Positions 1-64,000 of a stretch of 64,000 bases of DNA are shown here, one piece after another. The first letter of the stretch is position 1, and each line of letters begins with the position of its first letter. Under the pieces are notes generated by a model, which had not been told where the DNA came from, did no database searches, and was given only the letters and a program-made list of their open reading frames with translations. This stretch comes from Hahella sp. KA22 (GTDB lineage: Bacteria; Pseudomonadota; Gammaproteobacteria; Pseudomonadales; Oleiphilaceae). The stretch spans positions 1,629,501 to 1,693,500 of the forward strand of contig NZ_CP035490.1 in the NCBI RefSeq assembly GCF_004135205.1. Reading direction: 5' to 3'. The position numbers and the translations under genes are program-made.

Positions 1-1
1 C

Positions 2-1141
2 TCCAAAGGCGCCAAGATTCTCGATTTGGGAAGTCAGGACAGCTACGACTACTTTTTGCTGGAAGGCGAAGTGGCGTTGACGGCGGAAGATGGACGTACG
101 GCGCTGATCGCCGCTGCGTCGCAGGCGGCGCGCCAACCCGTCGCGCATTTGCAACCGCGCCGCTATGAGGTCAAAGCGAAGTCGCCCTGTGTGATGCTGG
201 TGGTGGATCAGCCGACCCTGACCCGCATGCTGAAGGACGCGCCGCTGGATTACCAGATTGGCGAAGGCGTGTCGCAGGTGGACCGCACGGAGCATCCGGC
301 TTATTCGTTGATCACCTCATTTTACCAGGACTTGAATGCGCATCGGCTGACCTTGCCCAGTCTGCCTGATATGGCGATGCGTATTCGTCATGTCACAGAA
401 CAACCCAACTTTCACCTCAACGATATCTCCAAAGTGATCGTGCGCGATCCTGTGCTGACGGCGAAATTGATTCGCTCCGCCAACAGCCCTTTGTACCGGG
501 GCTTCAAAGAAATTGAGTGCTGTGAGGACGCAGTGGTGCGCTTAGGGCTGGACACCACGCGGCAACTGATTACGATTTTCACGCTGCGGGAAATCTTCCG
601 CAGCAAGAACGCCATGCTGCAAAAACGCATGACTAAGCTCTGGCGACACTCCTCCGATGTGGGGGCGATTTCGTTTGTGCTGGCGCGCATGACGCCGGGC
701 ATCAAGCCGGAGCAGGCGTTACTGGCGGGTATTCTCCATGACATCGGCGTGGTGCCGGTGATCATGTATGCGGAAGAACATCCGGCGTTGCGGACTCACG
801 AGGACATGCTGGAGAGCCTGATTATGGAGCTGCGGCAGGAAATCGGCTGCGCCTTGCTTGAGAACTGGGAGTTTCCTGACGCCTTCGTAGCGGCGGCGCG
901 TCATGCCGAAGACTACATGTACGATTCCGGCCAGGAAACGCCCACCTATGCGGACCTGGTGATCGTAGCGCAGATACACTCATACATTGGCAAGCCGGAA
1001 CACGGCGTCATACCGCCCTTGGATCAGGTCCCCGCCTTCCACAAATTAGCCCTGGGTGAATTATCGCCGCAGCGTAGCCTGCAGGTGCTGCAAATGGCGG
1101 AAGAAGAAATCAACAGCGTGCGGCGTTTGCTGACGGACTAA
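2..1141 (+). CDS. HDOD-domain signalling protein with N-terminal cyclic-nucleotide-binding-like region (5' partial)
   Basis: The reading frame is open from the first bases of the window, so the true start lies upstream; the TTG at 26 is not a credible start. The first ~85 visible residues look like the end of a cNMP-binding beta-roll (YFLLEGEVAL, then a short-hairpin pattern). Residues ~95-300 form an HDOD domain, a non-catalytic relative of HD phosphohydrolases: LPSLPDMAMRI, then a helical region with LLAGILHDIGVVPV. Proteins of this build act as cytoplasmic signalling adaptors, often near chemotaxis or c-di-GMP genes; the specific role here is unknown. Its stop codon overlaps the stop of the convergent channel gene, leaving no room for a terminator between them. 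Confidence 0.85.
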   Translation, partial: SKGAKILDLGSQDSYDYFLLEGEVALTAEDGRTALIAAASQAARQPVAHLQPRRYEVKAKSPCVMLVVDQPTLTRMLKDAPLDYQIGEGVSQVDRTEHPAYSLITSFYQDLNAHRLTLPSLPDMAMRIRHVTEQPNFHLNDISKVIVRDPVLTAKLIRSANSPLYRGFKEIECCEDAVVRLGLDTTRQLITIFTLREIFRSKNAMLQKRMTKLWRHSSDVGAISFVLARMTPGIKPEQALLAGILHDIGVVPVIMYAEEHPALRTHEDMLESLIMELRQEIGCALLENWEFPDAFVAAARHAEDYMYDSGQETPTYADLVIVAQIHSYIGKPEHGVIPPLDQVPAFHKLALGELSPQRSLQVLQMAEEEINSVRRLLTD

Positions 1142-1995
1142 ACGTCCGGCGTTTCTTGCGGGTCAGGGCCTTCCGCCCCATCGGAACGACCGTTGTTTTT
1201 GACGCTAACTTCCTCCGCTAATACAGTCATGTGGCGCTCCAGCCGCTCCATCTTCATTTCCAGATCATTCAGCTTGTTAAGAATTTCCAGGTCACGGCGT
1301 ACTTGATCCTTTTCGTCCTGGGAAACAAAAAAGGCGGAAAAACCCGCTGTCAGTAATGAAAATAACGCCATGCCAAGAAGAATCAAAAAGGAGGCGAACA
1401 GCCTGCCGATGGTGCTGGTCGGCACGATGTCGCCATAGCCGACCGTCGTCACCGTCACCCAGGCCCACCAGACTCCATCCCAGGGCGTTTCAATGGCCGG
1501 GTCCAGTCCTGCGATGATAAACCCGGCCATGACAATGACAATAAAACCGATAAACAGCGTGTTGCCCAGATTGTGACGGGATAGAAGGCGTCGCGCGGTG
1601 CCGGAAATCTGCAGCAACAGGCTGAACATAACCAGCAAGCGCAGGGTGCGTAACGCGCCAGCCAGCGGCGAGAACCACCAGATCAGCGGGCAGCCGAACA
1701 GAATGATGATCAGGTTGACCCAATTATTGCGCAGGTAATAGGTTTTATTGTTCACCAGCGCAGTGAGCAGGAGGGTCTCCACAATAAAGAACAGCCAGAT
1801 CAGCCAGTCCGTGATAAGCAGGGCGTCGCCGGATAACTCATCGTTGGCCTGTAAATACCACTCGATAATGATCCAGATCGCCAGCAGCATCATTGGCCAC
1901 TCCAAAATCTGTCCCCAGAATCGGGCGCGTGAATTCTCGGTGGCGGATACGCCGGCCAGGCCGGTGACGATAGGGAGGCGATCGGATAAAGACAT
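1138..1995 (-). CDS. Voltage-gated-type potassium channel (ion transporter family)
   Basis: A 285-residue inner-membrane protein with about six hydrophobic segments (residues ~30-50, 60-80, 93-108, 115-130, 147-163, 195-222). The K+ selectivity filter TVGYGD is at ~184-189, between the last two membrane segments, which is the Kv pore layout. The S4-like stretch near 114-124 has only two arginines, so voltage sensing may be weak. Residues ~225-262 are charged heptad-like sequence, probably a coiled coil that helps tetramerise the channel. It faces the HDOD gene tail to tail with overlapping stop codons, and is divergent from the Lon-domain gene across ~220 bases. Bacterial Kv homologues set membrane potential or K+ balance; the physiological role cannot be told from sequence. 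Confidence 0.9.
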   Translation of the reverse strand: MSLSDRLPIVTGLAGVSATENSRARFWGQILEWPMMLLAIWIIIEWYLQANDELSGDALLITDWLIWLFFIVETLLLTALVNNKTYYLRNNWVNLIIILFGCPLIWWFSPLAGALRTLRLLVMFSLLLQISGTARRLLSRHNLGNTLFIGFIVIVMAGFIIAGLDPAIETPWDGVWWAWVTVTTVGYGDIVPTSTIGRLFASFLILLGMALFSLLTAGFSAFFVSQDEKDQVRRDLEILNKLNDLEMKMERLERHMTVLAEEVSVKNNGRSDGAEGPDPQETPDV

Positions 1996-2213
1996 ATTGG
2001 ACTTGGGTTAACTCTGCCTGGTGCGTTGTTTTCATGATTATGAAACAAATATAGCCAGCGTGGCGACGCAAGTCAGGGCCTTTTGTTTCAGTAACTTGCC
2101 ATTTCACATAGGCGGTCTAATATCTGAGATTAGGCCGCTTTGACGCGTAAGGAGCGACGCAAGGCGAACAGACAGGCGCTGTTCCCCGGCTTAACGGGGT
2201 GGATACTGCGATA

Positions 2214-2795
2214 ATGACGAAAGAGTTCCCTATATTTCCGCTGAATTCCGTGTTGTGCCCAAAAGGGCGGTTGCCGCTGCAGATTTTCGAACAGCGTTAT
2301 CTGTCCATGATCAGCCGTTGTCTGAAATCCCACGAAGGGTTCGTCATTGTGCTGATCAAAGACGGCAAGGAGGCGAGTGGAGAATGTACTTTCTTTGACG
2401 TTGGCTCCTACGCAAGGGTCGTCGATTTCCAACAGCTGCCTAACGGCTTTTTGGGCATCACCGTGGAAGGCGAGTGCAAGGTGAGCATTTCCCATGCCCA
2501 CCGACAAAGCGATGGACTGTATGTGGCGAAAGTCGAAGCGTTAGGTTTGGAGACGCCGACGGAAACCCCTGAACAATACTCTGAGCTGGCGGATCTTCTA
2601 GGGGATCTTTTGCGTCATCCAGTGATACAGGCGCTGGGCATGAGCGTGGACTTTCAAGACGCCCGCGACGTGGGGTGGCGCTTGGTGGAGCTGTTGCCGC
2701 TGGCGATGGAGGATAAACAGTATCTGTTGACCCTTGACGATCCCATCTATCGGCTTGAGCAAATTCGCTACCTTATTCACGCGTTGGCGGAGTAG
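2214..2795 (+). CDS. Lon N-terminal (LON substrate-binding) domain protein
   Basis: A 193-residue soluble protein made almost entirely of a PF02190-type LON substrate-binding domain: FPIFPLNSVLCPKGRLPLQI at the start, then FEQRYLSM and a GxxF-type beta region (NGFLGITVEGECKV). It lacks the AAA+ and protease domains of Lon. Such stand-alone proteins are common in proteobacteria and their role is unproven; substrate recognition or an adaptor function is inferred. The frame extends to a GTG at 2199, but the ATG at 2214 with a GGGGTGGA stretch upstream fits the family's N-terminus better. It is monocistronic, divergent from the channel gene and convergent with the DedA-PAP2 gene. Confidence 0.85.
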   Translation: MTKEFPIFPLNSVLCPKGRLPLQIFEQRYLSMISRCLKSHEGFVIVLIKDGKEASGECTFFDVGSYARVVDFQQLPNGFLGITVEGECKVSISHAHRQSDGLYVAKVEALGLETPTETPEQYSELADLLGDLLRHPVIQALGMSVDFQDARDVGWRLVELLPLAMEDKQYLLTLDDPIYRLEQIRYLIHALAE

Positions 2796-2830
2796 CCCTG
2801 GGCGTCTTTTGTCTCTGTCTTATCTCTGTT

Positions 2831-4264
2831 TTATTTTTGCATTTGAATACTGACGGCTTCTGGCATGGTCCAGCCAAGATAGGCGCACGCCGCGAGAACA
2901 AATCCAAATAACAGCACATAACGCCAGCTGCCCCGCCACATTGGGGTCCTGTCGAAATGGCTCTGCGCCACCCGTGCGAAGCCACAGACTGTCAGTCCCA
3001 GTAAGGCTCCGCCGACGACATCCGAAAACCAATGCACGCCCAGGTATAGACGGCTGAACGCCACCAGCAAGGCGGCCATCGCGCCGGAAATATAGATCGG
3101 CCAGCGTCGTGGTGGACTGAACTCCCGCGCCAGCATTGATGTCGCTAATCCGTAGACAAGGACTGCGCCGCTGGTATGGCCGCTTGGGTAGGCGAAAGAC
3201 TCCGGCGCCAGCAATGCCTCCGGTCGCGCAACTTGCAGCCAGTGTTTCAGTCCGGTGGTGGCGGCGTGAGTGACCAAACCAGCGCCGACGCAACCCAGCA
3301 TCAGGCGCAGATTTTTCTGCAACAGTAATAAGAGGCCGAAGAATCCGAAGGCGATATATAGAAATGTAGGGTCGCCCAGTAGCGTCATGCCTATGAAGAG
3401 ATAATCCAGAATAGGCGTGTGCAGGCGCTGCATGTTCTCTGCGACCCAGGCGTTCAGATGGGACACCGCGTCAGAATTCATCACCAGCAACGTCCACAGA
3501 ATGAAAAGCAACAATGCGCAGGAACCCAGTAAAAAGGAGCTGATGGGATATTCTTTGACGCCGTCGCGAAGGCTGTAACTATTGGACCACAAACGGCTGA
3601 CTCCTGGACGCCTGGCGCCGAAACGGAGCAAGGAGCGGTAAAGTTTGCCGCTGGGGCGCAGTTGATAATGAAACTGGGTGAACAAACTGGCCAGACTCAC
3701 CAGTACGAGGATGACGACGGTTAATGCCGGGTAGAAATGCGGAGGCAGTGGCGCGCGCGTATCAATAGCGGCGCCGACCAGAAAACCGGGGACGACGTAA
3801 AAGGGCGCCCAGGCCAGAGCGGACAGCAGATTAAAGGTGAAAAAGCGGCGCGCGCTCATATTGAGCATCCCCGCCACCAGAGGAATGACTGGACGAACAG
3901 GGCCAATGAAGCGCCCGATGATAACGCTTTTACCGCCATGGCGTTGGAAGAAGCTTTCCCCTTGCGTCAGCAGGTCAGGGTATTTCGACAAAGGCCACAA
4001 CCCGCGAACGCGTACATCCAGATATTTACCCAGATAGAAACTCAGGCCATCGCCAAGGACTGCGCCGAGGAAGGCCGCGATGATCGTCCATTGCAACGCC
4101 AGCGCGCCGCCGCCGCAAATTGCTGCGAGGCCAAACAGCAATACGACTCCGGGAATGATAATGCCGGCGATGGCCAGGGATTCCAGAAACGCCACCAGGA
4201 ATACGGCGATGGCTAACCAGTCAGGATGTTGTTGCACCCAAATAAGAAGAGAGTTCGGAGACAC
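2831..4264 (-). CDS. DedA-family / PAP2-phosphatase fusion membrane protein
   Basis: A 477-residue polytopic protein with two joined modules. Residues ~1-200 are a DedA/SNARE-associated domain, with GAVLGDGLSFYLGK (67-80) and GRFIGPVRPVIPLVAGM (117-133), the arginine-rich motif of the family. Residues ~240-460 are a PAP2 lipid phosphatase with all three catalytic motifs: K340...RP348, PSGH at 360-363, and SR404-405...H411...D415. DedA proteins take part in lipid (undecaprenyl-phosphate or phospholipid) translocation. PAP2 enzymes dephosphorylate lipid pyrophosphates at the outer face of the inner membrane, so the fusion suggests coupled undecaprenyl-pyrophosphate dephosphorylation and carrier flipping, though this is inference. 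The start is a GTG preceded by AAGGAAA. Fusions of this type are known in databases, so the architecture is not unique. Confidence 0.9.
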   Translation of the reverse strand: MSPNSLLIWVQQHPDWLAIAVFLVAFLESLAIAGIIIPGVVLLFGLAAICGGGALALQWTIIAAFLGAVLGDGLSFYLGKYLDVRVRGLWPLSKYPDLLTQGESFFQRHGGKSVIIGRFIGPVRPVIPLVAGMLNMSARRFFTFNLLSALAWAPFYVVPGFLVGAAIDTRAPLPPHFYPALTVVILVLVSLASLFTQFHYQLRPSGKLYRSLLRFGARRPGVSRLWSNSYSLRDGVKEYPISSFLLGSCALLLFILWTLLVMNSDAVSHLNAWVAENMQRLHTPILDYLFIGMTLLGDPTFLYIAFGFFGLLLLLQKNLRLMLGCVGAGLVTHAATTGLKHWLQVARPEALLAPESFAYPSGHTSGAVLVYGLATSMLAREFSPPRRWPIYISGAMAALLVAFSRLYLGVHWFSDVVGGALLGLTVCGFARVAQSHFDRTPMWRGSWRYVLLFGFVLAACAYLGWTMPEAVSIQMQK

Positions 4265-4464
4265 AGTGTTTCCTTTGCAACGGATCTATTGACGCCTCAT
4301 CCTGTGGTAAGACTTTTCAGGAAAGCGCTTTTCGGCGGGCTATTTTAAGCTGCAGGCGGCCGTTTTTCTAACTTTCCGCCCTGAAAGACTGGTAATGTTT
4401 GGCTTCAATGCAAACGTACTCAACAGGTGAGAATAAGGGGCGGTGAGTTAATCGCCAGACGGCG

Positions 4465-4487
4465 ACAGGAGCCTGAATCGCTCCTGT
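4465..4487 (-). terminator. Stem-loop right after the GGDEF-like gene, weak terminator candidate
   Basis: ACAGGAGC (4465-4472) pairs perfectly with GCTCCTGT (4480-4487) around a 7-base loop. The structure begins at the stop codon of the minus-strand gene above it. No U-run follows on the minus strand, so it may protect the 3' end or terminate with Rho rather than act as an intrinsic terminator. Confidence 0.35.
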
Positions 4488-5473
4488 TATTTGGATTTGC
4501 TCAGCACCACGCGGTTATGGCCAGACTGTTGGGCCTGTTTCAAGGCGGTCAACGCACGGTCTGTAAGCGCCTGATCATCCGTTTCGCCGGATTTGCGCGT
4601 CAGGCAGCCTACGCTGACGGTGAGGCTGTCGATGATTGGCCAAGTGCGTTCCTCCACACTGCGGCGCAAACGCTCCGCAATCACCAGCAACCCTTCTTCC
4701 GGCGTCATCGGCAGCATGATGAAAAAGCGGCCGTTATCGACGTAATAGATGCTGTCGCCGGCCCGGGTCATTTGCAGGAGCTGGGCGCCGAATTGAGAAA
4801 GCAGTTCATTGATGAAATTCGGCCCTTGCACTTCCCGTTGCTGATCGAAAAAGTCGACCTCCAGTACAACCAGAGACAAGGGATGAGATGTGGCCTCTGA
4901 GCGAGAAATTTCCTGCTTGAGTGAGAACTCCAAATGCTTTTGGTTATAGGCCCCGGTGAGTGGGTCTTTGATGGATGCATGCACCAGAAAGCGCGATTTA
5001 TGGTGATACAGGTAGGCGTAGACGCCGGCCAGCCCGACTAACAGCGCATAACTGGTGGCGAAACGTAGCGTGCTATAGAAAGAGTCGCTGTATGACAGGG
5101 CGACGCTGCTGATAAGCAGGGTGACGATGTTGAAAGTAAACGCGGGACGCAGGGGTAGAAGCAGAAAGCTGAACAGCCCGATGCCGTAAAGCCAATGCAC
5201 AATCGCTTTTTGGCCTCCGCTTAGCTGCAAAGCGACAACCACGAGCATGACGGTCAGCACTGCGAGATGGCCGCCGTAGGCGTTCAGGTCGCTGCGTCGA
5301 GCCCAGGCGTAGATAGCGCCGAACAGCATTGCCGGCGCCAGCAGAATGCTCATGTAAAACAGGTCATACAGGCCGTAGCGCACATTTTGCACGGACATGA
5401 ACAGCAGCAGGAACAGCGTCGCCAGATATAAAGCGATGCGCGTACGGGTGCGTAGATAGGACTCAGCCAGCAA
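4487..5473 (-). CDS. Membrane protein with degenerate GGDEF domain (second of a pair)
   Basis: A 328-residue protein with about six hydrophobic segments in residues ~12-160 and a GGDEF-fold domain in ~165-325. The entry motif KDPLTGAYNQKHLE is present, but the catalytic GG[D/E]EF signature is replaced by DNGRF (in YYVDNGRFFIML). Without the two glycines and the acidic pair it should not make c-di-GMP; a GTP- or c-di-GMP-sensing or scaffold role is inference. Its first codons overlap the end of the upstream gene by 11 bases, so the two are translationally coupled. The partner has the same architecture, and the two membrane regions probably arose by duplication or together form one sensor. Confidence 0.8.
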   Translation of the reverse strand: MLAESYLRTRTRIALYLATLFLLLFMSVQNVRYGLYDLFYMSILLAPAMLFGAIYAWARRSDLNAYGGHLAVLTVMLVVVALQLSGGQKAIVHWLYGIGLFSFLLLPLRPAFTFNIVTLLISSVALSYSDSFYSTLRFATSYALLVGLAGVYAYLYHHKSRFLVHASIKDPLTGAYNQKHLEFSLKQEISRSEATSHPLSLVVLEVDFFDQQREVQGPNFINELLSQFGAQLLQMTRAGDSIYYVDNGRFFIMLPMTPEEGLLVIAERLRRSVEERTWPIIDSLTVSVGCLTRKSGETDDQALTDRALTALKQAQQSGHNRVVLSKSK

Positions 5474-6467
5474 GAGTCGCCCCTCCTTCGGATTCCATTT
5501 CCAGGAATTCAGTCTGTTGATTCGCGCCTTTGTTACGTGCGAATGTGAGCGCGCGGCGAGCGTTGGCGATTAGGGTTTCCGGAGTATCGCCCACATTCAG
5601 CGTCGCCAGCCCCAGGCTAACGGTGACCGTGATTTCGCGCGTGCTCAGCGCCTGCTTGGCTTTCACCCTCAGCTGTGACGCCTTCTTCGCCGCCTCTCTG
5701 GAGTTGCAGTGAGGCAGCAGAATAATGAAGTCTACGTTTTCATAGCGGTAATAGCTGTCGAACAGCCGTAGATTCTCGTGCAACATACGCCCCAGCCTGT
5801 GCAGGATGTGGTCTTTATCATCTGCGGAAGCGTGCTCCAGTGAGTTGCTGTCGATACTCAACGCCAGAATGGACAAGTCGGTGCCTTCCCGCTCGCTGCG
5901 CTGAATTTCCTTGTCGAGGTCTTGCGTCAGATATTCGCGGGTGGAAGCCAGGGTAAGGTTATCGGTGCGACGTAATGGTTTGAGCTGCTGCTCTTTGATC
6001 TCACGCAGATACACAAAAGCCAGAGACATCGCCAGGCTTAATAGATAGATGAAGAAGATCTGCACTTTTTCCGGCCCTTGATAGTAGCCGATAAGCGCCA
6101 GCGCCAGCGCGATGGAGTAAGCGGAAGTGACGATAGTCGCCACTTGAATCCGGTAAATCAGAAAGGCGATCAACGGCACAATGTAGCACCATTGTTCGGC
6201 GGTGCCCGGGTAGCGCACCATGGCCGCCAGAGTGACGAGCACCAGAAATACCACTATCACATGAGACAACCATAATGGAGCTGGCTGCTCTCCATGGCGT
6301 TGATTGAGCTTACCGTTAGCTAGCAGCAGGCCAGCGAATACGCCGGAGACGCCAGCCATCAACCACTCTGCGAAAAGGGCGGCGCCCAGCGCCAGAAGTG
6401 CGGCGACCACCGCCGCGAGAGAATAAGCTTTACTGCGCAGTTGGTTGTTTAGCTCAACGGGCGTCAT
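5463..6467 (-). CDS. Membrane protein with degenerate GGDEF domain (first of a pair)
   Basis: A 334-residue protein: hydrophobic sensor region of about five to six membrane segments (residues ~15-160), then a GGDEF-like cytoplasmic domain (~168-325). The opening motif DNLTLASTREYL is a worn version of DxLTGLxNR, and the signature loop reads YENVDF instead of GGDEF. Conserved C-terminal features remain (ITVTVSLGLATL and ARRALTFARNKGANQ). It is predicted to be catalytically dead. It is the promoter-proximal gene of a two-gene operon and lies divergent to proA across ~120 bases. Confidence 0.8.
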   Translation of the reverse strand: MTPVELNNQLRSKAYSLAAVVAALLALGAALFAEWLMAGVSGVFAGLLLANGKLNQRHGEQPAPLWLSHVIVVFLVLVTLAAMVRYPGTAEQWCYIVPLIAFLIYRIQVATIVTSAYSIALALALIGYYQGPEKVQIFFIYLLSLAMSLAFVYLREIKEQQLKPLRRTDNLTLASTREYLTQDLDKEIQRSEREGTDLSILALSIDSNSLEHASADDKDHILHRLGRMLHENLRLFDSYYRYENVDFIILLPHCNSREAAKKASQLRVKAKQALSTREITVTVSLGLATLNVGDTPETLIANARRALTFARNKGANQQTEFLEMESEGGATLAG

Positions 6468-6519
6468 GTTGTTTTATGTTATGCATCGGGGATTTGAGTA
6501 TAAGTTGTCAGTATTATTC

Positions 6520-6539
6520 AGCATTTGCTGATGTATAAT
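6520..6539 (+). promoter_or_regulatory. Probable proA promoter: perfect -10 hexamer with adjacent dyad
   Basis: TATAAT lies at 6534-6539, about 50 bases before the proA ATG. No good -35 sits at 16-18 bases. TTGTCA at 6505-6510 is 23 bases away, too far for normal spacing. Just upstream is the short dyad CAGCATTTGCTG (6520-6531), which could bind an activator compensating for the poor -35. Confidence 0.5.
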
Positions 6540-6589
6540 AGCCAGTTTACATCATGTTTCGGAAATACCAAGCAGAGGTCTTAGACTGC

Positions 6590-7846
6590 ATGGATATAAA
6601 TGCCTACATGCACGAAGTGGGGAGCGAAGCCCGCTCGGCGTCCCGTTTGATTGCTAAAGCAGACACCGGCGTCAAGAACAAAGCGCTGATCGCTACTGCG
6701 GAAGCTATCGACGCCGCGCGAGAAGAACTGATGGCCGCTAACGGCAAGGATCTGGAATCCGGTCGGGCGAATGGCCTGGACGCAGCGTTGCTGGATCGTC
6801 TGGAACTGACGTCGGCTCGTATCGACGCCATGATCGAAGGGCTGCATCAAGTTGCCGCGCTGCCGGACCCGGTAGGCGAAATCACTGGCCTTAACTATCG
6901 TCCCAGCGGAATTCAGGTTGGCAAAATGCGCGTGCCGTTGGGCGTAGTGGGCATTATCTATGAGTCTCGTCCCAATGTGACCGTTGAAGCGGCCAGCCTG
7001 TGTTTAAAATCAGGCAACGCCACTATTCTGCGTGGGGGTTCCGAAGCCATTCATTCCAATCAGGCGATCGCCGCTTGTATCGAAAAAGGCCTGAAAGCCG
7101 CAGGCTTGCCGGCGTCGGTGGTGCAGGTGATCAAGACGACGGACCGGGCCGCTGTGGGCGAGCTGATTACCATGCCTGACTATGTCGACGTTATCGTGCC
7201 TCGTGGCGGTAAGGGATTGATCGAACGCATCAGTCGCGAGGCCCGGGTGCCCGTCATCAAGCATCTGGATGGCGTCTGCCATGTTTTTATCGATCGTGAT
7301 GCGGATCTGAACAAGGCGCTGACTATTGCTGTTAACTCGAAAACCCAGCGTTATGGCACCTGTAATACCATGGAGACGCTATTGGTGGACGCGCCTGTCG
7401 CCGCAACCATTTTGCCGCAGTTGGCGCAGGCCTATGCCGAGAAAGGCGTTGAGCTGCGTGGGTGCGAGCGGACCCGGGAAATCCTGCCGCAGGCGCTGAG
7501 CGCAGTGGAAGCGGACTGGTCTGAAGAATACTTGGCGCCGATTCTGGCGATTAAGGTAGTTGAAGACCTGGACGACGCGATTGCTCATATCAATCACTAC
7601 GGCTCGCAACATACTGACGCGATCGTGACGGAGAGCTACAGCAAGGGGCGTCGTTTTCTGGCGGAGGTGGACTCCAGCTCAGTGATGATCAACGCGTCCA
7701 CTCGATTCGCTGATGGTTTCGAGTATGGTTTGGGCGCGGAAATCGGCATTTCCACCGATAAAATTCACGCGCGCGGTCCCGTCGGGTTGGAAGGACTGAC
7801 CTCACAAAAATACGTGGTGCTCGGGGATGGCCATATTCGGCAGTAA
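6590..7846 (+). CDS. proA: Glutamate-5-semialdehyde dehydrogenase (gamma-glutamyl phosphate reductase)
   Basis: Reduces gamma-glutamyl phosphate to glutamate-5-semialdehyde with NADPH, the second step of proline synthesis in the cytoplasm. The 418-residue length matches E. coli ProA (417). Family signatures are [16 protein letters not shown], the active-site cysteine in [11 protein letters not shown], and the C-terminal [17 protein letters not shown]. The frame opens at 6554, but the ATG at 6590 ([11 protein letters not shown]) matches the usual ProA N-terminus and has AGAGGT about 10 bases upstream. It heads the long + strand housekeeping run and is followed 30 bases later by nadD. This proA-nadD pairing is common in gammaproteobacteria. 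Confidence 0.98.
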
Positions 7847-7876
7847 CGGGCGCGAGGAAAGATTTCCTACCTGATC

Positions 7877-8536
7877 ATGCAGGAACATTCTCCCATAGTG
7901 CTGCTTGGTGGCACTTTTGACCCTATACACTTCGGTCACTTGCGTACGGCGCTGGAATTACAGCAGCACTTCGGCGAGACGGCGGAAGTGCGCCTGATTC
8001 CCTGTGGCGATCCCCGTCATCGCGCTGCGCCCAAGGCCTCCGGAGAGCATCGTCTTGCGATGCTGCGACTGGCGTTGGAAGGAGAGCCAGGCTTGCGCAT
8101 TGACGAAGTTGAGGTGCGCAGAACCGGCGCCAGCTATACGGTGGATACGCTCTTGGAGCTGCGTCAGGAGGTCGGTAATCAGCGGCCGTTGATATTCGTT
8201 ATGGGGACAGACGCCTTTGAGTCGCTGCCAAAATGGCGAAGATGGCTGGAAATTATTCAATTAGCCCATATAATGGTGGTTAACAGACCGGGTTGGTCAT
8301 TTTGTGAGCAAGGTGAGTTGGGAGATTTTTTGCGTCAGCACTCCGCAGAGAGCAATAACGACCTGATACGCCAGCCTGCCGGAAAGGTTGGATTCATTAC
8401 GCTTACCCAAATGGGAATTTCCAGTTCCAAGGTGCGTGAGCTAATCGGCTTGCGCCTATCCCCCCGTTTCTTACTACCGGATTCGGTGTGGCGATATATT
8501 CGCCAGCATCGTCTATATGGCGCTGTGAATGCCTAG
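7877..8536 (+). CDS. nadD: Nicotinate-nucleotide adenylyltransferase
   Basis: Transfers AMP from ATP to nicotinate mononucleotide, making deamido-NAD in the NAD synthesis pathway. The nucleotidyltransferase signature GGTFDPIHFGHLR is at the N-terminus and the second motif ISSSKVRELI near the C-terminus. The length of 219 residues is typical of NadD. It sits between proA and rsfS, the standard gammaproteobacterial order. The ~106 bases to rsfS contain a GC-rich possible hairpin (GCGGGCGGCGGGCGCCGC region) but no clear terminator. Confidence 0.97.
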   Translation: MQEHSPIVLLGGTFDPIHFGHLRTALELQQHFGETAEVRLIPCGDPRHRAAPKASGEHRLAMLRLALEGEPGLRIDEVEVRRTGASYTVDTLLELRQEVGNQRPLIFVMGTDAFESLPKWRRWLEIIQLAHIMVVNRPGWSFCEQGELGDFLRQHSAESNNDLIRQPAGKVGFITLTQMGISSSKVRELIGLRLSPRFLLPDSVWRYIRQHRLYGAVNA

Positions 8537-8642
8537 GGCGCTTTTCCTTAATTATTGCAACGCGACAGTTATTGGAAACCGCTTGCGGGCGGCGGGCGCC
8601 GCATTATTTAAATATTCTTTAACCCCCCCTCTATGAGGCGTT

Positions 8643-8996
8643 ATGGAGACTGAAAATCTGAAAGAGATAGTCATTAAGGCACTGGAAGATATCAAAGCAA
8701 AAGATATCTCCGTGCTGGATGTAAAAGACCGCACTAGCGTAACGGACTACATGGTCATCGCCAGCGGAACCTCGAATCGTCACGTTAAATCCATCGCGGA
8801 TAACGTCATTGCTGAAGTCAAAGCCAACGGCGGTCGTCCGCTGGGCTCTGAAGGCGGCGCGGCGTCCGATTGGATCCTCGTGGATCTGGGCGATATCGTG
8901 GTCCATGTCATGCTGCCGTCGTCCCGGGAGTTTTATGATCTGGAGCGCTTCTGGCGCGACTCGCCTGTGGCGGAATCCATGTCGCATCACGTGTAA
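8643..8996 (+). CDS. rsfS: Ribosome silencing factor RsfS
   Basis: A 117-residue protein of the RsfS/YbeB/Iojap family. It binds ribosomal protein uL14 and blocks subunit joining during starvation. Diagnostic sequence: [20 protein letters not shown] and [16 protein letters not shown]. The ATG follows a GAGG stretch. The neighbours nadD and rlmH match the conserved ribosome-associated cluster seen in E. coli. Confidence 0.97.
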
Positions 8997-9036
8997 TTCC
9001 GGCGATAAAGTATTTATTGACGATTAAAGAATTACA

Positions 9037-9507
9037 GTGCGGATAAAGCTAATCGCAGTGGGCGGTAAAATGCCTGGCTGGGTTGAGCAGGGTTATAACG
9101 AGTACGTTAAACGTATGCCTCGTGACATGCCCTTGCAGCTCATCGAAATCCCCATGCCCAGGCGTCAAAAGAACGCGGACCCGCAAAAGCTCAAGATCCA
9201 GGAAGGAGAGAGCATTTTGCAATCGCTGGGCTCCAGCGATCATGTCGTCGCATTGGAAGTCGAAGGCAAGCCATGGTCCACCCCTCAATTGTCTCAACAA
9301 ATGGAGCGCTGGCGTATGTCCGGACAGGATGTCGCTTTGCTGGTGGGGGGGCCGGACGGGTTGAGCGACGCGTGTCGAGCGAGAGCGAATCAGCAATGGT
9401 CGCTGTCGCCGCTGACGCTGCCGCATCCGTTGGTGCGGGTGCTGCTTGCAGAGCAGCTTTATCGAGCCTGGACCATATTGCAAGGACATCCTTACCACCG
9501 GGAGTAA
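9037..9507 (+). CDS. rlmH: 23S rRNA pseudouridine-1915 N3-methyltransferase
   Basis: A SPOUT-family (trefoil-knot) methyltransferase of 156 residues, usual for RlmH. It methylates pseudouridine 1915 in helix 69 of assembled ribosomes using SAM. The knot motif [17 protein letters not shown] and the C-terminal [16 protein letters not shown]...YHRE are present. Translation begins at a GTG giving [15 protein letters not shown], the expected N-terminus. The 289-base gap after it holds an A-rich stretch (9630-9690) but no supported gene. Confidence 0.97.
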
Positions 9508-9796
9508 TCGCTATACGGGCGTCTGGCCTGACCGAGGGTGACAGCGGGCGGGTCGTATTGACGGCCCCGACCCTGAGCCTGATTCCAGACTGAAGACTGG
9601 GCATGGTCGCCTTTCAATCAAAGGAAGCTAAGGAAAAGGGAAAATAAAAGGTAAGTATGGGAAAAATGGAAAGATAGTAAGTACCGTCCTCGGATAGATA
9701 GGACTAAGATAATAGCGCCTGCGTCCGCGATCAGAATAATATCTACCTGCGGAGCCTGACATAACCAGCAACTGACGGTATTGACCACAAAAAACC

Positions 9797-11662
9797 ATGG
9801 CTTCTCGAGAGCTGAAAGACCACTTCCGCGAGCAACGCATTTTTTTCCAACGGGCCATTTGGGCTGCACTGGGGGTAATCGCCCTGAGTCTTGCGCTGTT
9901 CGCCCGCTATTACTACCTGCAAATCAATCAACACGAAGTCTACAAGACCCTTTCCGACCGCAACCGCATGCAATTGCAATCCATCACGCCCACCCGTGGC
10001 CTGATCTATGATCGCAACGGCGTATTGCTGGCGGATAATCAGCCCACATTTTCCCTCACGTTGGTGAAAGAGCGGACTAAAGACGTAGACGCCACCATCG
10101 CGGAACTGCAGGACATTCTTGAGATTACGGACGATGATGTGGAGTCGTTCCGAAAACGTATGGGGCAGCGTAGACGGCCTTATGAGTCTGTGACGTTGAA
10201 ATCGCGTCTGACGGAGGAGGAGATCGCTCGTATCGCCGTTAACCGACACCGGCTCGCGGGCGTTGAAGTCGAGGCGGAGTTGATCCGCTATTATCCGTTG
10301 AGCGACACCCTGGCTCATGTGCTGGGATATGTCGGCCGCATCAGTGAGCGCGAACTGAAACAAGTCGACCCCGCCAATTACAGCGGCACACAGTACTACG
10401 GCAAGCTTGGGGTGGAACGCCATTATGAGAGCCTGCTGCATGGCTCTGTTGGCTATCAGACGGTGGAGACTGACGCACGCGGTCGTGTGCTGAGAGTCCT
10501 TGATCGTGTTGCGCCAACCCCTGGCGCGGATATTTCCCTGTATCTGGACGTCAATTTGCAACGCGCAGCCATCGAAGCGCTGGATGGTCGGCGGGGCGCG
10601 GTTGTAGCGATAGAGCCTTCCACTGGCGGGATTCTTGCGCTGGTCAGCACGCCCAGTTTTGATCCCAACCTGTTTGTCACCGGCATCGACTCCGCGACCT
10701 ATAAAGCATTGCAGGACTCGCCGGATATTCCCCTTTTTAACCGCGCGCTGCGGGGACAGTATCCGCCTGGCTCCACCATTAAGCCGTTTCTTGGCCTGGC
10801 GGGATTGGACACGGAAACCATCAACGTCAATTCCCGGGTATGGGACCCAGGCTGGTATCAACTCAAAAACGATGACCGCAAGTATCGCGACTGGAAGCGC
10901 TCCGGCCATGGTTGGGTGGACCTCAACGCGTCCATCGAGCAGTCATGCGATGTTTTCTTCTATGACATGGCCTTCAAAATGGGGGTCGATAATATGTACG
11001 CCTACATGGCGCAGTTCGGCTTCGGCGAGCAGATGGTTTACGACATCGACGAGGCTCAGGACGGCATCTTGCCCTCACGGGAGTGGAAGCGCGCGGCGCG
11101 CCGGCTTCCCTGGTTCCCTGGCGACTCGTTGAATATGGGGATTGGCCAGGGCTTTATGCTTTCCACCCCCATGCAGTTAGCCACGGCGACGGCGGTTTTG
11201 GCCAATCGTGGCAAGTGGGTGCGTCCCCGTTTGATCAAGACCATCAATGAGAGTGAAGTGGCGGATATTGAGTCGCCTCCTGACGTCACGCTTAAGCAGG
11301 AGTGGTACTGGAACTATGTGATCAAAGCGATGGAAGGCGTCATGCACGGACGTCACGGCACCGCTCGCTCCAGTGGTAAGGACTCCACTTACAAAATGGC
11401 GGGGAAAACCGGAACGGCGCAGGTAATCGGCATCAAACAGAATGCTGTGTACGATGCGGAAGCCATCGCTGAACGTCATCGCGACCATGCCCTTTTTGTT
11501 GGGTTTGCGCCCGTGGATAATCCCAAAATCGCCGTAGCCGTATTAGTTGAAAACGGCGGGGGCGGCAGCGGTGCTGCGGCGCCAGTGGCGCGCAAGATGT
11601 TTGACGCTCACTTGGTTGGGCCCAAACTGGAGCCGGGGCAGATGCAGGCGGCTTCGCCCTGA
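9797..11662 (+). CDS. mrdA: Penicillin-binding protein 2 (elongasome transpeptidase)
   Basis: Class B PBP of 621 residues that cross-links peptidoglycan during rod-shaped elongation, with RodA as its glycosyltransferase partner. It has one N-terminal membrane anchor (~20-42), a dimerisation domain (TRGLIYDRNGVLLADNQPTF), and a transpeptidase domain. Ser326 and Lys329 are in PPGSTIKP, followed by an SCD-type motif (EQSCDVFFYDMA) and KTGTAQ. The start ATG at 9797 gives a normal PBP2 N-terminus. rodA begins 98 bases downstream. Confidence 0.97.
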   Translation: MASRELKDHFREQRIFFQRAIWAALGVIALSLALFARYYYLQINQHEVYKTLSDRNRMQLQSITPTRGLIYDRNGVLLADNQPTFSLTLVKERTKDVDATIAELQDILEITDDDVESFRKRMGQRRRPYESVTLKSRLTEEEIARIAVNRHRLAGVEVEAELIRYYPLSDTLAHVLGYVGRISERELKQVDPANYSGTQYYGKLGVERHYESLLHGSVGYQTVETDARGRVLRVLDRVAPTPGADISLYLDVNLQRAAIEALDGRRGAVVAIEPSTGGILALVSTPSFDPNLFVTGIDSATYKALQDSPDIPLFNRALRGQYPPGSTIKPFLGLAGLDTETINVNSRVWDPGWYQLKNDDRKYRDWKRSGHGWVDLNASIEQSCDVFFYDMAFKMGVDNMYAYMAQFGFGEQMVYDIDEAQDGILPSREWKRAARRLPWFPGDSLNMGIGQGFMLSTPMQLATATAVLANRGKWVRPRLIKTINESEVADIESPPDVTLKQEWYWNYVIKAMEGVMHGRHGTARSSGKDSTYKMAGKTGTAQVIGIKQNAVYDAEAIAERHRDHALFVGFAPVDNPKIAVAVLVENGGGGSGAAAPVARKMFDAHLVGPKLEPGQMQAASP

Positions 11663-11760
11663 ACTAGATTTGTATTGATGCGCGGGCGGGTCCCGTTGCG
11701 ACTATTACTATAAACATTCGCCCCGGCCAGAGTCGGGCGACGCAGATCGATACTTGGGAT

Positions 11761-12912
11761 ATGAAAAGCAGCGATTTCGTAAGGCAGTTACCCGGCGGTG
11801 AGGCGCATTTCAGTCGACCTCGCACGCTCGCCAGCATTCTTCACATCGACGTTCCGCTATTCACTTTGCTGCTGACTCTGGTGCTTGGCGGTTTGTTCGT
11901 GCTGTATAGCGGCAGTGAAAAAAGCATGTCTGATGTAGCCAGGCAAGGCATTCACTTCGCTGTCGCCTCTTCTTTGATGCTGATTCTGGCTCGATTTGAT
12001 CCACAAGTATTTCGCCGCTGGGCCCCTTGGGTATTTTTTCTTGGACTGGCTGGCCTGGTGGCGGTATTGGTGTTCGGCAGCGACGCTAAGGGCGCGCAGC
12101 GCTGGCTGAAAATTCCTGGCGTCGGTGTACGGGTGCAGCCATCGGAATTCATGAAACTGGCGGTGCCGATGATGGTGGCCTGGTATCTGTCAGATCGTAT
12201 TCTGCCCCCGTCCTTCAAACATATTATCGGGGCGCTGATCATTATCTTTGTCCCCGCCGCTTTGATCGCCAAGCAGCCTGACCTGGGAACGGCGATTTTG
12301 ATCGCCGCGTCCGGCGTTTTTGTGCTGTTATTCGCAGGACTTGGTCTGCGTTGGATTCTTGGCTGCCTGGCGGGCGTCGCGGCGCTGGCGCCGGCGATGT
12401 GGTTTTTCGTCATGCACGACTACCAAAAGCAGCGGGTGTTGACGTTCCTTGATCCCGAGTCGGACCCTCTGCGCACAGGCTGGAATATCATTCAGTCCAA
12501 AACGGCGATAGGCTCAGGCGGCTTTGGCGGTAAAGGCTGGCTGGAAGGCACTCAATCCCACCTGGACTTCCTGCCTGAGAGCCACACGGACTTTATTATC
12601 GCCGTGCTGGCGGAGGAGTTCGGTTATATCGGCGTGGCCTGTATTCTTACGCTGTATATGATGATTATCGGTCGTGGGCTGTATATCGCGGCTAACGGCC
12701 AGGATACGTTTTCCCGTCTACTGGCGGGATCGCTGATCATGACGTTCTTCGTTTATGTTTTCGTCAATATGGGCATGGTGAGCGGCATTCTGCCGGTCGT
12801 TGGCGTGCCCTTGCCATTGGTCAGTTATGGCGGTACGTCCGTGCTTACCTTGATGGCGTCGTTCGGCATACTGATGTCGATCCATACTCATAAGAAAATG
12901 CTGTCCAGATAA
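11761..12912 (+). CDS. rodA: Rod-shape-determining peptidoglycan glycosyltransferase RodA
   Basis: SEDS-family polymerase of lipid II with about ten membrane segments across 383 residues; it works with PBP2 in the elongasome. The SEDS signatures are visible: WLKIPGVGVRVQPSEFMKL, DFIIAVLAEEFG (the catalytic-region acidic residues) and GVPLPLVSYGGTSVL. It is followed closely by mltB, whose ribosome-binding site begins at 12918. mrdA-rodA-mltB-rlpA-dacA is the known Pseudomonas-type order. Confidence 0.97.
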   Translation: MKSSDFVRQLPGGEAHFSRPRTLASILHIDVPLFTLLLTLVLGGLFVLYSGSEKSMSDVARQGIHFAVASSLMLILARFDPQVFRRWAPWVFFLGLAGLVAVLVFGSDAKGAQRWLKIPGVGVRVQPSEFMKLAVPMMVAWYLSDRILPPSFKHIIGALIIIFVPAALIAKQPDLGTAILIAASGVFVLLFAGLGLRWILGCLAGVAALAPAMWFFVMHDYQKQRVLTFLDPESDPLRTGWNIIQSKTAIGSGGFGGKGWLEGTQSHLDFLPESHTDFIIAVLAEEFGYIGVACILTLYMMIIGRGLYIAANGQDTFSRLLAGSLIMTFFVYVFVNMGMVSGILPVVGVPLPLVSYGGTSVLTLMASFGILMSIHTHKKMLSR

Positions 12913-12931
12913 ACTCACGAGGAGGTTCTGC

Positions 12932-14023
12932 GTGGCCGGACTTTCTCCGAGACGAAGGGGATCTATGCAATCCTGGAATGACATACCGCAAAGAATAAAA
13001 AAGTCTGCGCTGGCGATGCTTGTATTCGGCGCGTTGGGAGCAGGCGCGGCGAATGCGGCGGAAGAAAGCGTCGCGTATAAGACTCACTCCGAAGCCAAAA
13101 AGTTTATCGCCAGCATGGCGACGAAGCATGGCTTTGATAAGGCGCAGCTGCAGCAGATTTTCTCAGGCGCGGAGAAAAAGCAGGACATTATCGACGCTAT
13201 GAAGCGGCCGGCGGAGAAAGTGCTGGAATGGAAGGATTATCGCCGGATATTTCTCACCGACCAGCGCATTGCCGGCGGTAAGGAGTTCATGAAGGAGAAC
13301 AAGGATGCGTTGATCCGGGCGGAAGCGGAATATGGCGTCCCCGCGCAGGTCATCACGGCGATTATTGGCGTGGAAACTCTGTATGGTCGCCATAAGGGAC
13401 GCTACCGGGTTATTGACGCTTTATCTACGCTGGCGTTTGATTATCCGCCGCGCAGCAAATTCTTCCGCAGTGAGCTGGAGCAATATCTGTTGCTCGGTCG
13501 GGAGCAAGGCTTCGATGTCATGAGCCTGACCGGCTCCTACGCGGGCGCAATGGGGTATGGGCAGTTTATACCTAGCAGTTACCGCAGCTATGCCGTTGAT
13601 TTTAATGACGATAAGATTGCTGATATTCTGACTGACAAAACGGATGCGATTGGCAGCGTGGCCAACTATCTGGCGCGGCATGGCTGGCGTCAGGGGGAAG
13701 GCGTGGCGATGCAGGTCGAGATGGAGAAAGCGCCGCCTGCATCGTTATTGCCGAAGAAGCAGAAGCCGGCGCAAAGCGTCGGTAAATTGAAAAAGGCGGG
13801 AGTGCCCGTCCCTGAGTCATTGGATGATAAAACTCGCGCCAGACTGATGGCGCTGGAGGCGGAATCCGGCAAGGAATATTGGCTGGGACTACAGAATTTT
13901 TATGTGATAACCCGCTATAACCACAGCGATTTATACGCCATGGCGGTGTTCCAACTCAGTGAGGCGATACGAAACGATGATTCGAGCAATACGGACGGGC
14001 CAGCGGACGCGACTGGGGCTTAA
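12932..14023 (+). CDS. mltB: Membrane-bound lytic murein transglycosylase B
   Basis: Cleaves the MurNAc-GlcNAc bond in peptidoglycan, leaving 1,6-anhydro ends, in the periplasm. Family 3 lytic transglycosylase signs: catalytic Glu148 in IIGVETLYGRHKGRYRVIDAL, and GSYAGAMGYGQFIPSSYR. The GTG at 12932 has an excellent GAGGAGG six bases upstream; an ATG at 12965 with AAGGGGA is an alternative that would give a tidier signal peptide. The signal peptide ends near GAANAA. No lipobox cysteine is seen, so the protein is probably soluble periplasmic (SltB/MltB-like) rather than lipid-anchored. Its end overlaps rlpA by 47 bases. Confidence 0.93.
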   Translation: MAGLSPRRRGSMQSWNDIPQRIKKSALAMLVFGALGAGAANAAEESVAYKTHSEAKKFIASMATKHGFDKAQLQQIFSGAEKKQDIIDAMKRPAEKVLEWKDYRRIFLTDQRIAGGKEFMKENKDALIRAEAEYGVPAQVITAIIGVETLYGRHKGRYRVIDALSTLAFDYPPRSKFFRSELEQYLLLGREQGFDVMSLTGSYAGAMGYGQFIPSSYRSYAVDFNDDKIADILTDKTDAIGSVANYLARHGWRQGEGVAMQVEMEKAPPASLLPKKQKPAQSVGKLKKAGVPVPESLDDKTRARLMALEAESGKEYWLGLQNFYVITRYNHSDLYAMAVFQLSEAIRNDDSSNTDGPADATGA

Positions 14024-14873
14024 CGCCCTGGCGTTGCTGATGGTCCTGTTGGCGGCGGGGTGCTCCACGACGCCTTCCTCCCGCTATCATATTCAGAACG
14101 ACCGGGGACCGGACGGCGATGTGGACCTGAGCCACTTGAAAGAGCCGACTCCCCGTAAAGAGCCGCGTAGTCGAGGCGGTAACAAAAGCCCTTATTCTGT
14201 TTGGGGTAAAACCTATTACGTAATGAACACCAGCGACGGCTATGCGGAAGAAGGCGTGGCTTCCTGGTATGGGACAAAGTTTCACGGCTATAAGACGTCC
14301 AACGGCGAAACATACAACATGTATGACTACACCGCCGCCCATAAAAGCCTGCCTTTGCCTACCTATGTACGGGTGACCAATCTGGAAAATGGCCGCAGCG
14401 TGATCGTGCGAGTGAATGATCGGGGTCCGTTCCATGGCGGTAGATTGATTGATTTATCCTACGCGGCGGCGAAAAAGCTGGGTTATGACAAGAAAGGCAC
14501 CGCCCGCGTAAGAGTGGAAGTGGTGACGGAAGCCACGACGCCCGCCCAGGTGGCGCATGCTGCGACTTCCAAGCCCGTTGTGACGTCTGCTCCGACGCCA
14601 ACGCCAACTAATTCGGGTGCAGCTCAAGGATATTTTCTGCAGGTGGGAGCGTTTAGCACGGAACTGGGGGCGATCAAGGTGCGCAACCACATCAGCTCAC
14701 TGCTGGATGCGCCAGTTTTTGTCAGCAAACCGGAAACAGATTCGATCTATCGGGTGAGAGTAGGGCCGTTCGTAAAAGAGGAAGAAGCCGCTCGTTTTCT
14801 GGATATTCTGCAGCGCGCGGCCTATCCGGAAACCATGCTGATCAAGCGGTCGCTGAATAATCCCAGCATTTGA
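13977..14873 (+). CDS. rlpA: Septal-ring lipoprotein RlpA with SPOR domain
   Basis: A 298-residue lipoprotein. The signal sequence ends in the lipobox LLAAGCS, predicting an outer-membrane anchor. The double-psi beta-barrel domain (~75-165) has GVASWYGTKFHGYKTSNGE and RVNDRGPFHGGRLIDLS, with the Asp/His of the lytic transglycosylase active site found in Pseudomonas RlpA. A Thr/Pro/Ala-rich linker leads to a C-terminal SPOR domain (~220-298; YFLQVGAFSTELGA) that binds denuded glycans at division sites. I chose ATG 13977 over GTG 13959 because GAGG lies ~10 bases before it. The long overlap with mltB suggests coupled translation of two glycan-cleaving enzymes. Confidence 0.95.
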   Translation: MIRAIRTGQRTRLGLNALALLMVLLAAGCSTTPSSRYHIQNDRGPDGDVDLSHLKEPTPRKEPRSRGGNKSPYSVWGKTYYVMNTSDGYAEEGVASWYGTKFHGYKTSNGETYNMYDYTAAHKSLPLPTYVRVTNLENGRSVIVRVNDRGPFHGGRLIDLSYAAAKKLGYDKKGTARVRVEVVTEATTPAQVAHAATSKPVVTSAPTPTPTNSGAAQGYFLQVGAFSTELGAIKVRNHISSLLDAPVFVSKPETDSIYRVRVGPFVKEEEAARFLDILQRAAYPETMLIKRSLNNPSI

Positions 14874-14920
14874 ACGCAGGGTTACGGGTTACCGCAAGTT
14901 AATGCGACAGAGTTTCAGTT

Positions 14921-14950
14921 CGGGGTGAATTAACCCCGGCTTTCCGTTAC
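14921..14950 (+). terminator. Weak stem-loop after rlpA
   Basis: CGGGGT (14921-14926) pairs with ACCCCG (14933-14938) around a six-base loop and is followed by GCTTTCCGTT, only a poor T-tract. It lies in the 140-base rlpA-dacA gap and may cause partial termination. Confidence 0.35.
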
Positions 14951-15013
14951 TATTCAGCAGCAAAACCGCGACCTAATCACACACAAATCCAAGTAAAAGC
15001 CAGAGAACCAATC

Positions 15014-16174
15014 ATGTCATTACCAAGGATGCGAGTTTATATTGCATTTTTCCTGTGCTGGGCCGTCAGCGCAGCCTGGGCGGACCAAGCTTCCCTGATT
15101 CCTTCGGCTCCGCAAATCGCAGCCTCTTCGTATATCCTGATGGACGCTGAAAGCGGCGCCATTATCGTTGAGAACAATTCTGAAGAACGTCTTCCCCCCG
15201 CCAGCTTGACCAAGATGATGACGTCTTACGTGCTGGATTACGAAGTTAATCAGGGCAACGTCAATTTCAACGATGAAGCGCCGATCAGCGTAAAAGCCTG
15301 GAAGACCGGCGGTTCTAAAATGTTCGTGCGCGAGGGCACCAGCGTTCGTCTGGGTGATTTGATCAAGGGCATTATCATTCAGTCCGGCAACGACGCCAGC
15401 GTCGCCGTTGCGGAGTTTCTCGCCGGCAGTGAAGACGCGTTTGCTTCCATGATGAATCAGCACGCGCAGCGTCTGGGCATGAGCAACACCAATTTTGAAA
15501 ACGCCACGGGGTTGCCTTCGGAGAATCATTACTCCTCCGCGCATGACTTGGCGAAATTAGCGAAAGCGATTATCAACGACTTTCCTAAGCAGTATCCGAT
15601 ATATTCTGAAAAATACTTTACTTACAACAATATCCGTCAGCCGAACCGCAACCTGTTGCTGTGGCGCGACAAGTCCGTGGACGGTCTGAAAACCGGTCAT
15701 ACGGAAGAAGCGGGATTCTGTCTGGTGTCTTCCGCCGTGCGTGACGGCATGCGTCTGATCAGTGTGGTGATGGGCACCAAGAGTGAAGAAGCCCGTGCTC
15801 GCGAGACGCTGAAGCTGCTGAACTATGGTTTCCGTTATTTTGAAACTCATAAGCTGTACTCCGCCGGGCAAAAACTGGTGGACAGCGACATTTGGGCCGG
15901 TTCCGCCGATACGGTTCCACTTGGCCTGAGCAAAGAAATTGTGGTGACTATTCCACGCGGCAAGAAAGACGCGCTGGAAGCCACTGTTGATATCGACAAG
16001 ACGATTAAGGCTCCGATAGAAGTGGGCGCGGAGCTGGGCAAGCTAACTGTTAAGCTGAACGGCGAGTTGCTGCTGGAAAAACCGGTGGTGGCCCTGGAAG
16101 CGGTTGAAGAGGCTGGCTTCTTCAAGCGTATCTGGCATGCTATCGTGCTGTTCTTTATGGGATTATTTGAATAA
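15014..16174 (+). CDS. dacA: D-alanyl-D-alanine carboxypeptidase (PBP5/6 type)
   Basis: Removes the terminal D-Ala of pentapeptide stems in the periplasm, limiting cross-linking. The 386-residue protein has a signal peptide (cut after ~AWA), Ser64-x-x-Lys67 in PPASLTKMMT, SGN in IIQSGNDASVA, and KTG in VDGLKTGHTEEAGF. A C-terminal beta domain (~290-370) and a terminal amphipathic hydrophobic helix (residues ~370-386) serve as the membrane anchor. The position after rlpA and before ybeD matches E. coli. An intrinsic terminator follows. Confidence 0.96.
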   Translation: MSLPRMRVYIAFFLCWAVSAAWADQASLIPSAPQIAASSYILMDAESGAIIVENNSEERLPPASLTKMMTSYVLDYEVNQGNVNFNDEAPISVKAWKTGGSKMFVREGTSVRLGDLIKGIIIQSGNDASVAVAEFLAGSEDAFASMMNQHAQRLGMSNTNFENATGLPSENHYSSAHDLAKLAKAIINDFPKQYPIYSEKYFTYNNIRQPNRNLLLWRDKSVDGLKTGHTEEAGFCLVSSAVRDGMRLISVVMGTKSEEARARETLKLLNYGFRYFETHKLYSAGQKLVDSDIWAGSADTVPLGLSKEIVVTIPRGKKDALEATVDIDKTIKAPIEVGAELGKLTVKLNGELLLEKPVVALEAVEEAGFFKRIWHAIVLFFMGLFE

Positions 16175-16232
16175 GCGCAAACGCCGGGACAAGGGCGAGC
16201 CAAAACGCCCTGTAAAAGCGTATAATAAGCAG

Positions 16233-16273
16233 ACCTCTGGCCGCGCGGCGACCAGAGGTTTTGTTCATTTTTA
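16233..16273 (+). terminator. Rho-independent terminator after dacA
   Basis: ACCTCTGG (16233-16240) pairs perfectly with CCAGAGGT (16252-16259), with an 11-base GC-rich loop that can itself pair. TTTTGTTCATTTTT follows. This is a good + strand terminator separating the peptidoglycan genes from ybeD-lipB-lipA. Confidence 0.85.
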
Positions 16274-16313
16274 ACCCAGGCGGTTTGTCTTGGTTGTTGT
16301 TAAAGGTGCTCTC

Positions 16314-16589
16314 ATGACCGATAGCCAAAAAGAGGCTCCCAAAATTGAATTTCCCTGCGACTATCCGTTGAAAGTCATCGGTGTGGCGGGGCCTGATTTT
16401 CAGGAAACCGTGGCGACAATTGTACGCGCTCATGCGCCTGAGTTTGATGCGTCTTCGATTGACGTACTCGACAGTCGCAACGGTAAATATCTTTCCTTGC
16501 GTTTCAGTATTCAGGCCCAGAGCGAAGAGCATATTCGTCGTCTGTTTCTGGATCTGAAAGCACATAGCGCTGTGCAAATGGTGCTGTAA
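16314..16589 (+). CDS. ybeD: DUF493 family protein YbeD
   Basis: A 91-residue protein of the UPF0250/DUF493 family with an ACT-like fold: YPLKVIGVAGPDFQETV and LSLRFSIQAQSEEHIRRLF. Its place directly upstream of lipB is conserved from E. coli to Pseudomonas. A link to lipoate metabolism is therefore suspected but unproven. The frame opens at 16290; ATG 16314 has AAAGGTG five bases upstream and gives the standard start MTDSQK. Confidence 0.94.
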   Translation: MTDSQKEAPKIEFPCDYPLKVIGVAGPDFQETVATIVRAHAPEFDASSIDVLDSRNGKYLSLRFSIQAQSEEHIRRLFLDLKAHSAVQMVL

Positions 16590-16595
16590 ACAGTG

Positions 16596-17285
16596 ATGCA
16601 GCAGGGCTCTGTCGAGATGGAAACCGTGACGTCGACGCAGACGCTGATTGTGCGGCGTTTTAGTCTGATGCCTTATGAGCCGGTTTGGCGGGCGATGCAG
16701 GACTTTACTCAGCAGCGCGACGCTGAGACCACCGACGAAGTCTGGCTGTTGCAGCATGAACCTGTATTCACCCAGGGACAGGCTGGCGACGCCGAGCATG
16801 TATTGTTTCCCGGCGATATCCCGGTTGTGCAGGTGGATCGCGGCGGCCAGGTGACTTACCACGGTCCCGGCCAACTAATGGTGTATTTACTTTTGGATCT
16901 GCGGCGTCTCAAAATGGGCGCCCGAGATCTGGTGACAATGATCGAGAACACGCTGGTGGATACGTTGGCGGGTTATGGGATAGAAGCCCATGCTCGCAAA
17001 GATGCGCCCGGCGTGTATGTGGGAGACGCCAAAATAGCGTCCCTGGGGTTGAGAATTCGACGCGGCTCCTCTTTCCATGGTCTGGCCTTGAATGTGGATA
17101 TGGATCTGGAGCCTTTTTTGCGCATTAATCCCTGCGGCTATCAGGGATTGCGAATGACGCAGATAAAAGAATTCGTACCGGATGTGAGCTGGGCATCAGT
17201 CGCCGATGCGTGGCTGAGCCAATTTGTCCGCGTAGCGGGCTTCCAATCAGTTGTAGAGCAGAGAGGGTTACCCGGAGATGAGTGA
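16596..17285 (+). CDS. lipB: Octanoyl-[ACP]:protein N-octanoyltransferase
   Basis: Moves octanoate from acyl carrier protein to lipoyl domains of dehydrogenase complexes. [18 protein letters not shown] is the family signature, the catalytic Lys is in [12 protein letters not shown], and the catalytic Cys in [10 protein letters not shown]. The length of ~229 residues is normal. GTG 16593 and ATG 16617 are alternative starts. The last eight bases overlap lipA, so the two are probably translated together. Confidence 0.96.
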
Positions 17286-18276
17286 AACCAACGTACAAGG
17301 TTCTCTGGCTGAGACGCCGAAAGCGGCGGTCAAGCGGGTGGAGCAGGGCGTCAAACTGCGCGGTTACGATAAAGTATCCCGCAATCCCGTCAAGATTATC
17401 GCTACTGACGCTGTGCCCAGAAAACCGGACTGGATTCGGGTGCGGCTGTCCTCTTCCCCCAGTGTGGAAGCCATCAAGCAAAAGCTGCGCAAGCTGAATC
17501 TGCACTCTGTCTGCGAAGAAGCCTCCTGCCCTAACCTGAGCGAGTGCTTCAGCCATGGCACCGCTACTTTCATGATCATGGGCGACATCTGTACGCGCCG
17601 TTGTCCTTTCTGTGACGTGGCCCATGGCCGTCCCAACGCGCTGGACGAAAACGAGCCGACGCATCTGGCGCAAGCCATTGCTGAAATGAATCTCAAGTAC
17701 GTGGTCATCACCTCTGTAGACCGTGACGATTTGCGTGACGGCGGCGCAGGGCACTTCGCCAAGTGCATCAGCGAATCCCGCAAATACAGCCCAAATCTGA
17801 AAATCGAAGTGCTGGTGCCTGACTTCCGTGGTCGCATGGACGTGGCGCTGGATATTCTGCGTGAGTCTCCGCCTGACGTTTTCAACCATAACCTGGAGAC
17901 GGTGCCCCGTTTGTACAAGCAGGCGCGTCCTGGCGCTGATTACGCGTGGTCGTTGCTGTTGTTGAAACGTTTCAAAGAAGCGGCGCCGGATGTGCCGACC
18001 AAATCCGGCCTGATGCTGGGTATTGGCGAAGAAATCGAAGAAGTTAAGCAGGTCATGAGAGATCTGCGCGCGCACAATACTGATATGCTGACCTTGGGCC
18101 AGTACCTGGCGCCTTCCAAAGACCACTTGCCGGTCGTGCGTTTCGTGCATCCTGATGAGTTCAAGGAACTGGCGGATTACGGTTACGAAATCGGCTTTAA
18201 GCAAGTGGCGAGCGGCCCGTTGGTGAGATCTTCCTATCACGCGGACAAGCAGGCCGCTGGCGAGAAAATCTCCTGA
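17278..18276 (+). CDS. lipA: Lipoyl synthase
   Basis: Radical-SAM enzyme that inserts two sulphurs into protein-bound octanoyl chains. It carries both iron-sulphur cluster motifs: the auxiliary cluster cysteines in [13 protein letters not shown] and the radical-SAM CxxxCxxC in [10 protein letters not shown]. The C-terminal conserved serine of the family is in [10 protein letters not shown]. At 332 residues it is typical. The ATG is preceded by AGAGGG and GGAG. Confidence 0.98.
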
Positions 18277-18309
18277 CGCGAAACTTTTAAAGGGAATATT
18301 GAATGCGGC

Positions 18310-19728
18310 ATGAGTGATAAACCAAACGCCAAGAACAATGCCCGGGAGGTTGACCGTATCAAGACAGGAAGCTTTGAACGACGCCTTAGCCTGACGCGGG
18401 CGGGTCTGGTCGCGGGATCGCGTTTGGCGGGCAATATGGCCGCCAATCTGTTCAAGTCCCGTGAAAAACGTGAGGAAAGCCGTCGCGAAGCGTTGTCCCG
18501 TCAAGCTCAGTATCTGGTAGAGGAACTGGGGCAGCTCAAAGGCAGCGTCGTTAAAATCGGCCAAGTCATGGCGTTGTATGGGGAGCACTTCCTGCCTGTA
18601 GAAGTGACCGAAGCCCTGCATACTCTGGAAGACCGCACTACCGCTCTGGGATGGAGCAAGATTCACCAGGTCCTGTTACAGGAGCTGGGTGCGGATAAGC
18701 TCAAGGAGCTGGATATCCAGCATGAGCCTATCGGCGCGGCCTCGCTGGGGCAGGTGCATCGGGCGCGACGCAAGTCCGACGGCCGAGAGCTATGTCTGAA
18801 GATTCAATACCCCGGAGTTGCGGAAGCGGTGGATTCGGATTTGGATTCCGTCGCCCGCCTGTTGAAAGTCGCCCGCATGGTGTCTTTCGGTCCTGACTTC
18901 GATGAGTGGCTGGAAGAAGTCCGCGTCATGATGCATCGGGAAGTGAATTACAGTCTTGAGCTGGAAACCACCCGCCGCTTCGGCGAGATGCTTAAAGATG
19001 ACGACCGCTTTGTGGTTCCCGAGGTTTTCCCCGAATACTCCACTTCCCATGTCATGGCGACTTCCTATGAGCCGGGTCTGGGCGTCACCCATGCGCAGGT
19101 TCAGGAATTGTCCCTGGCGCGGCGCAACCATCTGGCGCAGGCGGCTTTGGAATTATTCTTCCGCGAGCTGTTTGTCTGGGGCGAGTTGCAGACTGATCCC
19201 AACTTTGGCAACTACCGCATTCGCCTTGGCGCCAACCCGGGCGAGCCGGACCGCATAGTGCTGTTGGATTTCGGCGCTGTGCAGAAATACCCTGACTCTT
19301 TTATCCGTCCCGTGTGCGACATGATCCGAGCCTCCTATGAGCGGGATCTTGAACGGGTGATCGAAGGCGCGGTGAAACTGCGGTTTATGCGCCTTGATTG
19401 GCCAGCCAGCGTGCTGGATGAGTTCGGTAAGGTCTGCATGGCGGTATTGGAGCCGCTGGCGGCGGAGGCGGAGGATGTACCGGACTTCGCTTTGAATGCG
19501 GATAATGAATACTGCTGGCGACGCAGCGACCTGCCGACCCGTATCGCCAAACGCGCCGCCAAATCGGCGATTAATCGTTATTTCCAGATTCCCCCGAAGG
19601 AATTTGTTTTCCTCAATCGTAAGCTGGTTGGGGTATACACCTTTGTTTCCGTGCTGGATGCGGAGTTCAACGGCAGCGCCATTCTCGAACGTTATCTCTA
19701 CCCGCAGACCGCTGCGCAAGGGGTATAA
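18310..19728 (+). CDS. ABC1/UbiB-family (AarF domain) atypical kinase
   Basis: A 472-residue protein with the ABC1 kinase-like core: KxGQ in GSVVKIGQVMALYGEHFLP, the alanine-rich nucleotide loop IGAASLGQVHRARRKSDG, the lysine in LCLKIQYPG, and the metal-binding DFG in VLLDFGAVQKYP. These proteins are atypical kinases/ATPases; the best known, UbiB/COQ8, supports ubiquinone synthesis. This one lacks the two C-terminal membrane helices of UbiB, so it is a soluble paralogue of unknown substrate. It starts 33 bases after lipA, so may be co-transcribed with it. The minus-strand terminator of the chemosensory operon lies just beyond it. Confidence 0.88.
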   Translation: MSDKPNAKNNAREVDRIKTGSFERRLSLTRAGLVAGSRLAGNMAANLFKSREKREESRREALSRQAQYLVEELGQLKGSVVKIGQVMALYGEHFLPVEVTEALHTLEDRTTALGWSKIHQVLLQELGADKLKELDIQHEPIGAASLGQVHRARRKSDGRELCLKIQYPGVAEAVDSDLDSVARLLKVARMVSFGPDFDEWLEEVRVMMHREVNYSLELETTRRFGEMLKDDDRFVVPEVFPEYSTSHVMATSYEPGLGVTHAQVQELSLARRNHLAQAALELFFRELFVWGELQTDPNFGNYRIRLGANPGEPDRIVLLDFGAVQKYPDSFIRPVCDMIRASYERDLERVIEGAVKLRFMRLDWPASVLDEFGKVCMAVLEPLAAEAEDVPDFALNADNEYCWRRSDLPTRIAKRAAKSAINRYFQIPPKEFVFLNRKLVGVYTFVSVLDAEFNGSAILERYLYPQTAAQGV

Positions 19729-19760
19729 CCCCAACTCTATTCAGGACGGGTCCAGGGCGT

Positions 19761-19807
19761 AAAAAAGGCCCCCGCGTCGTCCACCCTGAAAATAGAACGC
19801 GGGAGCC
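19761..19807 (-). terminator. Rho-independent terminator of the chemosensory operon
   Basis: GGC-C-CCCGCGT (19767-19777) pairs with ACGCGGG-A-GCC (19797-19807) with one mismatch. Read on the minus strand, the stem is followed at once by six Ts (19766-19761). It lies ~10 bases after the stop of the last chemosensory gene. It has no T-run on the + strand. Confidence 0.85.
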
Positions 19808-19817
19808 GGGAAGCGCA

Positions 19818-20309
19818 TCACGCCGTCAGGCGCAAATGTTTAATGAAGTATGAGTTAGCGGTGCTGACGAAGCCTTTGGAGCACAGCAGATCCGGATGCA
19901 CGATGGGAATGGATTGGCCATCGTGGACAAAGCCGGAGATCAGCGCCTCCCGCCACAACGGGCGTTCGTTAGCGTTAAATGCTTCGAACTGGTCGTCACT
20001 GATCTCCACTTTCACTGGCGCATTACGGGTTTCCAGCGCGATATAGCCGTTTTCCTGGTTGGCGGCGGCGCGCAGCACCACTACATTCACGTGTTCGTTG
20101 CTATTGCCGGGACGCAGACGAAACACCGGCACCACATGCCCCATCCACTCCACGACATGCGAGCAGCTTGGCGCGGAAGTCGGCAAATCCTGCACTTCCA
20201 CATCTTGCAGATATTCGCAAAGCGTATCAGCGACAAAGGCGATGCTCTGGCGCTCGCCAGCGTCAGCTAACCAAACGAACATTTTGAAATTGGAATTGGG
20301 GGAGTTCAT
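19818..20309 (-). CDS. Divergent CheW-like protein (last gene of chemosensory operon)
   Basis: A 163-residue protein of which only the middle resembles CheW: IAFVADTLCEYLQDVEV, HVVEWMGHVVPVFRLRP (the CheW I-type loop, ..G.v.Pv..L..) and ISGFVHDGQSIPIVHPDLL. I chose ATG 20309 over a GTG at 20327 because AAGG lies ten bases before it. It overlaps the end of the preceding gene by 47 bases. Position suggests an adaptor joining the ChpA-like kinase to a receptor or another output. The match is weak by eye and a structure comparison would be needed to fix it. Confidence 0.65.
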   Translation of the reverse strand: MNSPNSNFKMFVWLADAGERQSIAFVADTLCEYLQDVEVQDLPTSAPSCSHVVEWMGHVVPVFRLRPGNSNEHVNVVVLRAAANQENGYIALETRNAPVKVEISDDQFEAFNANERPLWREALISGFVHDGQSIPIVHPDLLCSKGFVSTANSYFIKHLRLTA

Positions 20310-20748
20310 AGCGTAATGCCTTCTCAAAGTAGTCGATCAGTTGATGGGCGCTGGTGTAACACTCCCAGCCGGTGTTGTGGCGCAGGACGCCTTCGATCGG
20401 ACTGGAGCCGACCATGAAGTCCGGCAGGCGACGCGGTCGGTGATTGGCGCGCAGCTTATAAATAGCGCGGCAGGACAGCGCCAATGCCGGTTCGGTTCCG
20501 CTTTCGGGGCTGCATATCAATGCGGCGCGGGAATCGCCGCCCTGCAGTCCTGGCTGGGGAATGAACCCTTCGCGAAATCCGTAGACGGGATAGAGCTCTC
20601 CGTTAAAACGGATGCATGGAATATGTTCTATATCCAGCACTTCTTCCTTTCCCGCCAGATAGAGAATGTCGCTGGCGGGCAGATACAAGGTCCTGCCCGT
20701 GACGACCAGTGAGTAATACGCGGTTAAGCTCGACTTTTCTCCAATCAT
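20263..20748 (-). CDS. Divergent CheW-like protein following the CheA homologue
   Basis: A 161-residue protein with the CheW pattern: YYSLVVTGRTLYLPASDILYL at the start, then IPCIRFNGELYPVYGFREGF, where the second half of the beta-barrel carries GELYPVYG in place of G.v.Pv.dL. It has nothing else recognisable. The ATG overlaps the stop of the kinase gene by four bases (ATGA), and its end overlaps the next CheW-like gene by 47 bases, so all three are tightly coupled. It probably acts as an adaptor beside the kinase; this is inferred from fold resemblance and position. Confidence 0.68.
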   Translation of the reverse strand: MIGEKSSLTAYYSLVVTGRTLYLPASDILYLAGKEEVLDIEHIPCIRFNGELYPVYGFREGFIPQPGLQGGDSRAALICSPESGTEPALALSCRAIYKLRANHRPRRLPDFMVGSSPIEGVLRHNTGWECYTSAHQLIDYFEKALRYELPQFQFQNVRLVS

Positions 20749-23700
20749 GTCAGCAACTCCCTGATGGTATCCATGAGCTCGTTGTCGTTGTAGGGCTTCG
20801 TGGCGTAAGCCGTCACCCCGGCCTTGTGGGCCAGACTACGATGTTTTTCGTGGCTGCGTGAGGTCAGCATAACCACAGGCATGTTGGCCCAGTCCTGCTG
20901 CTGACGCAGGTGTCGGGTCAACTCCAGTCCGTCCATGCGCGGCATTTCCATATCCACCAACAGCAGGTTGGGGGTGATGTGCCGCAGTTTCTCGACTGCG
21001 TCCAGGCCATCGCTGGCGGTGACGACTTCAAAGCCACAGTCCTGCAGCAGCTGCTTCAGGGTGCTGCGGACGCTGAGTGAGTCGTCCACCACCAGTATTT
21101 TGGGGGAATCAACCTGGCTTTCGGTGATGATGTGAGCGGTTTGATAAGCCTGTTTGGATTGGTTCTGTTGCAACAGATCTGAAAGGTTCAGCACCGGCAC
21201 CAGCGAGCCGTCGCCCAGGATGGTCAGGCCGAAGACGCCGCGCAGACCGGGAATCAGTTTGCCCGGCGCCCGCACTACCAGCTGCTCGCCGGTGAGCAGC
21301 ATGTCCACGGCGATAGCCACGGTGCGCTCGTTGAGCTCGGCGATTACCACCGGCTTGCCGGCGCCTTGCGGCGCAGGTTGCCCATACAGACGCTGCGCCA
21401 GATCGATATAAGGGTAAAGCTGACCGTCGTACTCCAGATAGGGCTTGCCAGCCACCTCTTCCAACTCGCCAGTATGAGTCGGCAGTATTTGCTTCAGCAC
21501 GGCGGTGGGTAGAGCGAAGCGTTGTGCGCCCACCAGCACCAGCAGCATATATTGGGTGATTTCTTTCACTGGCACCCGGACCAGCAGACGGCAGCCGCCT
21601 TCGCCATCGAAACTGAAGCGGACCGTGCCGCCGAGCAGTTCAACCTGGCTACGTACCGCGTCCATGCCAATGCCGCGGCCGGATAGTTGCGTGGCTTTGT
21701 CTCGGGTGCTGAAGCCTGGGAGCCAGACCAACTGCGCCAGAGACTGATTGTCAGGACGTCCGCCGTCGGCTGGCAGCAGGCCGCGTTGCTTGGCTTTCTC
21801 GTAAATAGTGTCGAAGTCGAGGCCGCGACCGTCATCGCTCAGGCTGATCTCCAGGAAACGCCCGTCCTGGCGGTAGTTCAGCCTGATTGAGCCCTGTCCG
21901 GATTTTCCGGCGTCGAGACGGCTTTGTTCGTCTTCGATGCCGTGGTCGACAGCGTTGCGCAGCAGGTGCATCAGTGGGTCGGCCAGTTTTTCCACTAACT
22001 CCCGGTCCACCTGAATGTCTTCGCCGACAATGGTCAGGTCCGCCAGTTTGCCGGCAGCGCGACAGGCTTGACGCACGCAGCGCTGCAGACGGCCGCTCAG
22101 TACTTGCGCGGCGACCCGTTGGCGTGACAGCAATTGGTGCTGCAAGGTGTCGATATGACGATGCTGCTGGCGCATCAGCGCATCCATCATCGCCAGTTGG
22201 TCCTGCAGCTTCTGATTCAGCTCGCGTACGTCGGCGATCGCCTCGAACAACTGGTGGGAGCAGCGATGCATGTCATCGTAGCGGTCCATTTCCAGCGGAT
22301 CGAGATCCTGCGCATGCTCGCTGTCCGGGCGCAGTTTGCGCGCCATGCTGCGGCTGTCGATCAGGCCTTCCAGTTCCAGGCGGGTTTCGTTCAGACGGGT
22401 GTCGTGGCCTTTCATATCAAAGCCAGTGAGCTGCACGCGCTTGTACAGTTCCTGCGCCTGTACGGTGTTGATGCTCATCTCTTCCGCCAACTGCAGCAAC
22501 TGCTCCAGGCCGGCGTTGTCCTGCGGCGCCGCAAACTGTTGCTGTGCGGGAGCGGCTGAGGCCTCTTCCTGTGCGGGCGCAGTCGGCGCGCGTTCCGCGG
22601 CGTTGTCGCGGGAGGGCAGCGTCACCACTTTGTCATCCGCCGATGTGGCGTCGACGTTAGTGGCTGCATGATGCTCCTGCAGCGCCGCCCAGGCGGCCTC
22701 GGCTTTTTCTGGAGAGCGCCAGTGCACCAAAGCGTTGAGCAGGGGGAGGGCGTCTTCCGGCGGTTGATCCCGTCCCAGCAGGTGGTCAATCATGCTGCTG
22801 ACGCAATCCGCGGCGCTGAGCAGCATGTCTTTCATCTCTACACTCCACTCCGCCTTGCCGTCGGCCAGGGCTTCAAAGATCTCCTCCATGGCGTGGCTGA
22901 TGTTGGCGACGCCCTTGATGCCGATCAGGTTGGCGGCGCCTTTCAATGTATGGCTGGCGCGCTGGGCCTGTTGCAGGAAGGCTTTCTTGTCAGATAAGTC
23001 TCCATGCAGGGAGGACAGTGCGTGGAAAAGCGCATGAGTATGGTTGGGCGAATCCAGCAAAAACGCCTGGAATACCTCCTGGTTAGCGCCGTCAGACGGA
23101 ATCAGAGAGATATCATCAGGCGTTAACACGGCGTCTTCCGCTGTTTCCTCCATAAACTCGTCGTCGCTGAGCTGGAAGTCCACCAGGTTTTCCAGAATCG
23201 CTTGCTGCGTCTCTTCGTCCAGACGTTCGCCCCAGGTTGCGTCGTCGATAAACTGCATCAGACACAGGCAGCTTTCTTCAGACGCGCCGCTTTGCAGATA
23301 TTCGTGCAGCAAGGCGGGCCACTGTTCCAGTAAATCCGCCAGCTCCGGGTCCACCTGGTCGAGGGATTGCAGGCGAATCGCCACCATATCGAAAAGCAGT
23401 TGCAGGCCGGACAGTCCCAGATAGGCGCAGGTTTCGCCCAGGGTTTGCAGCAGCTCGCAATAACAATGACGGGCTTTGATGGAGTCCCGCATTTTTTCCG
23501 CCTGCTTGGCGAACTCCGGCAGCAGGGCGGCGGTTTCCTCCCACAGCGAAGCCAGGATTTCCTGGTGAGATTCGGGAAGATCCGCGGGGGGCGTGAAATC
23601 CGAAAGGTCGAACGTTATTTCGGGTTCCTCTTCCGTAACTTCCGCCACATCCATCGCCGGCAAGGTGACGCCGAGTTCTGCCGCAATGTCGACGAAATCT

Positions 23701-24200
23701 TCTTCATAGACTTCCGCGACCAGCTCGTCGGCGTTGTCCGTTTCAGTTTCCGTTACTTCCATCGCGGGGATAGTCTCGGCGGAAGCGTTTGTGTCCGCTA
23801 CGGCGCCCTCTGGTTGTGACGCGCTGTAGTCATTCCAACTTTCGGGACCGGCGGTGTTTTGCTGCGCTTGCAGTGATAATTGTTCTTCCGCCAGGGGTTC
23901 CAGTCTGTGCAGCCAGTCGATGATGGACCAGACCTTTTTCGCCTCGACGGGGAAATTCGGCATGGTCTCATTGCTTCGCGGATCTTTGGGGCCGTCGCTG
24001 GCGATGTTCGCATACAGGCGTTGCAGGCGCGCCTGCAATTCCGGCATGGCCGCCATCTCCAGAGCGTCATTGACGTTTTCCAGAGCGGCGAAGACTAATT
24101 CCGCATCGACGGTCCGTTGCGTCGCCGCCACATCCTCCAGTTCCGCAGTAAAGGTGCGGATGAGTTCGACGGTGGGTGAAACAGGGTCTTGCTTGTGCAT
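20745..24200 (-). CDS. ChpA/PilL-like hybrid chemotaxis histidine kinase (CheA type)
   Basis: A 1151-residue cytoplasmic CheA-type kinase. Residues ~1-360 contain helical, acidic sequence including what looks like an Hpt fold without its histidine (~210-300; LLQTLGETCAYLGLSGLQ). The functional Hpt is at ~375-495 with His417 in ASHTLKGAANLIG. A Pro/Ala/Gln linker (~515-560) and a helical dimerisation segment (~600-690) follow. The HATPase has the N-box HLLRNAVDHGIE (745-756), G1 DDGRG (789-793) and G2 GRGIGMD (841-847). A CheW domain (~880-1012) and a receiver (~1033-1151) with phospho-acceptor Asp1083 in LLVDMEMPRMDG complete it. The order matches ChpA/PilL of Pil-Chp systems, but with one active Hpt instead of several. 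It is expected to phosphorylate the two receivers encoded upstream in the operon. Confidence 0.93.
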   Translation of the reverse strand: MHKQDPVSPTVELIRTFTAELEDVAATQRTVDAELVFAALENVNDALEMAAMPELQARLQRLYANIASDGPKDPRSNETMPNFPVEAKKVWSIIDWLHRLEPLAEEQLSLQAQQNTAGPESWNDYSASQPEGAVADTNASAETIPAMEVTETETDNADELVAEVYEEDFVDIAAELGVTLPAMDVAEVTEEEPEITFDLSDFTPPADLPESHQEILASLWEETAALLPEFAKQAEKMRDSIKARHCYCELLQTLGETCAYLGLSGLQLLFDMVAIRLQSLDQVDPELADLLEQWPALLHEYLQSGASEESCLCLMQFIDDATWGERLDEETQQAILENLVDFQLSDDEFMEETAEDAVLTPDDISLIPSDGANQEVFQAFLLDSPNHTHALFHALSSLHGDLSDKKAFLQQAQRASHTLKGAANLIGIKGVANISHAMEEIFEALADGKAEWSVEMKDMLLSAADCVSSMIDHLLGRDQPPEDALPLLNALVHWRSPEKAEAAWAALQEHHAATNVDATSADDKVVTLPSRDNAAERAPTAPAQEEASAAPAQQQFAAPQDNAGLEQLLQLAEEMSINTVQAQELYKRVQLTGFDMKGHDTRLNETRLELEGLIDSRSMARKLRPDSEHAQDLDPLEMDRYDDMHRCSHQLFEAIADVRELNQKLQDQLAMMDALMRQQHRHIDTLQHQLLSRQRVAAQVLSGRLQRCVRQACRAAGKLADLTIVGEDIQVDRELVEKLADPLMHLLRNAVDHGIEDEQSRLDAGKSGQGSIRLNYRQDGRFLEISLSDDGRGLDFDTIYEKAKQRGLLPADGGRPDNQSLAQLVWLPGFSTRDKATQLSGRGIGMDAVRSQVELLGGTVRFSFDGEGGCRLLVRVPVKEITQYMLLVLVGAQRFALPTAVLKQILPTHTGELEEVAGKPYLEYDGQLYPYIDLAQRLYGQPAPQGAGKPVVIAELNERTVAIAVDMLLTGEQLVVRAPGKLIPGLRGVFGLTILGDGSLVPVLNLSDLLQQNQSKQAYQTAHIITESQVDSPKILVVDDSLSVRSTLKQLLQDCGFEVVTASDGLDAVEKLRHITPNLLLVDMEMPRMDGLELTRHLRQQQDWANMPVVMLTSRSHEKHRSLAHKAGVTAYATKPYNDNELMDTIRELLT

Positions 24201-24231
24201 AGACGGAATCCATCCTGGTTAGTGGTTGCGG

Positions 24232-24249
24232 GCGCTCCGGGTGGAGCGC
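24232..24249 (-). other. Stem-loop between receptor and kinase genes
   Basis: GCGCTCC (24232-24238) pairs with GGAGCGC (24243-24249) across a GGGT loop, in the 131-base gap between the receptor stop and the kinase start. No T-run follows on the minus strand, so it is more likely an mRNA-stabilising or processing element that sets the receptor-to-kinase ratio than a terminator. Confidence 0.4.
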
Positions 24250-24331
24250 GCCAAACATCAGGTTTAAACAGCAACCTTTTCCCGGCGGCCGGCGCATCTT
24301 GCGATAACGCCAGCCGCAATCCTCCTACTTC

Positions 24332-26293
24332 CTAGCTGGCCTGCTTGAGGCGGCCCGGCTCTTCTTTCGCTGGGGCGCCGGCGCTGGGAATCATCAGCTT
24401 GCTTGGCGCAGAGGCGCTGGTTTCCAGCGACTCCGTGGACAGCTCCGGTATCCGGATATTGGTGGATACGGAAGCCGGCAAGGTGAACAATTCCACCGTT
24501 TGTTGCAGTACGCCAGAGGCGGTGCGCAGTCTTTCTGTGTGCAGGGACTGGCGTTTCAACTCCATGTCGGTGACGCGGGTGCTGGCTTCGATTTCGCCGG
24601 TCTGTTGACACACACTCTGGGTTTCTTTGGCCTGGGCCAGAGAGTTCTGCGCGATCTTCTCTACCGCTGTTACCAGTTCGCGAGTCGTCTTCTGCGTTTC
24701 CTGCATCTGAGAACCGGCCTGTGTGGCGCGTTTGGAACCATTGACCACCTGGGTGATACTGTTGTTCATGGTGTCCACCGCATCCGCCGTTTCGGTCTGG
24801 ATGTTGCGAATCAAGCTGCTGATCTGGGATGTGGCGTTACGTGAGCTTTCCGCCAGACGCTGTACTTCGTCCGCAACCACCGCAAATCCGCGACCGGCTT
24901 CACCTGCCGCCGCCGCCTGCATACTGGCGTTCAAGGCCAGTACGTGCGTACGTTCCGCGATGCTGTTGATGATGTCGATGATGCCGCTGATCTCCAATGA
25001 ACGTTCTGACAGGCGCTTGATGCGTTTTTCTGTTTCGCTGATGGAGTCGCGAATCTCGTCCATACTCTCGACGGTATTTCCTACCGCTTCATACGCTTTG
25101 TCAGTGGAAGAAGAAGCGCTTTGCGCGATCTGGTTACAGGACTGACACCATTTGGCGATTTGCGCCATGTGTTTGGCCACGCCATCCAGTTTCTGGATAG
25201 TTTGCTCGATCAGTTTCCGCTCTTGATCGGCGACGCCGACAACCTTGCGGGTCTGCTCATCCACCATGACGCTGGAAGCGCTGACCAGATTACTGACGTA
25301 ACGGATTTTGCCCAAGGCTTCAGACGTTTCCTTGGTAACCAGGTTCAAGGCGTCCGCGACCGGCCCAGTGATGTCTTCGCGTACAGTCAGTTTGGTGGTG
25401 AGATCGCGATCGCTGAGTTTGGAGGTGCCTTCCAGCAGCTCGATAACCGAGTTGTTGAGGACTTCGTTCTCTCTTTCGATGCGAATCAAAGTGGCCACTT
25501 TCTCGTTCAACAGCTGGTCGAGGGCCTGACCCAGAGTCACCAGCTCGTCGGTGCCGGTGAGCGCGGTGCGGGCTTCGGAATCGCCTTGCTTGACCTTGTC
25601 CACGGTTTCCGCGATGACGTTGACCGGACGCAGGATGGAGCGACGAATGTACTGCGACAGACCGATAGCGCCGCCCAGGCTCAACAGGATGATGGCGGAG
25701 CCGGCGATCAGGGCGATGTTCAATACGCCTTCAGAGGTTTCAAATGCGACCTGCGCTTGTTGGGTCAATTGGTCTGCATAAGCAGTGGAAGCATCGTTGA
25801 AGGGGCCGATGAACTCAGACAAGTCGTTCAACAGGAACAGTTCCAAATCGGCGCGGGACTGGTTGCCGCCCATGGCTTTGAACTGATCGAAGGCTGAGAA
25901 TACGCCGGCGACGGTTCTCTGCATGTCGGTGAAGCCGGACTGTTGTTCGCCGCCCTGGGAGGTCGTGGAGGCGCTCAAAGCCTGCCAGTCCGATTCAAAC
26001 TGCTTGCGGGCCAGCGCCAGTTTGGCGTCGGCGTCCGCCCAGGTGACCACACCGGTGTTCAGGCTGTTGATGGTTTCCACCATGCCTTCCTGCAGGGTGT
26101 TGATCAAGTGCGTCAGTCGTGATGTTTCGTTGACCTGGTTGTGCAATTTCTCGGATGAGTTTCTTGCATACGTCAGGGCGAAGAAGGCCAGAGATCCGAT
26201 GACCACCAGCGTTAACGCCATAACCAGCGTTTGCGACAGCAGTCGTTGTCCGACGCTGAGTTTGCTGAGAGAAAAAGTACGGTTCAATTTCAT
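24332..26293 (-). CDS. PilJ-like methyl-accepting chemotaxis protein
   Basis: A 653-residue transmembrane receptor: short N-terminal cytoplasmic tail, membrane segment ~21-41, periplasmic domain ~42-190 (helical, with LINTLQEGMVETINSLNTG), membrane segment ~191-211, HAMP ~212-265, a second HAMP-like or helical region ~270-325, then the signalling domain. The kinase-contact tip is around 445-485: IAERTHVLALNASMQAAAAG followed by EAGRGFAVVADEVQRLAESS. THVLALNASMQA is the version I associate with PilJ-type receptors rather than the classical TNLLALNAAIEA. There is no C-terminal CheR-binding pentapeptide and the operon has no cheR or cheB. The binding protein encoded just upstream is the natural candidate to present ligand to its periplasmic domain. 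Confidence 0.92.
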   Translation of the reverse strand: MKLNRTFSLSKLSVGQRLLSQTLVMALTLVVIGSLAFFALTYARNSSEKLHNQVNETSRLTHLINTLQEGMVETINSLNTGVVTWADADAKLALARKQFESDWQALSASTTSQGGEQQSGFTDMQRTVAGVFSAFDQFKAMGGNQSRADLELFLLNDLSEFIGPFNDASTAYADQLTQQAQVAFETSEGVLNIALIAGSAIILLSLGGAIGLSQYIRRSILRPVNVIAETVDKVKQGDSEARTALTGTDELVTLGQALDQLLNEKVATLIRIERENEVLNNSVIELLEGTSKLSDRDLTTKLTVREDITGPVADALNLVTKETSEALGKIRYVSNLVSASSVMVDEQTRKVVGVADQERKLIEQTIQKLDGVAKHMAQIAKWCQSCNQIAQSASSSTDKAYEAVGNTVESMDEIRDSISETEKRIKRLSERSLEISGIIDIINSIAERTHVLALNASMQAAAAGEAGRGFAVVADEVQRLAESSRNATSQISSLIRNIQTETADAVDTMNNSITQVVNGSKRATQAGSQMQETQKTTRELVTAVEKIAQNSLAQAKETQSVCQQTGEIEASTRVTDMELKRQSLHTERLRTASGVLQQTVELFTLPASVSTNIRIPELSTESLETSASAPSKLMIPSAGAPAKEEPGRLKQAS

Positions 26294-26342
26294 GATAATG
26301 CTCCTGCTTATCGAGCCTGTAAAACCCGTTGCTTCATGCCAT

Positions 26343-27554
26343 TCAGAACAATCTGGCCAATTGCGAGCCTTCTATGGGGAGGTAGGACTTGTTGTTGAAG
26401 TAGGTCATCGTCACCAAGTCCGACCCCTGATTGTCGCCGCGGAAGTCGAGGGCGACGCCGCCGATGTTGAACTCCGCGTTGCGAGTGGCGCGCACAAAGC
26501 TTTCCCGGGTCAGGTCGCCTTTAATGCTTTGCATGATGGCCACGAACATCTTGCCGACGATATAGCCTTCCAGGCTCACTACGTTCAGGCGTTCGCCCAG
26601 GGCGGATCTGGCTTCTTTGATGATCGGCAGATCGGATTCCAGATCAGGCACTACTTGGGTCAGGATGACTTTGTCCGTCACCCCGAAACGGTCCAGGGTG
26701 TCGCGCAGGTTTTCCGCGCCGGTGAAGGATACCGCGCTGATCAACCAGTCTTCGCCACGTTGTTTGGAGTAGGCGGCGAAACGGCCGATGGCGTTGTAAG
26801 TGCCGACAGTAACCACCAGGCGACAGCGACTGTTACTGGCTTTTTCCCAGTCTTTCAGAGACTCGAAGCCGGCGCGGGAAGTCAGGGTGTTGCGTTGATA
26901 GACGCCGACAGGGCCGATGCCGTTGCGTTCAGGGGAGTCGCCGGATTTGGCCAGGATAGTGTCCAGTTTTTCCACGATGTCGCGGGAGCGAACATTGTTT
27001 TGCAGGGCCAGCTTGATGCCTTCCACTCCCGCCATGCCGTAGGCGTCGTTTTGTACGTAGGCGCAGATCTCGGACGCTTGCAGGCCGGCGCGGAAACCTT
27101 GTTCGATTACCTTGGCGGTTTCCTGCACATAGCTGGCGCGGAAGTTGATAACGTCGCCGATGCCGGGACGCAGCAGACCTGCGCCGGTGAAGAAGCCGAC
27201 GGCGGGCACTTTGTTATCGGCGAGGATAGGCAGCGCCACCTGTGCGGTTGGGGTGCCGACATTGCCGATCATGGCGAACACGCCGTCCCTGATCAGACGG
27301 TTGGTCTGCTCAACGGTGAGGTCCGGGGTGTATGAATCGTTGAGGGTGACGTACTCAAGGCGTCTACCCTTGATATTGACGCCTTCGAACGCCGCGAGCA
27401 CGCCGTCGCGCATGTTAAGGCCCAGACCGCGGGACTGACCTTCCAGGTCCAGTACGCCGCCGACGACAATGCGATCTCCATAGACGCCGGGTGATTGTGC
27501 GGCGACAAGTTGGCTCAGGGCCAGACCGAATAAGAGTGAGATGGTCTTTCTCAT
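26343..27554 (-). CDS. Leu/Ile/Val-type periplasmic binding protein inside the chemosensory operon
   Basis: A 403-residue protein with a signal peptide (MRKTISLLFGLALSQLVAAQ) and a type-1 periplasmic binding fold (Peripla_BP_6): IVVGGVLDLEGQSRGLGLNM, then the first-lobe motif VFAMIGNVGTPTAQVALPIL and the hinge region KVPAVGFFTGAGLLRP. This family binds branched-chain amino acids, amides, urea and similar small molecules. No ABC permease or ATPase is nearby; it sits 49 bases before the receptor gene and inside the che operon. That makes a sensory role (ligand-loaded binding protein docking on the receptor) more likely than transport. The ligand cannot be read from the sequence. Confidence 0.9.
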   Translation of the reverse strand: MRKTISLLFGLALSQLVAAQSPGVYGDRIVVGGVLDLEGQSRGLGLNMRDGVLAAFEGVNIKGRRLEYVTLNDSYTPDLTVEQTNRLIRDGVFAMIGNVGTPTAQVALPILADNKVPAVGFFTGAGLLRPGIGDVINFRASYVQETAKVIEQGFRAGLQASEICAYVQNDAYGMAGVEGIKLALQNNVRSRDIVEKLDTILAKSGDSPERNGIGPVGVYQRNTLTSRAGFESLKDWEKASNSRCRLVVTVGTYNAIGRFAAYSKQRGEDWLISAVSFTGAENLRDTLDRFGVTDKVILTQVVPDLESDLPIIKEARSALGERLNVVSLEGYIVGKMFVAIMQSIKGDLTRESFVRATRNAEFNIGGVALDFRGDNQGSDLVTMTYFNNKSYLPIEGSQLARLF

Positions 27555-27733
27555 GTTATCCTCCCATGGGACTCCTTTTAATAACGCTTCCGAAGTGGGT
27601 TTTTGGGCGTAGCCAACCCTCTCCGGTCCTGACTTTCCCGGAAATTCCGTTTAAGCAACCAGGGTTCAGCCTGCGCCTTGAGGGGCGGATGTTTACTGCT
27701 ATCGCTGACAGGCTTGTCTATCGGGGGTAAGGC

Positions 27734-28354
27734 TTAACTCGTGCTCAGCATATCGGTCAGCCTCCTTTTGAATGTTTCCAGATTCCATTCACACCAAATG
27801 CCGTTCTGTCTGTAGACCGCATTGACGCAGGCCATCAGAGCGTTGGAAAGGGGCGGGGGCTGAGTCATGCGCTCATCCGCCGTCATCATCAATTTGTTGG
27901 GAAAACGACGCACTTTAATGGCGAAGGATTCCTGCCCCTGATCGAAATACAACAGGTAAGAGGGGCTGGCCCGCTGCACGACTTTGCGTTGCGGCGCGAC
28001 GGCTTCCGCGTCCTCGCGCAGGCCGAAAAATATCTCCAGGTCGACAACCGGCGTTACCTGGCTGCGGACGTTCACGAAACCGCTCAACCACTTGGGAGCG
28101 TAGGGGACCGGGCAGATTTCCGGGGACTCCAGCAGCTCCTTGTAGCAGTCCTCGCGAATCAGCAGGCCCAGGTTGCCCTGATCAGCTGTTTCCGCGTCGG
28201 CTTCCTTGACGGCCAGCCGCAGGGCGAACCATGCGGTGGCCTGGTTTTCGCGGACTTCCTCCCGGGTCTCCGCGTTAATTTGCCGGAGCAGGGCGAATGC
28301 TTCGGAAGGCCGCAGTATTCGCTTGCTCTCTACCGGGATTGACACGCTGTTCAT
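27734..28354 (-). CDS. CheW/PilI-like adaptor protein
   Basis: A 206-residue protein with a CheW-like beta-barrel in residues ~40-165: the adaptor signature WLSGFVNVRSQVTPVVDLEI (..G.vnvRg.v.PvvdL) is well kept, followed by PSYLLYFDQGQESFAIKVRR. The N-terminal ~35 residues (ILRPSEAFALLRQINAETRE) resemble PilI-type extensions. It should link the receptor to the kinase. The start ATG is 28 bases after the stop of the CheY-like gene; the 179-base gap to the binding-protein gene holds no clear signal. Confidence 0.88.
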   Translation of the reverse strand: MNSVSIPVESKRILRPSEAFALLRQINAETREEVRENQATAWFALRLAVKEADAETADQGNLGLLIREDCYKELLESPEICPVPYAPKWLSGFVNVRSQVTPVVDLEIFFGLREDAEAVAPQRKVVQRASPSYLLYFDQGQESFAIKVRRFPNKLMMTADERMTQPPPLSNALMACVNAVYRQNGIWCEWNLETFKRRLTDMLSTS

Positions 28355-28382
28355 TGCGTCTCACCTCGTCCCTGAATCGGCT

Positions 28383-28745
28383 TCAGGCGTAGCTGTGGAG
28401 TTGACTGATGATTTCTTCATTTTTGTAAGGCTTGGACACCAACGCCTTGGCGCCTTGCTTGGCCGCCCAGATGTGGTCTACCTTCTGGTTTTTGCTGGAG
28501 ACGAAGACCACGGGGATTTTGGACAGCTCAGGGTCCTGGGAAATTTCCCGGCAGGTGCTGAATCCATCCATGTCTCCCATGATGATGTCCATCAGAATCA
28601 GGCTGGGCTTTTCTTTGCGCGCCTTGCTGATGGCTTCTTCGCCGGAACGGGCGGTCACCGTTTGATAGGCGGCGCCGGAGACGATCTGCTCCAAATGTTT
28701 CAGATCGGTTTCGCTGTCATCGACGATAAGTACTTTCTTGTTCAT
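28383..28745 (-). CDS. Single-domain response regulator (PilH/CheY-like)
   Basis: A 120-residue receiver domain: the acidic pair in VLIVDDSETD, phospho-acceptor Asp53 in LILMDIIMGDMDG, the switch Ser/Thr in VVFVSSKNQ, and Lys in ALVSKPYKNEEI. Its size and place second in the operon match PilH of Pil-Chp systems. It may be an output regulator or a phosphate sink. It starts three bases after the stop of the gene above it, indicating coupled translation. Confidence 0.93.
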   Translation of the reverse strand: MNKKVLIVDDSETDLKHLEQIVSGAAYQTVTARSGEEAISKARKEKPSLILMDIIMGDMDGFSTCREISQDPELSKIPVVFVSSKNQKVDHIWAAKQGAKALVSKPYKNEEIISQLHSYA

Positions 28746-28748
28746 AGG

Positions 28749-29510
28749 TTATCTCCCTAGAGCTGCTAATTGTGGAAATATGAGCGTTTCCGTTTTGGTT
28801 GCGCCGAGATAACGGCGAACGACTTCCGCCAGTTCCCGGTCTTCCGGGGGCTTGGTGATATAACCGTCGCACCCGGACATTTTTGCTTTGACGCGGTTTA
28901 ACGTGGATGATTTGCTGGTCAGCATCACCACTTTGGTTTTCACTTGTTGCTTGATTGAGCGGCAAGCCTGATAACCATCCATGCCAGGCATCATCACATC
29001 CATGAACACCAGGTCGTAGCGGCAGTCGCGCACTTTCAGCAGCGCTTCCTCACCGCTTTCCGCCACATCCACACCGGCTTCGAAATCCAGGATTTCGTGC
29101 AACTTCTGTTTCATGAAGGTGCGCACCGGCAAGTTGTCGTCGACAACGAGAATGTTCTTTACGTGGGTCTTCGCTTCTTGTTGGTCCGATTGGGTAGCCT
29201 GCTGCAGTGCTTCGCGCAGGCGACGAAAAATCAGGGGACGGGTCAGATGAATCGCGTCGTCGTCCACAGGCTGTTTGCTGCGGCTGATGACGATGGTCTT
29301 TTCGAAATGGGTGGCGGCCTTCATTCGTTGCCAAAGGCTGCGGCTTTCTGGCTTATCCACATCCACCAGTAGAATCTGACCTTCCATGGCGCCGGGCTCG
29401 CTGGCCAGCTGGAAGTTGCCGAACCAGGTTTCGTCCAGATGAGACAGGTTCCGAAGCAGGACCAAGTCTTTCTCCATTAGCCCCACATGCGAAATAATAA
29501 TCTTGTCCAT
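28749..29510 (-). CDS. Response regulator with N-terminal receiver-like domain (PilG-like position)
   Basis: A 253-residue two-part protein. The C-terminal part (~117-240) is a normal receiver: ILVVDDNLPVR, Asp171 in YDLVFMDVMMPGMDG, VVMLTSKSS, and Lys in CDGYITKPPED. The N-terminal ~105 residues also have a receiver-like pattern (IIISHVGLMEKDLVLLR, ILLVDVDKPESR, then HLTRPLIFRRLREALQQ where the usual KP is RP). This suggests a decayed, non-phosphorylated receiver. It is the first gene of the operon, where Pil-Chp systems have pilG, but PilG itself is single-domain. The extra domain could recruit the regulator to a specific partner; that is inference. Confidence 0.85.
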   Translation of the reverse strand: MDKIIISHVGLMEKDLVLLRNLSHLDETWFGNFQLASEPGAMEGQILLVDVDKPESRSLWQRMKAATHFEKTIVISRSKQPVDDDAIHLTRPLIFRRLREALQQATQSDQQEAKTHVKNILVVDDNLPVRTFMKQKLHEILDFEAGVDVAESGEEALLKVRDCRYDLVFMDVMMPGMDGYQACRSIKQQVKTKVVMLTSKSSTLNRVKAKMSGCDGYITKPPEDRELAEVVRRYLGATKTETLIFPQLAALGR

Positions 29511-29582
29511 GAAACCCTCTCCTCGACCTTGCGGTCTTTCCTTTGGGTCTGATTACGAAACGACTAAGTGAACTGCTCCGAT

Positions 29583-29601
29583 GTGATTAAAAACTAATCA
29601 C
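29583..29601. promoter_or_regulatory. Dyad at the transcription start of the chemosensory operon
   Basis: GTGATTA (29583-29589) and TAATCAC (29595-29601) form a perfect 7-base inverted repeat around AAAAC. It lies just downstream of the predicted -10 on the minus strand, so a protein bound here would block initiation. The regulator is unknown. Confidence 0.5.
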
Positions 29602-29611
29602 TGTTGCCTGG

Positions 29612-29640
29612 ATTATTGGAATGAATGTTAAATTTGTCAA
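29612..29640 (-). promoter_or_regulatory. Sigma-70 promoter of the chemosensory operon
   Basis: On the minus strand TTGACA (29640-29635) is followed after exactly 17 bases by AATAAT (29617-29612). This matches the -35 consensus fully and the -10 in five of six bases. The start site would be near 29605, giving a ~95-base leader before the ATG at 29510. Confidence 0.7.
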
Positions 29641-29665
29641 AAACATGCTCGTAAACAATGGTAAT

Positions 29666-29687
29666 AAACGTCGACAAATTGACGTTT
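29666..29687. promoter_or_regulatory. Upstream dyad, possible activator site for the chemosensory operon
   Basis: AAACGTC (29666-29672) and GACGTTT (29681-29687) are a perfect inverted repeat with an 8-base centre. It begins about 26 bases upstream of the -35 hexamer, a usual place for an activator dimer. It does not match the CRP/Vfr or NtrC consensus. Confidence 0.45.
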
Positions 29688-29970
29688 GAATTCGCGGTTC
29701 CCTTTTCGGGATGTAATTGGAGAGGGAAAATTGTTACGAATGGTGAAAGCGTGCCCGTATTCACGTATGCAGCTAAGCTTCTGATTTTGCTTAAATCGAG
29801 AAGGCAAAGGAAAACGGCGGGTGAGAGATCGCCCAGATTCGCCGTACATTGCGGTGAAAAACTTTGCAAAATTAAATACAGGATTTCGCCCGAAAATGAG
29901 GTTGGGAAGAGGGTTTTTTAGGGGGCGATGAGTCCCCTTGTGGAAGGTCGATAAGCAAACATCAAGACAA

Positions 29971-29995
29971 GAAAAAGGGGACCAGAGGTCCCCTT
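29971..29995 (-). terminator. Rho-independent terminator of the alkaline phosphatase gene
   Basis: AAGGGGACC (29975-29983) pairs perfectly with GGTCCCCTT (29987-29995) around AGA. On the minus strand the last Ts of the stem run into TTTTTC. It sits 26 bases after the stop codon of the minus-strand gene. Confidence 0.9.
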
Positions 29996-30020
29996 ATCGG
30001 TTTATCAACCTCAGCGCGAA

Positions 30021-31634
30021 TTAGTGAATCGCGCTCTTGGCCAGTTGGCCGATGTCAGTGTGGTGCAGCAGCTTGGAGAAGCCCTCAGTCGCGCTGGCGG
30101 GACCGAACGCCATCACCGGCACTGGCGTGCTGGTGTGAGTGCCGGTAGCCCAGACGACGTTCTGGCTTTCGGACATGGCGCGACCCAGCAGGTCGTGACG
30201 CACTTCCTGGCCGTACACGTAGAACGACTTGAAGTCATTCACTTTCGGGAACATCTTGGCGCTCAGGTAGTCGTGGCCCTCAACCTGATAGTAGTTAGGC
30301 TCTTGCTCCAGAACCGCCTTGGCCTGCTCCAATGTAATAGGGAAGGCGCTGTTGGCGTTAACCAGCTTCATCAGGGCTTCTGGAGACGGCTTGCCGCCAT
30401 CGAACTGGGCGAACAGGTCAGGGAAGCTCATTTTTTGCTGATACAGTTTGCTCAGGGTCTCGAAAGAGCCGAAGTTGAAGTTAGGCGCGTAAGCCGCTTC
30501 TTTGAACGCTTCGCCAGTCAGCTTCTCGCCTTCCGGGATGTTGGAGCGCGAGTAGCTGAAACCAAAGCCGCCGGTTTCATGGTCGGCGGTGATGATGACC
30601 AGCGTGTCCTGACGGTTCTTCACCCACTCGTAAACGTAGTTGATGGTTTCGTCGAACTTGAGCATCTCATGCAGCATGGTGCCTGCGTCATTGTCGTGGC
30701 CCGCCCAGTCGATCTGGCCGCCTTCAATCATCAGGAAGAATCCCTTTTCGTTGCGGGACAGAATGTCCAGGGCCTTCATGGTCATTTCTTTCAATGACGG
30801 CTCAGTGCGCTTGGGATCGTCTTTAGTCTGAGTGTAACGGATGCCGTTCATCATGCCGGAGTAGTTGAACAGGCCCAGCAGCTTGTCGCCTTTGGCGGCG
30901 TCCAGCTGGTGGCGGTTGAACGCCAACTGGTAACCCTTGGTCTCCGCTTCCGCCAGCAGGTTTTTGTCGTCCTTACGCTTGGACTTCAACTGCACGGCGC
31001 CTTCAGTTTGCTTCTCCAACTGCTGATACAGCTCGCCTTTGTCGTTCACGGACTTGGGCAGCCAGTGACGCAGACCGCCGGACAGCATGACGTCCACCTC
31101 GTCGGCCAGCATGTCTTCCGCGATTTGGTTCTCCATGGAGCGATGCGCGCGGTGAGCGGCGAAAGACGCAGGCGTGGCGTGAGTCAGACGGGTGTCGGAA
31201 ACCAGACCGGTGGATTTGCCCATACGCTTGGCTTTTTCCAGTACGGTTTCAACGTGGTTGCCCACTTTGTCCACGCCGATGACTTCGGATGGCGCAGGTT
31301 CGCCAGTCGCCAGCTGTGTGGCGGAACAGGCGGAGTCGACAACCAGGTTATAAGCGGGGGTATGGCGGGATAAACCAATCACGCCGGCGTCCATAAACTT
31401 CTGCATGCCGGTGAGTTGACCGTGGTAAATGGAATCCGGCGCATTGATGGCGTATTCGTGCAACAAGCCGATCTGCTGCGGCCCCATGCCGTCGCCGATC
31501 ATCATGATCACGTTTTTAACTTCGGTTTCTTTGGCGGTGGCTTTTTTGTCCATAGTGGACTGACATCCCGCCATCAAGGCCGAAATTGCTGCTGCGCTGG
31601 CCAATAATTTCCAAGAATGTATTCTTCTTAGCAT
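30021..31634 (-). CDS. Alkaline phosphatase, lipoprotein
   Basis: A 537-residue PhoA-superfamily enzyme that releases phosphate from monoesters outside the cytoplasm. The signal sequence ends in the lipobox LMAGC (Cys ~23), so it should be lipid-anchored. Metal-binding MIGDGMGPQQ, the nucleophile serine in VVDSACSATQLATG, the zinc ligands in GGQIDWAGHDND and ITADHETGGFGFS, and the late His in TGTHTSTPVPV are all present. It stands alone with its own terminator. I looked for a Pho box upstream and found no convincing one. Confidence 0.94.
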   Translation of the reverse strand: MLRRIHSWKLLASAAAISALMAGCQSTMDKKATAKETEVKNVIMMIGDGMGPQQIGLLHEYAINAPDSIYHGQLTGMQKFMDAGVIGLSRHTPAYNLVVDSACSATQLATGEPAPSEVIGVDKVGNHVETVLEKAKRMGKSTGLVSDTRLTHATPASFAAHRAHRSMENQIAEDMLADEVDVMLSGGLRHWLPKSVNDKGELYQQLEKQTEGAVQLKSKRKDDKNLLAEAETKGYQLAFNRHQLDAAKGDKLLGLFNYSGMMNGIRYTQTKDDPKRTEPSLKEMTMKALDILSRNEKGFFLMIEGGQIDWAGHDNDAGTMLHEMLKFDETINYVYEWVKNRQDTLVIITADHETGGFGFSYSRSNIPEGEKLTGEAFKEAAYAPNFNFGSFETLSKLYQQKMSFPDLFAQFDGGKPSPEALMKLVNANSAFPITLEQAKAVLEQEPNYYQVEGHDYLSAKMFPKVNDFKSFYVYGQEVRHDLLGRAMSESQNVVWATGTHTSTPVPVMAFGPASATEGFSKLLHHTDIGQLAKSAIH

Positions 31635-31796
31635 AGACTTCCTTATTGCATAGTCGATTGATGTGATAATGGAGCTTGCGCCCCTTTAGTCAGGCGTTTT
31701 TGTTGTTATCGCCCAATTCTTTTGATCCGGTCACAGCATACACGCATCGGGATGACACTTTCCCTGTCGATCCTGATGCGCGTCGATCGGGTTTAA

Positions 31797-32585
31797 TTAT
31801 TTCAGATACTTGGCCGTCAGCGCGCTCATATACTCAGGGTCATCCCGCAGACGTGAAATCTCTTTCCAGATCGCGGTTTGTTCTGCTGTAGTGAGGGGCG
31901 AGCCTTTGGCGAAAGTAAGATGGTAGGATTTACTGCTGAGGGGGTTGAGGTCGGATTTCAGTTTGGTTTTGTATTCCGCCTGCCGCATCAGATGCTGGTA
32001 GACCTCTGGGGTGGTGATCACCGATCCGCTTCCCAGTTTGGCCAGCTTTTCGATGTTGCGCAGTTCCCCGGTCTGGCTTTCATAGATGCGCCGGTTGGAC
32101 TCCCGCAGCGTGCTGACGATGGAGTAACCGCGGGCCACGCGCACTGGCTCCGGCAGTGTATTGAGATCGCCTTTGTACTCGTATTTGGTGTCGCTTGACA
32201 CCACCACAATATATTCCACTTGCGCCACCCGTGAGGCGGAACGCTGCGCGGTGGCTGCGTCGGCGGGGTAGTTCATATATTCCGCGCGCTCTTTTTTATA
32301 GGAGGCGGTGACGACGCCGTGCACCAGATTGCCGCGGGCGGAATCCAGACATTCCTGCCACAGCATGGGTTTGAATTCGACTTTGTAGCCCAGGCTCTCG
32401 GCGGCCTTTTTCACGATGTCCACATGCATGCCTGCGGCTTCGCCTTGTTCGTCTACGTAGGTGAACGGGTACCAGTAGTTGTTGTCGCTACAGAAGACGA
32501 TGTCTGTTTGCGCGGCGGCGAGATTGGAAAGGAAGAGAGTAGTAAGAAAAAGCGCCAGCGCTCTGAAGGCATTGTATGTCGACAT
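31797..32585 (-). CDS. Orphan extracellular solute-binding protein, family 3
   Basis: A 262-residue secreted protein with a signal peptide (to ~AAAQ) and the SBP_bac_3 fold: WYPFTYVDEQGEAAGMHVDI near the N-terminus and VARGYSIVSTLRE in the second lobe. Relatives bind polar amino acids or serve as sensory proteins. No permease or ATPase genes are adjacent, so it may share a transporter encoded elsewhere or feed a receptor. Several gammaproteobacteria of this type carry many such orphan copies. The ribosome-binding site is AAGGAAA. About 160 bases separate it from the phosphatase gene. Confidence 0.85.
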   Translation of the reverse strand: MSTYNAFRALALFLTTLFLSNLAAAQTDIVFCSDNNYWYPFTYVDEQGEAAGMHVDIVKKAAESLGYKVEFKPMLWQECLDSARGNLVHGVVTASYKKERAEYMNYPADAATAQRSASRVAQVEYIVVVSSDTKYEYKGDLNTLPEPVRVARGYSIVSTLRESNRRIYESQTGELRNIEKLAKLGSGSVITTPEVYQHLMRQAEYKTKLKSDLNPLSSKSYHLTFAKGSPLTTAEQTAIWKEISRLRDDPEYMSALTAKYLK

Positions 32586-32922
32586 ATGTTTTCCTTATGG
32601 GAAAGTGAATACAGATTGTGTCTTAGCAGGCTCTGTTTTGAGATCTGGTTATTATTCTGCACATACGCTGATTTTATTATTTATTTCGACATGTTAGCTG
32701 ATGTAGGTCTAATGGCAAGGGCTTGTTGGGGATAAGTTACACAGTGTTACCTTGAATGAAATGCGTGGGGTGGACGTTAGATTTTCACCGCAGGGTCGAC
32801 AGGGCGCTTCCGGTTTAGGGCGTCGCGGGTAAGACGCTTGCTGGCGGGAATTTTGAAAAGCGTTGCTAAAGTCGCGAGAATAAGAGGCTTGTCTGACATT
32901 CTATTTCGGGACTTCGCGTTAT
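32586..32922. other. 337-base divergent intergenic region
   Basis: It lies between the minus-strand binding-protein gene and the + strand glyoxalase-like gene and must hold both promoters. I see the AAGGAAA site for the minus gene but no hexamer pair good enough to call, no hairpin and no dyad of note. Confidence 0.5.
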
Positions 32923-33309
32923 ATGAAACTCACCGCCATTCATCATGCCGCTATTATTTGTTCGGACTATGCGGCGTCGAAACGTTTTTATACGGAAGTG
33001 CTGGGGCTGAAAATCCTGGCTGAGAATTTCCGCGCGCAACGAAATTCATACAAATTGGACCTGCAACTGCCGGACGGTTCTCAGGTCGAATTGTTCTCCT
33101 TTCCTGAGGCCCCGCCTCGTCCCAGTTATCCTGAAGCGCGCGGACTGCGACATCTGGCTTTTGTCACGCCCTCGGTGGAGGACGCCAAGGCGTATCTGGA
33201 ATCTCAAGGCGTGGCGGTGGAGGAGATCCGAGTGGACGAGTACACCGGAAAGCGTTTCACTTTCTTCGCTGATCCGGATGATCTGCCGCTGGAATTATAT
33301 GAAGCCTGA
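32923..33309 (+). CDS. gloA2: Glyoxalase/VOC-family protein, YaeR (GloA2) type
   Basis: A 128-residue metal-binding VOC-fold protein very like E. coli YaeR/GloA2: IHHAAIICSDYAASKRFYTE, VELFSFPEAPPRPSYPEARG, LRHLAFVTPSVEDA and FTFFADPDDLPLELYE. Metal ligands would be the His near residue 6-7, the His in LRHLAF and the Glu in LELYE. It is probably a glyoxalase-like detoxification enzyme; activity on methylglyoxal is uncertain for this subgroup. It is monocistronic and convergent with the nitrate reductase gene 89 bases away. Confidence 0.88.
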   Translation: MKLTAIHHAAIICSDYAASKRFYTEVLGLKILAENFRAQRNSYKLDLQLPDGSQVELFSFPEAPPRPSYPEARGLRHLAFVTPSVEDAKAYLESQGVAVEEIRVDEYTGKRFTFFADPDDLPLELYEA

Positions 33310-33398
33310 GCTTTTGCTTCTCCTCAACCGAGGTGAGGGTTTCTCCCCAAACTGAATGTCTCTTCCAAAAATAGCTATGCCCATTCTGATGGGCTGCG

Positions 33399-36068
33399 CT
33401 ACAGCAGCTTTTGCAGTTCCGGGATGCAGGAGCCGCAGTTAGTGCCGGCATTCAGGCATTGGCCAATGGCCTCCACCGTCTGCAGCCCTTTGTCCCGAAT
33501 CGTCTGGCGCAGGGTGTTTTCTCCCACGCCGAAGCAGGCGCAGATGGTGCGGCCGGCATGAGCGGCGTCGGAGCGCGGAACGCCGGCGAGCAGACCAAGG
33601 CGGTCGCTGTGGGTCAGAGCTTCCAGGTCGAACAGACTCGCCAGCCAGGAGCGTTCCGGCAACTCCGGCGTAGGACCGATAAACAGGCACGCCGTCAGAC
33701 GGTCGCCGGCAAAGCAGGCGCTGCGATATTTTCCCGTCGCCCTGTCCTGATACTCCAGCCATTCGCTTTCACTCTGATCGGATGGGCTCAGTAAGGCGCG
33801 CGCCCACTGGCTCCAGTCTGCGATGGACGCAGTCCCGGCGATCTCATAGCGATAGAAGCGGGCGCCGCTGATTTTTGTCCAATAGGGCGCTCCTTCCAGG
33901 TTCAATTCTTCCCGGGAGAAAATAAAACCGTGCCAGGCCGCCTCAAAGCGCTCCAGCATTACCGGGGTGTGCTTACTCTCGGGCTGGCCGGAGTGAGGGT
34001 CGGTCACAGGGTTGACCAAGGCCCCGACCCGTCCCGCCGCACTGAATTGCGCCGTCCAGTGCATGGGGACGAATAGCTGTCCGGGTTGTTGCTCATCCGT
34101 CAGATCAGCTCTGGCGATCAGCGCGCCATAATGGGAGCGCAGTCTGACCAGATCGTTTTGCTCGACCCCAAGCCGCTGCGCGTCCTGCGGATGCATGGCG
34201 CAATATGGCTCGCAAAGGTGCGTGTTCAGCTGCGGCGCCAGGGCGGTGCGGGTCATAGTGTGCCATTGATCGCGAATACGGCCGGTGTTGAGTGCGAAGG
34301 GCATGCGCTCATCCCGTTTTCCCTGCGGCGACTGTGGCGTAATCGGCAGCAGGAGCGCCTTGTTATGCGGATTAAAATAACCGCCGTCCTGAAACAATCT
34401 GGCGGCGCCTTGCGGCGTGGCGGCGTTAACCGGCCACTGTATCGGTTCCAGCGCGTCGTAAGCGGCGTCAGTCAGGGTTTCCAGAGCGGAGATATCGAAA
34501 GCGCGCTCTGTTTGCTCTGGCGTATTCTCGAACCCGGACAAGGCGGCGTGCTCAATGAAAATATCCCGGCTGTTGCGATAATTGAACGCTGCGCCGAAAC
34601 CCATGCGTTGCGCCACCGCGCTGACAATCCACCAGTCCGCTTTGGCCTGGCCGGGAGCGGGCAGAAAGGCGCGTTGACGGGAGATGCGCCGCTCGGAATT
34701 GGTGACGGTTCCGTCTTTCTCTCCCCAGCCGAGAGCCGGCAACAGGATGTTGGCGTATTCCGTGGTGTCAGTGCGTCGTATGCAGTCGGACACGATTACT
34801 TTGTCACAGCGGGACAGCGCCTGGGCGACCTTGTCCGCATCCGGCATGCTGACTACTGGATTGGTGCCCATGATCCAGATCGCCTTAATGCGACCCTCTG
34901 CTACGGCGTTGAAAAGGTCCACCGCTTTCAGACCGGGTTGGCTGGCCATGCGAGTGGCGTTCCAGAAGCGGCCGACCCGCTCGACATTATCCGGGGTAAA
35001 ATCCATATGCGCGGCGAGCTGATTGGCCAGTCCGCCCACCTCGCGACCGCCCATGGCGTTGGGCTGTCCGGTAAGAGAAAACGGCCCCATTCCGGGTTTG
35101 CCGATACGGCCAGTGGCCAGGTGACAGTTGATGATGGCGTTGACCTTATCGCTGCCGCTGCTGGACTGATTGACGCCCTGGGAATAGGCCGTCACGGTCT
35201 TTGGCGTTCTGCGGAACCAGTCGTAAAACGTCGCCACTTCGCCTTCTTTCAGGCCGCAATGTCGCGCCACGGCGACGATATCTGCAGTATCCTCGGCGCG
35301 GGCGGCCTTGATTGCACGGCCGAATCCCTCGGTATGTTGCTCAAGGTATTCGTAGTCAAGCGCACCCAGTCGCGCCAGGTAGGCCAGTAAGCCGTTGAAC
35401 AGCCAGGCGTCGGTTCCCGGCTGTAGCGGCAGATGCAGGTCGGCGATGTCGCAGGTGGCGGTGCGACGGGGATCGATCACCACCACTTTCATTTGCGGTC
35501 GCTGCTGTTTGGCGGCTTTGATGCGTTGATACACAATGGGATGACACCAGGCGGTATTAGAGCCGGTCAGGATAATCAGGTCGGCCAGCTCCAGATCCTC
35601 GTAGCATCCCGGTACGACATCTGCGCCGAAAGCGCGTTTGTGTCCGGCCACGGAGGAGGACATGCACAGACGTGAATTGGTGTCCACATTGGCGGAGCCA
35701 AGGAAGCCTTTCATCAGTTTGTTGGCGACGTAATAGTCCTCCGTCAACAACTGGCCGGAGAGGTAGAATGCGACGGACTCGGGGCCATGTTCGCGCACGG
35801 TGTCGCTGAGGGTGGTTGCGACAAGGTCCAGCGCGGCGTCCCAGGAAACAGTTTCGCCATTGATCTCCGGTTGCAGCAAACGGCCTTGCAAGGTCAACGT
35901 ATCCGCCAGCGCGGCGCCTTTCGAACACAAACGCCCGAAGTTGGCGGGATGGCTGCGATCGCCGGCAATGCGGGTCTCTCGCGTCGCCGCATCAATCACT
36001 TGCGCCTGGATGCCGCAACCTACGCCGCAGTAAGCGCAGGTAGTGTGTAGAGTGCGATTAGAAGTCAT
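33399..36068 (-). CDS. nasA: Assimilatory nitrate reductase catalytic subunit with C-terminal BFD-like [2Fe-2S] domain
   Basis: An 889-residue cytoplasmic molybdopterin enzyme that reduces nitrate to nitrite. The N-terminal [4Fe-4S] site is CAYCGVGCGIQ...LCSKGAAL. Molybdopterin-binding regions follow (MSSSVAGHKRAFGADVVPG; GTNPVVSMPDADKV), and the Mo-bis-MGD dinucleotide-binding domain covers ~590-720. The last ~60 residues are a bacterioferritin-associated ferredoxin-like domain (ICACFGVGENTLRQTI...NCGSCIPELQKLL) that should accept electrons, as in Klebsiella NasA. No separate NasB/NasC electron-transfer gene is here, so the electron donor must come from elsewhere. It is third in nirB-nirD-nasA, 99 bases after nirD. 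Confidence 0.96.
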   Translation of the reverse strand: MTSNRTLHTTCAYCGVGCGIQAQVIDAATRETRIAGDRSHPANFGRLCSKGAALADTLTLQGRLLQPEINGETVSWDAALDLVATTLSDTVREHGPESVAFYLSGQLLTEDYYVANKLMKGFLGSANVDTNSRLCMSSSVAGHKRAFGADVVPGCYEDLELADLIILTGSNTAWCHPIVYQRIKAAKQQRPQMKVVVIDPRRTATCDIADLHLPLQPGTDAWLFNGLLAYLARLGALDYEYLEQHTEGFGRAIKAARAEDTADIVAVARHCGLKEGEVATFYDWFRRTPKTVTAYSQGVNQSSSGSDKVNAIINCHLATGRIGKPGMGPFSLTGQPNAMGGREVGGLANQLAAHMDFTPDNVERVGRFWNATRMASQPGLKAVDLFNAVAEGRIKAIWIMGTNPVVSMPDADKVAQALSRCDKVIVSDCIRRTDTTEYANILLPALGWGEKDGTVTNSERRISRQRAFLPAPGQAKADWWIVSAVAQRMGFGAAFNYRNSRDIFIEHAALSGFENTPEQTERAFDISALETLTDAAYDALEPIQWPVNAATPQGAARLFQDGGYFNPHNKALLLPITPQSPQGKRDERMPFALNTGRIRDQWHTMTRTALAPQLNTHLCEPYCAMHPQDAQRLGVEQNDLVRLRSHYGALIARADLTDEQQPGQLFVPMHWTAQFSAAGRVGALVNPVTDPHSGQPESKHTPVMLERFEAAWHGFIFSREELNLEGAPYWTKISGARFYRYEIAGTASIADWSQWARALLSPSDQSESEWLEYQDRATGKYRSACFAGDRLTACLFIGPTPELPERSWLASLFDLEALTHSDRLGLLAGVPRSDAAHAGRTICACFGVGENTLRQTIRDKGLQTVEAIGQCLNAGTNCGSCIPELQKLL

Positions 36069-36094
36069 AAACTCGGGCCTGATGCAAAAAGGGT

Positions 36095-36157
36095 GAAACG
36101 GCGAAACCGCGGCGGGGAGTGCGGTCCCGCCGTTTCAATGGGGAAAAAGTCCCCAAG
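36095..36157 (-). other. Nested hairpins between nirD and nasA
   Basis: In the 99-base gap, GAAACGGCG (36095-36103) pairs perfectly with CGCCGTTTC (36128-36136), enclosing a second stem CCGC (36107-36110) / GCGG (36121-36124). A further short stem-loop of four Gs and four Cs around an A-rich loop follows near 36140-36155. Read as minus-strand mRNA, these structures lie between the nirD stop and the nasA start. No intrinsic T-run is present, so an mRNA stability or processing role is more likely than termination. Confidence 0.45.
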
Positions 36158-36167
36158 CTCACCATTT

Positions 36168-36497
36168 TCAATCGCTCTCTTCCGTGGCGGTGAGGGCCAC
36201 GAATATTTGCCGGCCTTCCATGCGCACCTGGAATGTGCGCGTACAGCCGGTGTCATAACCTTGGGCTTCGCCGTTCTGCAGGCTGATCACCCAGTTGTGC
36301 AGGGGGCAGGTGACGTTGTCGCCATGGACGATGCCCTGGGACAAGGCGCCGCCTTTATGGGGGCATTTGTCGCGCAGGGCGAACACTTTGTCGTCCTTGG
36401 TGCGAAACACAGCCAGGTCGCCGAAACGGGACTGCACTACGCGGGCGCCCAGGCGCGGTATTTCTTCAAGACTGCCTACCTCGATCCACTGTGTCAT
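36168..36497 (-). CDS. nirD: Nitrite reductase [NAD(P)H] small subunit
   Basis: A 109-residue Rieske-like protein, partner of NirB in cytoplasmic reduction of nitrite to ammonium. The Rieske-type ligand motifs are complete: CPHKGGALSQG and CPLHNWVISLQNGEA (many NirD proteins lack them). A bound [2Fe-2S] cluster is therefore plausible, as in nitrogen-assimilation NirD. It is 83 bases downstream of nirB. Confidence 0.95.
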   Translation of the reverse strand: MTQWIEVGSLEEIPRLGARVVQSRFGDLAVFRTKDDKVFALRDKCPHKGGALSQGIVHGDNVTCPLHNWVISLQNGEAQGYDTGCTRTFQVRMEGRQIFVALTATEESD

Positions 36498-36580
36498 AGC
36501 TGATATCTCTTCTGTCTTACGTCTCTGGAGTATTCACGTTTTGATTTATTAATCATCCCGCAGCTAGCCGTTGCGCCAGC

Positions 36581-39031
36581 TCAGTTCAATTGCGTGAGAG
36601 GGATGAACTCCTGCTTCTCCACGCCTTGAGCGGCTCGTTCCGCCCAGGGATCGATCTGCGCAAGTTTTTGCGACTCCAGAAAGCGGGCGTGGAACGCCTT
36701 GCGTTGCTCCGGATTGTCCACCAGCTCGGATTTGACGTAGCTAAGTCCGACGCGCTCCACCCAGGGCGCGGTGCGTTCGTTGTGATGGCCCTGTTCGCGA
36801 TACATCTGCATCAGGGCGCCGGCGTACTCCATGACTTCGTCCATGGTGGAGACTTTCACCAGGAAGTCGGAAACGCGTACTTTCATACCGCCGTTGCCGC
36901 CGACGTAAAGCTCCCAGCCGGAGTCCACCGCCACCACGCCGAAGTCCTTGATAGTGGCTTCAGCGCAGTTGCGCGGGCAGCCGGATACCGCCATTTTTAC
37001 TTTTGCCGGCGTCCAGGAGCCCCAGGTCATCTTCTCCAGTTTGACGCCCATGCCGGTTGAGTCCTGGGTGCCGAAGCGGCAGTACTCCGAGCCGACGCAG
37101 GTTTTCACGGTGCGTAAGGCTTTGCCGTAGGCGTGGCCGGACACCATGCCGGCGTCGTTCAGGTCTTTCCAGATATGGGGCAGGTCTTCTTTCTTGACGC
37201 CGAGCAGGTCAATCCGCTGGCCGCCGGTGACTTTGACGCAGGGCACTTTGTATTTGTCCGCCGCATCGGCGATGGCGCGCAGCTCGTTGGGCGTAGTGAG
37301 GCCGCCCCACATGCGCGGCACGACGCTGTAAGTATTGTCTTTCTGGATGTTGGCGTGCACCCGCTCGTTGATGAAGCGGGAGCGCGGATCGTCCACTTTC
37401 TGGTCCGGCCAGGCGCAAACCAGGTAGTAGTTGATGGCCGGGCGGCAGACATGGCAGCCATCCGGCTTGTCCCATTCCATGAAGGCGGCGACTTCATGAA
37501 AGGTTTTCAGGCCGTTATCGAGAATGGTTTTGCGGACGGTGTCGTGGCCGTAGCCGGTGCATTTGCAGAGCGGCTTTTCGCTGGGCGCGGTGCTGTAGTC
37601 GCCGCCGACGGTGGCCGCCAGCACTTGTTCCACCAGTCCGGTGCAGGAGCCGCAGGACGCGGAGGCCTTGGTGGCGGCGCGCACGTCGTCCAGGGTAAAG
37701 AGTTTGTTGTCGGTAATGGCTTTGACGATGTCGCCTTTGCAGACGCCGTTGCAACCGCAGATCTCGGTATCGTCAGGCAACTCCGCGACGGCGTTGATGC
37801 CCTGGCGCCCGGAGTCGCCCACCAAGTGCTGGCCGAACAGTAAGGTGTCGCGGAAGTCGCTGATGTTGGTTTTGTCGCGCATCAGTTGGAAGTACCAGGA
37901 GCCGTCGCCGGTGTCGCCGAACATGACGGAGCCGATGATTTTGTCCTCTCTGATCACCACCTTTTTATAGACGCCGCGCTTGGGGTCCTGAAACACGATG
38001 TTTTCGCTGTCGTTGTCCCCCAGGAAATTGCCGGCGGAAAACACATCGATGCCGGTGACTTTGAGCTTGGTGGAGACTTCCTTCTGTTTATAGATGCCGA
38101 TGCCATAACCCGCCAGATGGTTGGCGCAGACTTTGGCCTGATCCCAAATAGGCGCCACCAGGCCGAATAGCTCCCCCCGATGCTGGACGCACTCGCCAAT
38201 GGCGTAGATGCTGGGGTCAAAGGTCTGCATAGTGTCATTGACCACCACTCCGCGCTCACAATACAGACCACAGGATTGCGCCAGGTCGGTGTTAGGGCGA
38301 ATACCGACGGCCATCACCACGATATCCGCGGGCAGCGTCTCGCCGGTGTCGAACTTGATGGCTTTGACGCCGCCATGCTCGTCGCCTTCCAGGCAAGAGG
38401 TGTTGGCGGACATGCGGAATTTCATGCCGCGCTCTTCCAGGGCCGCTTGTAGAAAACGGGCGGAAGGACCGTCCAGCTGACGGTTCATCAGAATTTCCAG
38501 GTTATGCACGACGGTGACGTCCATGCCGTGCTTTAACAATCCGTTGGCGGCTTCCAGACCGAGCAGGCCGCCGCCGATCACGATGGCGTGCTGTTTGGAT
38601 TTGGCGGCGGAAAGCATGGTGTCCACGTCGGAAATATCCCGGAAGGTGATGACGTCTTTCAGGTCTTTACCTGGCACGGGAATAATGAAGGGATTGGAGC
38701 CGGTGGACAGCAACAGCCTGTCGTAGGCCGCTTCAGTTCCATCCGCCGCATACACGATCTTGTTGCGGCGATCCACTTTCAACGCCCGCTTTTCCCATCC
38801 GGCGTGTAAGGTGATCTGGTGGGTTTTGTACCATTCCATGTCGTTGATCATGATGTCTTCGAGCGTCTTTTCTCCGGACAACAACGGCGACAACATGATG
38901 CGGTTGTAATTGCCGTGAGGCTCTGATCCGAACACGGTGATGTCGTATTTATCCGGCGCTATTTTTAACAGCTCCTCGACCGTCCGCATTCCAGCCATTC
39001 CATTTCCGACGACGACTAATTTTTCTTTCAT
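36581..39031 (-). CDS. nirB: Nitrite reductase [NAD(P)H] large subunit
   Basis: An 816-residue sirohaem flavoprotein that reduces nitrite to ammonium with six electrons from NAD(P)H. Domains: FAD/NAD-binding reductase (~1-400; VVGNGMAGMRTVEELL, ATGSNPFI-type STGSNPFIIP, AIVIGGGLLGLEAANGL), a BFD-like [2Fe-2S] region (~415-490; CGCNGVCKGDIV, SCGSCTGLV) with a second copy (CKCTGYGHDTVRKTI), then nitrite/sulphite reductase halves. The sirohaem/[4Fe-4S] cysteines are in KTCVGSEYCRFGTQD and SGCPRNCAEATIKDFG. It is the first gene of the minus-strand operon, ~40 bases from a predicted sigma-54 start site. Confidence 0.97.
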   Translation of the reverse strand: MKEKLVVVGNGMAGMRTVEELLKIAPDKYDITVFGSEPHGNYNRIMLSPLLSGEKTLEDIMINDMEWYKTHQITLHAGWEKRALKVDRRNKIVYAADGTEAAYDRLLLSTGSNPFIIPVPGKDLKDVITFRDISDVDTMLSAAKSKQHAIVIGGGLLGLEAANGLLKHGMDVTVVHNLEILMNRQLDGPSARFLQAALEERGMKFRMSANTSCLEGDEHGGVKAIKFDTGETLPADIVVMAVGIRPNTDLAQSCGLYCERGVVVNDTMQTFDPSIYAIGECVQHRGELFGLVAPIWDQAKVCANHLAGYGIGIYKQKEVSTKLKVTGIDVFSAGNFLGDNDSENIVFQDPKRGVYKKVVIREDKIIGSVMFGDTGDGSWYFQLMRDKTNISDFRDTLLFGQHLVGDSGRQGINAVAELPDDTEICGCNGVCKGDIVKAITDNKLFTLDDVRAATKASASCGSCTGLVEQVLAATVGGDYSTAPSEKPLCKCTGYGHDTVRKTILDNGLKTFHEVAAFMEWDKPDGCHVCRPAINYYLVCAWPDQKVDDPRSRFINERVHANIQKDNTYSVVPRMWGGLTTPNELRAIADAADKYKVPCVKVTGGQRIDLLGVKKEDLPHIWKDLNDAGMVSGHAYGKALRTVKTCVGSEYCRFGTQDSTGMGVKLEKMTWGSWTPAKVKMAVSGCPRNCAEATIKDFGVVAVDSGWELYVGGNGGMKVRVSDFLVKVSTMDEVMEYAGALMQMYREQGHHNERTAPWVERVGLSYVKSELVDNPEQRKAFHARFLESQKLAQIDPWAERAAQGVEKQEFIPLTQLN

Positions 39032-39081
39032 GGACCTTCTCCAGCTCGCTGAATCCGCTACAGGCTAATTGACCGTGATAG

Positions 39082-39097
39082 AGCATGAATGGCGCCA
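39082..39097 (-). promoter_or_regulatory. Sigma-54-type promoter of nirB-nirD-nasA
   Basis: Minus-strand TGGCGCCATTCATGCT matches TGGCACG-N4-TTGCW with the essential -24 GG and -12 GC at the right spacing of ten bases. Transcription would start near 39071, giving a ~40-base leader before the nirB ATG. Confidence 0.65.
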
Positions 39098-39172
39098 ACC
39101 AAAATCTCGTTATTTTTAAGTGACTGTAATTAAAGAGATAAAAAGCGACTTTTGATGCTTTTCGAGGAAGTT

Positions 39173-39189
39173 TGCCTACAAATGGTGCG
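39173..39189. promoter_or_regulatory. NtrC-like site, nirB side
   Basis: TGCCTACAAATGGTGCG fits the 17-base NtrC frame TGCACC-N5-GGTGCA: the right half is GGTGCG and the left keeps TGC but not ACC. It lies ~75 bases upstream of the nirB -24 element, typical for an enhancer-type activator. Confidence 0.45.
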
Positions 39190-39283
39190 GTTTCTCGTCC
39201 AAGTTTTGTTCTAAAAAAGTGCGCAAATTTTAGCTGGCGCCCAACAAGAGTGATTAATTTGGTGCGACTTGAGATTTTTGTGT

Positions 39284-39300
39284 TGCGCCTATTTGGTGCG
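39284..39300. promoter_or_regulatory. NtrC-like site, good match
   Basis: TGCGCCTATTTGGTGCG matches TGCACC-N5-GGTGCA at ten of twelve specified bases and has the correct five-base centre. It is ~140 bases upstream of the transporter's -24 element and ~190 from that of nirB, so it could act on both through DNA looping. Confidence 0.6.
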
Positions 39301-39441
39301 TTGTTGTTGCGAAGAAAACACCTAACGTCCTGCCTGATAAATTTAATTATCTGATATACATAGGTATTTAAGTTTTTCTCCGGCTGCGAGCGAAATATCC
39401 AGAAAGCCTGAAAGGAGATTGGTCAGGCCTGTTTGGTCGGT

Positions 39442-39457
39442 TGGCACAGCTTTTGTA
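39442..39457 (+). promoter_or_regulatory. Sigma-54-type promoter of the nitrate transporter gene
   Basis: TGGCACAGCTTTTGTA carries a perfect TGGCAC -24 box and TTTGTA at -12, where the usual GC is GT. The predicted start is near 39468, ~45 bases before the ATG at 39513. It mirrors the nirB promoter on the other strand. Confidence 0.6.
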
Positions 39458-39512
39458 GTTCCAGTGAGTGCTTTTCTATAAGAACCCAACTGCCAATAAG
39501 ACAGGAAGATTT

Positions 39513-40985
39513 ATGTCATCCGATAAACTCAATATTCTGGATCTGTCCCAAGGGGGCGTCCGGACCTTGCATTACACCTGGTTCGCGTTTTTTCTCACGT
39601 TTGTCATGTGGTTTTCTCATGCGCCGATGAAGCCCTTCATTGTAGAGGCGTTTAATATGTCCAATGAGCAGTGGAAGGCGCTGCTTATTTTGAACGTGGC
39701 GCTGACCATTCCCGCGCGCATCGTTATCGGCATGTTGGTGGATAAGTTCGGCCCGCGTGCGGTGTACAGTCTGTTGCTGATGATATCCGCTTTCCTGTGT
39801 TGGGGATTTGCGTTTTCCACCACCTTTGAACAGCTCGCTTTGTTCCGTTTTCTGTGTGGATTCATTGGCGCTGGTTTTGTCATTGGCATTCGTCTGGTTG
39901 GAGAGTGGTTTCCCGCCAAAACCGTCGGCGTGGCGGAAGGCGTCTATGGCGGCTGGGGTAACTTCGGCTCCACCGCGGCGGCCTGGACGCTGCCTTCAAT
40001 CGCCGCCTATATCTATGGCGGCGATGAAGGGTGGCGTTATGCGATCGCCACCACGGGCGTCGTCGCCTTCTTCTATGGACTGCTGTTTTATCGCAAAGTC
40101 CGCAACACCCCGAAGGGCTCCACCTATTTCAAACCGAAAAAGAGCGGCGGACTGGAAGTCAGTTCTTGGAAAGACTTCTGGTTTTACATCGCTATGAACC
40201 TGCCGATGTATATCGCTTTGGCGGTGTTGACCTGGAAGTTGTCTCCCGCCGGTCTGGGACTGCTGTCCGACTCCACGGCGCTGATCTTGTGGGCGGGGCT
40301 GGGGGCGTTGTTCATCGTTCAGTTCTGGCAGATCTACAACGTCAATCATGAGCGTTTGAAGCAGGGCGTGCCGGAAATGCAGCGCTACAAGTTCAAGCAG
40401 GTGGCGGTGCTGGATTGGGCCTATTTCGTGACCTTTGGATCAGAGCTGGCGGTGGTGTCGATGCTGCCCGCCTTTTTTATGGAAACCTTTGGGCTGTCCC
40501 CGGTGCAGGCGGGTTTACTGGGCGGCGCTTTCGCGCTGATGAATCTGGTGGCGCGCCCCGGCGGAGGTTTGTTGTCGGATCGCTTTGGCCGCAAAAAGAC
40601 ATTGTCCATTTTAATTGCGGGCTTGGCGGTGGGCTATCTGTTGTTGAGTCAGATTTCCTCGACCTGGATGATCGCTGCGGCGGTGGCTTCGGTGATGCTC
40701 TGTTCCTTCTTCGTGCAGGCGGGAGAGGGCGCCGTGTTCGCCATGGTGCCGTTGGTGCAGCGTCGTATGACAGGTCAGATCGCAGGCATGACGGGCGCCT
40801 ACGGCAATGTGGGCGGCGTGACTTTCCTGACGGTGTACTCATTCGTCGACGCTTCCACATTCTTTATGGCCATCGCCGGGGCGGCGGCGGTTTGTTTTCT
40901 CGCAGTGCAGTTTCTGGATGAGCCCGAAGGTCATATGGTGGAAGTGGGCGAAGACGGCAGCGTGCAACTGATTGAAGTGAACTGA
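39513..40985 (+). CDS. NarK/NasA-type nitrate (nitrite) transporter, MFS
   Basis: A 490-residue major facilitator of the nitrate/nitrite porter family with about twelve membrane segments. The nitrate-signature glycine-rich motifs are visible: [21 protein letters not shown] in the first half and [17 protein letters not shown] in the second. Substrate-binding arginines should be those in [16 protein letters not shown] and in RLVGEWFP. It imports nitrate for the NasA/NirBD enzymes encoded divergently. I chose the ATG at 39513 ([15 protein letters not shown]) with AGGAAG upstream over an earlier in-frame ATG at 39468, which would begin at the predicted transcription start. Confidence 0.94.
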
Positions 40986-41046
40986 TTGACATGGGCGTAT
41001 CGCTGCGGCGTACTACCTTTAACTTTCCCAGCAGGAATAGTGGCGC

Positions 41047-42786
41047 ATGATATTCGCCAGCGATTTATCGCTATCCGTTGATCAACATAGCATTGCGGGC
41101 GTGAAACCTCGCAATGAAGACTGCATCGGCGTACGCATTCCTGATCGGGAGACATTGCAACTGAAAGGCGCTGTGGCGGTCATCGCGGATGGCGTCAGCG
41201 CAGCGGAAGCGGGCAAGGAAGCCAGCGAAGCCTGCGTCACCAATTTCCTGAGCGATTACTTCTGCACCCCGGATTCCTGGTCGGTGAAAAACGCCGCGCA
41301 AAGAGTGTTGCAGGCGTTGAATCGCTGGCTTTATGGACAAAGCCTGCGCACGCTCAATGACGACAAAGGTTACGTATGCACTTTGTCCATTTTGGTGCTG
41401 AAGTCGACGCAGGCGCATATCTTTCATGTGGGCGACAGCCGCATTTATTTGTACAGAAATGGCGAATTGGAACAGGTCACGACGGATCATACCGCCCGCG
41501 TCGATGCGGAGCGTACTTATCTGGCCCGGGCCATGGGATTTTCCCCCAATCTGGACATTGACTACCGCGTGTTGGACGTGCAGGCCGGAGATGTGTTCTT
41601 GTTGAGCACGGATGGTCTGCATGACTTTATTTCGCAGAGTCAATTGCGAGAGCGTTTGCGCGGTGCGGCGCAGGCGTCTTTTCAGGGGCTTGCGGCGGAC
41701 CTTTTACAGACAGCTCTGCAGGCGGGCAGTGACGATAACCTGAGTTGTCAGATTCTGCGCGTGGATAGCTTGGGATTGCGCGATGCGGAGGCCTGCTGTC
41801 GCGAGCTTAGTCGCCTGCCGTTTCCGCCGCCGTTGGAAGTGGGGCAGAGTCTGGACGGCTATCGCGTCGAGCGTATTCTGCACGAAACCGCGCGCAGTCA
41901 GGTTTATCAGGTCACTGATATGGAAACCGGTATGCGTGCGGTAATGAAGACCCCGTCACTTAATTTTGTCGACGATCCCGCCTATATCGAACGTTTCTCC
42001 ATGGAGGAATGGATTGCCCGACGCGTGCAGAATCCCCATGTGGCGGGGCTGGTTCCCTGCAAACGGGCGCGCAGCTGCTTGTACTATTTGACGGAGTTCG
42101 TACCGGGCGCGCCCTTGTCCCGGTGGATTCGCGACAACTCTCGCCCGGACATTCACCGGGTGACGCGTATTTTGGAGCAGATAGTCAAAGGCGTGCGGGC
42201 GTTACATCGCAAAGAGACTTTGCACCAGGATATCAAACCGGACAATCTCCTGATTACCAATGAGGATCACGTCACTCTGGTGGACTTTGGCTCCTGTCGT
42301 ATTCCCGGGGTGGAGGAAATGTATCTGCCCATTACGCGGGAAAGAGCATTGGGCACAGCCAGTTATAGTGCGCCGGAATACGTGTTGGGAACGAAAGCCA
42401 CGACACGCTCCGAGCTGTTCTCCGTGGCGGTGATCGGGTATGAAATGTTGACCGGCCATTTGCCATACGGCGAAGCCTATGAAAAGGCCGCCTCGCCGAC
42501 AGCGTTGGCCAAATTAAAATATACGCCTGCTTATCATCATAATCCGATGGTTCCGGTATGGATGGACGGCGCGTTGAAGAAAGCCCTGCAACTGGACCCG
42601 CGTCGTCGCTACGACAGCTTTTCCGAATGGTTGCAGGACATGACTTATCCCAACTCCCGGCTTATGCCGGATAACGCGCTACCCATCATTGAGCGCAATC
42701 CTTTGGCCTTCTGGCGCACGCTAAGCGGGATACTGCTGCTTACTCAGCTTGCTACGCTGCTGTGGCTGCTGCATCTCTTGCGATGA
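41047..42786 (+). CDS. PP2C phosphatase - Ser/Thr protein kinase fusion with C-terminal membrane anchor
   Basis: A 579-residue bifunctional protein. Residues ~10-240 are a PP2C phosphatase with the metal-binding aspartates: NEDCIGV, VIADGVS (Asp48), FHVGDSRIYLYRNGEL, LLSTDGLHD (Asp189) and GSDDNLSCQ (Asp229-230). Residues ~270-530 are a Hanks-type kinase: glycine loop weak (RILHETARSQVYQV), Lys301 in VMKTP, catalytic HQDIKPDN (Asp395, Asn400), DFG at 413-415, and SAPEY. The last ~25 residues form one hydrophobic helix, likely an inner-membrane tail anchor. It starts 62 bases after the nitrate transporter gene and probably shares its transcript. Fusions of this type recur beside nitrate transport genes in proteobacteria, so control of nitrate uptake by reversible phosphorylation is a reasonable inference. 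Confidence 0.92.
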   Translation: MIFASDLSLSVDQHSIAGVKPRNEDCIGVRIPDRETLQLKGAVAVIADGVSAAEAGKEASEACVTNFLSDYFCTPDSWSVKNAAQRVLQALNRWLYGQSLRTLNDDKGYVCTLSILVLKSTQAHIFHVGDSRIYLYRNGELEQVTTDHTARVDAERTYLARAMGFSPNLDIDYRVLDVQAGDVFLLSTDGLHDFISQSQLRERLRGAAQASFQGLAADLLQTALQAGSDDNLSCQILRVDSLGLRDAEACCRELSRLPFPPPLEVGQSLDGYRVERILHETARSQVYQVTDMETGMRAVMKTPSLNFVDDPAYIERFSMEEWIARRVQNPHVAGLVPCKRARSCLYYLTEFVPGAPLSRWIRDNSRPDIHRVTRILEQIVKGVRALHRKETLHQDIKPDNLLITNEDHVTLVDFGSCRIPGVEEMYLPITRERALGTASYSAPEYVLGTKATTRSELFSVAVIGYEMLTGHLPYGEAYEKAASPTALAKLKYTPAYHHNPMVPVWMDGALKKALQLDPRRRYDSFSEWLQDMTYPNSRLMPDNALPIIERNPLAFWRTLSGILLLTQLATLLWLLHLLR

Positions 42787-42789
42787 CGG

Positions 42790-43767
42790 TTAGGAACCTG
42801 CCGGAGCCGGGATTTCCGCCGCTACTTTCTCCCCGATCAGGCGATGGGTTTTACCGGAGGGGTGAATGCTGTCGAAGTAATAGAAACTGTCGAACTGCTC
42901 TTCACTACAGATGTCGCTGAACTGCAGGTCTTCCGTCACGTAACAGCCGTCGGTCGTGTTGGTGAAGCCATAGTCGGCGGCGTTGTTGAGGATATCCAGG
43001 GCGATCTGATAGGAGTTGATCATCGTGACTTTCGCATCACCCATATTCAGCGCAGATAGTTTCAGCTCCACTTGGCTGTTGAAGTAATTGGTCAGATCGC
43101 TGACTAGTTGCGAGCGGCCTTCCTGTCCGGGCTCCGCTGACTCTTTCAACACTTTGGGCGTTTTGCCCACATCCGGGACCGTCAGTACGACGATGTTTTT
43201 TCCGCCTTTGTCGATCACTTCCTGAACGTTGGCGGCGACTTTGTCTGCGGCAAGATTCAGGGCGTTGGTGTTGTTGGGAGAGGTCTCTCCCCGTTGCTCA
43301 AGAATATCGTTGCCGCCGATGAAGAACAGGTACAGCGCTTTGGGTGACGCTTCTTCGGAGTGATATTCCATATAGGTGTCCACCTGGAAATCCAGGTCGA
43401 TATTCTGATCTGCGTCCGCCTGTCCACCGGCTACGGCGTAATTGGTGCCGTCGGTGATTTCTCCCAGATACAGGGATGGCTCCACTTCTACATTCAGGGA
43501 CTCCGCCACGTAATCCACAATCAACTTACCGTTAGAAATGCGGTTGTTGTAAAAGGGGGAGGGCAGGTCCGTTTCCAGAGAGAGGTAGCCGCCAATATTC
43601 CCGGTGTCAGACAGACTATCTCCAAATACATAGAGCGCGCTGTAGGGGCGGGACTCAGAGGTCTCCTTCTCTTCATCATCGCTCAGTTGACAGCCCGACA
43701 GGGCGATTGCGCACGCCAACGGCGCCAAAAAAGTTTGTTTCCAGGTTCCTTTCACCATGTTCATCAT
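42790..43767 (-). CDS. GDSL-family lipase/esterase, lipoprotein
   Basis: A ~325-residue secreted hydrolase. The signal sequence ends in a lipobox (AIALSGCQLS), followed by an acidic Ser-rich linker. GDSL block I is YVFGDSLSDTGN (nucleophile Ser), block III is FFIGGNDI, and block V is DSIHPSGKTHRLIGEKV (catalytic Asp and His). It resembles thermolabile haemolysin/phospholipase-type GDSL enzymes of marine bacteria. Four closely spaced ATGs occur (43773, 43767, 43764, 43758); AGGA best serves 43767. It ends three bases from the kinase-phosphatase gene, tail to tail. Confidence 0.9.
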   Translation of the reverse strand: MMNMVKGTWKQTFLAPLACAIALSGCQLSDDEEKETSESRPYSALYVFGDSLSDTGNIGGYLSLETDLPSPFYNNRISNGKLIVDYVAESLNVEVEPSLYLGEITDGTNYAVAGGQADADQNIDLDFQVDTYMEYHSEEASPKALYLFFIGGNDILEQRGETSPNNTNALNLAADKVAANVQEVIDKGGKNIVVLTVPDVGKTPKVLKESAEPGQEGRSQLVSDLTNYFNSQVELKLSALNMGDAKVTMINSYQIALDILNNAADYGFTNTTDGCYVTEDLQFSDICSEEQFDSFYYFDSIHPSGKTHRLIGEKVAAEIPAPAGS

Positions 43768-44166
43768 GCTCATCCTATTTTCTACAGTTAGCTCTCTTTG
43801 TTCGTACAACCGCCGAAACCGGGCTCTCAGCGACCGACCGTCTCAACTCCAACGCTCCGCGTGAACTTGAGTCGTTATCCCCCTATCGCAGGAACCATGC
43901 CTGAAATGAAAAATGCAGTGCTGATTGGCGGTAATCCCGCGGAATCACTGGGCTGAGAGGGAATTCATCATGAAGAACAAGAACTTGTTTTACTGAACGC
44001 TATTCAGTTTTTTGTAAAAACGACTACAGGAATTTGTAAAGTCGGAAGAAAGTTGAGGGCGGAAAGTGAATGAGCAGCCGGAGCTTCGACAGCTATGGTT
44101 GATAAAAACAAAGCCAGACGAATGCTGGCTTTGTTGAATAAAAAACGGCGGGTGTGGGGTGGGCTA
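43768..44166. other. 399-base intergenic region
   Basis: Between the GDSL gene start and the end of the PhzF gene, both minus strand. It should contain the GDSL promoter; I see no convincing hexamer pair. The terminator at 44104-44134 occupies its right end. No RNA gene is recognisable. Confidence 0.5.
44104..44134 (-). terminator. Strong rho-independent terminator after the PhzF gene
   Basis: ACAAAGCCAG (44108-44117) pairs perfectly with CTGGCTTTGT (44125-44134) around a 7-base loop. On the minus strand the stem runs into TTTTTATC. It lies ~33 bases beyond the PhzF stop, and is the first intrinsic terminator downstream of the amino-acid transporter genes. Confidence 0.9.
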
Positions 44167-44967
44167 TCAACTCTCCCCAGGAACGTTAATCACGCCTTCG
44201 AGATAGAGTCGCGCCTGGCCTACCAGCAGTACGTTAGGGCCGCGGTAGTGGCACATGACTTCGCCGCCGCGTTGGGAGATCTGGCGGGCAGACAGCTCCA
44301 CTTTGCCCAGTTTTTCTGACCAGTAAGGCGTCAGTGTGCAATGGGCGGAGCCAGTGACCGGGTCTTCCGGCACCCCGACTTTGGGGGCGAAGAAGCGGGA
44401 TACGAAGTCGACCTTGTCGCCTTTGGCGGTGACAATCACTCCCAGAGAGTCGACGAGTTTCAGCATGCGCATGTCTGGATAGACGGCGCGTACGGCGGCC
44501 TCGTTTTCCAGTACGACCATATAGTCCCTGGACTTAAGCACCTCCAGCGGTTTCACGCCGCCAAGCGCTTCCAGCAGGGCTTGCTCCGGTTCAACCGGTT
44601 CGCCTTTGCGGCTGGGGAACAACATGGCGTAGCCGCCTTGCTTGTGAGGGGACACCTCCAGCGTGCCGCTGCGGGTATGGAACTGAATGCGAGGTCCCTT
44701 GAACCCTTTCAATTCGTAAAGGACAAATGCGGTGGCCAGCGTAGCGTGGCCGCATAAATCCACTTCCGCCTCTGGCGTGAACCAGCGTAGATCGAAGCCA
44801 TTGGTGCGCGGTACGTAGAACGCCGTTTCCGATAAGTTGTTCTCTGCGGCGATTTTGCAAAGCGTGTCATCCGGCAGCCAGTCGTCCAGGCTGCAAACCC
44901 CGGCGGGGTTTCCGGAAAATACGTTAGAAGTGAATGCGTCAACCTGAAAGTACTGATGCTTACTCAT
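44167..44967 (-). CDS. PhzF-family isomerase/epimerase
   Basis: A 266-residue protein of the PhzF/diaminopimelate-epimerase fold: QVDAFTSNVFSGNPAGVC, the catalytic Glu in NNLSETAFYV, DLCGHATLATAFVL, and PVTGSAHCTLTPYW near the C-terminus. The usual partner cysteines of DAP epimerase are not arranged as in DapF, so a racemase function is not implied. The substrate is unknown; relatives include PhzF (phenazine) and uncharacterised YddE. It overlaps the GNAT gene by four bases (ATGA) and so shares its transcript. Confidence 0.9.
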   Translation of the reverse strand: MSKHQYFQVDAFTSNVFSGNPAGVCSLDDWLPDDTLCKIAAENNLSETAFYVPRTNGFDLRWFTPEAEVDLCGHATLATAFVLYELKGFKGPRIQFHTRSGTLEVSPHKQGGYAMLFPSRKGEPVEPEQALLEALGGVKPLEVLKSRDYMVVLENEAAVRAVYPDMRMLKLVDSLGVIVTAKGDKVDFVSRFFAPKVGVPEDPVTGSAHCTLTPYWSEKLGKVELSARQISQRGGEVMCHYRGPNVLLVGQARLYLEGVINVPGES

Positions 44968-45398
44968 AAAGTGATCTCAAACCAGTGTTGTGTCTTGATG
45001 CGGGTAAAACCCAGACCCTCGTAAAACTGGTGAGCCTGCTCCCGATGAATTCGCGACCCTAATCGAATTTTAAATACTCCCTGTTGTTTTGCCCACTCCT
45101 TTACGGATTCGATCAGCTTTCCGCCGACGCCTTGTCCACGCGCGCGCTCGTCGACCACCAGACTGACGATCTCAACATAGCCGCCCGCCACCAGGGTGCG
45201 TTTGAGGTTGCTCTGAATGAAGCCGAGGAGCTCATCGCCGCTGACGGCGACCATAAAATGCGCGTGGGAATCGTGGATTAAAGTAGAGAGAGTACGATCA
45301 AGCTGAGTCAGGGTAAGGGAGTACCCCAACTGCTCGATCAGGGGTAGAAGAGCGGCGGCGTCAGCCGCCTCCGCTCTGCGCAACGTCAATGTTTGCAA
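44964..45398 (-). CDS. GNAT-family N-acetyltransferase
   Basis: A 144-residue acetyltransferase with the acetyl-CoA loop VDERARGQGVGGKLIESVKE and the C-terminal HREQAHQFYEGLGFTRIKTQ. The start appears to be a TTG at 45398 (MQTLTLRRAEAADA), preceded by AGGGA; no ATG in frame would keep the first beta strand. Only nine bases separate it from the ATPase gene upstream, so it is likely read through from the amino-acid transporter operon. The substrate is unknown; amino acids or amino-acid-derived amines are possible given the context. Confidence 0.85.
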   Translation of the reverse strand: MQTLTLRRAEAADAAALLPLIEQLGYSLTLTQLDRTLSTLIHDSHAHFMVAVSGDELLGFIQSNLKRTLVAGGYVEIVSLVVDERARGQGVGGKLIESVKEWAKQQGVFKIRLGSRIHREQAHQFYEGLGFTRIKTQHWFEITL

Positions 45399-45407
45399 GC
45401 TTTGTCC

Positions 45408-46175
45408 CTAGTGTTGCAGGATCTGGCTGAGGAACAGTTTGGTCCGCTCGTTCTGTGGATTGTTGAAGAACTCGTGCGGCTCATTTTCCTCAATGATCTG
45501 ACCGGCGTCCATGAAGATAACCCGGTTGGCCACGGTTTTCGCGAAGCCCATTTCGTGGGTGACGCAGATCATGGTCATGCCGGATTCCGCCAGTTCGATC
45601 ATGGTGTCCAACACCTCTTTGATCATCTCTGGATCGAGCGCCGAAGTAGGCTCATCGAACAGCATGATTTCAGGGTTCATACACAGACTGCGGGCGATCG
45701 CCACACGCTGCTGCTGACCGCCTGACAACTGTCCAGGATACTTATGCGCCTGGTGCGGAATCTTAACTTTCTCCAGATACATCATCGCATTCGCTTCCGC
45801 TTCTTTCTGAGGCACCTTGCGCACCCAGATTGGAGCCAGCGTACAGTTCTGAAGCACCGTCAGGTGAGGGAACAGGTTAAAGTGCTGGAACACCATCCCT
45901 ACTTCCCGACGCACGCTGTCGATGTTCTTAAGGTCGTTGGTCAGAGGGATATCCTTAACGATGATATCCCCTTGCTGGTGCTCTTCCAGACGGTTGATGC
46001 AGCGGATCATGGTGGACTTGCCCGAACCGGAGGGGCCGCACACAACGATACGCTCGCCCTTGTACACTTCCAGATTGATGTCTTTCAGTACATGGAACTT
46101 ACCGTACCACTTGTTGACGCCGCGCAGGTGGATCATGCTCTTGCGGGAATCTGCGCTGTTAGTATTCGTATTCAT
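45408..46175 (-). CDS. aapP: General L-amino-acid ABC transporter, ATP-binding protein
   Basis: A 255-residue ABC ATPase of the polar-amino-acid group. Walker A is [10 protein letters not shown], the ABC signature [15 protein letters not shown], Walker [14 protein letters not shown], and the H-loop CVTHEMGF. It powers import by the AapQ/AapM permeases encoded just upstream (21 bases from aapM). Operon order aapJ-aapQ-aapM-aapP matches the rhizobial/marine type. Confidence 0.95.
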
Positions 46176-46196
46176 GTCGTACTCCAGAAAACTTGC

Positions 46197-47294
46197 CTAT
46201 CGGTGACTGGTATTCAGTTTACGCTCCAGCGCCTGGCTGTAGCGGGACATTCCGAAGCAGAACACCCAGAATAAGAAAGCCACGAAAATATAACCTTCAA
46301 CGGAGAAGCCCAGCCATTTGGGATCGTGCAATGCTGACTGCACGATGGCGAGCAAGTCGAACAGGCCGATGATCAATACCAGACTGGTGTCTTTGAACAG
46401 AGCGATAAAGGTGTTGACGATACCGGGAATCATCAGCTTGAGCGCTTGCGGAAGAATGATGAAGAACATCATTTTCCAGTAGCTCAGGCCCAGAGAGTGA
46501 GCCGCTTCATACTGACCTTTCGGAATCGCCTGCAAACCGCCGCGTACGACTTCCGCCATATACGCGCTCTGGAACATGATGACGCCGATCATAGCGCGCA
46601 ACAATTTGTCGGTTTCTGTGCCTTCGCTCATGAACAGCGGCAGCATGACCGACGCCATGAACAACACAGTGATCAAGGGAACGCCGCGCCAGAACTCGAT
46701 ATAGACCACACTGATGCTCTTCACGATGGGCATGTCCGAACGGCGCCCCAGCGCCAGTGCGATGCCTATCGGTAAGGAGACCACAATGCCGACGGTGGCG
46801 ATAACCAGCGTCAGAGTCAGACCGCCCCATTTATGGGTTTCCACTACTTCCAGACCGAACGCGCCGCCATACAGCAGGAAGTACGCAATGATCGGGAAGA
46901 TGACCAGCATAAACAGCGCAATCCACCCTTTCTTGGGCGTCTTGTCGATGATTAACGCTGCGATGCCGATGATGGCGATCGCGAACATCACGTTGATGCG
47001 CCAGATCTCATCCGACGGATAGAAGCCGTAGATGAACTGAGGCAAACGGACGGATATGAATACCCAGCAGGCGCCGCCGGAGGTGCAGTCTTCCCGTGAG
47101 GTTCCAATGACGTCTGAATTAATGATTCCCCAGGAGACAAACCAGGAGAGCCCCGAATAAATCAGATAACAGGCGATAATGGTCAGAATGCTGTTCGTTG
47201 GACTGCTGAACAGATTGGTTCTGAGCCAGCCGACGACTCCCACCGTATTGGATGGAGGGGGCAAGTCGGGCAATGGAACAAATTTATTGCTCAT
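46197..47294 (-). CDS. aapM: General L-amino-acid ABC transporter, permease AapM
   Basis: A 365-residue inner-membrane permease with an N-terminal extension (~1-160) carrying extra helices, as in Aap systems, then the HisM-type core with about five helices. The EAA loop is AIPKGQYEAAHSLGLSYWKM followed by MFFIILPQALK. It forms a heterodimer with AapQ; its gene starts five bases after the end of aapQ. Confidence 0.94.
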   Translation of the reverse strand: MSNKFVPLPDLPPPSNTVGVVGWLRTNLFSSPTNSILTIIACYLIYSGLSWFVSWGIINSDVIGTSREDCTSGGACWVFISVRLPQFIYGFYPSDEIWRINVMFAIAIIGIAALIIDKTPKKGWIALFMLVIFPIIAYFLLYGGAFGLEVVETHKWGGLTLTLVIATVGIVVSLPIGIALALGRRSDMPIVKSISVVYIEFWRGVPLITVLFMASVMLPLFMSEGTETDKLLRAMIGVIMFQSAYMAEVVRGGLQAIPKGQYEAAHSLGLSYWKMMFFIILPQALKLMIPGIVNTFIALFKDTSLVLIIGLFDLLAIVQSALHDPKWLGFSVEGYIFVAFLFWVFCFGMSRYSQALERKLNTSHR

Positions 47295-47299
47295 GTCGA

Positions 47300-48487
47300 T
47301 TACCTCTCAACCAATGCAATACGGCTGTTGTACCAGTTCATCAGAGCGGAGGTGCTCAAGCTGAGGAACAGATAGACGGCCATTGTCATAAATATAATCT
47401 CAATTGCCTGACCTGTCTGGTTCAGGGTCGTGCCCATGAACACGGATACCAGATCGGGATAACCGATAGCGGTAGCCAGCGAGGAGTTTTTGGTCAGGTT
47501 GAGGTATTGGTTGGTCATCGGAGGAATAATGACCCGCATCGCCTGAGGCACGATAACCAGACGCAGACGCTGTCCATTCGACAAGCCCAGTGCGTTGGCC
47601 GCTTCGCTTTGTCCTCTGGGAATCGCTTCGATACCCGAACGCACAACTTCAGCGATAAACGCCGCGGTATAAACGGTCAGGGCGATCAGCAGAGCGATCA
47701 ACTCAGGAATGATGGTCAAACCGCCTTTGAAGTTGAAGCCCGCCAGCGCTGGGAAATCCCAGTGCATGGGAGAGCCGGCGATGAAGAAAACGATCAGGGG
47801 AAGACCGATCAACACGCCCAGCGAAGGCAGGAATAACGGGAATGTCTTTCCTGTGTCCCGCTGTCTTTTATGCTCGAACCTCACCAGACCGATAACTATG
47901 GCGATGGCGATGACGATCGCGGCAGCGACAACGCCGAAGCCGTCTTCATAAACCGGTTTGGGCAGGTAAAGCCCGCGGATATTAAAGAATACGGATTCGC
48001 CCAGTTGCATACTGTTGCGAGGGCTCGGAAGACCTTGCAGTACAGCGAAATACCAGAAGAAAATCTGCAACAGCAGAGGGATGTTACGGAAAGTCTCAAT
48101 ATAGGCGGTGGCCAGTTTTGAGATTAACCAGTTATGCGACAGACGCCCGATACCGATAAAGAAGCCGAGAAGAGTCGCCATGATAATACCGAGTACGGCG
48201 ACCAACACAGTATTCAACAGACCTACGAAAAAGGTGCGGCCGAACGAGTTTGTTTCGTTGTAATCGATAAGAGATTGAAGTATTCCGAATCCGGCTTGGT
48301 CGCCAAGGAAGGCGAAACCGGTAGTTATTCCGCGCTGCTCCATATTGGTTAGCGCGTTATTAATTATGTACAGGAAAAAAGCGACTACGGCGCCCACAGC
48401 AAGTACTTGGAAAAATACAGAGCGTACTGCAGGATCGTTCCAGATTTTTGTTTTCGCTTTATCCTGTCCTTTGTTTTGAATATCCAC
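47300..48487 (-). CDS. aapQ: General L-amino-acid ABC transporter, permease AapQ
   Basis: A 395-residue permease, longer than HisQ types, as usual for AapQ. Helices near ~25-45 and ~90-125, a variable middle, and the conserved EAA loop AIPRGQSEAANALGLSNGQR then LRLVIVPQAMRVIIPP. It is the second gene of the operon, separated from aapJ by 95 bases that contain a strong hairpin. Confidence 0.94.
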   Translation of the reverse strand: MDIQNKGQDKAKTKIWNDPAVRSVFFQVLAVGAVVAFFLYIINNALTNMEQRGITTGFAFLGDQAGFGILQSLIDYNETNSFGRTFFVGLLNTVLVAVLGIIMATLLGFFIGIGRLSHNWLISKLATAYIETFRNIPLLLQIFFWYFAVLQGLPSPRNSMQLGESVFFNIRGLYLPKPVYEDGFGVVAAAIVIAIAIVIGLVRFEHKRQRDTGKTFPLFLPSLGVLIGLPLIVFFIAGSPMHWDFPALAGFNFKGGLTIIPELIALLIALTVYTAAFIAEVVRSGIEAIPRGQSEAANALGLSNGQRLRLVIVPQAMRVIIPPMTNQYLNLTKNSSLATAIGYPDLVSVFMGTTLNQTGQAIEIIFMTMAVYLFLSLSTSALMNWYNSRIALVER

Positions 48488-48545
48488 TCAATGTTCTCCA
48501 GAGGATCGGCAAGGAGTTATTAAATTGGGTGTTTAGAACAGGATA

Positions 48546-48565
48546 GGGCGCACGGATGTGCGCCC
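48546..48565 (-). promoter_or_regulatory. Intercistronic hairpin between aapJ and aapQ
   Basis: GGGCGCAC (48546-48553) and GTGCGCCC (48558-48565) form a perfect 8-base, GC-rich stem with a GGAT loop. It lies 18 bases after the aapJ stop codon and has no T-run behind it on the minus strand. Such structures after binding-protein genes block 3' exonucleases or attenuate transcription, so more binding protein than permease is made. Confidence 0.65.
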
Positions 48566-48582
48566 AGACACTAAGGCTTTTA

Positions 48583-49602
48583 TTAGCGGATAGGTGGAGC
48601 GTATTGCAGACCGCCTTTGGTCCACAGTGCGTTCAGACCGCGCTCAATGCCCAGCGGAGAGGATTTACCAACGTTGCGTTCGAACATTTCGCCGTAGTTA
48701 CCGACTTGCTTAACGATGTTGAAAGCCCATGCATCGTCCAGACCCAGGTTTTTGCCCTGGCCGGCTTCAGTGCCCAACAGACGCTGTACGTTCGGGTTGG
48801 TGCTGGATTTCATTTTGTCTGCATTATCGGAAGACACGCCCAGTTCTTCAGCGGTAATCGCTGCGAACAGAGACCACTTCACGATGTTGAACCACTGGTC
48901 GTCGCCTTGGCGAACCACAGGGCCCAAAGGTTCTTTAGAGATAACTTCCGGCAGAACCATGGCTTTGTCAGGGTTGGAAAGCTGAATGCGCAGGGCGTAC
49001 AGCTGAGACTGGTCAGAAGTCAGAACGTCGCAACGTCCGGCTTCGAAACCTTTTACAGTCTGGTCGGAAGTATCGAATACCACTGGCTGGTATTTCATGC
49101 CGAACTCACGGAAGTAGTCGGCCAGGTTCAATTCGGTAGTGGTTCCCGCCTGGATACACACGGCTGCGCCGTCCAGTTCTTTCGCGCTCTTCACGCCCAG
49201 ATCTTTACTTACCAGGAAGCCCTGACCGTCGTAGTAGTTGACGCCAGCGAAGTTAAGGCCCAGTGAGCCGTCGCGAGTCAGTGTCCAGGTAGTGTTACGG
49301 GAGAGGAGGTCGATTTCGCCGGATTGCAGAGCTGTGAAGCGCTCTTTGGCGGTAAGTGGGATGTATTTAACTTTTGAAGCGTCGCCTAGCGTCGCAGCTG
49401 CAACTGCGCGGCACAGATCAACGTCGAGGCCCATCCAGTTGCCTTTGTCATCCGGGTTGGAGAAGCCGGGAAGACCAGTGCTCACGCCACACTGAACAAA
49501 CCCTTTTTTCTTTACAGCGTCCAGTGTGCCGTCAGCCATCGCTGCACCGGTAGCCGTCATAAACCCAAGCGCTGCAACTGCAGAAACGAATGTCTTCTTC
49601 AT
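48583..49602 (-). CDS. aapJ: General L-amino-acid ABC transporter, periplasmic binding protein
   Basis: A 339-residue binding protein with signal peptide (cut near ATGAAMA) and the SBP_bac_3 signature GNWMGLDVDLCRAVAAATLG. Further AapJ-like features: DLLSRNTTWTLTRDGSLGLN and VCIQAGTTTELNLADYF. It delivers a broad range of L-amino acids to AapQMP. It is the promoter-proximal gene; a GAGGG-type site precedes the ATG. Confidence 0.95.
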   Translation of the reverse strand: MKKTFVSAVAALGFMTATGAAMADGTLDAVKKKGFVQCGVSTGLPGFSNPDDKGNWMGLDVDLCRAVAAATLGDASKVKYIPLTAKERFTALQSGEIDLLSRNTTWTLTRDGSLGLNFAGVNYYDGQGFLVSKDLGVKSAKELDGAAVCIQAGTTTELNLADYFREFGMKYQPVVFDTSDQTVKGFEAGRCDVLTSDQSQLYALRIQLSNPDKAMVLPEVISKEPLGPVVRQGDDQWFNIVKWSLFAAITAEELGVSSDNADKMKSSTNPNVQRLLGTEAGQGKNLGLDDAWAFNIVKQVGNYGEMFERNVGKSSPLGIERGLNALWTKGGLQYAPPIR

Positions 49603-49991
49603 TTTTTACCCTCGGTTGGTTGTTTGTTGTTCATTGTTATTACCGGATTTAACTTAGCATAGTGTTTTCGCAAAAACGAGAATGCGTAAACACAAAAATT
49701 CCGGCGTTTCGGTAATTACGTATCCAATGAACTTCGCCTTGGTTAATGCAATTGTAATGCCGTAACTCCATGATTTTATTGATATCGTGGCGCATCATAA
49801 ATATGGCTGCAGACCACGGACTAATTCCAAAGTAAAGTGTAGATGATGAAATACGGTTGTGCTTAATGTTGGTGCGCGATACGGAAAAAGATTAAATTTC
49901 GGTGCAAGCCAGTCCGTTTTTATGCTAAAAAATACGTGTTTTCCGAAGGGGAAACTGTTGGCGAGAGACCTTCCATCATAATCGGCTTTCC
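49603..49991. other. 389-base divergent region between aapJ and glcD
   Basis: It must carry promoters for the aap operon (minus) and glcDEF (plus). It is AT-rich near aapJ. I see no sigma-54 motif, no clear hexamer pair, and no strong dyad that I would call an operator. Confidence 0.5.
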
Positions 49992-51443
49992 ATGTATTCA
50001 TCCGTTACTTCTGCAAGCTCATTTGAAACCCGCAAAAAATTGCTCATTGAAGAAATGGCGAAATTCTTGCCTTCGGATTCCATCATCGCAGATGAGGAAA
50101 CGTTGCGGGTCTATGAGTGCGACGGCTTGTCCGCCTACTGCGAACGCCCGTTGCTGACTGTATTGCCGGACTCTGTAGAGGACGTGCAAAAGATTCTCAA
50201 ACTTTGTCACCGCTGGGGCGTTCCGGTGGTCGCCCGCGGCGCCGGAACAGGCTTGTCGGCGGGCGCCACGCCGAGCCCGGATGGGATTTTGCTATCTCTG
50301 GCCCGCTTTAACCGGATACTGCGCATTGACCCGGAAGCACGCACCGCGACGGTGCAGCCCGGCGTGCGGAATCTTGCGATAAGTCAGGCGGTGGAGCCTA
50401 TGGGGCTGTTTTACGCGCCTGATCCATCCTCGCAAATCGCCTGCACCATTGGCGGTAATCTGGCGGAAAACTCCGGCGGCGCCCACTGTCTTAAATACGG
50501 ACTGACTGTTCATAACGTGCTGGCGTTTGAAATGCTCACTGCGGAAGGCGAGAGAGTGCGCGTCGGCGGGCAGGGGCTGGATAACTGCGGCTTCGATCTG
50601 TTGCCGTTAATCATTGGCTCGGAAGGACTTTTGGGCGTCATCACCGAGATCACCGTTAAGCTGCTGCCCTCTCCAGACGCCGCGCAGGTGATCATGGCGG
50701 CGTTCGACAGTGTGGAGAAGGCGGGCGACGCAGTGGCGGGGGTTATCGCCAAAGGGATAATTCCCGCCGCGCTGGAAATGATGGATCGTTATGCTATTCA
50801 GGCGGCGGAGGATTTCGTGCGCGCGGGCTATCCAACCAACGCGGAAGCGCTTCTGCTTTGTGAAATTGATGGCGTACGGGAAGAAGTGCTGGAATATGTG
50901 GAGCAGGTGGAAGGCCTGTTTCGTGAGCTCGGCGCTGTCGCCGTGCGGACGTCCCAAAGCGATGCGGAACGCGCATTGTTATGGAAGGGGCGCAAGTCCG
51001 CGTTTCCAGCGGTAGGGCGTATTTCCCCTGACTACTATTGCATGGACGGTACTATTCCCCGCAGTCAGCTGTCCTATGTGCTGACGCGAATGCGGGAAAT
51101 GTCGGAAGAATATGGGCTGCGTGTGGCCAATGTATTTCATGCCGGCGATGGTAATTTGCACCCGTTGATTATGTTTGACGCCAATGTGCCGGGCGAGTTT
51201 GAAAAGACGGAAGAGTTTGGCGGCAGAATTTTGGAGCTGTGCGTCGCCGTCGGCGGTTGCATCACGGGCGAACATGGCGTGGGCCTGGAAAAAATACGGC
51301 AAATGAGTGCGCAGTTTTCAGAGGCGGAGCTGGAGCAGTTTCACGCCGTGAAAGAAGCCTTTGATCCTGGCGGGGTTTTGAACCCAGGCAAAGGCGTTCC
51401 CATATTGCGCCGATGTCAGGAATATCGCTCGATAGGCAATTAA
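49992..51443 (+). CDS. glcD: Glycolate dehydrogenase subunit GlcD (FAD)
   Basis: A 483-residue FAD-linked oxidase that oxidises glycolate to glyoxylate with GlcE and GlcF. The p-cresol-methylhydroxylase-type FAD domain shows VPVVARGAGTGLSAGATPSP and CTIGGNLAENSGGAHCLKYG. The C-terminal FAD-oxidase domain has VFHAGDGNLHPLIMFD and CITGEHGVGLEKIRQM. YECDGLSAYCERPLLTVLPD near the N-terminus matches E. coli GlcD. Neither glcC nor malate synthase is adjacent. Confidence 0.96.
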   Translation: MYSSVTSASSFETRKKLLIEEMAKFLPSDSIIADEETLRVYECDGLSAYCERPLLTVLPDSVEDVQKILKLCHRWGVPVVARGAGTGLSAGATPSPDGILLSLARFNRILRIDPEARTATVQPGVRNLAISQAVEPMGLFYAPDPSSQIACTIGGNLAENSGGAHCLKYGLTVHNVLAFEMLTAEGERVRVGGQGLDNCGFDLLPLIIGSEGLLGVITEITVKLLPSPDAAQVIMAAFDSVEKAGDAVAGVIAKGIIPAALEMMDRYAIQAAEDFVRAGYPTNAEALLLCEIDGVREEVLEYVEQVEGLFRELGAVAVRTSQSDAERALLWKGRKSAFPAVGRISPDYYCMDGTIPRSQLSYVLTRMREMSEEYGLRVANVFHAGDGNLHPLIMFDANVPGEFEKTEEFGGRILELCVAVGGCITGEHGVGLEKIRQMSAQFSEAELEQFHAVKEAFDPGGVLNPGKGVPILRRCQEYRSIGN

Positions 51444-51483
51444 TAGTGTGGGCGGAAGCTCCGTCCCGGATGAACATATATAA

Positions 51484-52542
51484 ATGACGGACATAGCTGA
51501 CAGACTGGTCGACCAAGTGATGACAGCCAGAGCGGCGAGTCGGCCTCTGATGATACGTGGCGGCGGCAGTAAAACATTCATGGGGCGCACCGCTACTGGC
51601 GAGGCGATGGACCTTAGCGAACATAGCGGCGTTGTGGATTATTCGCCTTCTGAACTGGTGATCACCGTCAGAGCCGGCACACGCATCGCGGATGTCCGGC
51701 GCATCCTGGACGAACAAAGTCAGATGCTGCCATTTGAGCCTCCGGAATACGAAGGGCGGGCGACGTTGGGCGGCGCCTTGGCCGCCAATACTTCCGGTCC
51801 AGCCCGCCCATGGCGAGGATCGGTACGGGACGCCCTGCTGGGAACCCGCATTATCAACGGCAAAGGCGAGCACCTGCGCTTTGGCGGCGTCGTGATGAAA
51901 AATGTCGCCGGCTATGATTTATCGCGGGCGCAATGCGGCGCGATGGGATCGCTGGGCGTCATTACCGAACTCAGTATTCGGGTGATTCCCAAGCCGGAGC
52001 TGGAGACTACCCTGGTGCAGGAATGCAATGAGGCCACGGCGATCACTAAAATGGTGGAATTGTGCCGACAGCCGCGTCCGTTATCAGCCGTGTGCTGGAC
52101 GGGCGGACGCTTGTACTTGCGCTTGTCCGGCGCAGAGCAGGCGGTAGCCAGCACTATTGGTTATTGGGGGGGCGAACTTCTGGAGCGGGCGGCGGACTTC
52201 TGGCGCCAGATTCAGGAGCAGACACATGAATTCTTTGAAGGTGAGATGCCTTTATGGCGCTTATCCGTCAAACCTTCGGCGCCGCCGTTAGGAAATGACG
52301 CGCCGGTGCTGCTGGATTGGGGCGGCGCTTTGAGATGGGTGCGGGCTGAATCGTCGTTAACGGCCATGGAGCGTTATGCGGTTTCCGCTCAGGGTCAGGC
52401 CAGCCTGTACCGTCATGGCGACCGTAACGGCGAAGTCTACCATCGACTCTCTCCGCCGCTGCGGGCGCTGCATCAAAGATTAAAAGCGGCGCTGGACCCC
52501 GATGGCATATTCAATCCAGGCAGGCTGTATTCCTGGCTTTAG
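51484..52542 (+). CDS. glcE: Glycolate dehydrogenase subunit GlcE (FAD)
   Basis: A 352-residue second FAD-binding subunit: MIRGGGSKTFMGR, ATLGGALAANTSGPARPWRG and the lineage-typical KNVAGYDLSRAQCGAMGSLG. The C-terminal FNPGRLYSWL is conserved in GlcE. It lies 40 bases after glcD and 48 bases before glcF, in one transcript. Confidence 0.96.
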   Translation: MTDIADRLVDQVMTARAASRPLMIRGGGSKTFMGRTATGEAMDLSEHSGVVDYSPSELVITVRAGTRIADVRRILDEQSQMLPFEPPEYEGRATLGGALAANTSGPARPWRGSVRDALLGTRIINGKGEHLRFGGVVMKNVAGYDLSRAQCGAMGSLGVITELSIRVIPKPELETTLVQECNEATAITKMVELCRQPRPLSAVCWTGGRLYLRLSGAEQAVASTIGYWGGELLERAADFWRQIQEQTHEFFEGEMPLWRLSVKPSAPPLGNDAPVLLDWGGALRWVRAESSLTAMERYAVSAQGQASLYRHGDRNGEVYHRLSPPLRALHQRLKAALDPDGIFNPGRLYSWL

Positions 52543-52590
52543 TATTCAGCCGGATTTGAAGCGAGCAAGTCCGGGACTCAAAGGTCACTG

Positions 52591-53808
52591 ATGAAAACCG
52601 AAATCCACGCTAAATATAAGAACACGCCAGAAGGCGATGAAGCGGAAAAGATTATACGTTCCTGCGTGCACTGCGGCTTTTGTAACGCTACATGCCCCAC
52701 CTATCAGGAACTGAGTGATGAACGGGACGGCCCCCGGGGACGCATCTATTTAATCAAGCAAATGCTGGAGACGGATGAGGCTTCGGAAAGCACCCGTCTG
52801 CATCTGGATCGTTGCCTGACCTGTCGAAGCTGTGAAACCACCTGTCCCTCCGGCGTTGAATACGGCAAGCTGCTGGATATCGGCCGTGGCGTGGTGGAAA
52901 AGAAAGCGCCTCGCACCTGGCGTGAGCGTCTGTTGCGCAAAATATTGCTTCTGCTTTTACCTTACCCCCAGCGCTTCGGTTTCCTGATAGTCGTAGGACA
53001 GTGGGTGAGGCCGGCGCTACCGGAATATCTGCGTAAGAAAATTCCTGAGAAGCAGGTTCCGATCACTTGGCCCCCCCAACGTCAGCCCAGAGTCATGATG
53101 GGATTGCATGGTTGCGCTCAAAGCGTCACTACGCCCAACACAAACGCTGCGGCTGCGCGGGTGCTGGACCGGCTTGGCGTCAGTCTGATCGCCTCAAACG
53201 AGGCGGGCTGTTGCGGCGCGGTCAGTTACCATCTGGGCGCGCAGGATGAAGGCAAGCGACTGATGAAAAAGAACATTGACGCCTGGTGGCCGGCCATTGA
53301 GTCAGGGTTGGAAGCCATTGTTATTACTGCTTCAGGGTGCGGCGAACTGGTGAAGGAGTACGGGCATATCTTAAAGGATGATCCCGAGTACGCGCAGAAG
53401 GCCCATAGAGTGTCGCAAATGGCCCGTGATCTTAGTGAGGTGGTGGCCGCGGAGGATCTGTCCATCCTGTCTATAAAAAGGAATTACTCCAAAATCGCCG
53501 TGCATTGCCCCTGTACGTTGCAGCATGGGCAAAAATTGCCGGGTATAGTAGAAAAGATTCTGACCGATGTAGGGTTTGATCTCGCCTCGGCGCGGGACAA
53601 GCACCTCTGTTGCGGGTCCGCCGGCGCCTATTCGCTGTTGCAGCCGAAGATGAGCCGCCAGCTGTTAAAGAAGAAAGTCGCGGCGCTGGTGCAGGATGAC
53701 CCGGACACCATTGTCACCGCGAATGTGGGATGTCAGTTGCACCTGGCGTCCGAGGCGAGGGTGCCGGTCCGACACTGGATTGAGATCATGGACGAAGCGC
53801 TGGGGTAA
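52591..53808 (+). CDS. glcF: Glycolate dehydrogenase iron-sulphur subunit GlcF
   Basis: A 405-residue protein with two [4Fe-4S] motifs, CVHCGFCNATCPTYQ and CLTCRSCETTCPSG, that carry electrons from the GlcDE flavins to the quinone pool. Two CCG (cysteine-rich) domains follow (HGCAQSVTTPNT...AGCCGAVSYHLG; CPCTLQHGQKLPG...LCCGSAGAYSLLQPK). It ends convergent to the amino-acid exporter gene with a 27-base gap. Confidence 0.96.
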   Translation: MKTEIHAKYKNTPEGDEAEKIIRSCVHCGFCNATCPTYQELSDERDGPRGRIYLIKQMLETDEASESTRLHLDRCLTCRSCETTCPSGVEYGKLLDIGRGVVEKKAPRTWRERLLRKILLLLLPYPQRFGFLIVVGQWVRPALPEYLRKKIPEKQVPITWPPQRQPRVMMGLHGCAQSVTTPNTNAAAARVLDRLGVSLIASNEAGCCGAVSYHLGAQDEGKRLMKKNIDAWWPAIESGLEAIVITASGCGELVKEYGHILKDDPEYAQKAHRVSQMARDLSEVVAAEDLSILSIKRNYSKIAVHCPCTLQHGQKLPGIVEKILTDVGFDLASARDKHLCCGSAGAYSLLQPKMSRQLLKKKVAALVQDDPDTIVTANVGCQLHLASEARVPVRHWIEIMDEALG

Positions 53809-53835
53809 GCCGGAATTAAAGTGGAGAGGCAGGCG

Positions 53836-55095
53836 TTACGCCTGCGCTCCCATCAACGTTTGCTTGGGTTTGCGTATTCTCAAAATAATGAAAATACCGG
53901 TGTAAACCACGGCGATGCACCACAGCGAACTCATCAACGTATACGCCAGATAGAGGCACACCAACACTCCCAGGCCCGGCAAAACACGGTCTTTGCCTTG
54001 GAACAGGCGTACAGCGGACAGCATCGTCAGCAGGTAAACCAATACGATCATGCCGTTAGCCATGCGAATCAGCTCCTCCAGAGGAACCTGTAACACGGAG
54101 AAAACAAGCAGGCTCGCCGCGCTGGCGATGGACATGGCGAACACTGCATTCGCCGGAGCGCCATGGCGGTTGACCTTGCCCAAAGCGGGATAGGTCGCGC
54201 CATCCTTACCCAGGCTCCATAACATACGGGAAGAACCGGCCAGATAGATATTCATGGTGGCCACGCAGGACAGGAAACCAAACAGGCCAATCAGCAGTTT
54301 TCCGTGTCCGCCGATCAACGCATCAAACAGATAAACCATGGCGGGACCGGAGTAGTCCGCGCCCAGCGCATAGTGCAGCGTCACCCAGCTACCCATCCAA
54401 TACACAAGTCCAACCAGCGCCACGCCGATAATCAGACACAGAGGAAAGTCCCGCTCGGGGTTTTTGAACTCCGTCGATAAATGAGCCAGGGTTTCAATGC
54501 CGATAAAACTCCAGAAGGCCAGTCCCGCCGCTGCGCCAACCTGGCCCCAGTTGAAAGAAGTAGGCTCAGCAGGGATCGGCGGTATGACGTCAAACCAGGC
54601 CAGTACGGACAGCAGCACCACAATGCCGCCCACGCTGAAGGCGATGGCAGTTTGTAAGGAGCCTGACAGCTTGACGCCTCTTAGGTTGACCCACAGCATG
54701 CCCGCCACCAGCGCCAGTTTGACAGCGAGGAGTTCAGCCGGCGTCAGCGTCACCAGAGAGGTGAGAAACCAGCCCGCCATTTCCATCGCGGCGGGCAACC
54801 CTACCGGCACCAAGGCCAGTAATACCCAGCCTACGATGCGACCTTGTGTCGCGCCAAAGGCGGAATGCACATAGTGAGAGGCCCCGCCGGCGTGAGGATA
54901 ACGTTTACCTAATCTGGCGAAAGCGAAGGCGACAGGGATAATGGCGAACACCAGCAAGCCCCACCCCCACAGCGCGTTGGCTCCAGACTGTTTGACCGTG
55001 AGCTCGGGAACGATGAAGACGCCAGTCCCCAATAGGGCGGACACCAGGATACCGAGACCCTGACTGAAACTGAGCGAACGGTGGAGCGACTGCAT
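53836..55095 (-). CDS. APC-family amino-acid permease, YjeH-like exporter
   Basis: A 419-residue inner-membrane protein with about twelve segments. Its N-terminus, LSFSQGLGILVSALLGTGVF, and RYPHAGGASHYVHSAFG are close to E. coli YjeH, an exporter of methionine and branched-chain amino acids. The frame extends to 55185, but the ATG at 55095 has AAGGAA eight bases upstream and matches YjeH. It lies head to head with an Lrp/AsnC-type regulator gene, the usual arrangement of an exporter and its amino-acid-sensing activator. A perfect small stem-loop (53829-53845) spans its stop codon. Confidence 0.88.
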   Translation of the reverse strand: MQSLHRSLSFSQGLGILVSALLGTGVFIVPELTVKQSGANALWGWGLLVFAIIPVAFAFARLGKRYPHAGGASHYVHSAFGATQGRIVGWVLLALVPVGLPAAMEMAGWFLTSLVTLTPAELLAVKLALVAGMLWVNLRGVKLSGSLQTAIAFSVGGIVVLLSVLAWFDVIPPIPAEPTSFNWGQVGAAAGLAFWSFIGIETLAHLSTEFKNPERDFPLCLIIGVALVGLVYWMGSWVTLHYALGADYSGPAMVYLFDALIGGHGKLLIGLFGFLSCVATMNIYLAGSSRMLWSLGKDGATYPALGKVNRHGAPANAVFAMSIASAASLLVFSVLQVPLEELIRMANGMIVLVYLLTMLSAVRLFQGKDRVLPGLGVLVCLYLAYTLMSSLWCIAVVYTGIFIILRIRKPKQTLMGAQA

Positions 55096-55317
55096 GATAA
55101 TTTTCCTTGAGGTGTATGCGGGGTCTATGGACAGCGTCGTGCTGTCAATGACGAAACGGCGACGGACCCTTGCAATAATAATCAAATCCCTCGTTGCAAA
55201 TTGCGGCTTTACGCCGCCAAAATGCCGGTTTGATCGACATAACGTCGGCGCGTCGCCAAAATGCAGGTGAAACGACGCTTGATAGTTGATTTGTCGAGTA
55301 TTTTAGTGGGAGAGCCT

Positions 55318-55752
55318 GTGGACAAATTCGACGAAAAAATTCTTCAGTTATTGCGTGAAAATGCGAGACAGCCGGTATCCGCCATCGCGGAGAAAGTAAG
55401 TCTGTCCCGCTCGGCGGTGACGGATCGTATCCGCAAAATGGAAGAGACGGGAATTATCCGCGGCTACCAGGTGCTCGTCACCCAGGCGCGGGAGGATCAG
55501 GTCTCGGTGTATCTGGAAATCAGCTATAACGAAATTCAATGTACGGAAATGGCGCAGATACTCAGAACTATTCCCGAAATCAAAGTCTGCCACGGAGTAG
55601 CGGGCGACACGGATATGATGCTGTTTCTGAAGGCGCCGAATATGGCGCGGATTCATGAAATCCGCGACCGTCTTACTGCGATTCAGGGCGTGGGGAAAAT
55701 CAAAACCCATGTGGTGATGTCTGAGTACATCAATGAATTTCTTAATGCCTGA
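55318..55752 (+). CDS. Lrp/AsnC-family transcriptional regulator
   Basis: A 144-residue regulator: helix-turn-helix in residues ~5-60 (DEKILQLLRENARQPVSAIA then EKVSLSRSAVTDRIRKMEET, GIIRGYQ) and a C-terminal RAM/ligand domain (IPEIKVCHGVAGDTDMMLFL). The frame opens at an ATG at 55261, but the GTG at 55318 (MDKFDEKILQLL) fits the family start and has GGGAGA upstream. The ~220 bases between it and the exporter ATG should hold its operator. It probably senses an amino acid exported by the neighbour. Confidence 0.88.
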   Translation: MDKFDEKILQLLRENARQPVSAIAEKVSLSRSAVTDRIRKMEETGIIRGYQVLVTQAREDQVSVYLEISYNEIQCTEMAQILRTIPEIKVCHGVAGDTDMMLFLKAPNMARIHEIRDRLTAIQGVGKIKTHVVMSEYINEFLNA

Positions 55753-55758
55753 GGGCGC

Positions 55759-56205
55759 TTAACCATACCCTCGCGCCATGAGCACGCCGCATAACGGAAT
55801 AAGCAGAACCAGCAGCATTTGCGCATGGATTGCGCGGGTGACTCTGCGGCGGGCGTCGGCGCCAAACTCTGGTGTTTGTCCGGCCTGAACCGGCTTGCGC
55901 CAGCGCAGAAACTGCACTGTTGGATAAATGGAAATCAGCCCGGCGATAATGAACATCGCAAGCTTGCTCCAAAAGAAGACGTTGGAAAAATAGTACGCCT
56001 CGCCTTTCTCAAAAAATACCCTCGCAAACCCGCTTGCCAAGACTGTCATTGCGCTTAGCCCAAACCAGCGATCCGTCGCCAACAACGCCTTGGCGGTGTC
56101 CAGTGACCAATTCATACTCAGGATTTTACGCTCTTGCAGCAACAGACTGACCAGCGCAAAGATGCATATAAAGTGGAGCCAGGTTAGAGCGATGGGAAGG
56201 AACAT
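55759..56205 (-). CDS. DUF2214-family membrane protein
   Basis: A 148-residue protein with four predicted membrane segments (~3-22, 45-62, 75-95, 125-145), like the DUF2214 (PF09980) family: WLHFICIFALVSLLLQER, DRWFGLSAMTVLASGFARV, FEKGEAYYFSNVFFWSKL. Function is unknown; the conserved His and the GxxR/FxxG pattern resemble haem- or copper-handling small membrane proteins, but this is speculative. It is divergent from the TetR-type regulator across 246 bases with two dyads, so is a likely regulatory target. Confidence 0.78.
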   Translation of the reverse strand: MFLPIALTWLHFICIFALVSLLLQERKILSMNWSLDTAKALLATDRWFGLSAMTVLASGFARVFFEKGEAYYFSNVFFWSKLAMFIIAGLISIYPTVQFLRWRKPVQAGQTPEFGADARRRVTRAIHAQMLLVLLIPLCGVLMARGYG

Positions 56206-56233
56206 TAGGTGATTTCCTGTTTATGTTGTCGGC

Positions 56234-56261
56234 GAAAACATTGTGCGTCTAAAATGTTTTC
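56234..56261. promoter_or_regulatory. Inverted repeat in the DUF2214-tetR region
   Basis: GAAAACATT (56234-56242) and AATGTTTTC (56253-56261) are a perfect 9-base inverted repeat with a 10-base centre. It overlaps the spacer and -10 area of the predicted minus-strand promoter. Size and symmetry suit a TetR-family dimer pair. Confidence 0.55.
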
Positions 56262-56264
56262 TGT

Positions 56265-56279
56265 GTCAACAATGTTGAC
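56265..56279. promoter_or_regulatory. 15-base palindrome, probable TetR-family operator
   Basis: GTCAACAATGTTGAC is symmetrical except for its central base. Its left half supplies a minus-strand -35 (TTGACA, 56269-56264; with CACAAT 18 bases on), and its right half a + strand -35 (TTGACG, 56275-56280). A repressor bound here would block both divergent genes. Confidence 0.6.
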
Positions 56280-56451
56280 GCTTGGGGTTTTGCGCCCCAC
56301 ACTTATCTGAGATATCCGGTTTAAAGCGGAAATTAACGCTTAACTTCGGAAGCATCACACGAAACGGCGTTAAGCTGCTGTGGATCATGGGAGAGACTTT
56401 GAGATGGATTTATCCTGAACCAATAAACACAAATAAGTAGAAGAGAGTAAG

Positions 56452-57096
56452 GTGAGTAATTTGAGAGAAGCTGTCGCAGGTGTTGACGCGCACCAGCCCT
56501 ACCATCACGGCAACCTAAGGAATGAGTTGCTGGACAAAGCCCTGGCGCAGCTTAAGCAGGTCGGGCCGGACAAAATCAGTCTGCGTGCGCTGGCGCGTGA
56601 GATCGGCGTGTCGCAAACCGCCCCCTATCGCCACTTCGCGGATAAGAATGCATTGCTGGCTGCGCTGGCGGCGCAGGGGTATAGAGAGCTGCAGCGGGTA
56701 ACCCAGGAAGCCGCTGACGCACACAACGACCCATCGCAACAACTTTGCCATTCCGGCAATGCCTATATTCAATTTGCGCGAGATAACCCTGAACAATACA
56801 AATTGATGTTCGGTCCAGTAATCGCTTGTCCGATGGACTATCCGGAGCTGGCGGAGGCGGGCAGTAGCGCGTTTCAGGTTATCCTGAACATCGCGGCGAA
56901 AGGGGTGAGCGAAGGCGTATTTACTGATCGGGATGTTTCTTTGATCGCCCACGCGGCCTGGTCAATGGTGCATGGCATCGCCAGCCTCTGGATAGACGGT
57001 ATGTATAAATGCACGGAGAGCAGCGGCGAAAAGTCGATGATTCTGGATTCTCTGAAAATCTCGCTGTACGGAATCTTGAAAAGGGACGGGGATTAA
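56452..57096 (+). CDS. TetR-family transcriptional regulator
   Basis: A 214-residue regulator. The N-terminal helix-turn-helix (~22-68) reads GPDKISLRALAREIGVSQTA then PYRHFADKNALLAALAAQGY. The C-terminal domain resembles the WHG/TetR_C_33 type (YIQFARDNPEQYKLMFGPVI; HAAWSMVHGIASLWIDGM). The start is a GTG at 56452. It is divergent from the DUF2214 gene, and the shared region carries two dyads. The ligand is unknown. Confidence 0.9.
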   Translation: MSNLREAVAGVDAHQPYHHGNLRNELLDKALAQLKQVGPDKISLRALAREIGVSQTAPYRHFADKNALLAALAAQGYRELQRVTQEAADAHNDPSQQLCHSGNAYIQFARDNPEQYKLMFGPVIACPMDYPELAEAGSSAFQVILNIAAKGVSEGVFTDRDVSLIAHAAWSMVHGIASLWIDGMYKCTESSGEKSMILDSLKISLYGILKRDGD

Positions 57097-57120
57097 ACAA
57101 GCGGGAGATGCAATTTGGAA

Positions 57121-57145
57121 AACGGCGGGAGAATGTCCCGCCGTT
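57121..57145. terminator. Hairpin between tetR and the phosphofructokinase gene
   Basis: AACGGCGGGA (57121-57130) pairs perfectly with TCCCGCCGTT (57136-57145) across GAATG. Both flanking genes converge on it. On the minus strand the stem ends in TTTTCC, a short T-tract. It probably serves the minus-strand gene and may work in both directions. Confidence 0.65.
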
Positions 57146-57166
57146 AATGCGATATGGGTTTCGTCG

Positions 57167-58429
57167 TCAGACGTTAAAAGAATGCGCGAGCTTCTTCGCC
57201 ACTAACTGATTTTTCAGTTTCACGTAATCCGGCACGCCATTTTTGTAGGGCGGGTAGGACTCGCCCTGAATCAATGGCTGCAAATAACGGCGCGCCGCCT
57301 CAGTAATGCCAAAGCCGTCCTCAGTAATAAACTCTTTCGGCATTTTCTTTTCCACGTTGGCGATCTTCGCCAGAGGCGCTTCGCCAATCGACCACTTATA
57401 GGGGCTATCCTGCTCCCTCACAATGACCGGCATGACCGCATTTTTACCCGCCAGGGCCAGATCCACGGCGGCTTTGCCCACAGCGTAGGCCTGATCCAGA
57501 TCGGTAGCGGAAGAGATGTGGCGGGCGGAGCGCTGCAGATAGTCCGCCACCGCCCAATGGTATTTATAGCCCAGCTCGCTTTTGATCATATTGGCGATGA
57601 ACGGCGCCACGCCGCCTAATTGCGTGTGGCCGAAAGCGTCGGTGACGCCAGCGTCTGAAAGAAAGCGTCCGTCCGCATATTGCGCGCCTTCCGACACCAC
57701 GATGGCGCAAAAACCATCGCGTTTGACGACTTCATCCACGCGTCTGAGGAAGCAGGCTTTATCGAATGGCGTTTCCGGGAACAGGATAATCTGTGGCGCC
57801 CCGCCTTCTTCGCGCTGCGCCAGGCCCGCCGCCGCCGCAATCCAGCCGGCGTGACGCCCCATGACTTCCATGACGAATATCTTGGTGGAGGATTCGCACA
57901 TGGACTGGATATCCAGTGAGGCTTCCATAATCGAGGTGGAGATATATTTGGCGACGGAGCCGAACCCAGGACAGCAGTCGGTGATAGGCAGGTCGTTGTC
58001 GACGGTTTTGGGGATGCCGATGCTGATGATCGGATAACCCAGCTGCTCGCTGATCTGAGAGACTTTGTAGGCGGTATCGGAGGAATCGTTGCCGCCGTTA
58101 TAAAAGAAGTAGCCGATGTTGTGGGCCTTGAAGACTTCGATCAGGCGCTCATATTCAGCTTTGTGGGTCTTGATGTCTTTCAGCTTATAGCGGCAAGAGC
58201 CGAAAGCGCCGCCGGGAGTGTGTTTCAGCGCGGCGATGTCGGCGTCGCTCTCCAGGCTGGTGTCGATCAATTCTTCACGCAATGCGCCGATAATGCCGTT
58301 GTGGCCAGCGTAAACTTTGCCGATTTTATCGGAATGGGCGCGCGCTGTTTCCAGTACGCCACAGGCAGAAGCGTTGATGACCGAGGTCACACCGCCGGAC
58401 TGCGCATAAAACGCGTTTTTAACCGTCAT
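57167..58429 (-). CDS. Pyrophosphate-dependent 6-phosphofructokinase
   Basis: A 420-residue PFK-family enzyme. The phosphoryl-donor loop is GGNDSSDT (112-119) rather than the GGDGS of ATP enzymes, and the catalytic motif is PKTVDNDL (140-147), where the lysine is diagnostic for the PPi-using class. MGRHAGWIAAAAGLA binds fructose 6-phosphate. The PPi reaction is reversible, so it can serve both glycolysis and gluconeogenesis in the cytoplasm. It is monocistronic. Marine gammaproteobacteria often rely on this type; whether an ATP enzyme also exists cannot be seen here. Confidence 0.93.
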   Translation of the reverse strand: MTVKNAFYAQSGGVTSVINASACGVLETARAHSDKIGKVYAGHNGIIGALREELIDTSLESDADIAALKHTPGGAFGSCRYKLKDIKTHKAEYERLIEVFKAHNIGYFFYNGGNDSSDTAYKVSQISEQLGYPIISIGIPKTVDNDLPITDCCPGFGSVAKYISTSIMEASLDIQSMCESSTKIFVMEVMGRHAGWIAAAAGLAQREEGGAPQIILFPETPFDKACFLRRVDEVVKRDGFCAIVVSEGAQYADGRFLSDAGVTDAFGHTQLGGVAPFIANMIKSELGYKYHWAVADYLQRSARHISSATDLDQAYAVGKAAVDLALAGKNAVMPVIVREQDSPYKWSIGEAPLAKIANVEKKMPKEFITEDGFGITEAARRYLQPLIQGESYPPYKNGVPDYVKLKNQLVAKKLAHSFNV

Positions 58430-58787
58430 ATTCGTTGTCGCCTCTCGTCGTCTTATGGGCGCGAATCATACGCGAGTTTAATGCCATTTTCATGTCCCTT
58501 TACAGGCGTTGACGGGCGTTTGACCGGGTAGTCAACTAACCTGCGCGGGTCTTTTCTAAGCGCGCCATGAACGGATTTCCTTAAATTTACTCAATAGATA
58601 GGGCCATTTCCGGTCCGGCGCTGGCGCTTAGGGAACCCGTCAGTAATAATTGACCGATATGCGCCCGAAGCTCAGTTTTCTGACGTTCAATTCGCAATCT
58701 GCGCCAAATAAGCCGCCCGTGTTGGCGGTCGGACGGATGAGACACTGATTCTTTTCACAGATTAAAAGATAGCGATTAGCAAGAAAC
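58430..58787. other. 358-base divergent region before mpl
   Basis: It lies between the minus-strand phosphofructokinase start and the mpl ATG. No RNA gene, riboswitch or strong dyad is apparent. The minus-strand frame that opens at 58906 and runs back through 58640 lies over the mpl start and has no family resemblance. Confidence 0.5.
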
Positions 58788-60161
58788 ATGCATGTACACA
58801 TACTAGGCATTTGCGGGACTTTCATGGGTAGCCTGGCGTTGCTCGCCAAGGAAATGGGATACAAGGTCAGCGGGTCCGACAAAAATGTATATCCTCCCAT
58901 GAGCACGCAGCTGATGGCGCAGGGAATAGAGTTGCGCGAAGGGTATGACCCCTCTCATCTTGATCCCAAGCCCGACCTTATTATTGTCGGCAACGCCATG
59001 AGCCGGGGCAATCCGCTGGTGGAGTATGTTCTGGATAAAGGCTTGCCTTACACCAGCGGCCCACAATGGCTGGCGGAGCACGTGTTGCAGGAGCGCTGGG
59101 TATTGGCGGTAGCCGGCACTCACGGTAAAACCACTACCACCAGCATGCTGGCCTGGGTGCTGGAGCAGGCTGGCTTGGCGCCAGGCTTTTTGATCGGCGG
59201 CGTTTCCCAGGGATTTGATGTTTCCGCCAGACTGGGCGATACCTCGTTTTTCGTCATCGAGGCGGATGAATACGACAGCGCTTTCTTCGACAAGCGCTCC
59301 AAGTTTATTCATTACCGTCCGCGCACCTTGATCATCAACAACATGGAATTTGATCATGCGGATATCTTCCGCGATCTTAGCGATATACAGCGCCAGTTTC
59401 ACCATGTCGTCCGTACCGTGCCGCGCCAGGGGCTGGTGATTACGCCTACGCAGACCCCGGCTGTTGAGGAAACCTTGGCGATGGGGCTATGGTCGCCGCG
59501 ACAGACTTTCTCGTTGAGCGATGATCAAGCGGACATACGGGCCGAGTGTCTGGCGGAAGACGGCAGTCGTTTCGAAGTGTTTTTGAACGGCGAATCATGC
59601 GGCGTTGTGGAGTGGGGCATGAGCGGCGCTCACAACGTACAGAACGCCCTGGCGACTTTGCTGGCGGCGCGTCATATCGGCATTCGGCCGCAAAATGCGA
59701 TTCCGGCGCTGTCTGACTTTCCCGGAGTAAAGCGCCGCCTGGAAAAGCTGGGTGAGCGTAACGGCGTAGTTGCCTACGATGACTTCGCTCATCATCCCAC
59801 TGCGATTCAACTGACGCTGGAAGGGCTGCGCAAACGGGTTGGCGATGCGCCGATCTGGGCGGTCATCGAGCCGCGCTCCAACACCATGAAAATGGGCGTG
59901 CATCGGGACACGTTATTAGCGTCTGCGGAGCTGGCGGATCACGTGATCTGGGCCAACCTGGATAGCTATGAATGGCTTGATGATGCGGTGCGCAATGCGG
60001 CCCCCAGGCATCAGTGCGTAAATAATGTTGATGACATCACGCGTTTGCTTGCCGATGTGAAAGGCCCCGCTCATATCGTATTGATGAGCAATGGTGGTTT
60101 CGCTGGCTTGCCTGCAAAGCTGAAAAGCCTGCTCGCTGAAGAAGAGGCGGTGTCGTCGTGA
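58788..60161 (+). CDS. mpl: UDP-N-acetylmuramate:L-Ala-gamma-D-Glu-meso-DAP ligase
   Basis: A 457-residue Mur-ligase relative that joins recycled tripeptide to UDP-MurNAc, returning it to peptidoglycan synthesis. The N-terminus has the Mpl/MurC form [20 protein letters not shown]; the ATP site is [40 protein letters not shown] and [17 protein letters not shown] are catalytic-domain signatures. It overlaps ubiX by four bases (GTGA). Confidence 0.96.
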
Positions 60162-60796
60162 CGTTTAAGGAGCCGATCACTATTGCGATCACCGGCGCCT
60201 CCGGCTTTCAGTACGGTTGGCGCTTGTTGCAGGTGCTGCTGCAAAAGCAGCATCAGGTTTATTTGATGGTGTCGAAGGCGGCATATGTGGTCGCCAGTGT
60301 GGAAGCGGATATTAAATTACCGGGTCAGGCGGCGAAGCTGGAGCAGGCGTTGACTGAGGAGTTCGCCGCAGCGCCCGGGCAGTTGCGCGTATTTGGCAAA
60401 GAGGACTGGATGTCTCCGGTCGCCTCCGGGTCGGGTTCCCCGGCCAGGATGGTGGTGTGTCCCTGCAGCACGGGAACTTTATCCGCTATAGCCACCGGCG
60501 CCAGTAATAATCTGGTCGAACGTGCGGCGGACGTCGTGCTGAAAGAGCGTAAACAGCTGATTCTGGTGCCGAGAGAGAGCCCTTACTCCACCGTGCAGCT
60601 GGAGAATATGCTGAAGCTTTCGCAAATGGGCGTCACTATACTGCCTGCTTCTCCAGGCTTTTATCACAAGCCGGAATCGGTCGAGCAGATGATCGATTTC
60701 ATCGTTGCCCGCATATTAAACCACCTCGGCATTGACCAGGACCTTACCCCCGCGTGGGGCAGGGCGTCTTCGACTCCCGGCGACGAAGACGCTTGA
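60158..60796 (+). CDS. ubiX: Flavin prenyltransferase
   Basis: A 212-residue flavoprotein that prenylates FMN to make the cofactor of the ubiquinone decarboxylase UbiD. Signatures: [38 protein letters not shown], and [20 protein letters not shown]. The start GTG overlaps the mpl stop. mpl-ubiX neighbours are conserved in pseudomonads and relatives. Confidence 0.96.
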
Positions 60797-60842
60797 TCTG
60801 TCGTCGCCCGTAAGTCTTTGAAATCAAAATCGCGAGAGCATT

Positions 60843-61604
60843 ATGAGTATTGATTGGAACGTCACTCCCGCCGCAATCTGGCGCCAGTTTAAAGGAAGCC
60901 TCCGCGCGGTCCGCGAAACAGATCCTGTTCGATTCGATGAGCTATTGAATGTTGATCGTCAGAAAGCCGCGCTACAGCGCAATACAGAGCGCTTTCTGGC
61001 AGGTAAGCCGGCCAATAACGCGTTGCTCTGGGGCTCTCGCGGTACCGGTAAATCTTCGCTGATCAAGGCGATGCTGAACGAATATTTTCCCCAGGGATTG
61101 CGCGTCATTGAGGTGGATAAAGACGATCTGATTTACCTGCCGGAAATCGTCGATGAAGTCCGCGACCTGCCTCAGCGCTTCATTATTTTTTGCGATGATT
61201 TGTCGTTCGAAGCGGGGGAGAAAACCTATAAGGTCCTGAAAAGCGTACTGGAAGGGTCTATCGAACTGCCGCCAAAAAACGTGCTGATCTACGCGACCTC
61301 CAATCGTCGTCATTTGATGCCTGAGTACATGTCGGAAAACCTGGAGGCCAAGCTGGTTAACAATGAGATTCACCAGGGGGATTCGGTGGAGGAAAAAGTC
61401 TCGCTGTCGGATCGCTTTGGCTTGTGGCTCTCTTTCTATCCTTTCAATCAAGATAGTTATCTGAATATTATCGATCACTACTTTCATGACTATACCGGCG
61501 ACCGCGAAACGCTGCACAGGCTGGCTATCCAGTTCGCTACGTCTAGAGGCGGTCGTAGCGGTCGGGTGGCGTTTCAGTTCTACAAACAACATAGCGAAAA
61601 TTAG
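60843..61604 (+). CDS. DUF815-family AAA+ ATPase
   Basis: A 253-residue ATP-binding protein: Walker A LLWGSRGTGKSSLIKA, Walker B FIIFCDDLSFE, sensor-like LIYATSNRRHLMPEYM, and a C-terminal helical RGGRSGRVAFQFYKQ. This matches the DUF815 (PF05673) group of stand-alone AAA+ proteins, whose biochemical role is unproven. It is 46 bases after ubiX and ends three bases before the ydbH-like gene, so it belongs to the same transcript. Confidence 0.9.
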   Translation: MSIDWNVTPAAIWRQFKGSLRAVRETDPVRFDELLNVDRQKAALQRNTERFLAGKPANNALLWGSRGTGKSSLIKAMLNEYFPQGLRVIEVDKDDLIYLPEIVDEVRDLPQRFIIFCDDLSFEAGEKTYKVLKSVLEGSIELPPKNVLIYATSNRRHLMPEYMSENLEAKLVNNEIHQGDSVEEKVSLSDRFGLWLSFYPFNQDSYLNIIDHYFHDYTGDRETLHRLAIQFATSRGGRSGRVAFQFYKQHSEN

Positions 61605-61607
61605 TCG

Positions 61608-64000
61608 ATGAGGTGGCGCAAGCGGCTGGCGTGGGGTGGCCTGATTACCTTGCTGACGCTTTGTATTCTGACGGGAGCGGCCTGGTGGTTTGCGCCGCAA
61701 TGGCTGCCGCCTCTGGCGCAGGAACTGGCGGGCCGCGCTGGCGTTGATATCCGCAAGCTGGAAATTGGTCGTCCCGGCTGGGGAGGCTGGCGTTTACGGG
61801 AGGTCGAACTCGGTCTGGACGGCGGCGCGATCGTCTATGGGGAAAACGTCAAAATCGGCTGGCGCTGTTGCCAGAAAATTGAAGAGTCACTGACTGCGAA
61901 AGCGCAGCGGATTGTCTATACGCCAGCAGCGCAGATCTCGGAGGAGCAAAGCACGCCGGTTGCTGTCAGCGCGCTGTTGTACAGCGTGGCGCAACGTATT
62001 CCATTTATTACGGTTGACGTGGAGCAGCTGGAAGCGCCAGTGGGCGATCAGACATTGAGCGCCAGCCTGTCTCTGGAGCGGACGCCGGAAGGACTGGATC
62101 TGCAGGCTGAGACCCAATACCAGGATGCGCCGTTGTCCGTGTCGTTAAATTGGGCGGCGCCCACGACTCTCTCTCTCAGTCTGGCGAGCGATCAACGCAT
62201 GACGTTAAACGCCAAGGGAGAGTTGGGCGATGACGGCGCCTGGCGTTTTAGCGGGGAACATTCTGCGGATTGGGCGGCGTTTCTCGCCTCCATTCGAATG
62301 CCGCAAGAGTCCATTACCTCACTGCAGACTTCCGGCGCGTTGCAGCTGATGTTTCCAGATGTCGTTGGCAGCGCTCCCTGGTCGTTCAACATCAAGCCCA
62401 AGTTCCAAACGCAACTGGCCCTGCAGAATATTAAGATTTCCGGCGAAACGGATATTGAGCTCAATGGAGCGGCTGCGCCGGAGACCGTCGTGATTCAGCC
62501 TTCGACTATTCTGGTTACTGTCCCGCAATGGCCTGATTCCGTTCCCCCATTACCCTCTTCCTGGCAAGTGAGTGTGTTGGAGGCGGTGCGCTGCGATCAG
62601 CTGTCTACAGAGCCGAGCTGCCCCGGCGCCCTGAAACTGGAGCTGCATTCCAAGCCAGCGTCAGACAAGGAGCCGCAGCTCAATGCGCAGGCGTCGCTGC
62701 AATACGCTGCGGCGACAAAGACCGTGGCTGCGGTGCTGCAAACCGATGCAACCCTGACTGATCGCAAATACCCGCAAAAAGTAGAGCTGGCGCTGGATGG
62801 GCAAGTTAAGTTGGGGACGGATATCCAGGTGAACCTTAAAAAAGGCGCCCGTATCGCTTGGAGCGGCTGGTCGCTTCAAGAAGCGTCAATGGAGCTTAAG
62901 GACGGAAACATCGAGCTTGGAAAAACGGCTCTGACGGTTAATACGGGAGCGTCCAAAACTCAGCCGGGGCAGGGTAAGCCCGCATTTTCCTGGAGTTTAA
63001 CTACGGATGCTAAAGCCAAAGTCAGCCTATCTCACAAGGGACAAAATGCGGAAGTGAACTTGGCGGGCAGGGTGAAAGCGGATGACAAACGTATCGCGCT
63101 GGATAAAGGACAGTTGAGCGCATTGGGACTGAACAGCCCGATCGAAGTGATATACAGGACTGCGGAAAATAAAGGTTGGCTGTCTTACGATGTCGAAGGC
63201 AAATTAGCGAACTTCAACTTTATTAAATCCTATATCGCCGCTTTTCCCGAAGCATTGACGATCAGTCTTGGCAAAGTCTCCGCCAGCGGCGCCCTGAACT
63301 GGTCAATGCAAGACGCTTTGGCTATTGATGGGCGCTCGAATGTCACGCTGTCCAATTGGGGAGCGACCTATGAAGAAATTAAAGCGAAAGGCGTTAGTCT
63401 GACCTCGGATGTGCAATTCACCGGGCAGGCCGCTTCCTTTACTCAGCCGCTGCGACTTACTGTCGCCTCGGTTGACGCGGCGGATATGTTGCAGACCAGC
63501 GATGCGGCGGTGGATATTTCCGGTCGTGTGGAATACGGCAAGGGACTCACATGCGACCTGCAATTGGATCGCGCTTCCATTGGGCTTTTTGACGGCAAAG
63601 CGAGGCTGGTGCAACCAGCGAAAGTACAGTGCCCGTTGACCCACTCCGACTTTTGGGTGGAAGTCTCCAATCTGGACCTGGGTAAGCTGGTTGCGCTGGA
63701 GAGCGATAAAATCAAAGCCAGCGGCCGCATTGCCGGTCTGTTGCCGATCACCATTAAGGACGGCGGCGTCATCGCCAATAATGGCCGCATCGCGGCCCAG
63801 TCGTCCGGTTCGATAAATCTGGTGGATGTGGACTACTGGCGGGCGCTCAGCGCCGCCAATCCCAGTTTGCAGTTTGCTGTCGATGCGCTGGAGAACTTTA
63901 ACTACAATTCTCTGGTCAGCCGGGTGGATTACCAACAGAATGGCGTTCTGCTGTTTGATATTGAGCTGGCGGGAAGGAGCGCGAATAAACGCTACTCCGG
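61608..64000 (+). CDS. ydbH: YdbH-like AsmA-superfamily protein (3' end beyond window)
   Basis: From the ATG at 61608 I translated the frame to the last base without a stop: ~797 residues, continuing outside the window (E. coli YdbH has 879). It opens with a single N-terminal membrane anchor (RLAWGGLITLLTLCILTGAA) and then continues as long beta-rich repeats, the bridge-like fold of AsmA/TamB/YdbH proteins. WGGWRLREVELGLDG-type and DLGKLVALESDKIKASGRI sequences near the end fit the YdbH DUF748-like region. YdbH moves phospholipid between inner and outer membranes together with lipoprotein YnbE, whose gene would be expected just beyond the edge. An ATG six bases after the DUF815 gene implies co-translation. 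The identification rests on architecture and the C-terminal motif. Confidence 0.82.
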   Translation, partial: MRWRKRLAWGGLITLLTLCILTGAAWWFAPQWLPPLAQELAGRAGVDIRKLEIGRPGWGGWRLREVELGLDGGAIVYGENVKIGWRCCQKIEESLTAKAQRIVYTPAAQISEEQSTPVAVSALLYSVAQRIPFITVDVEQLEAPVGDQTLSASLSLERTPEGLDLQAETQYQDAPLSVSLNWAAPTTLSLSLASDQRMTLNAKGELGDDGAWRFSGEHSADWAAFLASIRMPQESITSLQTSGALQLMFPDVVGSAPWSFNIKPKFQTQLALQNIKISGETDIELNGAAAPETVVIQPSTILVTVPQWPDSVPPLPSSWQVSVLEAVRCDQLSTEPSCPGALKLELHSKPASDKEPQLNAQASLQYAAATKTVAAVLQTDATLTDRKYPQKVELALDGQVKLGTDIQVNLKKGARIAWSGWSLQEASMELKDGNIELGKTALTVNTGASKTQPGQGKPAFSWSLTTDAKAKVSLSHKGQNAEVNLAGRVKADDKRIALDKGQLSALGLNSPIEVIYRTAENKGWLSYDVEGKLANFNFIKSYIAAFPEALTISLGKVSASGALNWSMQDALAIDGRSNVTLSNWGATYEEIKAKGVSLTSDVQFTGQAASFTQPLRLTVASVDAADMLQTSDAAVDISGRVEYGKGLTCDLQLDRASIGLFDGKARLVQPAKVQCPLTHSDFWVEVSNLDLGKLVALESDKIKASGRIAGLLPITIKDGGVIANNGRIAAQSSGSINLVDVDYWRALSAANPSLQFAVDALENFNYNSLVSRVDYQQNGVLLFDIELAGRSANKRYS

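Follow-up and report, generated by a model that had tools for sequence, protein, structure and literature searches.

The chemosensory operon described here, from the marine bacterium Hahella sp. KA22, contains a gene for a periplasmic binding protein (PBP). We predict that this PBP is a dedicated co-receptor, and probably not a transport component, of a system probably related to Pil-Chp, and that it docks on the distal tip of the receptor. The prediction is based on the linkage between the PBP and receptor genes, the absence of a nearby Liv-type permease match, receptor tip residues that track the PBP and a predicted association of the PBP with the receptor sensor domain. The window referred to below is the whole stretch of DNA that was analysed, 64,000 nucleotides in length.

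The operon and its probable relation to Pil-Chp

The eight ORFs are all on the minus strand and run from position 29510 down to 19818 in the order RR1, RR2, CheW, PBP, MCP, CheA-REC and two CheW-like proteins (Table 1). A preliminary description of this DNA had proposed the same order, and the ORF list and Pfam searches recover 8/8 of the ORFs. The arrangement goes beyond chance or artefact, because it recurs in many loci of other bacteria, mostly gammaproteobacteria. The scan that found the possible promoter returned 2 sites, versus a mean of 4.0 in shuffles. The N-terminal domain of RR1 was considered as a degenerate receiver and this was unsupported (hhalign probability 0.3).

Table 1. Features of the operon, with positions in the window
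Feature	Position	Strand	Description
Possible operon promoter	29612-29640	-	TTGACA-17-AATAAT; 11/12 consensus matches, pattern scan only
RR1	28749-29510	-	253 aa; ~115-aa N-terminal domain plus receiver; Pfam Response_reg 5.8e-25, residues 120-231
RR2	28383-28745	-	120 aa; single receiver, PilH/CheY-like; Response_reg 7.4e-25
CheW1	27734-28354	-	206 aa; coupling protein, PilI-like position; CheW 6.9e-10
PBP	26343-27554	-	403 aa; Peripla_BP_6 5.1e-25; signal peptide, no lipobox (by eye)
MCP	24332-26293	-	653 aa; MCPsignal 7.5e-35, HAMP 5.8e-08
Sensor-domain tip loop 1	26024-26059	-	Residues 79-90, including T84, W85; PBP-dependent conservation
Sensor-domain tip loop 2 and helix 4 start	25820-25867	-	Residues 143-158, including R147, L150, L152, N156, D157; PBP-dependent conservation
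CheA-type hybrid kinase	20745-24200	-	1151 aa; Pfam Hpt, HATPase_c, CheW, Response_reg
CW2, divergent CheW-like	20263-20748	-	161 aa; no Pfam match; homologues hold the same slot elsewhere
CW3, divergent CheW-like	19818-20327	-	169 aa; CheW 1.4e-05; TTG start listed, true start may be downstream

As in the Pil-Chp system of Pseudomonas aeruginosa (PilGHIJK-ChpABC), two regulators, a CheW, a receptor and a CheA-REC are encoded in that order. However, the Hahella operon has an extra PBP gene between CheW and the receptor, its receptor has a Tar-type four-helix sensor domain instead of the PilJ domain, and one Hpt domain is recognised in its kinase, whereas canonical Pil-Chp kinases have many. 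The canonical cluster also has the adaptation enzymes PilK/ChpB, and none of the eight products has a Pfam match to the CheR or CheB methylesterase families. The best paralogue of the kinase in its own genome is the kinase of a Pil-Chp-like locus (2743-aa open frame / 2725 aa), with 339 bits versus 224 for the next one, and for this reason control of pili may still be an output of the operon, although the preliminary description suggested an output other than flagellar CheY or pili. A separate Pil-Chp-like cluster (L151) in the same genome has a receptor with PF13675.

The receptor consists of TM1, a periplasmic four-helix sensor domain of ~155 aa, TM2 (limits set by eye), HAMP and the signalling domain. 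It had been called PilJ-like, which is correct for the cytoplasmic half, since residues 271-609 are 35% identical to the PilJ of the same genome. The name finds no support in the sensor domain, which belongs to the four-helix type of Tar. PF13675, the PilJ domain, is matched at 2.5e-18 by the genome's own PilJ, from another locus, and the periplasmic part of the window receptor has no match to it at E values up to 1. With 26.5 bits, an orthologous sensor domain (L045) exceeds the Pfam TarH threshold of 25.2 bits, the model of another orthologue (L055) has four long helices, and the window domain itself gives a sub-threshold match to 4HB_MCP_1 (0.051). A profile search of solved structures with the sensor domain returned no chemoreceptor; its best matches are unrelated, with E values of 0.011 and worse.

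The binding protein and its gene neighbours

The PBP exceeds the Peripla_BP_6 gathering score (89.3 versus 31.7 bits). The solved structure nearest to it by sequence is 4kv7 (E 2.5e-69), a putative Leu/Ile/Val-binding protein of Rhodopirellula baltica, and the titles of structural neighbours refer to amino acids, aromatic acids and urea. Two cysteines that never vary among the PBP rows are missing from 4kv7 in the alignment. These cysteines, C164 and C244, are present in 82/82 receptor-locus rows (window included, copies not removed) and in 18/18 cyanobacterial or orphan rows, with 4 further rows left uncounted.

No match to a Liv-type permease was found across 50 PBP-bearing loci (46 distinct; the shorter flank has a median of 7.6 kb) with two query permeases at E 1e-5, a search that a distant transporter could escape. 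This fits the preliminary description, which saw no permease nearby, and on these 50 loci the idea of a transporter component was set aside as improbable. Of the 50 loci, 8 match an ABC ATPase distantly, at 26-34% identity. When six ORFs of the liv region of the same genome were used as queries, the window had no permease match, and its sole match was a distant ABC ATPase (27% identity, 45459-46136) 16 kb off. In cyanobacteria, the same PBP family adjoins a membrane protein in 13/13 tested loci, with no liv product matched.

The PBP gene is directly upstream of an MCP gene in 46 of 71 PBP-bearing loci, with a median gap of 52 bases (range -4 to 299). Within one order, represented by 63 genomes, 26/26 PBP places adjoin this receptor type (lists compared by eye). 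Some loci have tandem PBPs, two in L054 and three in L057. This linkage agrees with the earlier placement of the PBP inside the operon, next to the receptor. The rearranged operon L090, counted in the 46, has a receptor with a different sensor domain, and its PBP still adjoins the receptor; in L071 and L079 the PBP is at the 5' end of the operon. The PBP thus accompanies more than one sensor fold: the sensor of the L071 receptor is of the dCache type, and that of L090 matches neither this type nor the four-helix one.

The PBP is also not obligatory for the operon. In 24 loci CheW directly adjoins the MCP and this PBP is absent. Thus, the pairing whose constancy the preliminary description had proposed to check is kept in many loci, including L090, but it is missing from 24 homologous ones; as for pairing with transporter genes, which it had named together with absence as evidence against its proposal, no Liv-type permease matched in the 50 loci. 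Two of the PBP-less operons (L194 and L195) encode a PhnD-type binding protein, and no other PhnD-type gene occurs in L232-L257 (L197 was checked by eye only). A free-standing secreted Cache-like protein is added in operons L047, L049, L050, L190 and L192. Weak matches to the sensor domain in L196 and L198-L202, six in all, belong to other receptors and not to this operon type. L195 has Ras-like GTPase/Roadblock genes next to it, and a connection with them was considered and rejected, as the Hahella genome had no GTPase homologue in a search run without a positive control.

Tip residues and predicted association

At the level of sequence, the residues of the predicted receptor tip are conserved in loci that encode the PBP and have mostly eroded in those that lack it. 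W85 and L152 are both kept in 58/58 PBP-containing rows versus 3/25 PBP-less rows (L234, L238 and L250). In the L055 model, the equivalent of T84 is in the loop between helices 1 and 2, the equivalent of W85 is at the start of helix 2, and the region of residues 143-158 takes in the start of helix 4.

These rows come from 114 collected receptors, five of which have no match to the sensor-domain model (the first L051 receptor, the receptors of L071, L079 and L090, and a broken frame in L239). The tree of 83 rows leaves out 26 of the remaining 109: L224 and L232, a single place whose contig stops next to the receptor and so leaves its PBP state undecidable; L226-L230, L027, L189 and L190, which duplicate longer loci; 13 rows whose cytoplasmic parts are identical; and L069, L077 and L223, in which the cytoplasmic part is shorter than 250 residues.

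A tree from which the sensor domain was left out offers seven well-supported independent pairs; tip and PBP agree in 5.6 of them and disagree in 0.0 (p has a median of 0.031 and a range of 0.031-0.125). For W85 alone the median p is 0.5. Taken by column, L152 gives 5.6 to 0.0 and T84 5.6 to 0.2 (p 0.0625), whereas the best of 109 control columns has a net of 3.0 and 0/109 reach the L152 or T84 values. When all receptor columns are ranked by PBP dependence, the top five are in the two tip loops, both in the 83 rows and in 48 Thiotrichales rows, and ranks 6-10 are outside them. Label shuffles, which ignore relatedness and use tip loops delimited after the motif had been seen, reach five tip columns in 0/300 cases in either row set. 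A mirror-tree comparison of 41 operons gave weak partial correlations between the PBP and the sensor domain, 0.11 given the cytoplasmic part and 0.22 given CheA.

Modelling of the PBP with the receptor, which the preliminary description had proposed, predicts an association with the sensor domain: the AlphaFold pTM is 0.82 for a PBP-sensor read-through, versus 0.62 for a CheW-PBP control and about 0.6 by our own estimate for two unplaced domains. This comparison is of one artificial chain with one control, and the docking site is not visible in the model, because neither coordinates nor PAE accompany it. Fold comparisons of the model gave binding-protein matches alone, and so barely tested the sensor part.

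Interpretation and related systems

As we picture it, the PBP would be secreted to the periplasm, would bind a small molecule between its two lobes and would dock on the membrane-distal tip of the four-helix sensor domain, at the loops around T84/W85 and R147-D157. Docking would change the activity of CheA and, with it, the phosphorylation of RR1 and RR2. The ligand, the direct docking, the direction of signalling and the output are inferred here, unlike the linkage, the tip pattern and the predicted association. The earlier suggestion that a ligand-bound periplasmic protein is presented to the receptor gains from these three results and from the permease search, although the 24 loci without the PBP count against it as a general rule.

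One could argue that the PBP works for an ABC transporter whose genes lie at another locus, that a nutrient relevant to both is the only reason for its co-transcription with the chemosensory genes, and that the receptor directly senses a different cue. Most Peripla_BP_6 proteins are parts of transporters, and the Hahella genome contains a complete liv cluster outside the operon and matches the PF02653 permease family 11 times. We nevertheless think this quite unlikely, given the lack of a permease match in the 50 loci (46 distinct), the cyanobacterial relatives that adjoin a membrane protein instead and the receptor tip residues that track the presence of the PBP. The last observation also bears on the idea that the receptor responds mainly to a directly bound ligand or another cue, with the PBP tuning or scavenging the ligand and never touching the receptor. 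The 24 PBP-less loci that keep the receptor backbone and the Cache-like protein added in some operons would fit such a scheme, but it seems improbable when receptors without the PBP have eroded in the two tip loops more than in any other column and when the pTM exceeds that of the control.

The tip erosion might instead reflect clade history, or a changed direct ligand in lineages that lost the PBP, and the predicted association might be a modelling artefact, an explanation that overlaps the other two. The PBP state changes just 7 (starred branches) to 10 times on the tree, two PBP-less clades supply 12/25 of the PBP-less rows, and the single model and control were noted above. Against this, the independent-pairs test allows for relatedness, no control column equals L152 or T84, and the pattern holds within the Thiotrichales; we give this explanation a small chance. 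A dedicated co-receptor is the reading that we favour.

MBP and LsrB are transporter parts encoded with their transporters. The BasB-BasT kind is defined by a binding-protein gene beside a receptor gene without a transporter; in BasB-BasT and CosB-CosT the paired genes lie side by side, with the kinase gene at a separate place, and we know of no Pil-Chp-like operon for either. In Escherichia coli Tar-MBP and Tsr-LsrB, the ligand-loaded binding protein acts on a four-helix-bundle sensor domain (passages of PMC6321045), and PstS is a transporter part encoded with its transporter (passages of PMC6829864). If the predicted docking occurs, the Hahella pair would resemble these and P. aeruginosa CtpL-PstS, in which a ligand-loaded binding protein likewise acts on a receptor sensor domain; unlike in the Tar-MBP kind, the receptor operon itself encodes the PBP and has no match to a Liv-type permease nearby. 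In Halobacterium salinarum, the putative substrate-binding proteins BasB and CosB co-purify with the taxis transducers BasT and CosT, and the ligands given for BasT are Leu, Ile, Val, Met and Cys (passages of PMC3579733). The PBP gene, like basB, adjoins a receptor gene with no transporter matched, but the Halobacterium system is an archaeal taxis system. TorT-TorS, LuxP-LuxQ and XylFII-LytS, in which structures are known of the binding protein complexed with the ligand-binding domain of a membrane sensor (passages of PMC6321045), involve sensor histidine kinases and not chemoreceptors.

Passages of a 2025 Pil-Chp review raise indirect sensing by PilJ via solute-binding proteins as an open possibility, and report that the fold eventually established for the PilJ domain of P. 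aeruginosa differs from the predicted one (PMC12632253). Docking of a binding protein on a receptor tip is known for a few receptors. In our searches of open-licence full texts, no Pil-Chp-like operon with its own PBP came up; a prior description is possible, and our results would suggest an extension of such docking to a Pil-Chp-related class.

It is quite possible, and we propose it tentatively, that this PBP family no longer takes any part in transport and acts instead as an exchangeable sensory co-receptor in two phyla. It would serve a gammaproteobacterial Pil-Chp-related chassis, with a slot that is empty or filled by one to three PBPs, a PhnD-type protein or an additional secreted Cache-like domain, and a cyanobacterial pentapeptide/Peripla_BP_4 membrane receptor; the receptor tip would evolve with the content of the slot.

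In conclusion, one operon provides a receptor, a candidate co-receptor and a predicted contact surface specified down to single residues, and comparison is possible with close relatives in which the co-receptor is missing or swapped, so that indirect sensing in a Pil-Chp-related system becomes directly testable. The operon also points to a binding-protein family whose partner, to judge by gene context, is a receptor rather than a transporter.

Architecture of the operon and its receptor

The host genome is one contig of 6.96 Mb, and an ORF and Pfam scan bears out the gene order of the preliminary description, i.e., eight minus-strand genes encoding two response regulators (RR1 and RR2), CheW, a periplasmic binding protein (PBP), an MCP receptor, a CheA-REC kinase and two CheW-like proteins. 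The genes mostly overlap or are separated by fewer than 50 bases; the exceptions are 179 bases before the PBP gene and 131 bases before CheA. A candidate promoter upstream of RR1 has 11 of 12 consensus matches, and equally good matches are no less common in shuffled sequences.

The receptor had been called PilJ-like. This holds for its signalling half, which shares 35% identity with the genome's own PilJ over residues 271-609, but Pfam recognises no PilJ domain (PF13675) in its sensor part. The window receptor's own sensor domain has a sub-threshold Pfam match only; the orthologous domain of locus L045 passes the TarH Pfam cut-off, and that of L055 has four long helices in an AlphaFold model. 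Within the genome, the best paralogue of the operon's kinase belongs to a separate Pil-Chp-like cluster (L151) with a PF13675 receptor. Since the kinase is closest to that of L151 and the signalling half is PilJ-like, sequence comparison suggests that the operon is a second, Pil-Chp-related system in this genome.

The PBP belongs to the Peripla_BP_6 family (Pfam). Its earlier label of Leu/Ile/Val-type is not secure, because the ligands given in the titles of its structural neighbours are amino acids, aromatic acids and urea. The statement that no ABC permease is nearby has held up for permeases of the Liv type. With six ORFs of the genome's own liv region as queries (binding protein, two permeases, two ATPases and one further ORF; E 1e-5), there was no permease match in the window or on 50 PBP-bearing loci longer than 9 kb (46 distinct; median length of the shorter PBP flank, 7.6 kb). 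ATPase matches, at 26-34% identity, occur on eight of the 50 loci, and the sole match within the window is an ATPase 16 kb away. Other binding-protein and transporter-like genes that we encountered, in this genome and elsewhere, are included in the table.

Features of the operon, its relatives and other loci (L-numbers denote individual loci)
Feature	Position	Strand	Context and basis
Eight-gene operon	window 29510-19818	-	ORF and Pfam scan
Alkaline-phosphatase-like ORF	window 30021-31634		between operon and SBP_bac_3 gene; named by eye
Second solitary periplasmic binding protein	window 31797-32585	-	SBP_bac_3 8.3e-14
Peripla_BP_6 domain on large serine/threonine kinase ORF	L035:7719-10454		own genome; Pfam
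Peripla_BP_6 on large serine/threonine kinase ORF	L036:6912-9569		own genome; PF13458 match and N-terminal sequence only
PhnD-type binding protein	L194:1946-2983	-	3' end of PBP-less operon; PF12974 1.8e-60
PhnD-type binding protein	L195:14027-14869	+	3' end of PBP-less operon; PF12974 6.8e-62
Free-standing secreted ~190-aa Cache-like protein	L047:9268-9843		between CheW and PBP; dCache_1 2.1e-09, below Pfam cut-off
Same	L190:6914-7489		between CheW and PBP; dCache_1 8.4e-05, below Pfam cut-off
Same	L049:8210-8788; L050:3445-4056; L192:6284-6853		between CheW and PBP; by likeness
ABC-transporter-like set (two ATPases, two permeases, 561-aa dipeptide-type binding protein)	L241:9194-14772	-	directly upstream of PBP-less operon, same strand; by eye
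Divergent SBP_bac_3 gene	L250:2563-3732		adjoins second, PBP-less receptor copy of genome G444; 5.9e-20
Receiver-Ser/Thr-kinase hybrid	L046:10802-12199; L189:674-2071 (one contig)		after last CheW-like gene of operon
Other Peripla_BP_6-like genes	L033:4168-7557; L034:8362-12057		adjoin receptors whose long periplasmic domains belong to no Pfam family

Distribution of the PBP and its linkage to the receptor

Among 71 loci retrieved with the PBP as query, the receptor lies directly downstream of the PBP in 46 and elsewhere in the operon in two (L071 and L079); no receptor was recognised in 23. Fourteen of these 23 are recorded as cyanobacterial (L078, L084, L089, L091-L100 and L103), and in all 13 tested, i.e., all but L103, a pentapeptide/Peripla_BP_4 membrane protein adjoins the PBP. 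A lipobox-like signal was seen in the two cyanobacterial PBPs inspected. The other nine comprise cut contigs (L062, L083 and L106), a broken frame (L104), weak matches (L105, L107 and L108) and two SAR324 loci, in one of which (L070) a divergent four-helix receptor adjoins the PBP. PBPs also occur in tandem, two in L054 and three in L057, and in the rearranged operon of L090 the receptor is still preceded by a PBP. The PBP is not tied to a single sensor fold, because the L071 receptor is of the dCache type and the L090 sensor, not assigned to a family, differs as well. The L033 and L034 genes hint at further binding protein-receptor pairs.

The PBP is present in all seven genomes searched from the window's genus, own genome counted, and is rare in an even class sample (six of 369 genomes at E 1e-60). 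In the order of genome G131 it occurs in 25 of 63 genomes, and all 26 places adjoin a receptor of the window's type (lists compared by eye).

The expectation that the PBP always travels with the receptor was not borne out. A model of the sensor domain matches 28 of the 369 class-sample genomes at E 1e-6; eight have strong matches (E below 1e-45), of which six have the PBP and two (G234 and G295) lack it; the 3' end of the operon in both encodes a binding protein of the PhnD type. The order of G131 has 51 sensor-domain places in 49 genomes versus 26 PBP places. We examined 29 loci for absence of the PBP, 27 of them fetched because none had been seen there; in 24, CheW directly adjoins the receptor with no PBP, three (L232, which is cut, L239, in which the frame of the receptor is broken, and L250) could not be judged or have no CheW, and two (L256 and L257) turned out to have the PBP. 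The PBP state changed at least seven times on well-supported branches and 10 times on the best tree, gain and loss being indistinguishable. Therefore, the PBP is a module that comes and goes in the operon.

Some loci have additional neighbors. Adjoining L195 are a Ras-like GTPase and a Roadblock/LC7 protein (Pfam), plus a protein like the N-terminal part of RR1, and L194 has look-alikes by eye. The kinase hybrid of L046/L189 is a possible output of its operon.

Receptor tip residues and the proposed docking of the PBP

A tree of receptor cytoplasmic parts has 83 rows, 58 with the PBP and 25 without. W85 and L152 lie in two sensor-domain loops (the predicted tip, residues 79-90 and 143-158 of the window receptor). 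Both residues are conserved in all 58 rows with the PBP versus three of 25 without (L234, L238 and L250). Across seven independent pairs, tip and PBP agree in an average of 5.6 and run counter to each other in none (median p 0.031, range 0.031-0.125); for W85 alone the median p is 0.5.

To avoid choosing columns, we ranked all receptor columns by the PBP-dependence of their conservation. The top five are L152, T84, N156, D157 and R147 for all rows, and L152, T84, D87, R147 and E151 for the 48 Thiotrichales rows (25 with the PBP, 23 without), which include L058, recorded as Aquificaceae, because its receptor cytoplasmic part is identical to that of G443. Both sets fall entirely within the tip loops, whose limits were drawn after the motif had been seen, and ranks 6-10 fall outside. 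Label shuffles, which ignore relatedness, placed five columns in the loops in 0 of 300 cases per set, the maximum being three. With relatedness allowed for, the independent-pairs scores are 5.6 to 0.0 for L152 (median p 0.031), 5.6 to 0.2 for T84 (median p 0.0625) and 3.9 to 0.0 for N156 and R147; the best of 109 control columns has a net of 3.0. For columns at least 90% conserved in rows with the PBP, retention in rows without it is 98% for the 95 such columns of the cytoplasmic domain and 61% for the four of the sensor domain. A mirror-tree test was weak. In the L055 model the PBP-dependent residues map to the loop between helices 1 and 2 and to the beginnings of helices 2 and 4, which, by topology, would be the membrane-distal end of the sensor domain.

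An AlphaFold input that reads through from the PBP into the sensor domain of L055 (58 rows, 14 paired) gave a pLDDT of 88.8 and a pTM of 0.82. A single control of the same design, the L039 CheW read through into the PBP (54 rows, 13 paired), gave 84.1 and 0.62. We estimate that two well-folded, mutually unplaced domains give a pTM of about 0.6 and that 0.82 requires an inter-domain error near 3 Å. Judged on pTM with one control, the PBP and sensor domain are predicted to associate, a prediction of association and not of a docking site.

Indirect sensing via binding proteins on receptors is already known (PMC6321045), and in Halobacterium binding proteins are described as co-purifying with taxis transducers (PMC3579733). 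A 2025 Pil-Chp review raises solute-binding-protein sensing as a possibility for PilJ (PMC12632253). Searches of open-licence papers, judged from their listings, turned up no description of a Pil-Chp-like operon with its own PBP.

The best reading of these results is that the PBP is a dedicated co-receptor, which would dock on the tip of the receptor's sensor domain, much as maltose-binding protein is believed to dock on Tar.
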